From a virus, in the IMG/VR virus record IMGVR_UViG_3300021139_000144, positions 1 to 24,517 of that record: 24,517 nt of DNA. One strand, given 5' to 3'. The notes under the pieces were generated by a model. The model was given only the letters and a program-made list of their open reading frames with translations, was not told the DNA's origin and made no database searches. Of this stretch, positions 1-24,517 are shown in pieces (positions within the stretch are counted from its first letter, which is position 1; every line of letters begins with the position of its first letter). Position numbers and translations under genes: made by a program.

Positions 1-978
1 ACCAAGTACTTTGCCAGCAGCATCTACCCAGTTGCCGTTAACTACACTTACAGCGCCTTGTGGTATAGCAGAGGCAATTGGAGATACTGATGTTCCAAGG
101 ATTTTTCCTGAAGCATCTACATAGTTTCCAGCAGCATCAACACCTGCGGTACCTTTAGGAGCAGTCTTGTAATATGGAACCTTTGATGTTCCACTTACAA
201 CTGCACCACCGCCACCTGAACCTGTACCTGTGCCCGAGCCTGTACCTGTAGTTCCAGAACCTTGTTTGCCTGTAGTTTGATTAGAAAAAGTAGTTTTAAT
301 TTCTGGCATTTTTGTGCTGCCAGCCTCGTACCCTGGAGTACCTGGTACTAAACTTTCGCCATTCTTGCCGTATCTAACTTGACCAAATTTTTCTTCGGTT
401 ATGGGAGTGGCTGCAGTAATCTTATTTTTTGCATCCTTGATAGCATTGTCAATACTTGAAGTATCGGCATTAGGGTTTTTATCAAGTAAGCGTTGCTTAT
501 CTTGTTGAAGTGTTTCTATTTCAACATTAGCAGATTTAACGTCTTTTTTAGATTTGCTTTCTTGAGCCGCTGCACCTTCTGCGCCTTGGGCTGTTTGAAT
601 TGCCTTATCAAGTTCAGCAATCTTTGCAGTTGCTTCATCATAAGCAGCCTTGGCTGCTGCATACTCTGGTGTGCCAACGTCGTGTTGGTCCATAAGTTGT
701 GAATGGTTTTGTTGGATTTGTTGCCAAAGGCCTTTTTGGTCAAGCAAGGTAGCAGAGTTATCTTTAGGCGCTTTAACCGATGGCTTCTTTTTTGGCGCTG
801 TAGCGGCATCATATGCAGCCTGAGCAGCATTCAAATTATTAACAGCACCATCGCTGGCTACTTTAACCTGAGCATAGTTTTCAGCATATGAAGGTGTATT
901 TTGATAAACCTTTGTTGCGGCATCAGCCTTGGCTTTGGCAGCATCCAATGCTGCTTTTAATGAGGCTACATCAGCCAT
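1..978 (-). CDS. Partial coiled-coil / Gly-rich virion-region protein (3' end outside window)
   Basis: An open frame starts at the ATG at 978-976 and runs off the left edge after 326 codons without a stop, so the C-terminus is missing. Residues about 1-60 and 100-190 are Ala/Lys/Glu/Gln-rich and look like coiled coil (repeated AA-K-A patterns). Next comes a Gly/Thr/Ser-rich linker of alternating GT and GS, about residues 235-260. The visible end carries two copies of a short repeat, 'YVDASGKILG' and 'WVDAAGKVLG'. The start overlaps the stop of the upstream 167-aa gene by 8 nt, so the two are probably translationally coupled. It lies at the distal end of the terminase-portal operon, so a structural or virion-associated role is likely. 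I do not recognise a family; a fibre, internal or scaffold-like protein are all possible. Confidence 0.7.
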   Translation of the reverse strand, partial: MADVASLKAALDAAKAKADAATKVYQNTPSYAENYAQVKVASDGAVNNLNAAQAAYDAATAPKKKPSVKAPKDNSATLLDQKGLWQQIQQNHSQLMDQHDVGTPEYAAAKAAYDEATAKIAELDKAIQTAQGAEGAAAQESKSKKDVKSANVEIETLQQDKQRLLDKNPNADTSSIDNAIKDAKNKITAATPITEEKFGQVRYGKNGESLVPGTPGYEAGSTKMPEIKTTFSNQTTGKQGSGTTGTGSGTGTGSGGGGAVVSGTSKVPYYKTAPKGTAGVDAAGNYVDASGKILGTSVSPIASAIPQGAVSVVNGNWVDAAGKVLG

Positions 979-1474
979 TAAAGCCTCCCGCGTACTTATT
1001 GTTTGATTGTTTCATAGCGTCAAAATATTGCGTTGCTGCTTGGTACACACGAGCATCAGCAGTGCCACGAATAAGGTTGCCAATAAAGTCGGCAGCATTT
1101 ACACCTGTTGAAAGGTCAGTACCGCTTGTTGTTCCTTTTTTACCTACGCCAGCACCAGTACTTTGGTATGTGGTTTGAGTGCTAGCCAATCCTTGGTTTG
1201 CTCTTTCGGCAGACAAAAGTTCAGCACCGTATTGTTGAATTTCTTGTGGTGTAGCAGCACGGCCTACAAGGTTAAGCATTGTGCTATTTACAATTGACGC
1301 AATATCTGGTTGAGATGTTTGAGTTAATTGATAAACATTGTAATAAGAAGGAGTGTAATAAGGAGAGTTAGCATTTGGGTCGCCCCCAAGAAGCGTCTTT
1401 GCTTGGTCAGCATTTAGTGTAACACTACCAGATGAACTACCCTTTTGGGATGATGTTCCTTTAGTTGCGGCCAT
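971..1474 (-). CDS. Hypothetical virion-region protein, 167 aa
   Basis: The start ATG shares one base with the stop of the 1592-aa gene (TAATG), and a GAGAG-type ribosome site lies just upstream. The N-terminus is Ser/Gly/Lys-rich and looks disordered. The middle (about residues 50-110) is a compact, probably helical stretch with 'ATPQEIQQYGAELLSAE', followed by another Gly/Thr-rich linker and a final helical part. I recognise no family. Its tight coupling with the giant protein before it and the coiled-coil protein after it suggests all three act in the same virion substructure, which is inference from position only. Confidence 0.75.
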   Translation of the reverse strand: MAATKGTSSQKGSSSGSVTLNADQAKTLLGGDPNANSPYYTPSYYNVYQLTQTSQPDIASIVNSTMLNLVGRAATPQEIQQYGAELLSAERANQGLASTQTTYQSTGAGVGKKGTTSGTDLSTGVNAADFIGNLIRGTADARVYQAATQYFDAMKQSNNKYAGGFNG

Positions 1475-4400
1475 TATTTCACTCTCTTAAATACGCTGTT
1501 GATAACGTTTGTTAAGTTTGGTTGTTCTGCTTCTAACTGTGTTAAATATGCAAACCAATTGTTTTGCGTGGTTGAATACATTGGAGTATGGCTTACCTTT
1601 CCACCAATATTCAATGTGTTATTCAAAAGTATTTGATGGTAAGCATCATACAAAGTAAGCAGACTCTTGATGCCATCGGCTTGTGGGCCAGTTAGCACAC
1701 CAGCAGAATCCATCTTCTTAAACTCATTGACAACTGTCTCCGCTGTATTCTTGCGGGCTGGATTTACAAAATCAGCATACCAAGTTGGGTTATTAGCGCC
1801 AATTGTATTTTGAGCGTAATTGTTCCAATTTGTAGTGTAAATCATAGCAGAGCGCCTGTCGTTGTTTTTACGGGCTTGTTGCATCAAGGCTTGGTATTGG
1901 TTGTAAACAGGAGCAGCATCTGCCCAGCCCTTGGCAATGTAGATTGAATCCATAAACTCTTGAGGAGTTTCCTTAGAACGCAATTGCTTTGTAAGTAGGT
2001 AGTTTTCTACCTTAAGGGCGTCTGTGCCAGCCTTGGTTTGTGGAATAAGATAAGCAGCACCATATTGGTACTTCTTCATCAAATCGCCATTTGCGTTTAA
2101 CCAGTTCATTGTCTGGTCATTCAGTGGCAGGTCTGCTCCAGTAGTTCCAGTCTGGGTTGTGTAGGCTGTATAAGAAACAGCATTTGAGCCGTGCTCAGCA
2201 GTAAACGCAGCAGTGGCTTCAGCCATTGTATAAGGCTTACCTGTATCTGGGTTAGTCTTATTCATATAGCCAAGAAATTCAGAACGAAGAGTCTGTAGAT
2301 TCTTGTTGTAGTAATCGTTGCTTACTGTCGGAGACATAGGCAAGAAGAAAGAAAAGATACCCTTCATAAACAAGTTTGTGCGTGCGTTAGCATCAATTTT
2401 GTCAAGGTATTGCTGTTGAACTGAAGGAGGCAAAGCAGCGTAATTATCAGGCAAATCACCGTGATAATATGCAGAAGCCATTGCTGAAAGAATGGCGTTG
2501 TGCACCATACTTTCCTTCTCATTCATTGTCATTGCGTTGTACAAATCACGCATTGCCGAGTTAGGAAGCAAAGCATTTATCAAGGTAGTGCCAGGATATC
2601 CACCAGTTGCGGCATTGATAATTTGGTCAGACCAAGGAAAATGATTTTTCATAACTTGAAGAGGAATAGTTGCAAATGGGTTAAGTCCAGGCATCTTTGC
2701 TTCTGGAAGTACCGAAGCCAAAGAAGAGACGTTGCCAGTTACAGACTCAGGCAGTCCAGTAAATTGCTTAAAGCCAATTGCATTGGCAGCACGAACAGCA
2801 GCATTGCCAAACTCACCAATTAGCGGATAAACAATGTACTTGTTTCCGCTTGAGTCTTGATGAATAAAACCAGGGTTGTTAATACCGTGGTTAATCATTT
2901 GGAAATCACGAAACGCTTGTGGAGCCTGGTAAGCAAGGCGTCCATAACGCTTAATGGCTTGTTCTTGAGCAAAGTAAAAAGGCAAGAAGTTACGAGATAG
3001 CATCGCAAACTGAGAGCGAAGTGCAGGGTTGTGAATCAAAGGAATCATATTAATGACTGCCTTTTGACCTGATAAACGTAATGCTTCCGCTGGGCTAATA
3101 GCACCACTATCAAGCATTGGCTTAAAACTACGATAATTCTCGTATAGATAATGGCCAAAGATTGGTTCACGAGAAATGCTATCCATTACAGGATTGATAA
3201 ACTTGCGATATCCAATTTGAGTAATACGCTCAACTGGATTATCCATCAAGTTGCGAGGTTCTTTACCTAGCACTTTTACAGGGCTAGAGATAGGCGGAAT
3301 AGCCTTTAACTCTGTTGCGTAAGTAGGCTTTCTGTCAGCAATGTTTTGAATAAAGTTATCGTGGATAGTTCCATCTTTACCTTGAACAAGGCCAGCAAAG
3401 GCTTTAACTTGGGCAGACGAAAATGAATCCGCTCTACCGTCACGCAAACCAACTAAATCATCACGCAGGTCGGCATATTTAGCAGGGTCGGCAACGCGGG
3501 CTTCGTGAAGTTTTTGGATTTGATTCCACTTGTCTTCATTTGAAAGTGCTTGAAAATCTTTGCTCTTTGAAAGGCGTAGATAGTCATTGGCAATGTCACG
3601 AGCCATTTCTTCGTTGCGTAACTTAGAAAGGTTTTGTGCCCAGTAAGCGTGGTAATTAGTATCTTTTCCTGTAAGAGAAACAATATCTTCTAAGCCAGTA
3701 GCGCCGCGTCCGTGTTGTTCAACAAATTGGCTTGCACGCTCTCCAGCATTTAATGCGTAGTGTGCAAAGTGGTCAGAGGCTACACCAGCAGGGATAGACA
3801 TACCGTGCATTTGAATAAGCCAATTAGTCAAGACATTCATCTTGTCTTCTGCTACATAAGGTGCAATTTTGCTAGCAACCCAGCCCTTAGGCTTGATAAG
3901 TCCACGAGCCTCAGCGATACGCTTGACCAAAGGGTTTTTATCGGCTTCATCTTGAAGTTTATTATAAGTTGCATCTTTTTCAGCAACGTCTTTTGTGACA
4001 GCGTTTTCCTTAACAGGCTTGCCAGTAAGAGCACCTTCGTGGTCCTCAGGTGTTGTCATTTGAGCAAGGTGAGTAGCCATTGCTTCACGCTCTTCAGCAG
4101 ACATATTGAGATACTTGTATTTGGCTGCATTCATAGCAATCTTGTCTTGCAAGTATCCACCAAGGCCGTTACGGATAACTTGGTGAAGTGCTTCTGAACC
4201 AGCAACACGTAGACCAAAACCTGTTGTAAATAAAGTCATTGGTGCAAAGATTTTGTCTGTGTAGTATGTAAAGAAATCGTCAAGACGGCTGTTGTACATT
4301 AGGCTGTGAGTAGTAGCCTGGCGCATAGCCTTGCGTAATTCCTTAAAGTTAATGAAAGCGTTACCGCCACGTTGCCAGCCCCATAGTGCACCTTCAGTTG

Positions 4401-6252
4401 GGTCAACCGCAGTGCTTAAAGATGAGTCTGGGTGATTAGATGGTTTGACTTCAAATGTACCCAAAGCATTGCCTTGAGTATCGTGACCGCTAATCATATC
4501 TGAACGCTTGCCACCTGTGGTAGCGCGTTGCGCGTGAGACATAACATTTTTAACAATGTCTTCGTCATCAGGCAATCCAGCAGCCTTGATAACTTCTTTA
4601 ACACCTTGAGCGTAAAGTTCTTGCTTAGTAGCAAGGTCAGGTGCAGTCATAATGGCTGATGCTTTTTCTAGTGCAACATCGCGAGGCATTGCATAGTAAA
4701 ACATATTGTAAAGTGCTGTACCAACATTATGGTCATTCCACTTAAAGTTTTGACCTGACTGCTCTAAAAGAGTCTTGTTGATTGTTAAAGACTTATAACC
4801 AGTAAAAGTACGAACTTTACCAGCAAGTGCATTCCAGCCATTCCAACCATCTGCACCCTTTGTATATAGTCCACCCCATTGTGCTTTCATTACTGGTACT
4901 TGAGCACCAGTCTTTGGGTCAGTCTTAAATACAGTATCGCCGTTTTCGTCAAGTACAGGCATAGCCTTAGGAAGAAGCAAGTTACGCTCTTGAGAAATTG
5001 AAACATCTCCAGCACGCTTTAGAATGCCTTCTGTAACATTAGAAGCAAGCGCACGACCAAGTGTGCGGGTAGGAATTGAAAGGGCGGTGGCTGATACAGC
5101 CTTCTCGTCCATTTCGCCAGAGTAAATAGACTTGGCAAAAATAGATGCTACGTCGCGGCCTGATTGAGCCTTTGAAAGTTTTTGAATTAACTCAGGAGTA
5201 AATTGAGTACCAGGATATGTCTTTTCAACATTAACGGCAAAAGTATCTGGATTCTTAGCCATATCAGCAATGTTATCCATAGCACGCTTAACTGGGTTAA
5301 ATGCTGCATTAAAGCGTCCTGCGATACCATCTGCATCATAAGCATTCATAACCATATCACTGGTTAATGGTTTACCTGAAACGCTCATTAAAAATCTAGT
5401 TACTGCTGGAGAGTTTTTAGCCAAAGTGATTGTAGGCTGAATGATTGGCTTACCACTTGAATCAAGAAGTGTATTACCTTTTGAATCTTTGGCGTATTCA
5501 ATGTACTTGCCAGCCTTTAGAGCACCAGCAATCTTGCCTGCACCAGCCACTGGGTCAGCAGCAAAATCAAAAACAGCGTCAGTAGAACCAGATACAAATT
5601 GACCAATACCGTGGTCAGTATCTTTAAGAGTGCGTAAGCCAGGAACGTTAGATAGGCCAATTGCTAAATCTCTACCAATTGAAACATTATAGTTTGGGTC
5701 AATTGATTTTTTGTATGAGTTTTGAAATTGAGGAAGTAGTTGTCCACCAACATCACGTTCTAGTGATGCAGCGGCTCCTGCGCCAAGCGCAATACCCTCT
5801 GGCCCAAGTAGCGCACCAATAGATGCTCCACCCAAAACTCCAAGAGTAGCCATAATTCCAGGACCAAAACCGTGGTCCTGATATACAGAGTGAATAAATT
5901 TATAATCGCTTTGGATTTCTTGCAAAGGCTTTGCAGCCCACTTTGCAACTGTTCCAAGAATAGGTGTGGCGGTAATTACTTTACCAACATCGCCAAGGGC
6001 GGTTTGCCACCAAGACTTTGAAGCATATTGCTGGATATGATTATCAACAGCAGCAGCGTGTGATGTTACGTGTACAGATGCAGCAACAACGCCAGGTGCA
6101 TCTGGGTTACCAGATGAGATAGCGGCAGCCATTTCACCAGGTGCTTTTTGTGTACCATCTGGATATGTTTTAACTGCATCATTTGCGCTTTGAACATTAG
6201 CGCCTGGTGAAGGCGGTAATGGTTGATTCGGAATAGGTTGGTTATTTGCCAA
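1474..6252 (-). CDS. Giant 1592-aa putative virion (internal / DNA-ejection-like) protein
   Basis: The start codon is TTG, directly abutting the TAA of the previous gene, with a GGGG ribosome site about 6 nt upstream. The N-terminal 60 residues are Pro/Asn/Ala-rich and probably disordered. Residues about 128-163 form a Gly-rich hydrophobic stretch (GPGIMATLGVLGG... GAGAAAS) of the kind seen in membrane-penetrating internal virion proteins. The rest is mixed helical sequence rich in Asn, Gln and Ala, with aromatic-rich patches near the C-terminus (MKGIFSFFLPMSP). No lysozyme, protease or polymerase motif is convincing. Size, position after terminase/portal and the hydrophobic segment fit an ejected internal protein of a podovirus-like particle. 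A tape-measure protein is the main alternative, but the expected regular coiled coil and preceding tail genes are not seen. Confidence 0.7.
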   Translation of the reverse strand: MANNQPIPNQPLPPSPGANVQSANDAVKTYPDGTQKAPGEMAAAISSGNPDAPGVVAASVHVTSHAAAVDNHIQQYASKSWWQTALGDVGKVITATPILGTVAKWAAKPLQEIQSDYKFIHSVYQDHGFGPGIMATLGVLGGASIGALLGPEGIALGAGAAASLERDVGGQLLPQFQNSYKKSIDPNYNVSIGRDLAIGLSNVPGLRTLKDTDHGIGQFVSGSTDAVFDFAADPVAGAGKIAGALKAGKYIEYAKDSKGNTLLDSSGKPIIQPTITLAKNSPAVTRFLMSVSGKPLTSDMVMNAYDADGIAGRFNAAFNPVKRAMDNIADMAKNPDTFAVNVEKTYPGTQFTPELIQKLSKAQSGRDVASIFAKSIYSGEMDEKAVSATALSIPTRTLGRALASNVTEGILKRAGDVSISQERNLLLPKAMPVLDENGDTVFKTDPKTGAQVPVMKAQWGGLYTKGADGWNGWNALAGKVRTFTGYKSLTINKTLLEQSGQNFKWNDHNVGTALYNMFYYAMPRDVALEKASAIMTAPDLATKQELYAQGVKEVIKAAGLPDDEDIVKNVMSHAQRATTGGKRSDMISGHDTQGNALGTFEVKPSNHPDSSLSTAVDPTEGALWGWQRGGNAFINFKELRKAMRQATTHSLMYNSRLDDFFTYYTDKIFAPMTLFTTGFGLRVAGSEALHQVIRNGLGGYLQDKIAMNAAKYKYLNMSAEEREAMATHLAQMTTPEDHEGALTGKPVKENAVTKDVAEKDATYNKLQDEADKNPLVKRIAEARGLIKPKGWVASKIAPYVAEDKMNVLTNWLIQMHGMSIPAGVASDHFAHYALNAGERASQFVEQHGRGATGLEDIVSLTGKDTNYHAYWAQNLSKLRNEEMARDIANDYLRLSKSKDFQALSNEDKWNQIQKLHEARVADPAKYADLRDDLVGLRDGRADSFSSAQVKAFAGLVQGKDGTIHDNFIQNIADRKPTYATELKAIPPISSPVKVLGKEPRNLMDNPVERITQIGYRKFINPVMDSISREPIFGHYLYENYRSFKPMLDSGAISPAEALRLSGQKAVINMIPLIHNPALRSQFAMLSRNFLPFYFAQEQAIKRYGRLAYQAPQAFRDFQMINHGINNPGFIHQDSSGNKYIVYPLIGEFGNAAVRAANAIGFKQFTGLPESVTGNVSSLASVLPEAKMPGLNPFATIPLQVMKNHFPWSDQIINAATGGYPGTTLINALLPNSAMRDLYNAMTMNEKESMVHNAILSAMASAYYHGDLPDNYAALPPSVQQQYLDKIDANARTNLFMKGIFSFFLPMSPTVSNDYYNKNLQTLRSEFLGYMNKTNPDTGKPYTMAEATAAFTAEHGSNAVSYTAYTTQTGTTGADLPLNDQTMNWLNANGDLMKKYQYGAAYLIPQTKAGTDALKVENYLLTKQLRSKETPQEFMDSIYIAKGWADAAPVYNQYQALMQQARKNNDRRSAMIYTTNWNNYAQNTIGANNPTWYADFVNPARKNTAETVVNEFKKMDSAGVLTGPQADGIKSLLTLYDAYHQILLNNTLNIGGKVSHTPMYSTTQNNWFAYLTQLEAEQPNLTNVINSVFKRVK

Positions 6253-6720
6253 TTACTGCCCCAATACTGACGCAAGACTCCGTAATTCAGGTGAGGCATC
6301 TGGGTGTGCAGCGAGTGATTGAACAACCTGTTTGGCTGATGTTCCACCCATTTGCTGTCCTGGCAAAATGCCAAGAGCCTCTGGACCTGGGCCAGCGCCA
6401 AGGGGAGAGCCAGCAGTTACTGGTTCGTCTGGACGTTGAGTTGGCGCAAGGAGTGGTGTTACTTGTTGTGAAGGCAAGGCTGGACCTTGTTGTCCGCCTC
6501 GTGCTGCTGCTTGTGTAACAGCAGTCTTAGAAGGTGCAGGTGTATTTGGTGACTGAGACATTGGTGCAGAAGCCTGCATATCCATTAGTTGTTGTGCGTC
6601 ACCATACGCTGGCATATTAGATATGTAGCGTATTGCTTGCTTTGATGCTGGTCCGCCATCGGTGCGTCGGGACATTGCCCCAGGGCCTGATGATAATGCT
6701 GGCTTGTCTGCCTGTGGCAT
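6253..6720 (-). CDS. Pro/Gln/Ala-rich small head-region protein, 155 aa
   Basis: The ATG follows a GGGAG ribosome site, which itself overlaps the end of the preceding 72-aa gene. The protein is low complexity, rich in Pro, Gln, Ala, Gly and Ser over most of its length, with a short ordered-looking C-terminus of helical character (SAKQVVQSLAAHPDASPELRSLASVLGQ). No catalytic motif or membrane segment is visible. Its placement between portal and giant protein, and its disordered composition, would suit a scaffold, head-decoration or head-completion role, but this cannot be decided from sequence. It ends immediately before the TTG start of the giant protein, so the two are likely coupled. Confidence 0.7.
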   Translation of the reverse strand: MPQADKPALSSGPGAMSRRTDGGPASKQAIRYISNMPAYGDAQQLMDMQASAPMSQSPNTPAPSKTAVTQAAARGGQQGPALPSQQVTPLLAPTQRPDEPVTAGSPLGAGPGPEALGILPGQQMGGTSAKQVVQSLAAHPDASPELRSLASVLGQ

Positions 6721-6723
6721 ATC

Positions 6724-6942
6724 TTATTCTCCCTCTTGTAGTGTCTCGATGGTTCGGGCTGCATACTCGTGAAAGGTTTCTTTTTCTTCCACGAAACTTG
6801 CGTGTGTTTGTAACATATCGCTGCCTATTGATAAGGCTCCTGCGATGTCTGCAAAAATCTCAGATAAAGTTTGAACAACAAGGGCGTAGACATCAAACTT
6901 GGTTACCCGTAAAGGTGCTACGCCCTCGTCGTCAATATTCAT
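6724..6942 (-). CDS. Small acidic hypothetical protein, 72 aa
   Basis: A short acidic, helical protein (FDVYALVVQTLSEIFADIAGALSIGSDML) of unknown family. The ATG lies 5 nt after the stop of the 68-aa gene and has only a weak ribosome site, so translation probably depends on coupling. The pattern of hydrophobic residues suggests one amphipathic helical hairpin. It sits in the portal-to-giant-protein interval, where head-assembly accessory proteins are common. No motif supports a specific function. Confidence 0.65.
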   Translation of the reverse strand: MNIDDEGVAPLRVTKFDVYALVVQTLSEIFADIAGALSIGSDMLQTHASFVEEKETFHEYAARTIETLQEGE

Positions 6943-6946
6943 TTAT

Positions 6947-7153
6947 TTACTTCATTGGCTTTCCAGCAGTGGTACCTGTACCACGTGTGCCTGAAGGTTG
7001 CTTTGTGTAAAGAACGTTTGAAGAACCAGTTCCAATTGGACCTGACTTCTTTTGAATCTTTGTCTTTTGTGTTACTGCATCTGACGAACCGTGTCCACCT
7101 TGGTTTGCTGGTGAAGGCACTTTGGTTGTCAATGATGATTTCATTGTTGCCAT
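6947..7153 (-). CDS. Small basic Gly/Ser/Thr/Lys-rich protein, 68 aa
   Basis: The ATG is preceded by a good AGGAG ribosome site about 7 nt upstream. The protein is strongly basic and low complexity, rich in Lys, Gly, Ser and Thr, and predicted to be disordered throughout. It has no cysteines and no hydrophobic core. It directly follows the portal gene. Such basic microproteins can bind DNA or cap a head component, but nothing in the sequence proves this. Confidence 0.65.
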   Translation of the reverse strand: MATMKSSLTTKVPSPANQGGHGSSDAVTQKTKIQKKSGPIGTGSSNVLYTKQPSGTRGTGTTAGKPMK

Positions 7154-7191
7154 TTGTTTTCTCCTATAGGATTTGTTGGACGCCAGGAACG

Positions 7192-8982
7192 TTAGGCTGG
7201 CGACCTTCTGGAAACTGACGCAGCGAGTTGCGGCGCTCCAGAAGACGATAGACCTGCTAAAAGATTCTGAATTGCAGAACCTTGAGGTTGACCACCTTGA
7301 GGTGGCATTGTTGCACCTTGCGGTGCGTTAATAGACTCCCCAGAAGGAGCCTGACCTGGGGCACCTGCCTCACCAGCGGCTGCAACTTGTGGGGAAACCT
7401 GAGGAGCAAAGGCTGCTGCAACAACATCTTCAATGTTGTCACCAGCCATACGGCCTTTAATTGAGGCGGCAATAGCGTTGATAATCTTTGATGGGTCTTG
7501 GCCTTGAGCAGCCAATGATGGGATTGCGTTAGCATATGAAGCAACTGCAGCAAGAAGTGAATCACGAAGATTCTCAACTTCTACTGCTTCTTCTTCCATA
7601 CTGACGTTCATTTCCCAAGGCATCTGACGACGCAGGAAGTCACGTGAGATTAACTTATCTCCGCGTGCTTGAAGTCCAAAGATAAGAGCACGGTTTGGGT
7701 CTAGCCCAGCCATCATTCCGTAGGTAACATCACACCAGTAGTCACCTTGAATATCTTTGCTTGGTGTGTAGGTGATTTCATAAGGAGCACCAGCGTTAAC
7801 GCCGCGTACTTCTTTTGTAACTTCACCGAATAGTTTTTCGTCCATCTTAAAGCAGAGGCGAATAACGTGGCGGAATGATTCAGCGAAGATTGCTTGTGCA
7901 GTCTTGACTTGAGTATCAAAGCCACCCATAAGGGCTTCTACACCACGGCCAGTTACGATAGAACCTGATTGCTGTCCTAGTCGTCCTTGTGGGTAACGTG
8001 AGCCAACACGTAGTTCTTGGTCAAGAGCGGCAGCCTCTTGGAAGATGCCGTTAGGAATATCTAAACCAACGCGACGAATCTTCTCTGGGTTAGCAGAGCG
8101 GATGGTTGCATCTGGTCCGATTTCAAGTACGTTAACATCTGAAGGTAAAGCAAACGGAGCCTGTACAGATTTCTGTGCTGCTTCTAGTTGCAGTGTTGCA
8201 AAGCGAGCGCGTGCAACTTGTAGCCACATAATGTCGTCAAATTGTCCACGTTGGTGCTCATCTGAGTCAACGCCTGGACGGACTGCAATAACTACTGGTA
8301 GTTCATCAAGAAAGTTCTTGACGCGGTCAAGGACAAGGTTCTTGCGCTCAGGAATGAATAGAACAGTTTCGTTCTTATCTGAGTAGCGAAAGACTTCAAT
8401 CATACGCTCAGAGTTGCGGTTCTCGTAAGGACCGCGAATCTCAGGCTCTAGTTCTGGGAAGTCGTTGCAAAGTTCGCGTACTGTCTTTTGGTAGCGACGA
8501 GTATAGGAAAGCAACTTGCCAAATCTATCCCATTCAGGATATGCACCAATTGGGTTATCAATGCGAATCATTGGGCGATTGTTTTCAAAGTCTGGCTCAA
8601 TGATAAATGCCAACATACCAAAGGTCAGGTAACGGTCAGCACCTGTGTACATTTGGGTTTGTAGGTTACAAGAGTCACGATAGCCAGAGGCAATCATTGT
8701 ACGCTTGTCAGCGCGCTTCTTAGCGCGGTCTGAGATAGCGTCGGTTGTATCGCAATTGAATGCTGGTAGTGGAGCAATAACTTCGGCTACGTCGCGAGCA
8801 GCGATGTCAATGAAGTTAGCCACCATTGGCTTAGGAAAGTCTGATGAGAATAGTTCAGGGAAGACTTGTTGGATGTTGCCTTGGCGGATTGAAAGCAGGT
8901 CAGCCCAGCGGGCATCACGAAGATGGTAGTGGTCACGCAGTTTGCGGACCTTAACACCTAACTCATCTATATCCATTGCCAT
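7192..8982 (-). CDS. Portal protein
   Basis: A 596-aa protein encoded directly after the terminase, overlapping it by 20 nt, with a GGAGG ribosome site 8 nt before the ATG and lying inside the terminase coding sequence. Order, size and sequence fit the dodecameric portal ring through which DNA is packaged and ejected. The N-terminal region has the 'Y...R...' and 'NFIDIAARDVAEVIAPLP' type patterns seen in actinophage portals; the middle (about residues 105-260) holds the wing/stem region ('YLTFGMLAFIIEPDF', 'IDNPIGAYPEWD'). The last 80 residues are Gln/Gly/Pro/Ala-rich and probably disordered. The family assignment rests on context and recalled pattern, not a search. An adaptor or head protein is much less likely at this size and position. 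Confidence 0.8.
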   Translation of the reverse strand: MAMDIDELGVKVRKLRDHYHLRDARWADLLSIRQGNIQQVFPELFSSDFPKPMVANFIDIAARDVAEVIAPLPAFNCDTTDAISDRAKKRADKRTMIASGYRDSCNLQTQMYTGADRYLTFGMLAFIIEPDFENNRPMIRIDNPIGAYPEWDRFGKLLSYTRRYQKTVRELCNDFPELEPEIRGPYENRNSERMIEVFRYSDKNETVLFIPERKNLVLDRVKNFLDELPVVIAVRPGVDSDEHQRGQFDDIMWLQVARARFATLQLEAAQKSVQAPFALPSDVNVLEIGPDATIRSANPEKIRRVGLDIPNGIFQEAAALDQELRVGSRYPQGRLGQQSGSIVTGRGVEALMGGFDTQVKTAQAIFAESFRHVIRLCFKMDEKLFGEVTKEVRGVNAGAPYEITYTPSKDIQGDYWCDVTYGMMAGLDPNRALIFGLQARGDKLISRDFLRRQMPWEMNVSMEEEAVEVENLRDSLLAAVASYANAIPSLAAQGQDPSKIINAIAASIKGRMAGDNIEDVVAAAFAPQVSPQVAAAGEAGAPGQAPSGESINAPQGATMPPQGGQPQGSAIQNLLAGLSSSGAPQLAASVSRRSPA

Positions 8983-10885
8983 ACCAGGTTCCTCCGTTTA
9001 CGGCCATCTGCTCTTGCATCTTGGCGTATTCTTCTAAATTGACGACTCGGCGTTTTGCGATTTGTCCTTTAGTTGCAAAAGGATTCTTAACAAAAGAACC
9101 GCCATATGCACCCATTTGATTTATATAATCACGCATCTGAGTCTCGGCAAACCAGAGTGCCATAGGTCCGTCTTGCTTACCTTTGGTACCTGCTGACCAA
9201 GTTATCAACTGCTCTATCAGAGCCTTGATATGTTCGTTATCAGAGCGTGGAAATTCCAAAAGGTTAGAGCCTTTAATATGCTTACCTTGAGAATCCATAT
9301 TGCCAAATAGCGGAGCCATTGAAGCCACACCAAACTCGGCATCCATCTTGTTTGCACCAGTGTAGTGTTGAACCAACCTGATGCCACGTGTTGCTAAAAA
9401 CTTATTGATTTGCTCGTCTTGGGTCAAGAACAACTGGAAGGCGTTCTTTTCAATTACCCAGACTTTAGGCTTGTACTTTTCAGTCCAACTGAAGATAAGT
9501 TCGCGAATCTGTTGCGGTGTAGGTGCGGGCATTCTTGATGCCTCTAGCAAGTACCGCTTTTGGGTGGTTCTATCTCCAGCCATTACAACTGAGAAAGTAT
9601 CACCAGACATCGCTGGGTCCATTGAGCAGACAATGTACTGGTCATTCAATTGAGCAGGTTGTCCAGGAGCACCTGGGATTAACGGACCAATAGGTCTCAT
9701 ACCACTCACAGAACCGCGTACACATTCAGGAGAAAAGATAGCAGTAGACTCAACATCTTGTTGCTGGTAGACCATTGCCCAAGTCTTTGGGTCTAAGACA
9801 CCGCGACGCTTCTTAAGATTGGCTCCGTCCCAGCGAGGGTACAGTCCATCTTTGTCTGGGTCTATTGGGTCTCCTGACCAAGGACGGTCAGACTTAGGCC
9901 AGAGGGTAGTCCAGTCCTTTGCATCATCTGTAAACTCTAGGACGGCTGGCATAGCCAGGTAAGTCCAAGGAGATGTGCCATCAGGGTAACGGTCTGGGTT
10001 ACGCATTTCGCGGTACATATCAACAGGGTCAACACGGGTACCCACGACAAGAATCTTGCCAGTAGGTCCTACACGAGTTAGGACTTCCTGTTGAATCCAG
10101 CGGATTTGTTTTTCGTACTCGTTAGCGTTTGCGAGAGTGACGCAGTCGTCCAGGATGATGAGGTCAGCACGTGCTCCATAAATCTGACCGCCGATACCCA
10201 ACGCCTGAAGGGTAGGGTCTTTTTCACCTGAGTCGCGTTCAATGTAGATTGCGTCCTGTGTCCACTTTTCAGCAGTTGCCTTGAAGCCTTCAACAGGAGC
10301 ATAACGTCTTTGAAGTTCAATCCATTGAGGCGACGTGAGTCTTTGCTTAACAGCATATAAAAACTCCTTGGCCATCTGCTGGGTCTTAGACACCAACTTG
10401 ATACGGACGTTAGGGTCTGTGACAATGCGATAGGTGACGTAGTCAATAGAGACGGTCATACTTTTCGCGTGCTCTGGTGGCATATTGCAGAGCACGTAAT
10501 TCTTGAAACCCTGCTCGTAAATCATATTTGGGTGAAGCCAGGCTGGCTCACCATCTTCCAGCAGCGAGATGATATTGCGCTGATGAGGGAAGGTCTGAGA
10601 GGAGAGGTACTTCATTCTGAAGTCCTCAAAGGAAATATTTTTGTCGTCGTCTGCGACGATACCTTTGCGCTTTTGTAGGACGCGGGCCAGGTCAATGGCC
10701 TTTTTGAATTGTGGGTCAGAGGCGCGATAGTACTCATAGGACTTTACAGACTTGCCAACTGCGCGGCAAGCGTCCTCTACAGTCACCCCATCTTCAATCA
10801 GCGCGATAAGTCGTTTCTTTGCATCTGGGGCTGAAAGGGATGCACCTGGGGCAAGTTTGTAGGCATTGTCTTTTGGTTTAGTCAT
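8963..10885 (-). CDS. terL: Terminase large subunit (ATPase-nuclease)
   Basis: The DNA-packaging motor, 640 aa. I chose the ATG at 10885 because AGGAG lies 10 nt upstream; the frame stays open 26 codons further (to 10963), but that part overlaps a stable hairpin and has no ribosome site. Residues about 20-70 resemble a small-terminase-like helix-turn-helix (VTVEDACRAVGKSVKSYEYYR). Residues 135-143 carry the degenerate Walker A 'MPPEHAKSM', 242-247 the Walker B 'LIILDD', and the RNase H-like nuclease starts near 'CSMDPAMSGD' with Asp423. These motifs fit the terminase large-subunit family well. The gene heads the leftward structural operon. No separate small terminase is visible, and the N-terminal HTH could take over DNA recognition (inference). 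Confidence 0.92.
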   Translation of the reverse strand: MTKPKDNAYKLAPGASLSAPDAKKRLIALIEDGVTVEDACRAVGKSVKSYEYYRASDPQFKKAIDLARVLQKRKGIVADDDKNISFEDFRMKYLSSQTFPHQRNIISLLEDGEPAWLHPNMIYEQGFKNYVLCNMPPEHAKSMTVSIDYVTYRIVTDPNVRIKLVSKTQQMAKEFLYAVKQRLTSPQWIELQRRYAPVEGFKATAEKWTQDAIYIERDSGEKDPTLQALGIGGQIYGARADLIILDDCVTLANANEYEKQIRWIQQEVLTRVGPTGKILVVGTRVDPVDMYREMRNPDRYPDGTSPWTYLAMPAVLEFTDDAKDWTTLWPKSDRPWSGDPIDPDKDGLYPRWDGANLKKRRGVLDPKTWAMVYQQQDVESTAIFSPECVRGSVSGMRPIGPLIPGAPGQPAQLNDQYIVCSMDPAMSGDTFSVVMAGDRTTQKRYLLEASRMPAPTPQQIRELIFSWTEKYKPKVWVIEKNAFQLFLTQDEQINKFLATRGIRLVQHYTGANKMDAEFGVASMAPLFGNMDSQGKHIKGSNLLEFPRSDNEHIKALIEQLITWSAGTKGKQDGPMALWFAETQMRDYINQMGAYGGSFVKNPFATKGQIAKRRVVNLEEYAKMQEQMAVNGGTWYGNGYR

Positions 10886-10906
10886 TAACCTATTTCTCCT
10901 ACCGCG

Positions 10907-10931
10907 AAGCGTTTGCCTATGGGCAACGCTT
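10907..10931. promoter_or_regulatory. Strong hairpin in the terminase leader
   Basis: The arm at 10907-10917 pairs with 10922-10931: ten base pairs (AAGCGTT + GCC) with one bulged base and a 4-nt loop. It lies about 22 nt upstream of the terminase ATG and close to its ribosome site at about 10896-10900. A stem this strong in a 5' leader can shield RNA or tune translation. Confidence 0.55.
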
Positions 10932-11043
10932 TGGTTGTATTTGGGGGGCGCTGAAGGCGCCAAACTTAATGGGAGGAAGACGACCCTAAGGAGGATTCCG
11001 ACCTAACGAATCGTTCGTCTCATCAGCATCCTCGCTGTGAGGC

Positions 11044-11090
11044 TCGGCTGCCGAGAGCCGAACGTAAACAGGGTTATTTTGTTTTAACCC
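11044..11090. other. Two consecutive hairpins in the control region
   Basis: TCGGCT at 11044-11049 pairs with AGCCGA at 11056-11061. GGGTTA at 11071-11076 pairs with TAACCC at 11085-11090 around a T-rich loop. Neither is followed by a clear T-run on either strand. Together with the hairpins at 10907, 10947-10961 and 11102 they form a continuous structured block. Confidence 0.4.
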
Positions 11091-11101
11091 CTATATATAT
11101 T

Positions 11102-11134
11102 AAGGCGGGATAAATCGGTTTCATTCCGCTTTTT
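11102..11134 (+). terminator. Terminator-like hairpin, rightward
   Basis: The arm at 11102-11111 pairs with 11123-11132 (GCGGGAT with ATTCCGC as core, two G-T wobbles, 11-nt loop) and runs into five T residues at 11130-11134. On the plus strand this has the form of an intrinsic terminator. No rightward gene lies immediately before it, so it may end a short rightward RNA or limit antisense transcription through the terminase leader. Confidence 0.45.
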
Positions 11135-11151
11135 ACTCTGTGAGTTACGTC

Positions 11152-11165
11152 ACATTATCTAATGT
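11152..11165. promoter_or_regulatory. 14-bp palindrome, possible operator
   Basis: ACATTA-TC-TAATGT is a perfect 6-bp inverted repeat with a 2-bp centre in the AT-rich part of the divergent region. The form fits a binding site for a small dimeric regulator. No partner protein can be assigned. Confidence 0.35.
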
Positions 11166-11302
11166 CAGTATTTTACGCTGGTTTTGTAATAAAAAAAGTT
11201 TTGGGCTATCTCAATATATGAGACATTTACAGCCCTATATTTAGAAAAAATATTTTGGTGGATAATACTACATACTACCTTATATAGTTAAAAATTCTCG
11301 GG

Positions 11303-11334
11303 TTGTCGATATAGCGATTTGTCGATTTGTCGAC
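11303..11334. repeat. Four tandem 8-bp units (iteron-like)
   Basis: Four head-to-tail octamers read ttgtcgat, atagcgat, ttgtcgat and ttgtcgac. Three match in at least seven positions and the second is degenerate. The 8-bp spacing is exact. The array lies between an AT-rich block and the start of the rightward operon, a typical place for iterons or regulator sites. Confidence 0.55.
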
Positions 11335-11392
11335 TTTTGCCCACCATAAGACAACAACCGCGCCCCGAGGCGGACGAAACGTGCTCAAATAG

Positions 11393-11409
11393 TGAGACAA
11401 GTCGTCTCA
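11393..11409. repeat. Inverted repeat TGAGAC-N5-GTCTCA
   Basis: Perfect 6-bp arms flank a 5-bp centre. The same hexamer occurs again at 11219-11224 (within TCTCA-ATATA-TGAGA at 11209-11223) and at 11017-11022, all inside the divergent region, which suggests a repeated protein-binding site. Confidence 0.4.
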
Positions 11410-11570
11410 TATATTGGTGAAAAACTACGTAACGAGGGCGAACTTCGGGGCTTTGGAGAGTTAGAAAGGGCGGGCGGGGGAACTGTCTTTCCGCCTCAAC
11501 GTGAGGCACCGAATCCGAATTAGTGGCAGAAATCGGGAACCATTTGGGAACTAGAGCCGTCTAATCATTT

Positions 11571-11587
11571 GAGAGGGCAAGCCTCTC
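11571..11587 (+). promoter_or_regulatory. Leader hairpin of the rightward operon
   Basis: GAGAGG at 11571-11576 pairs with CCTCTC at 11582-11587 around a 5-nt loop, ending about 21 nt before the first rightward ATG. A second hairpin lies at 11493-11507 (GCCTCA/TGAGGC, 3-nt loop). Neither has a T-run, so they are leader structures rather than terminators. Confidence 0.35.
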
Positions 11588-11608
11588 CACTACCGAAAGG
11601 CGCAAGAA

Positions 11609-11728
11609 ATGAATCTAGATGTTGAGCAACTGCTTAGGAATCTGCCAAAAGCCGAACCAATGACCGCCGAGGAATTGGCTAGATTTGAGAACTTTGTAGA
11701 TGAACTACTTAGACAAAACAAGGCTTAA
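11609..11728 (+). CDS. 39-aa acidic microprotein, first gene of rightward operon
   Basis: A short reading frame, MNLDVEQLLRNLPKAEPMTA..., with an AAAGG site about 9 nt upstream of the ATG. It is helical and acidic, with no cysteine or membrane segment. It has the codon style of its downstream neighbours (CTA/CTT Leu, GAG/GAA Glu, AAA/AAG Lys). No family is recognised. Its position behind the control region and hairpin leader suggests it is expressed first in the rightward operon. As a very short frame it could be spurious, but start, ribosome site and composition are all acceptable. Confidence 0.5.
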   Translation: MNLDVEQLLRNLPKAEPMTAEELARFENFVDELLRQNKA

Positions 11729-11857
11729 AGTCTAAAGGCTAACTTCGGAAAATAGTTTGCGAAATTGCCCCAAATATTTCCCTTTTTGTGGATTTTCTGG
11801 CAAAATTATCCTCAGAGGCGAAAGCAACAAGCAGACGCCCAGAACAAAGGAAATAGT

Positions 11858-12160
11858 TTGGACACTCTAAAGTCAGTTAAAACCGCTACTTTTAGCGATA
11901 TTTCAACACCAATGCCTTTTGCATTAGAGGCACAAATTCAAGCGATGAAAACCGAACACGAGGCTTTCCACGCTCTAATGGCTTTAATTCCTAACAACAT
12001 CAAAGACGAGGTAATTACTCTTTGGGTGCGAGGAACTGACGCCTCCGCAGATGAAGCCTTTTATCGTCGCGCTCAACGCGCCGAACTAACCGAAAGCCAA
12101 TATCGCGACGCCCAAGACATCGCTCATAAGGCTTGGCAAGAAATGGTTCTAGGTAAGTAA
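11858..12160 (+). CDS. Hypothetical protein, about 100 aa
   Basis: The frame is open from 11765 (also a TTG), but the TTG at 11858 has the better ribosome site (AAGGA, 6 nt spacing), and the first 31 codons of the longer version are Gln/Lys/Arg-rich with no good site. An ATG at 11912 is another option. The C-terminal half is a charged helical protein (EAFYRRAQRAELTESQYRDAQDIAHKAWQEMVLGK). No family is recognised. The stop overlaps the next start (TAATG). Confidence 0.65.
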   Translation: MDTLKSVKTATFSDISTPMPFALEAQIQAMKTEHEAFHALMALIPNNIKDEVITLWVRGTDASADEAFYRRAQRAELTESQYRDAQDIAHKAWQEMVLGK

Positions 12161-12354
12161 TGAGCCACTCAAAGAAGCAAGGACAAAAGGCTTTCGCTCT
12201 CCTCTCCCAATGGCGAGAGGAGGGCGTGCCCGACCTAATCACCCTGCACGAGGCTTTTAATCTAACTAATGGATTAGTTGGCAAGCCATACCCTCAAGGA
12301 AAATCTCAAGGTATCCGCCTAATAGATGTCGCTTTGAAAGTCGCAAAGAACTAG
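12160..12354 (+). CDS. Hypothetical small protein, 64 aa
   Basis: The start shares one base with the preceding stop. The protein is basic at the N-terminus (MSHSKKQGQKAF), followed by a short helical domain (LITLHEAFNLTNGLV ... IRLIDVALKVAKN). The shape is compatible with a small DNA-binding or regulatory protein, but no motif proves it. It is the last gene before a GC-rich structured gap at 12362-12407. Confidence 0.65.
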   Translation: MSHSKKQGQKAFALLSQWREEGVPDLITLHEAFNLTNGLVGKPYPQGKSQGIRLIDVALKVAKN

Positions 12355-12361
12355 CAACACC

Positions 12362-12407
12362 GCCCCCCGCCCGTTTAGACGGCGACGGCTCAAGACCGAC
12401 GGGGGGC
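12362..12407 (+). other. GC-rich branched RNA structure between genes
   Basis: GCCCCCCG at 12362-12369 pairs perfectly with CGGGGGGC at 12400-12407. Inside lie CCGT-TTAG-ACGG (12371-12382) and a 3-bp CGG/CCG hairpin (12386-12398), giving a three-way-junction shape. No T-run follows, so it is not a standard terminator. It may act as an RNA-stability or processing element between the first genes and the rest of the operon. Confidence 0.4.
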
Positions 12408-12455
12408 ACGAGGCGGGGAAACAACTCACCGCCCAAAACAAGAAACGAGGCAAAA

Positions 12456-12647
12456 ATGACAAAAAAAGACTACGAACTAATCGCGGGCGTAATTGCCGAA
12501 TTAGTAGAACACAAGCGAGATAGAGGGGCTTTCGCCCATAATCCCGAACTTTCAACAGTTGCGGATTTCTTTGCCGATACTTTGGCAGACACTAACCCCC
12601 GCTTTAACCGCGCTACATTTCTCAAGGCTTGCGGGGTGGCTAACTAA
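12456..12647 (+). CDS. Hypothetical small protein, 63 aa
   Basis: The ATG follows a GAGG site at 5-nt spacing. MTKKDYELIAGVIAELVEH... is a compact helical sequence with 'NPRFNRATFLKACGV' at the C-terminus. It resembles a recurring class of short phage proteins of about 60-70 aa starting MTKKDYE and ending FNRxxFLxACG; this is recalled pattern and the function is unknown. The stop overlaps the next start by one base. Confidence 0.75.
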   Translation: MTKKDYELIAGVIAELVEHKRDRGAFAHNPELSTVADFFADTLADTNPRFNRATFLKACGVAN

Positions 12648-12751
12648 TGAAACTGCACTTAGGAAACTGCCAAAATGGTTGCGACACCTGCGCCACCTAT
12701 TACCACGAAAATCAAGAAATCTGCGACACCTGCGGAAAGGAACTAATCTAA
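12647..12751 (+). CDS. Zinc-ribbon-like microprotein, 34 aa
   Basis: A 34-aa frame between two TAATG junctions, sharing one base with each neighbour. Cysteines at 8, 12, 15, 27 and 30 include two CxxC pairs (CDTC repeated), enough to hold one zinc ion. The rest is polar. No family is named. Its placement in an unbroken coupled series and its conserved-looking cysteine spacing argue for a real gene. It is the first of the Cys-rich microproteins of this operon. Confidence 0.6.
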   Translation: MKLHLGNCQNGCDTCATYYHENQEICDTCGKELI

Positions 12752-12754
12752 TGA
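12735..12754 (+). repeat. 20-bp direct repeat, copy 1 (gene junction)
   Basis: The 20 bases at 12735-12754, which contain an AAAGGAA ribosome site and an ATGA start, are identical to 14846-14865. Both copies sit exactly at a gene start, about 2.1 kb apart. Confidence 0.7.
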
Positions 12755-13005
12755 TTAAATGGAATCCAAAAACCGCGCCTAATTACAGGGGCGTAGTGCA
12801 AACCACTCAAGAGGGAACTACCCGCGTCTTTGAGTATTACTACATCAAAAAATTAAAGTGCTACGGCACTCTTTACAATGTCGGACGTTATACCTTTGGA
12901 AAAGAAATTGACTACCGCGAGAACTTTGCAACCTTGAAAGAGGCTCGCGCCTTTGTCGCCCAAATTGACCGCGAAACCCCAATCCTTGAGGAGGTAACCG
13001 CGTGA
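12751..13005 (+). CDS. Hypothetical protein, 84 aa
   Basis: The start at 12751 uses the TAATG overlap with the zinc-ribbon gene and an AAAGGAA site; the upstream extension of this frame (from 12559) lies inside other genes and is rejected. The protein is beta-rich and basic (MIKWNPKTAPNYRGVV ... VFEYYYIKKLKCYGTLYNVGRYTFGKE), ending in an acidic helix. It looks like one small beta domain. No family is recognised. Its stop overlaps the GTG start of the next gene. Confidence 0.7.
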   Translation: MIKWNPKTAPNYRGVVQTTQEGTTRVFEYYYIKKLKCYGTLYNVGRYTFGKEIDYRENFATLKEARAFVAQIDRETPILEEVTA

Positions 13006-13169
13006 TTACCAGACGAGGCAAGCAAGCCCGCGCCCTTCTAATCCTTGCGGGGCTACTGCTCACCCTTTGGGGCGTGCAATTCGTGGCAACTCATCACCGC
13101 ATAACCTACAACTGCCGAGAGGTAGCGGAGGGGCGTATGTGTCAAATGAAATGGGTGAAAAATGCTTAA
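13002..13169 (+). CDS. Small membrane protein, 55 aa
   Basis: The GTG start overlaps the previous stop (GTGA) and has an excellent GAGGAGG site 7 nt upstream. A basic N-terminus (MITRRGKQAR) is followed by one hydrophobic helix, about residues 11-28 (ALLILAGLLLTLWGVQFV), and a short polar tail with two cysteines. The topology predicted by the positive-inside rule is N-in. Small one-helix phage proteins can act in lysis (holin-like) or superinfection exclusion; neither is shown here. Confidence 0.65.
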   Translation: MITRRGKQARALLILAGLLLTLWGVQFVATHHRITYNCREVAEGRMCQMKWVKNA

Positions 13170-13305
13170 ATGTGATTGCGGGTCTGATTGGTTTGAGAGT
13201 TTGGACGACCTACGCGAAACTGAAAACTGCGGGTGTGGCGTGGTGGTTTGTATGGGTTGCGAGAGCGAATACGACTCAGACGGCACACTATTAGCCACCG
13301 CCTAG
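13162..13305 (+). CDS. Cys-rich zinc-ribbon-like microprotein, 47 aa
   Basis: Begins 8 nt inside the previous gene. Cysteines occur as CxC (4, 6), CxC (23, 25) and CxxC (30, 33), enough for one or two zinc sites. The remainder is acidic (SLDDLRETE, SEYDSDG). No family is recognised. A longer overlapping frame at 13067-13294 is in another phase and lacks a ribosome site, so I prefer this reading. Confidence 0.6.
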   Translation: MLKCDCGSDWFESLDDLRETENCGCGVVVCMGCESEYDSDGTLLATA

Positions 13306-13319
13306 AGGCTTTCTTTCGC

Positions 13320-13363
13320 GCCTACTTTCGGGTAGGCTCGGAGGTGAGTTGCTAGAGTAGCAA
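13320..13363 (+). other. Two intercistronic hairpins
   Basis: GCCTAC (13320-13325) pairs with GTAGGC (13332-13337) over a 6-nt loop, and TTGCT (13349-13353) pairs with AGCAA (13359-13363). They fill the gap before the 134-aa gene. No strong T-run follows. Confidence 0.35.
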
Positions 13364-13388
13364 TTCAAGAACAAGGAAAGAGGCAAAT

Positions 13389-13793
13389 ATGAACACCGCA
13401 ACACAAGAAAAAACACTGCCCGAACTTTGCGAACAATTCGGGATTACTTTAGAGGTTGCGCCAGCGATGGCGCCAAAAACTGCCAGCCTATGGCAAAAAG
13501 ATTCTAACTGCTGGGAGGTAACTCTCAAGCAAGACAATCGCAAGATGACGTTTTTATTTTATCAAGGACGGGCACACACAACCCCGCCCACCTGCGCGGA
13601 CGTCGTGCACTGCGTCGCTAGCGATTACAACATTTTCCAAGAGTCGGGAAACCTTGAGGGCTTTGGCGGATTCTTTGGCTGGGACGAAAACACTTTGCCG
13701 ACGTGGCGAGCAGTCAAGCGTCAATCTATCCGCTGGGAATTACTAATTCAAAACAAGGCTACCCGCGAGGCGATAGGGGCGTGTGAATACTAA
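13389..13793 (+). CDS. Accessory phage protein of unknown function, 134 aa
   Basis: The ATG follows an AAAGAGG site. The protein has a single domain with the pattern W-x-V-T-L ... MTFLFYQGRAHTTPPTCADVVHCVASDY ... FGGFFGWDENTLPTW. It resembles a domain I recall from many phages and mobile elements (WTVTL ... Y..G.AH...PT..DVL.CL..D), for which I know no established function. It sits among small accessory genes, so a host-interaction or anti-defence role is conceivable but unsupported. Confidence 0.8.
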   Translation: MNTATQEKTLPELCEQFGITLEVAPAMAPKTASLWQKDSNCWEVTLKQDNRKMTFLFYQGRAHTTPPTCADVVHCVASDYNIFQESGNLEGFGGFFGWDENTLPTWRAVKRQSIRWELLIQNKATREAIGACEY

Positions 13794-13985
13794 ATGGAAA
13801 CCTACGCCGAGGAACTAATCGCCTATCACTACGACACTTGCGCGGAGTGTGGCGAAATAGCAACCGAACTACACGACTTGCGCCAATGTGCGAATTGCAA
13901 AAATGATGTTGAACTATGCGGAGAGGGTGGATTCATTTACCCCGACGGCTCTATATTATGTCCAAAATGCGAGGAGGAAAACTAA
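13794..13985 (+). CDS. Zinc-ribbon-like small protein, 63 aa
   Basis: Directly abuts the previous stop. Three CxxC pairs (CAEC at 16-19, CANC at 32-35, CPKC at 56-59) plus a single Cys at 42 suggest two zinc sites. The protein is otherwise acidic, ending CEEEN. Such double-ribbon folds often bind nucleic acid or proteins. No family name can be given. It is the most complete zinc-binding member of this gene cluster. Confidence 0.75.
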   Translation: METYAEELIAYHYDTCAECGEIATELHDLRQCANCKNDVELCGEGGFIYPDGSILCPKCEEEN

Positions 13986-14210
13986 ATGGAACAACGATTG
14001 ACGAACTTTGAGGCGGGTAGGCTCGCCTATTGGCAGATGAAAGCGGAACTATCACGCAAGGCATATCTCAAGCAGATAGCCGAGGGCGACAAGCAGGGCG
14101 AGGCAGTTGCTAACCTTGAACGCTTTATAGAGGCACGAAATAAGGAAACCGAACTACTAGCAGGGGAGGGCTTTAATTGGCTCAACCCAACGAACGGAGA
14201 CGTGGCATAA
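13986..14210 (+). CDS. Hypothetical helical protein, 74 aa
   Basis: A GAGGAGG site lies just before the ATG, which abuts the previous stop. The protein is one long charged helical stretch (TNFEAGRLAYWQMKAELSRKAYLKQIAEGDK...), likely coiled coil. Its codons 5-11 share a 20-nt identical stretch with the start of the WhiB gene at 15098-15117 in the same reading phase, giving TNFEA in both proteins. Function is unknown. Confidence 0.7.
   Translation: MEQRLTNFEAGRLAYWQMKAELSRKAYLKQIAEGDKQGEAVANLERFIEARNKETELLAGEGFNWLNPTNGDVA
13997..14016 (+). repeat. 20-bp direct repeat, copy 1 (shared with WhiB start)
   Basis: Twenty bases at 13997-14016 are identical to 15098-15117. Here they lie inside a gene; at the second place the TTG within the repeat serves as the WhiB start codon. 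Confidence 0.7.
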
Positions 14211-14372
14211 ATGGAGGAATACAACTATGAGGAACAGACCTACGTCTGCCCTAACTGCGACGCGTTAATTGTTGCAACTGCGCCACAGATTCCCGCGTGG
14301 ATATCTGCCGAGTATCGTTGCGCCTGTGGCGGTATTCTAACCCTCATTTCTAGGCAAGGAGTAAATGCTTAA
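14211..14372 (+). CDS. Zinc-ribbon-like small protein, 53 aa
   Basis: The ATG abuts the stop of the 74-aa gene. One CxxC (13-16, CPNC) and one CxC (37-39, CAC) give four possible zinc ligands about 20 residues apart, the typical spacing of a zinc ribbon with two knuckles. The sequence between them is hydrophobic (ALIVATAPQIPAWI). Family not recognised. Confidence 0.7.
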   Translation: MEEYNYEEQTYVCPNCDALIVATAPQIPAWISAEYRCACGGILTLISRQGVNA

Positions 14373-14543
14373 ATGAACACCGAAACACTAACCGAATACT
14401 CAACCTGCCACATATGCAAGGACGATTACAAGACCGAGAATATGCAGGCAGACATAGAAGGCGCCTTGTATTGCTACGTCTGCGCGGATATTTGCTGGAC
14501 GTGTGGCATTTATCAACACCAATGCGAGGAGGCAAACGCATAA
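14373..14543 (+). CDS. Cys-rich zinc-binding small protein, 56 aa
   Basis: The ATG abuts the preceding stop. CHIC (12-15), CYVC (34-37), a Cys at 41 that begins CWTC (41-44), and a final Cys give up to eight ligands, resembling a LIM- or treble-clef-like double site in miniature. The first codons (ATGAACACCG...) closely match those of the 134-aa gene at 13389. Family not recognised. Confidence 0.7.
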   Translation: MNTETLTEYSTCHICKDDYKTENMQADIEGALYCYVCADICWTCGIYQHQCEEANA

Positions 14544-14686
14544 TGCAAAACTACGACGAGAACAACAACTGCAAAAACTGCAACCAATATATCTACGACC
14601 AACACCTAACCAACTGCCCGCACTATGTTAGCGAGCCTTATTCGGTATTCCTTAAAAGGATTTGGACACAGGAGGCGACAGCATAG
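14543..14686 (+). CDS. Small zinc-finger-like protein, 47 aa
   Basis: Start chosen at 14543 because it shares a base with the previous stop (TAATG) and a GAGGAGG site lies upstream; the frame itself is open from 14414, but that part overlaps the 56-aa gene. CKNC (10-13) and CPH (25-27) give C-x2-C-x11-C-x-H ligands. The C-terminal half is basic/aromatic. Family not recognised. Confidence 0.65.
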   Translation: MQNYDENNNCKNCNQYIYDQHLTNCPHYVSEPYSVFLKRIWTQEATA

Positions 14687-14847
14687 ACGGCTTTATCTAC
14701 GACGAACAGGCGGGGGAGTGGCTATTCACTTGCCCCGCTTGTAAGCAAACTATCTACGCGCCGACCAAGCGCGATATGCAATACCAATATCTTAAGCACG
14801 AACTAATCAAACCAATAGAGGCGCGACTATGCTCCTCTCTTTATTGA
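14662..14847 (+). CDS. Zinc-finger-like small protein, about 54-61 aa
   Basis: The coding frame is clear (DGFIYDEQAGEWLFTCPACKQTIYAP...) but the start is not. A TTG at 14662 has a ribosome site only 2 nt away. A GGAGG lies 7 nt before an ATA at 14683-14685 that overlaps the preceding TAG stop in the same way other genes here overlap. CPAC plus a downstream His (YLKHELI) could form a C2H2-like site. Family unknown. Confidence 0.55.
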   Translation: MDTGGDSIDGFIYDEQAGEWLFTCPACKQTIYAPTKRDMQYQYLKHELIKPIEARLCSSLY

Positions 14848-14865
14848 AAGGAACTAATCTAATGA
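14846..14865 (+). repeat. 20-bp direct repeat, copy 2 (gene junction)
   Basis: Identical to 12735-12754. It carries the ribosome site and start of the 51-aa gene. Here most of it is non-coding leader, while in copy 1 it also encodes the end of a zinc-ribbon protein. Confidence 0.7.
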
Positions 14866-15017
14866 GTAAGTCAATGACGGAACAGTTAGGAGAGCGCGCA
14901 ACCGACGCCTTACACGAGGCTATCCGTATCGCGTGGCAAGCAGGCTACGACCAAGCCCTCGCAGATATTGAGGCGAGAGAGAACCACTACCTACAATTAG
15001 TTAAGGACAACGAATAG
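14862..15017 (+). CDS. Hypothetical helical protein, 51 aa
   Basis: The start at 14862 has an AAAGGAA site 8 nt upstream; an in-frame ATG at 14829 is possible but lacks a site and overlaps the previous gene. MSKSMTEQLGERATDALHEAIRIAWQAGYDQALADIEARE is a single amphipathic helix region. The pattern 'AIxxAWxAGYxxAL' recalls short phage proteins of unknown role. Confidence 0.65.
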   Translation: MSKSMTEQLGERATDALHEAIRIAWQAGYDQALADIEARENHYLQLVKDNE

Positions 15018-15098
15018 ATGTTTTTTATTTTTGTTTTTTCTGCTACCCTTGCAGGGATAGTTTTAGAAAATTACCTATCAAGCAGGGAGAGGCAGTAA
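15018..15098 (+). CDS. 26-aa one-helix membrane microprotein
   Basis: The ATG abuts the previous TAG. Residues 1-16 (MFFIFVFSATLAGIVL) are hydrophobic and the last ten are polar/charged, so a single membrane helix is predicted. The GGGAGAGG near its end is the ribosome site of WhiB. It could be a real microprotein or merely a leader frame coupled to WhiB translation. Confidence 0.4.
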   Translation: MFFIFVFSATLAGIVLENYLSSRERQ

Positions 15099-15117
15099 TT
15101 GACGAACTTTGAGGCGG
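15098..15117 (+). repeat. 20-bp direct repeat, copy 2 (WhiB start)
   Basis: Identical to 13997-14016. It begins one base before the TTG start of the WhiB gene and encodes its first six residues. Similarity continues for about ten more bases with several mismatches. Confidence 0.7.
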
Positions 15118-15527
15118 ATACGCTACCACTTTGCAGAAGCACCGACCCAGATATATTCTTTCCAGACCCAATGAAATCACGCAGACTTATGGGGCCAAGT
15201 GCAGAGGCAATAGTCGCAGAGACTATCGTCGCGCTGGATTTGTGCCAAGCCTGCCCGATTCAGGCAGAGTGCCTGCAATTCGCAGTCAATACCCGTGAGT
15301 CGCACGGGATATACGGCGGAACTTTTGGCTTTGAGAGAGAGGCAGTTATCCCTGCCTCGCTAGGGCAACCAACAGCCCATACGTTCTTTACTAAGTTACG
15401 TAAGTTAGTGTTGGAAAAACGAGAGGATTTAGTATGCCCAGAAATACCACAGCCCAACCGACCTTACGTCCCTTATACAGATTATCTGCAACCTTGGTCG
15501 CCCTTATCCTCATCCTCGGAGGTATAG
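15099..15527 (+). CDS. WhiB-family Fe-S transcriptional regulator
   Basis: Four cysteines at 12, 49, 52 and 58 match the WhiB pattern (C, then CxxC, then C after five residues) that binds a 4Fe-4S cluster, and GIYGGT at 70-75 is the family's G[IVL][WY]GG turn that contacts the principal sigma factor. The family is confined to actinobacteria and their phages, where phage copies can rewire host transcription. The start is TTG at 15099 with a GGGAGAGG site. Total length is 142 aa; the WhiB core ends near residue 90, followed by a Pro-rich tail whose last 31 codons overlap the next gene. No long C-terminal Arg/Lys-rich DNA-binding tail is evident, although KLRKLVLEKRE at about 98-108 is basic. 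Confidence 0.92.
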   Translation: MTNFEADTLPLCRSTDPDIFFPDPMKSRRLMGPSAEAIVAETIVALDLCQACPIQAECLQFAVNTRESHGIYGGTFGFEREAVIPASLGQPTAHTFFTKLRKLVLEKREDLVCPEIPQPNRPYVPYTDYLQPWSPLSSSSEV

Positions 15528-15895
15528 TTATCGCCCCATTTAGCCCTCTAAAGGCTGAATTGAGGGCATCTGACGGCTATGTATGGACTAAGGCAGAGGT
15601 TAAAAGATGGACAAAAATCCTCTGGCATACCTCTAGGGCTGAGTGGAAATGCTTAGATGACTTGAATATGCAGGAGTCTAAGTGGGACTATCAGGCCGAG
15701 GGAGATAAGACTACTTTGGGCAGGGCATATGGCGTGGCTCAAGCCTTGCCTGCCTCTAAGTATGAATACATATCCAAGGACTGGCGCACTAATCCAATGA
15801 CGCAAGTAGTTTGGCAAAAGAAATATATTGAGTTAAGATACAAGGGCAAGCCTTGTTACGCTTGGAAGCACGAAAAAAAACACGGATGGTATTGA
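15434..15895 (+). CDS. Signal-anchored transglycosylase-like cell-wall hydrolase
   Basis: A 153-aa protein with a basic N-terminus and one hydrophobic segment at about 19-36 (ATLVALILILGGIVIAPF), acting as a secretion signal or membrane anchor. The domain from about 60 on has 'NMQESKWDYQAEGD' with Glu81 in the position of the lytic-transglycosylase catalytic acid, then 'GRAYGVAQALPASKY' and 'Q..YI..RY.GKPCYAW..... HGWY', the pattern of actinobacterial SLT/Rpf-like and aggregation-promoting-factor domains. It would cleave peptidoglycan for lysis. The start has a GAGAGGA site and lies 94 nt inside the WhiB gene in another frame. Confidence 0.8.
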   Translation: MPRNTTAQPTLRPLYRLSATLVALILILGGIVIAPFSPLKAELRASDGYVWTKAEVKRWTKILWHTSRAEWKCLDDLNMQESKWDYQAEGDKTTLGRAYGVAQALPASKYEYISKDWRTNPMTQVVWQKKYIELRYKGKPCYAWKHEKKHGWY

Positions 15896-16053
15896 AAGTA
15901 AGACGCAGTCAAGAGTTTGACGACGCAACAGTAAGAGAGATTAGAAATAACTACTCGCCTGATAAAATTATAGAGATGGCGAACTACTATCAGGTAAGTC
16001 AGGACACGATACGAAAGGTAGCGAAGGGTAAGACCTACGCGTGGGTTAAATAA
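15886..16053 (+). CDS. Small HTH-like DNA-binding protein, 55 aa
   Basis: The start is ATG at 15886; a TTG at 15892, overlapping the previous stop as TTGA, is equally possible, and an upstream TTG at 15853 is less likely. The sequence 'DDATVREIRNNYSPDKIIEMANYYQVSQDTIRKVAKGKTYAWV' fits a helix-turn-helix as found in small phage regulators and in the DNA-binding tails of HNH enzymes. No enzymatic domain is attached. It may regulate the control regions of this window (inference). Confidence 0.7.
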   Translation: MVLKVRRSQEFDDATVREIRNNYSPDKIIEMANYYQVSQDTIRKVAKGKTYAWVK

Positions 16054-16054
16054 A

Positions 16055-16198
16055 ATGAACGAGAAAGAAATCCGCGAACAGATAGCCGACGAGATTAAAG
16101 CCTTAATTAAAAAAGAAGAAGAAAAGAAAATAGAGACTGATGATTTTCTTGCTGGTATGGACTGGGTAGAACATATGGTGCGTACCAAGTATGAATAA
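16055..16198 (+). CDS. Small highly charged helical protein, 47 aa
   Basis: MNEKEIREQIADEIKALIKKEEEKKIETDDFLAGMDWVEHMVRTKYE is a charged helix rich in Glu and Lys. The start is one base after the previous stop, and the end overlaps the glycosyltransferase start by 8 nt, fitting the operon pattern. It resembles the short 'IxxEI...F..GM.WA..' proteins of phages, of unknown function. Confidence 0.6.
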   Translation: MNEKEIREQIADEIKALIKKEEEKKIETDDFLAGMDWVEHMVRTKYE

Positions 16199-16955
16199 TC
16201 CAGTTGTATTTGTGGCTATCCTAGCCAAGCAAAAAGAAAAGATGTTACCTGCTTGGTTAGACTCTTTGTCTAAATGGGATTACCCAAAAGATAAAATGAT
16301 TTTGTATGTGCGTAGCAATAACAACACAGACAACACCTCAAAGATATTAAAGGATTGGCTAGATACTAACCGCAAGTGGTATCGCTTAGTCGTTGAGGAC
16401 TACACAGATTTAGATACACCAGTGCAGAACTTCGGCGTACACGAATGGAACGCCACACGATTCAAGGTGCTTGGTGATATCCGCAACCGCAGTGTTGAAC
16501 TAGCGTGGCACGCAAACGCTAACTTCTATTGGGTTGTAGATGTAGATAACTTTGTTAAGCCAGACACGCTGAGCAAGATGGTAAAGCACAACCTACCAGT
16601 TGTCGCACCACTGCTCAAGATGGCTGACCCAGAGCAACCAGCCTACTCAAACTATCACCTGCTAACTAATGTGCGTGGCTATTTCCTTGATGATATCCGC
16701 TACTATCAGGTGCTAAAGCAGGAGATTAAAGGCTTAATCAACTGCGACGTGGTGCACTGCACCTACCTCATACGCTCTGATATCTTTGACTCTATCAACT
16801 ATGTAGATGGAACTGATGACTATGAGTATGTAATATTCTCACGCAACCTGCGTTCACTGGGCATACCACAATACCTAGATAACCAAGAGGTATATGGCTA
16901 CCTATCTACAAGAGAGAACGTGGACGCCATCATAGAGAATATGAAAACGCTATGA
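16191..16955 (+). CDS. GT-A glycosyltransferase
   Basis: A 254-aa protein with an N-terminal nucleotide-sugar fold (VVFVAILAKQKEKMLPAWLDSLSKWDYPKD), a 'SNNNTDNT' loop at about 42-49, and a metal-binding DxD at 117-119 (WVVDVDNF), all typical of GT-A/GT2-like enzymes. The C-terminal half (YFLDDIRYYQVL ... FDSINYVDGTDDYEYVIFSRNL) is consistent with acceptor binding. No membrane helix is present, so it acts in the cytoplasm. Substrate is unknown; phage copies modify DNA bases, virion proteins or host surface glycans. A hydroxymethyl-base pathway is not visible here. Confidence 0.85.
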   Translation: MNNPVVFVAILAKQKEKMLPAWLDSLSKWDYPKDKMILYVRSNNNTDNTSKILKDWLDTNRKWYRLVVEDYTDLDTPVQNFGVHEWNATRFKVLGDIRNRSVELAWHANANFYWVVDVDNFVKPDTLSKMVKHNLPVVAPLLKMADPEQPAYSNYHLLTNVRGYFLDDIRYYQVLKQEIKGLINCDVVHCTYLIRSDIFDSINYVDGTDDYEYVIFSRNLRSLGIPQYLDNQEVYGYLSTRENVDAIIENMKTL

Positions 16956-17014
16956 GTTATTTAATCTTAACTATTATTAACCTAGTCTTACTAGCAGTAT
17001 GGATAATCAGATGA
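16952..17014 (+). CDS. 20-aa one-helix membrane microprotein
   Basis: ATGA overlap with the glycosyltransferase stop, then MSYLILTIINLVLLAVWIIR, almost entirely hydrophobic. A predicted single membrane helix. Very short and without a visible ribosome site, so it may be real or only a coupling frame leading to the next gene, whose alternative start at 17011 overlaps its stop. Confidence 0.35.
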   Translation: MSYLILTIINLVLLAVWIIR

Positions 17015-17241
17015 CTCACGATGAATTGCTGGAAAGAATCAGTCAGTATTGGAATGCGATTCCCTACCTTTCGCAGGCTCTTGAAGCAGTAGTGGAATTG
17101 CATAAGCCTGCAACATTTATTGGAGAAATTCCTTTGCCTAAAGAATTAAGTACTGTTCTTTGCGACTATTGTTTTAGGCTTGGGTATAATGTTAAGTACC
17201 CTTGCAAAACTATTCAGGCTATTGAGAAGGAACTATCGTGA
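16999..17241 (+). CDS. Hypothetical protein, 80 aa
   Basis: An ATG at 16999 and another at 17011 are both possible; the latter overlaps the stop of the microprotein (ATGA). The protein is helical (MTHDELLERISQYWNAIPYLSQALEAVVELHKP), followed by 'CDYCFRLGYNVKYPCKTIQAIEKEL'. The helix-plus-cysteine layout recalls small phage proteins with 'HDELL..I......AL.AV.ELH.P' but I know no function. Codon use is closer to the head operon than to the zinc-ribbon genes. Confidence 0.7.
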   Translation: MDNQMTHDELLERISQYWNAIPYLSQALEAVVELHKPATFIGEIPLPKELSTVLCDYCFRLGYNVKYPCKTIQAIEKELS

Positions 17242-17525
17242 AGGCTAAGCCTAGTGAGATTAAGAAGATGGCTCAGTTACTAGAGACTGAGGCAGAGAGT
17301 AGCGAAGAGATGGCTAAGAAGGTATGGGAGTTGGTTGAGGAACTGACTGCTGCTCGTGAGTCCTTTATGGCTATCGTCGTACACCCAACTGCTGAGGTGG
17401 CTATTGCTATCGGCCCATACAACACGCGCAATTCTTTAATCAAAGACTATAAGAAACACGTTGGTAAAATTGACGACAAGTCTTATGGTATGATAGCCTA
17501 TGTCAAAGACCCAAGTTTAACGTAG
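17238..17525 (+). CDS. Hypothetical helical protein, 95 aa; last gene of rightward operon
   Basis: The GTG start overlaps the previous stop (GTGA) and has AAGGAA 5 nt upstream. The N-terminal half is a charged helix (SEIKKMAQLLETEAESSEEMAKKVWELVEELTAARESF), the C-terminal half a small beta region (AIVVHPTAEVAIAIGPYNTRNSLIKDY). The stop codon is inside the first of the three hairpins that separate the converging operons. Family not recognised. Confidence 0.75.
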   Translation: MKAKPSEIKKMAQLLETEAESSEEMAKKVWELVEELTAARESFMAIVVHPTAEVAIAIGPYNTRNSLIKDYKKHVGKIDDKSYGMIAYVKDPSLT

Positions 17526-17574
17526 GTTCATTTCCTACCTACGTTATCAGTTGCTCGCACCATTGCCTCGGTGC
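17518..17574. other. Two hairpins between converging operons
   Basis: TAACGTAGG (17518-17526) pairs with CCTACGTTA (17538-17546), nine perfect pairs with an 11-nt loop that include the stop codon of the last rightward gene. GCACC (17557-17561) pairs with GGTGC (17570-17574). No T-run follows either one. Confidence 0.5.
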
Positions 17575-17581
17575 TTGTAGC

Positions 17582-17634
17582 GACACAACAAAACCCGCGG
17601 ACGTTGTTCACCCGCGGGTTTATTGTTTTGTGTC
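17582..17634. terminator. Bidirectional intrinsic terminator between converging operons
   Basis: AAACCCGCGG (17591-17600) pairs with CCGCGGGTTT (17612-17621), ten perfect pairs with an 11-nt loop. T-rich sequence follows on the plus strand (ttgtttt) and the complement of acaacaaaa follows on the minus strand, so both directions can stop. An outer GACACAA/TTGTGTC pair (17582-17588 with 17628-17634) extends the symmetry. Confidence 0.85.
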
Positions 17635-17650
17635 TTCCCCTTACACAAAC

Positions 17651-17830
17651 CTATCGCTTAGGGTTATCGGTTGTATAAAACCCAGTGCCATTAAACTTAA
17701 CTGGAACTGCACCCCACACGCGAGACATCAAGGTATCACAGCAGAATGGATTGTCTCCCTCTGCGTGGATAGAACGTTCTAACTCTTGCACACTGCCACA
17801 CTTACTACACTTGTACTCATACGTTGGCAT
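17651..17830 (-). CDS. FmdB-like zinc-ribbon protein, 59 aa
   Basis: Starts MPTYEYKCSKCG, the classic N-terminus of the FmdB zinc-ribbon family, with CxxC at 8-11 and a second pair 'FCCD' about 20 residues later. I chose the ATG at 17830 because GGAGG lies 6 nt before it; an extra ATG just upstream and a longer frame to 17869 are less likely. It overlaps the sigma-like gene by 14 nt. Family members are small regulators or chaperone-like proteins; here the second knuckle is CC rather than CxxC. Confidence 0.85.
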   Translation of the reverse strand: MPTYEYKCSKCGSVQELERSIHAEGDNPFCCDTLMSRVWGAVPVKFNGTGFYTTDNPKR

Positions 17831-18461
17831 CATCAGCCTCCACTTCTTGTTGGAACGGCGACTGCCCACCTAGATGGTTGTTAAGACGGCGCAACGCACC
17901 ATCTACCTTACGATGTGCGGTGCTATCTGATACGCCCAACACCTCAGCAATATCGCCATAGTTTAACTGCTCATAGAACTTCATCTGCAATACAAGTTTA
18001 TCTTGTGGGTCTAACTTCTCTAGCCCACGACGGATATCAAACAATTGAATGATGTAGTTACCACCCTCAGCAGGGTTACCACCACCACCTACGCGTGGCT
18101 TGGTGGCGTCAAAGGTGTTGATAACATCAGACCAAACAAAAGGTAGCAACTCAGACAAACTGATAGGTGAGTAGTACTGCTCATCTCTAATCTCATAGCC
18201 CAACTTCTGTGCCTTGAGGCGTCGGCAATACTTATCTGCATTACGAGTTAAAGTCTTGGCTAATTTCTTAACGCCAATCTTGTATTCATCTGAGTCGTAT
18301 GGGTGGTCAAGCCACTCTTGTATCTTATCTGGACGCTTCAACACCCAAACACTTAACTCTTGCACTACATCAGCAACATCAAAGTATGTGTGGTATTTGC
18401 GGTGCACCTTACGTGCCACAGTCTTGGCTATCTGGTGCGACTCTTCAAACCAGTCGCTCAT
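17817..18461 (-). CDS. Sigma-70-family RNA polymerase sigma factor-like protein
   Basis: A 214-aa protein with a region-2-like helical part (FDVADVVQELSVWVLKRPDK, about 28-46) and a clear region-4 helix-turn-helix (LEKLDPQDKLVLQMKFYEQLNYGDIAEVLGVSDSTAHRKVDGALRRLNNHL, about 147-197). The Gly/Asn-rich loop at 124-134 links them. It overlaps the HNH gene by ATGA and has a GAGG site. Sigma region 2 is less typical than region 4, so it may act as an alternative sigma factor or as a region-4-type activator. It could direct host RNA polymerase to the phage's late promoters (inference). Confidence 0.8.
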   Translation of the reverse strand: MSDWFEESHQIAKTVARKVHRKYHTYFDVADVVQELSVWVLKRPDKIQEWLDHPYDSDEYKIGVKKLAKTLTRNADKYCRRLKAQKLGYEIRDEQYYSPISLSELLPFVWSDVINTFDATKPRVGGGGNPAEGGNYIIQLFDIRRGLEKLDPQDKLVLQMKFYEQLNYGDIAEVLGVSDSTAHRKVDGALRRLNNHLGGQSPFQQEVEADDANV

Positions 18462-18748
18462 ACTTGCCTCATTAGATATGAAACCATACGAGTGAGTAGA
18501 TTCTTACCCTCAAAGTATCCAAGTCTGGTGTTGCAATTCATACACAATAACCCACGCACCTTTTCGGTTTCGTGATTGTGGTCAACTGCTAACATATGTA
18601 TTTTACCATCCTTGGTTAGATTCTCTGGGCGCTCGCAGATAGCACAGACACCATTCTGCTTTGCGTATAACTCTTCGTATTCTTCAATAGTAATCTTGTA
18701 CCTGTGTCGGTAATTACTACGACGCTTGGCTTCATACTTTGCAGTCAC
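18458..18748 (-). CDS. HNH endonuclease of the endonuclease VII type
   Basis: A 96-aa protein with the recombination endonuclease VII pattern: C35-x2-C38, DHNH at 56-59, and C69-x2-C72 followed by N73. The two CxxC pairs bind structural zinc and the His/Asn residues bind the catalytic metal. The N-terminus is Lys/Arg-rich. The start is GTG, overlapping the stop of the 46-aa gene (GTGA). Likely role is resolving branched DNA before packaging or acting in recombination; a free-standing homing nuclease is the alternative. Confidence 0.9.
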   Translation of the reverse strand: MTAKYEAKRRSNYRHRYKITIEEYEELYAKQNGVCAICERPENLTKDGKIHMLAVDHNHETEKVRGLLCMNCNTRLGYFEGKNLLTRMVSYLMRQV

Positions 18749-18885
18749 GAGGCTGATTTATCTCCCGTCAAAATACGTATAGCCCAATCAAGTCCGTGGT
18801 TAAAACCATCCATCCACTCAAAGTCTTTATCTTGTGGTTCTAAGATAGTCTTAGCAGACTCAATCTTCTCTATGTATTTATCCAT
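18745..18885 (-). CDS. Small acidic protein, 46 aa
   Basis: A short frame (MDKYIEKIESAKTILEPQDK...) between two overlapping junctions: TAATG with the gene before it and GTGA with the HNH gene after it. It is helical, with 'FEWMDGFNHGLDWAIRIL' near the end, resembling the 'GM.WA..I' pattern of the 47-aa protein at 16055. Function unknown. Confidence 0.65.
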   Translation of the reverse strand: MDKYIEKIESAKTILEPQDKDFEWMDGFNHGLDWAIRILTGDKSAS

Positions 18886-19292
18886 TATTCTTTTGGCCAA
18901 AGTCCTCGTTGTAACATCAGCCCAATAATTCCGTAGTTAGCCAAGTCTTTGAACGAGTCTTCAATAGGCTCGTGTTGTGGCTTAACTTGTTGCTTCTTAA
19001 GTAGATTCTTTAGTCGTTCAAACTTATCGCCAAGGCGTACCATCAAGCCATTGATAGCACCACCGTGTGCATTGTTAATATTATCTGGGCCGTAATCAAG
19101 TTGCTTACTAATCATAAGGTTACCCAACTCATCCATAATAGCCCACACATCTGCTACGAATTTCTTGTGGGAGGCAGGGTAATTGTTATCTCTTGGGTCT
19201 GTAAGTCTACCGACTTTATCTTCAGGCCTAAGTCCCTCAACAACTTTAACACTTCCTGTAAATCCTGATGTATATTGTGCGTCACTCATCAT
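18885..19292 (-). CDS. DUF1599 / nucleotide-modification-associated-like protein, 135 aa
   Basis: The C-terminal part reads 'QLDYGPDNI ... LMVRLGDKFERLKNLL ... EPIEDSFKDLANYGIIGLML', the pattern I recall for DUF1599 (nucleotide modification associated domain 1), an all-alpha family found in phages and near DNA-modification genes. The family is thought to relate to MazG-like NTP metabolism, which is not proven for this member. The start has GAGGAGG; two adjacent ATG codons (19292, 19289) are possible. The N-terminal 40 residues are variable. Confidence 0.75.
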   Translation of the reverse strand: MMSDAQYTSGFTGSVKVVEGLRPEDKVGRLTDPRDNNYPASHKKFVADVWAIMDELGNLMISKQLDYGPDNINNAHGGAINGLMVRLGDKFERLKNLLKKQQVKPQHEPIEDSFKDLANYGIIGLMLQRGLWPKE

Positions 19293-19477
19293 TCCTCCTC
19301 TGGTCCGTAACTTCCTGTGTAGTAATATGATTTATCTTCGTAGTTAATAACGTACCTGTGGATAAGTATACCATCGTCGGTGCGCTCTTGCAGTTCAATC
19401 TCATCTAAAACCCATAACATCTCTGGTACAGGTGCGCCATCCTTTGGCCCATACATAAACGTTGGACGATTAGGCAC
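19289..19477 (-). CDS. Hypothetical small acidic protein, 62 aa
   Basis: GTG start overlapping the previous gene by 8 nt. The sequence (MPNRPTFMYGPKDGAPVPEMLWVLDEIELQERTDDG...YVINYEDKSYYYTGSYGPEEE) has beta-strand character and is rich in Tyr and Glu, resembling small actinophage proteins with 'GPxDGxxVP' and 'HxYxxxGxxxYxY' patterns. No function known. Confidence 0.75.
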   Translation of the reverse strand: MPNRPTFMYGPKDGAPVPEMLWVLDEIELQERTDDGILIHRYVINYEDKSYYYTGSYGPEEE

Positions 19478-19844
19478 GTTGCACGGCCATCAAATCATCA
19501 ACTGTAATAAGAAAACCTTTACTTGGATTAGGCTCAATCTTATTACTGATTGGTCTGCCGTATTTATCAATCGCTTTCTTCAAATCATCTGTCTTAACTA
19601 TGATTACTAACTCTTCAAGTATAAATGCCCAGCGGTCTGCCTTTGTTTTCATAAGGCCAGACTCAACCCAGTTGTAGGTAGAGCGAGAGTAGAATGCAGT
19701 CTCAACATAGATGTTACCTGTCTCAACCCAGCGCCTATCGCGCTTAACCTCAACAGTTAAACCACCAGTGAGAATGTCGTTGACTAAACGCTCACCCTCT
19801 TGGCCGTATGAAAAGTCTAAGTCAAAGTCTGAGAAGTCGTTCAC
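19470..19844 (-). CDS. Putative PD-(D/E)XK nuclease-fold protein, 124 aa
   Basis: The pattern GQEGERLVNDILTGGLTVEVKRDRRWVETGNIYVE matches a small PD-(D/E)XK core: Glu17 in the first helix, Asp23 before the hairpin, and E-V-K at 32-34, followed by a strand with 'ETGNIYVE'. The C-terminal half is helical and strand mixed. Catalytic residues appear intact. The GTG start overlaps the hydrolase stop. A Holliday-junction or restriction-type nuclease are both possible; substrate unknown. Confidence 0.65.
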   Translation of the reverse strand: MNDFSDFDLDFSYGQEGERLVNDILTGGLTVEVKRDRRWVETGNIYVETAFYSRSTYNWVESGLMKTKADRWAFILEELVIIVKTDDLKKAIDKYGRPISNKIEPNPSKGFLITVDDLMAVQRA

Positions 19845-20413
19845 TTAGTATCCTGTATCACGTTAATAGTTATCTTGCCACCAGTTGCAGTGTCATACTT
19901 ACTGGCAATCTGAATAGCCTTGGTGATTATCTTTTTAGCCTTTGCCACATCATCAACCAATGTGCCGTTGGCTAGTGCAGACATAGCACCAAGAGCAAAA
20001 CGCTCACCACTGCCAGCCACATAAAGATTATCTGTTGTGCGCTCCCAGCCGTAATCCTCTTCAATGCGATACACCTTGCCCTTAATAATTACAATCCAGA
20101 TGTTGTCATTAACTACGCTATCCTCAGCCTTGTTAATCTCATAGCCAGCCTCGTGAAATGTACGACGCATAGCAGGGATTAACTGACGGGTAACATACTT
20201 GTCAATGTCTTTGGTGTTGACGACAGGTGGGATAAAGTCGTGCTCAAGTAAGTTGATACCGCGCACTGCACCTGCAGCAGCAAAGACTATGTTGTTATTC
20301 TTAAAGACTTTACCTGCTGGTATGTTGATAGCAAAGCCATCATCACCAGATGATTGTGAGTCAGCACCAATGACTACCCAGTCTGGGCCTTCAATAGCAG
20401 CAATAGTTGTCAC
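19841..20413 (-). CDS. Proteasome-beta / HslV-like N-terminal nucleophile hydrolase
   Basis: A 190-aa protein starting M-TTIAAIEGPDWVVIGADSQSS. If Met is removed the new N-terminus is Thr1, and the other proteasome-family catalytic residues fall at the right places: Asp17, Lys34 (usually 33), GSG near 133-135 (Ser129 equivalent), Asp173 and Thr176 (Asp166/Ser169 equivalents, in YDTATGG). There is no long propeptide, as in HslV. The GTG start overlaps the primase stop, with a GAGAGG site. No ATPase partner is encoded in the window, so it would need a host partner, act alone, or interfere with the host proteasome (inference). Confidence 0.85.
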   Translation of the reverse strand: MTTIAAIEGPDWVVIGADSQSSGDDGFAINIPAGKVFKNNNIVFAAAGAVRGINLLEHDFIPPVVNTKDIDKYVTRQLIPAMRRTFHEAGYEINKAEDSVVNDNIWIVIIKGKVYRIEEDYGWERTTDNLYVAGSGERFALGAMSALANGTLVDDVAKAKKIITKAIQIASKYDTATGGKITINVIQDTK

Positions 20414-21045
20414 GCTGCTATCCTCTCCTCAAACCACGAATTACCATCGTGTAAGTATACATCATTAACATCTTTGTTGTCGGGCAAATGAATTATCTCT
20501 GCTTTATCTAAATCTTCTTTGATTCTTTTCGCCAACTCTTGACCAGGATTCCTGCCGTCTTCCTTAACGTCGTTGTCTGCGAAAATGAGGATACGACTGT
20601 ATGATTCAAAAAGTTTAGGGAACCAGGGCTTCCACTGAGAAACGCCAGCAACTCCAACCGCAGGAACTCCGACGATACCCGAAAGTACAATAGTGTCAAT
20701 CTCCCCTTCGCAAATCGCAATCGTATTGCTGCGCTTATGCAAGTCAGGTACGTTAAATAAACCAATCTTCTGGCCCGTAGGCCATAGATACTTCGGGGTT
20801 GTGTCATCAATAGCGCGGAACTTAATACCAACAACACCTGCAGGGGTAATATAAGGAATAGACAGACGGCCAATGGCGTGTTCGTGTCCAGCACTAGGCT
20901 CCACGACGCTTCCAAGACGGAATAAACTTGCCGCCTCCTTGGTTATGCCTCGTCCCATTAGGTAAGAGACTGCCTGTGGCGTTAGATTGTTGTAGTATCT
21001 TTCGCTGGCGTCCGTTAGTAATGCTCGCTGCTTTTCGTTTAGCAT
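20410..21045 (-). CDS. Primase TOPRIM-domain protein (C-terminal part of a DnaG-like primase)
   Basis: A 211-aa protein matching the TOPRIM half of DnaG-type primases: an N-terminal part 'ASERYYNNLTPQAVSYLMGRGITKEAASLFRLG', then 'AICEGEIDTIVL' with Glu113 and 'ILIFADNDV' with Asp157/Asp159 as metal ligands. The zinc-finger half is on the preceding gene, which overlaps this one by 152 nt in another frame. The ATG at 21045 has only a weak site (GGA 8 nt away). It makes primers for phage DNA replication with the neighbouring helicase-like ATPase. Confidence 0.88.
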   Translation of the reverse strand: MLNEKQRALLTDASERYYNNLTPQAVSYLMGRGITKEAASLFRLGSVVEPSAGHEHAIGRLSIPYITPAGVVGIKFRAIDDTTPKYLWPTGQKIGLFNVPDLHKRSNTIAICEGEIDTIVLSGIVGVPAVGVAGVSQWKPWFPKLFESYSRILIFADNDVKEDGRNPGQELAKRIKEDLDKAEIIHLPDNKDVNDVYLHDGNSWFEERIAA

Positions 21046-21262
21046 CTTTGAAATCCAATCCTTCCTTTGCCTGCACTAATGTGTATACATCTCCAAGTAT
21101 TTGACACACCAAACAGTTATACGCTTGGTTGTCTAGGTTGTATGCTGCACTTGCTTGAGCGTCATCGTGGATGACACACTTGCAAGGTATCCAACCGTGC
21201 CTATCTGTAACCTTTACGCCGTAGTGCTCTAGCACTAATGCGATATCTGGCTTAGATATCAC
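20894..21262 (-). CDS. Primase zinc-finger (CHC2-type) protein
   Basis: A 122-aa protein whose first 80 residues match the CHC2 zinc domain of DnaG primases: C29-x2-H32 and C50-x2-C53 with 'YNLDNQAYNC' between and 'DFKDAKRKAAS' after. From about residue 81 the sequence becomes low in recognisable pattern (Gln/Asn/Gly-rich) because it runs out of phase with the TOPRIM gene. The GTG start overlaps the resolvase gene by 11 nt and has a weak ribosome site. It recognises the priming template and works with the TOPRIM protein. Confidence 0.8.
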   Translation of the reverse strand: MISKPDIALVLEHYGVKVTDRHGWIPCKCVIHDDAQASAAYNLDNQAYNCLVCQILGDVYTLVQAKEGLDFKDAKRKAASITNGRQRKILQQSNATGSLLPNGTRHNQGGGKFIPSWKRRGA

Positions 21263-21608
21263 TCTGCACTGCCAGCCACTGCTGTAAATCTTGTATAACC
21301 CACGACTGTTCCAGTCCTGCCATACGGCGTTTAACTATTACATAGGCTGGTGGCACGGTGTCTAAACCTCTAGCCTTTGCATAGTTGGCTGCTTCAACAG
21401 TAGCCTCTCGCCAGAATTGAGGAAGGTCCATCTTCACCGTAGCCTTTAACTCAAAGACGTATGGCTGTCCCGCAACCATACAAACGATGTCACCTTCATC
21501 ATCCTTACCAGCAAGTCTTAATCTCTCAGCACTTACACCTTTACTCCGTAACCATTTGAGAATGCCTGTCTCAAAAGCAGCCCCTTTACGTTTGTTTGCT
21601 GCACTCAT
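21252..21608 (-). CDS. Holliday-junction-resolvase-like PD-(D/E)XK nuclease
   Basis: A 118-aa protein with 'NKRKGAAFETGILKWLRSKG' (Glu13), 'GKDDEGDIVC' (Asp40) and 'YVFELKA' (Glu53-x-Lys55), the order and spacing of archaeal-Hjc-like and actinophage resolvases. The ATG overlaps the helicase stop (ATGA) and has an AGAGGG site. It likely cuts branched recombination intermediates. The endonuclease VII-type gene nearby may share the task. Confidence 0.82.
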   Translation of the reverse strand: MSAANKRKGAAFETGILKWLRSKGVSAERLRLAGKDDEGDIVCMVAGQPYVFELKATVKMDLPQFWREATVEAANYAKARGLDTVPPAYVIVKRRMAGLEQSWVIQDLQQWLAVQSDI

Positions 21609-22432
21609 CGCAACCCTCTCATAGTGTCAGATATATGTTGTGCTGCTCGGTCTGAATACATACTCATTCTGCTTGCATCTGCCCACAAAATAACGTAACT
21701 CTCGCCACTGGCAGAGTGCTTTGCAAAACGATTCTTTACTGCCGCAACACGAAACTCTCCGTTGTATGGAAGTAATGCCACAGTTAAAATCATTTCAGGC
21801 AACTGAGATATCTTGCCTTGAATAGCCTTACGGCTAGGTGGCATATCAGGCTTGCCCTCATTCTCAGAGGTGTGGTGTAGCAACATAACTGCTGCATCTG
21901 TCTCACGTGCTATATGGTGCATAGCCTTGGCTATCTCACGAAGCCCTGACCATTCATCATTGTGCATAGAGACAACGTTCATTGCGTTATCTACAATAAT
22001 CATATGAGGATATTCACCATATGCTTCACCATATGCACGGATGGCTAGGTCAACCTCATCAAGAGTAGGAGACGGCGCAAAGTCAAATTGCAAATGACTA
22101 ATGCTGGATAACTCTTCTGTGTAAAAATCTCGTCCTTCGCCTGTGGCAAACGCCTCTTCAACTGAGGCCACTTGGTGTCCAGTAATCATCGCTGCTGCAC
22201 GGATAGATGTTGTGTAAGCATCAGTATCCGCTGATATGTACAGCGTTGGCACCTTCATCTGTACTGCCATCCAGAGAGCAAGTAATGATTTGCCAGCATT
22301 TGGTTGCCCAGCAATCATAGTTAGTTGCCCTCTGCGAAACCTAATTCCCTCCTGTTGTAAGGGAGGGAACAGGTCTGGCAGTAATTGATAATCATTAGTG
22401 CTTTTCGCTGCCGCTTGTGATAGTGACAGCAT
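21605..22432 (-). CDS. RecA/DnaB-like AAA ATPase (replicative helicase-like)
   Basis: A 275-aa single-domain ATPase: Walker A GQPNAGKS at 42-49, Walker B MIIVD at 144-148, and 'LLHHTSEN' near 189, which fits the RecA-fold AAA_25/DnaB-C group. It lacks an N-terminal DnaB dimerisation domain, so it is a short helicase-like ATPase of the type common in actinophages. The start has AAGG 6 nt upstream. It sits between nuclease, resolvase and primase genes, in line with a replication or recombination role. Confidence 0.88.
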   Translation of the reverse strand: MLSLSQAAAKSTNDYQLLPDLFPPLQQEGIRFRRGQLTMIAGQPNAGKSLLALWMAVQMKVPTLYISADTDAYTTSIRAAAMITGHQVASVEEAFATGEGRDFYTEELSSISHLQFDFAPSPTLDEVDLAIRAYGEAYGEYPHMIIVDNAMNVVSMHNDEWSGLREIAKAMHHIARETDAAVMLLHHTSENEGKPDMPPSRKAIQGKISQLPEMILTVALLPYNGEFRVAAVKNRFAKHSASGESYVILWADASRMSMYSDRAAQHISDTMRGLR

Positions 22433-22440
22433 CGTTTACC

Positions 22441-22803
22441 TTAGCGGATAAACTTAGGAGAGCACTGGTCTGGTGTGCCTTGTGGTGAAGGGCAGAACCA
22501 ACCCTTCCATTGCTTCTCAGCACCTGGCTTTGATTCACGATAGGTTAACTTACCGTGCTTGCAATGTCCTTCTGGTACTGGTGCACCTGAGTCAACAACA
22601 GTTGCGCCCAAGGCTTTAGTTGCATATGAAGTATTGCTTGATACTCCTAGTGCAGATGCTGCTGCAGTAATACCTGCTGCAATATCTTGAACAGATTCTA
22701 GTTGTGCTGTAAGTTCTGCTGAACTTGTAGCGTATAGATTAACGAGTGTGCCATCAGCCAACTTGAAGTTGACTTGTAGTTTAGTGCTTTCTGGTGCTGC
22801 CAT
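22441..22803 (-). CDS. Zinc-binding protein next to Cas4-like nuclease, 120 aa
   Basis: The N-terminal half is a beta-like region (LQVNFKLADGTLVNLYATSSAELTAQLESV), the middle is Ala-rich, and the C-terminus has 'HCKHG....WKGWFCPSPQGTPDQCSP', a likely zinc-binding unit (Cys, His, Cys, Cys). I recall similar proteins next to Cas4-like nuclease genes in actinophages, where the function is unknown; single-stranded DNA binding is a plausible guess. It overlaps the nuclease C-terminal gene by 23 nt. Confidence 0.75.
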   Translation of the reverse strand: MAAPESTKLQVNFKLADGTLVNLYATSSAELTAQLESVQDIAAGITAAASALGVSSNTSYATKALGATVVDSGAPVPEGHCKHGKLTYRESKPGAEKQWKGWFCPSPQGTPDQCSPKFIR

Positions 22804-23476
22804 TTTTCTTTCCTTCTTTCTTTAGGTTTGCTAGTGGGTCGTAAATTTGTGCCAACTGTCCTCCGACAGCGTAGCAATAGTCCTTAACTCCGCAGGTACC
22901 GCAACTCATACCAATGTTAGGCAAGAATATCTCGTGTTCTATACCGCGTTCAAATTGTACAAACATCTCAGTAAGTACTGGGATTGTCCAGCGTTCTAGT
23001 CCAGGTGATTGAATAAACTCTGCCTTACGTGCTGAGTAATAGAAGCCCATTGATGGACGAATACCAAACTGCATCTCCATTAACGAGGCATAGATACCCA
23101 ACTGTAATGATGAGTCTGGCATATAACTACCAGTCTTAAAGTCTACCACAGCAACCTCATTACCAACAGTTACAACTGCATCGGCAAATGCTCTGATAGG
23201 TACATCACCAAAACTATTATTGAATCCTATTTCAATTCCAGGTACACCCTCTGGCGATACCCAAACATCAAAGCCTGACTCTTGCCAAGCGTTGATAAAA
23301 TCAAAGAACATCTTTTTTCCATTAACATCCCACCAAACTTTATCTTCTTTGTTTGGGTTAGCCTTTGACTCACGGCCACCACGACGCCAATCTGTAGGAT
23401 TGGTGCCAGACCTTTCTTCAACTTCGGCTATCTGTTCAATGAAGGATTCTTCCCAGATGTCATCCCAGGTTATCAT
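22781..23476 (-). CDS. Cas4/RecB-like nuclease, C-terminal piece (split gene)
   Basis: A 231-aa protein from the ATG at 23476 (GGAAAGG 6 nt upstream; a TTG at 23491 is weaker). It begins TWDDIWEESFIEQIAEVEERSG, which in the family is in the middle of the protein. It carries Asp99 (FADAV), Asp112-x-Lys114 (VVDFKTG), Gln125-x3-Tyr129 (QLGIY) and the C-terminal C192-x2-C195-x5-C201 of the Fe-S cluster. The motif-I His and first Cys are absent and are found on the 72-aa protein at 24003-24221, separated by three genes. It would act on DNA ends in recombination or degradation of host DNA. Confidence 0.88.
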   Translation of the reverse strand: MITWDDIWEESFIEQIAEVEERSGTNPTDWRRGGRESKANPNKEDKVWWDVNGKKMFFDFINAWQESGFDVWVSPEGVPGIEIGFNNSFGDVPIRAFADAVVTVGNEVAVVDFKTGSYMPDSSLQLGIYASLMEMQFGIRPSMGFYYSARKAEFIQSPGLERWTIPVLTEMFVQFERGIEHEIFLPNIGMSCGTCGVKDYCYAVGGQLAQIYDPLANLKKEGKKNGSTRKH

Positions 23477-23660
23477 CTTCAACCTTTCCAAATACTATCT
23501 CTTTGGCTTTCTTTAACCCAACAATAGTAGCAGGATTGGTTTCCAACTTAATGGCTTCTTCAATCTGCGCTGCTAAATTGCGACGCATAATAACTTCAGC
23601 CTCAACAAATGACTTCATAAAAGCATCGCGGCTAATTATCTTTGCTTTCTTGCTACTCAT
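23460..23660 (-). CDS. Small helical protein inside the split nuclease locus, 66 aa
   Basis: The ATG shares one base with the stop of the 43-aa gene. The protein is helical and charged (SRDAFMKSFVEAEVIMRRNLAAQIEEAIKLETNPATIVGLKKAKEIVFGK). No family recognised. It lies between the two pieces of the nuclease and overlaps the C-terminal piece by 17 nt, so co-translation is likely. It might support pairing of the pieces, but there is no direct evidence. Confidence 0.7.
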   Translation of the reverse strand: MSSKKAKIISRDAFMKSFVEAEVIMRRNLAAQIEEAIKLETNPATIVGLKKAKEIVFGKVEDDNLG

Positions 23661-23791
23661 TACAGTTCCATTCCGATGTAGTACTTAAAGAAACTCATAT
23701 CAATACAGTACTGGTCAATTGAGATACCAATGCTGATACCTTTTAACTTACCAAAGTAAATCCATTTTTTACCTATCTTAACTTCTTTCAT
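23660..23791 (-). CDS. Small beta-rich protein inside the split nuclease locus, 43 aa
   Basis: An ATG with GGAGG 4 nt upstream, overlapping the previous stop (ATGA) and sharing its own stop base with the next start. MKEVKIGKKWIYFGKLKGISIGISIDQYCIDMSFFKYYIGMEL is beta-rich and aromatic; similar 'GISxxxxxxxxIDLxxWYIGIEL' microproteins occur in phages (recalled pattern). Function unknown. Confidence 0.65.
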   Translation of the reverse strand: MKEVKIGKKWIYFGKLKGISIGISIDQYCIDMSFFKYYIGMEL

Positions 23792-24003
23792 AGTTCCTCC
23801 AGTTTTGGCATAGGTGCAACGGCTAGGCTATCGCATAAGGCGCAGCGCATATCAAGAAAGTAAATACCGATTTCACCATCAGTATCAAACTTGCATTTAA
23901 CATTCCATAAGTCTGAACCACAAGGGCAGACTCGTACTGGACCAAGGTTGCGGTAATCCATCTCCGAACCTAATGTTGGTCTAAGGTTAGCGATGTCGTC
24001 CAT
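23788..24003 (-). CDS. Zinc-ribbon-like protein inside the split nuclease locus, 71 aa
   Basis: C26-x-C28 and C53-x2-C56 form a likely zinc ribbon, in 'VRVCPCGSDLWNVKCKFDTDGEIGIYFLDMRCALC'. The ATG shares one base with the stop of the nuclease N-terminal piece and has no good ribosome site, so it is probably translated by re-initiation. Similar small ribbon proteins (CPCGS.. W.... F..D.EI..Y..D..C..CG) are common in actinophage early operons. Function unknown. Confidence 0.72.
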   Translation of the reverse strand: MDDIANLRPTLGSEMDYRNLGPVRVCPCGSDLWNVKCKFDTDGEIGIYFLDMRCALCDSLAVAPMPKLEEL

Positions 24004-24221
24004 TAAAATGGTGGCGCATCTTCTACTGGTACTTTGGCCATTTCAAACTGATGCTTAAGATACTTTTCAGCAGCGGCGTGAAATGCAGAGCCACCAACAA
24101 ACCACCAAGCAGGTTCAGCAGGGGCTTGAAATGCTCGTTCCAATTGCCAGGCTTTGCCACAGCGTAGCCAAGAAGTAAACGAACTAAATGAGCGGTGTGC
24201 TATTACAGTTTCTTTATTCAT
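24003..24221 (-). CDS. Cas4/RecB-like nuclease, N-terminal piece (split gene)
   Basis: A 72-aa protein whose sequence 'SFSSFTSWLRCGKAWQLERAFQAP..PAWWFVGGSAFHAAAEKYL' is the N-terminus of the Cas4/RecB-like nuclease of actinophages: Cys21 is the first Fe-S ligand and His48/Glu52 form motif I (GxxxHxxxE). It stops at PPF with a clean TAATG junction to the next gene. The remaining motifs are on the gene at 22781-23476. It is the first gene of the operon and has no ribosome site; the -10-like box lies so close that the mRNA may be leaderless. Confidence 0.82.
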   Translation of the reverse strand: MNKETVIAHRSFSSFTSWLRCGKAWQLERAFQAPAEPAWWFVGGSAFHAAAEKYLKHQFEMAKVPVEDAPPF

Positions 24222-24227
24222 AAGAGA

Positions 24228-24238
24228 ATCGTAGCACA
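24228..24238 (-). promoter_or_regulatory. Putative extended -10 promoter of the replication operon
   Basis: On the minus strand TGTGC-TACGAT forms an extended -10 box whose hexamer ends at 24228, six bases before the ATG at 24221. No strong -35 is visible. The spacing would put transcription start at or next to the ATG. Confidence 0.45.
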
Positions 24239-24262
24239 GATTCTTGAGCGTGTTTGTGTGCG

Positions 24263-24306
24263 CGACACACCGATAAATTATTTTTATTTTCTGCCACGGC
24301 GTGTCG
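24263..24306. promoter_or_regulatory. Inverted 10-bp repeat, possible operator pair
   Basis: CGACACACCG at 24263-24272 and CGGCGTGTCG at 24297-24306 are inverted copies with one mismatch, 24 bp apart over an AT-rich spacer. A third partial copy (CGGTGTGT) is at 24506-24513. A short hairpin GTGTG/CACAC overlaps the first copy. Confidence 0.5.
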
Positions 24307-24345
24307 TTTTGCTAATGATGAAAAAAATTGCAACTGAGGCTACAA

Positions 24346-24435
24346 TACGAGCGTAAGCGGTGAAGCGAGTAACTCGTACAAGAGCGCCTTTAAGGGCGCT
24401 CACGAAACGGTTGGCGCGGCTATATGGATAGCGCC
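24346..24435. other. Row of three stem-loops, unexplained
   Basis: TACGAG/CTCGTA (24346-24351 with 24373-24378), GAGCGCC/GGCGCTC (24382-24388 with 24395-24401) and GGCGC/GCGCC (24413-24417 with 24431-24435) follow each other within 90 bp. A TACAAT hexamer at 24341-24346 on the plus strand could be a -10 box. The block may be a small RNA, an origin element or part of the operator region. Confidence 0.35.
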
Positions 24436-24451
24436 TAATAGTAAAACAAAA

Positions 24452-24478
24452 CAAAAAAAGCCGCCCCGAAGGGCGGCT
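24452..24478 (-). terminator. Intrinsic terminator, leftward
   Basis: On the minus strand an 8-bp GC-rich stem (AGCCGCCC/GGGCGGCT, 24459-24466 with 24471-24478) closes a TTCG tetraloop and runs straight into a run of seven or more T. It ends transcription of the gene(s) to the right of the window. Confidence 0.9.
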
Positions 24479-24517
24479 AATCTTGCTATTAAGTTTTTAC
24501 TTAGACGGTGTGTTATT

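Follow-up and report, generated by a model that had tools for sequence, protein, structure and literature searches.

How can a nuclease whose two ends are held together by an iron-sulphur cluster be encoded in two pieces with other genes between them? In Cas4, AddB, AdnA and Dna2 the cluster lies within one chain, where it fastens one end of the nuclease domain to the other. The window (the whole stretch of DNA analysed here, a 24,517-base IMG/VR virus record) poses this question because a reading made from its sequence alone proposed that a Cas4/RecB-like nuclease is divided between two genes, with genes of 71, 43 and 66 aa between; all of these were located as described, on the minus strand (Table 1). 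We consider it likely that a single PD-(D/E)XK nuclease of the Cas4/AddB/AdnA type is here made as two polypeptides that reassemble in trans, sharing their Fe-S ligands and active site.

Table 1. Features of the split-nuclease locus in the window
Feature	Position	Strand	Remarks
N piece of Cas4/RecB-like nuclease, 72 aa	24003..24221	-	N-terminal part of phrog_1870/phrog_69; Cys21, His48, Glu52
SSB-tip-like C-terminus of N piece	24006..24023	-	EDAPPF then stop; terminal PF in relatives
Inserted gene A71, 71 aa	23788..24003	-	CPCG...CxxC, zinc-ribbon-like; recurrent family, dN/dS ~0.1
Inserted gene B43, 43 aa	23660..23791	-	Lineage-restricted; position varies
Inserted gene D66, 66 aa	23460..23660	-	Recurrent family; purifying selection
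C piece of nuclease, 231 aa	22781..23476	-	Asp99, DxK 112-114, QxxxY 125-129, three Cys
C-x2-C-x5-C, three of four predicted Fe-S ligands	22874..22903	-	Cys192/195/201
Intrinsic terminator upstream of N piece	24459..24478	-	8-pair stem, T run

The N piece begins some 240 nt past the terminator and looks like the first gene of a replication operon; downstream of the C piece lies a module encoding a gp49-like protein, a DnaB-like helicase, a RusA-like resolvase and primase genes. Every junction between the nuclease and inserted genes had been described as a clean TAATG or ATGA overlap. This holds for the N piece and the 71-aa gene and for the 43-aa and 66-aa genes (both TAATG), and for the 71-aa and 43-aa genes (ATGA); the exception is the 66-aa gene, which overlaps the C piece by 17 nt (23460-23476). 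Elsewhere in the window the DNA primase is likewise encoded by two overlapping ORFs (20410-21045 and 20894-21262, minus strand), with a CHC2 zinc-finger part of 122 aa and a TOPRIM part of 211 aa that match separate PHROGs families, and a small endonuclease VII/HNH-like protein adjoins a sigma-factor-like protein (18458-18748 and 17817-18461, minus strand; assigned by eye).

That the two pieces belong to one nuclease family follows from profile searches run separately for each. The N piece matched phrog_69 (E 4e-12), phrog_1870 (E 1e-8, profile positions 14-71 of 313) and PDDEXK_1 (E 0.0038), and the C piece matched phrog_1870, an 'exonuclease' family (E 5e-34, profile positions 77-296), and PDDEXK_1 (E 4e-9). 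Because these separate matches cover complementary parts of phrog_1870, the pieces tile one single-chain nuclease without loss, and full-length relatives align as N followed by C. Against the 22-bit cut-off of PF12705 (PDDEXK_1), the C piece scores above (37.3 bits) and the N piece of the window, taken alone, below (17.6 bits), while those from phage F5 and its relatives reach 24-29 bits. Homology of the 72-aa protein to the nuclease N-terminus is upheld by the profile matches, by alignment and by residues shared with fused forms. The residues first picked out by eye are all present: Cys21, His48 and Glu52 in the N piece, and Asp99, Asp112-x-Lys114, Gln125-x3-Tyr129 and Cys192-x2-Cys195-x5-Cys201 in the C piece, the cysteine spacing being that of AddB also. 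Between them the two proteins thus hold the full catalytic set of the family (motif-I His and Glu, Asp, DxK and QxxxY) and its four cysteines, one N-terminal and three C-terminal; they depart from the family in not being one chain, since in 306 loci they are separate ORFs with their own starts and stops.

These loci come from four scans of IMG/VR, with P0001, the C piece of phage F5 and two alignments as queries, and were classified by script. The 318 loci classified comprise 306 split, nine without a visible N piece, where the contig ends just upstream, and three fused, the last being cultured Mycobacterium, Rhodococcus and Cutibacterium phages that were fetched deliberately. Some contigs were repeated between scans; the split loci, all from aquatic viruses, amount to 161 distinct pairs of N and C proteins. 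Related phages, which the sequence-only reading had proposed to search for the same split and for unsplit forms, contain both: no fused form was found among close relatives of the window's nuclease, and a scan with a mycobacteriophage protein returned 80 further IMG/VR loci which, with three more cultured phages, are fused without exception (83/83 mycobacteriophage-type relatives). Bacterial genomes searched with A3 as query gave no relatives. Both cultured, lytic phages of 'Ca. Planktophila', LanE43AprE7 (E7) and F5 (Kavagutti et al. 2023, PMC10202952), carry the split form with overlapping N and C ORFs; their records are filed as 'Caudovirales sp. ct2KA10', and the main text of that paper makes no mention of a split nuclease. 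The split-nuclease group appears to be a large set of lake viruses, probably infecting actinobacteria, in which the split has been kept over long evolutionary time, and the nearest characterised relatives of the window point to freshwater actinobacteria as its host.

A few records in this survey deserve separate mention. A second nuclease of the family was not found in 12 of the 13 records searched; the exception, 63.7 kb long, contains a second, weaker PDDEXK_1 match besides the split nuclease (G006:C1:32959-33339, minus strand). Another record (G010, 45,547 bases; locus L148) has the split nuclease twice, in differing copies some 39 kb from each other (1708-2437 and 41003-41729), possibly two strain variants joined in assembly. 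For Cutibacterium phage YGXY (PV806360.1 ~23558-23842; L085:2243-3205), the fused nuclease ORF is absent from the deposited annotation, which gives an opposite-strand ORF in its place.

Separate genes could mean separate careers: the N piece may have been repurposed for a role of its own, say as a small adaptor or inhibitor, leaving the C piece to work alone or inactive. Gene separation and a tail resembling the tip of single-stranded DNA-binding protein (SSB), found in the subclade of the window, do suggest some independent role. Yet, whether or not a lineage has the tail, all 113 distinct full-length N pieces keep Cys21 and 112 of them keep His48 and Glu52, the C pieces retain their full motifs (Asp99, Asp112, Lys114, Gln125, Tyr129, Cys192, Cys195 and Cys201 in 151/151 distinct sequences), and the same Cys, His and Glu are invariant in fused forms too. 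A nuclease fragment left on its own would have no use for His48 and Glu52, and their retention is most simply explained by an active site that both chains share; because these residues, useful only in an active site, have been kept, assembly in trans is favoured and repurposing seems unlikely. Both pieces are under purifying selection, with median pairwise dN/dS of about 0.09 for N and 0.06 for C (A71, 0.13; D66, 0.06). Along the clade, N distances track C distances only modestly (Spearman 0.38-0.42), below the correlation of C with the downstream helicase (0.74), and the mirror-tree comparison therefore gives no specific signal of N-C co-evolution, although N distances correlate better with C than with those of its physical neighbours A71 (0.10) and D66 (0.02).

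The position of the break indicates how two chains might make one enzyme. In an AlphaFold2 model of a fused homologue (L320, pLDDT 90), helices at residues 10-18, 20-28 and 39-57 are followed by a loop (58-63) and a further helix (64-85), and Cys19, His46 and Glu50 all precede the loop. The ends of split N pieces from eleven lineages align to residues 61-66, which places the break in the loop after the motif-I helix; the N piece ends about 10-20 residues past that helix and the C piece starts at the next one. Over most of its chain the fused model matches AdnA (Z 18.2), ACE1 (17.1), AddB (15.3), Dna2 (13.5) and Cas4 (13.4). Modelled alone, the C piece has a high-confidence core, and pLDDT falls below 50 at residues 187-194, a stretch that takes in the first of its three cysteines and the residues leading up to it; the drop is consistent with a missing partner, with the caveat that this model and the fused one are of different proteins built from different alignments. 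Because the break falls in a loop between two helices, the fold can form without a peptide link. We infer a complex to which the N piece would bring the helices of the N-terminus, the motif-I His and Glu and a single Fe-S cysteine, and the C piece the following helices, the catalytic Asp, DxK and QxxxY and the other three cysteines; the predicted Fe-S cluster would bridge the two chains of what should be an active nuclease.

The pieces might instead be joined into one chain after all, through a programmed ribosomal frameshift at the gene overlap or through splicing, of RNA or of protein, across the inserts, and C does lie in the +1 frame relative to N in every adjacent pair, as a frameshift product needs. 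Across 59 distinct adjacent junctions, however, no slippery motif is common to the overlaps, and each C piece has its own start codon (ATG, rarely GTG), always 8-23 nt before the end of N. Inteins do occur in some Cas4-like nucleases of C1 mycobacteriophages, but the published site is within the PD-(D/E)XK motif and not at this break (PMC5050341), and neither the end of N nor the start of C has room for the halves of a split intein. Nor was any group I or II intron matched, an Rfam scan of 20000-24517 giving sub-threshold matches only, all outside the break, and the inserted genes are selected coding genes whose order changes. A single joined product is therefore very unlikely. The two-chain nuclease, where its genes are adjacent, is probably made by coupled translation (termination-reinitiation), to judge from the arrangement of the overlaps; in the window lineage N and C are mostly 366-750 nt apart. 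Least of all is the split a pseudogene or an assembly artefact, a reading with a negligible chance of being right, for although one of about 300 loci has a broken N piece (L077:790-1014, frameshifted internally after about residue 28, the only such case seen), the same split recurs in two isolate genomes of lytic phages and, across many independent metagenomes, in 161 distinct pairs, under strong purifying selection and with invariant residues in both pieces, so that the arrangement is, as first suggested, stable.

What occupies the break differs between lineages. The inserted proteins cluster into the families A71, D66 and B43, in varying order (27, 30 and 9 members among the representatives, window included), together with unrelated families in other lineages. 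B43 stands before or after the 71-aa gene, and the 43-aa ORF is the least certain of the inserted genes. In the Planktophila-type clade the insert is a family of 107-114 aa (L122, L150 and L156) unrelated to A71 or D66, and the break has thus been entered by other genes at least twice. On the tree, adjacent lineages are nested among inserted ones and the window-type split clade is supported at 96/91; the best tree groups the Planktophila-type clade with fused Cutibacterium phages, which have long branches, and monophyly of all split forms is not rejected (p-AU 0.4). No homing endonuclease was recognised by Pfam match among the inserted proteins tested; it is possible that a mobile element once stood at the break and has since been lost. 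In phage F5 an A71-like CPCG gene lies apart from the nuclease, on the other strand (OX376641.1 26793-26933).

In the subclade of the window the N piece carries an additional feature: a variable linker, then an acidic residue, a few further residues and Pro-Phe at the C-terminal end. The tips include EDAPPF, TDKPPF, TDEVPF, TVEIPF, YADVPF and EEELPF, among others. Terminal PF occurs in 20 of 39 representatives, all in one subclade, and requires four changes on the tree, as fits one gain and three losses. Its Pro and Phe codons vary, the tip is kept with or without an overlapping next gene, and among the selected ORFs of the window and of two long relatives, none but the N piece has a terminal PF. 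The SSB of E. coli ends in DDDIPF (PMC5872125) and mycobacterial SSBs in DDEPPF (1ue1/1x3e), and the resemblance extends to the order of elements, with acidic residues, a hydrophobic residue or Pro and then Pro-Phe-COOH after a variable linker. The N-piece tip differs in usually having fewer acidic residues and sometimes a Lys (DKPPF), and in standing on a nuclease fragment: no OB-fold SSB domain (PF00436) is present in the N piece, whose 72-aa body is the nuclease N-terminus. None of 13 phage records contained an SSB gene (PF00436), so the relevant SSB is likely that of the host. Our hypothesis, drawn from this likeness of sequence, is that the tail binds SSB partners, and in the window lineage, where small genes occupy the break, it may dock the N piece on SSB-binding replication or repair proteins. 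More tentatively still, and with the odds rather against it, the enzyme could be a switchable Fe-S nuclease, its cluster divided 1+3, that is complete only where, at the forks or ends of replicating phage DNA, the SSB-tipped small chain docks on proteins that bind SSB.

The closest known systems are the actinophage 'Cas4 exonucleases' (RecB-like; phrog_1870 and phrog_69), among them Mycobacterium phage Misomonster gp78, GaugeLDP gp69 and Rhodococcus phage Harlequin gp55, which are homologous over the whole length, carry the same motifs and lie, as in the window, in a replication module near a DnaB-like helicase. They are single chains of roughly 250-320 aa, whereas the window has two chains, encoded on either side of three other genes. 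The Fe-S nuclease domains of AdnA, AddB, Cas4 and Dna2 likewise share the fold, the motifs and the placing of one cysteine before motif I and three at the C-terminus, but there all four cysteines are in one chain and here they are divided 1+3. The literature searched, many subscription papers being beyond reach, yielded no description of a split Fe-S nuclease, whether Cas4/RecB-type or other, and none of a phage nuclease fragment with an SSB-type tip; split phage enzymes are known, and a split Fe-S nuclease appears to be new, as apparently does the SSB-like tip. With a natural two-protein version the end-locking role of the cluster can be tested directly, and the site of the split reveals a point at which the fold can be cut; because the split is fixed in a large aquatic phage group that includes two cultured members, the test can be made on living phage. 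The break, colonised by other genes at least twice, illustrates clearly how a gene can turn into an operon, and the tail suggests how a split could serve to add control. Other phage enzymes of replication and nucleotide metabolism exist, like the proposed nuclease, as two reassembling chains: NrdA of phage Aeh1 (split by mobE), T4 topoisomerase gp39/gp60 and Aeromonas phage gp43A/B, with split NrdA and split gp43 reassembling into active enzymes (PMC2988022). Their breaks are associated with homing endonucleases or with an insert that is not translated, whereas that of the nuclease contains no recognisable endonuclease, is fixed in whole clades and divides the ligands of an Fe-S cluster.
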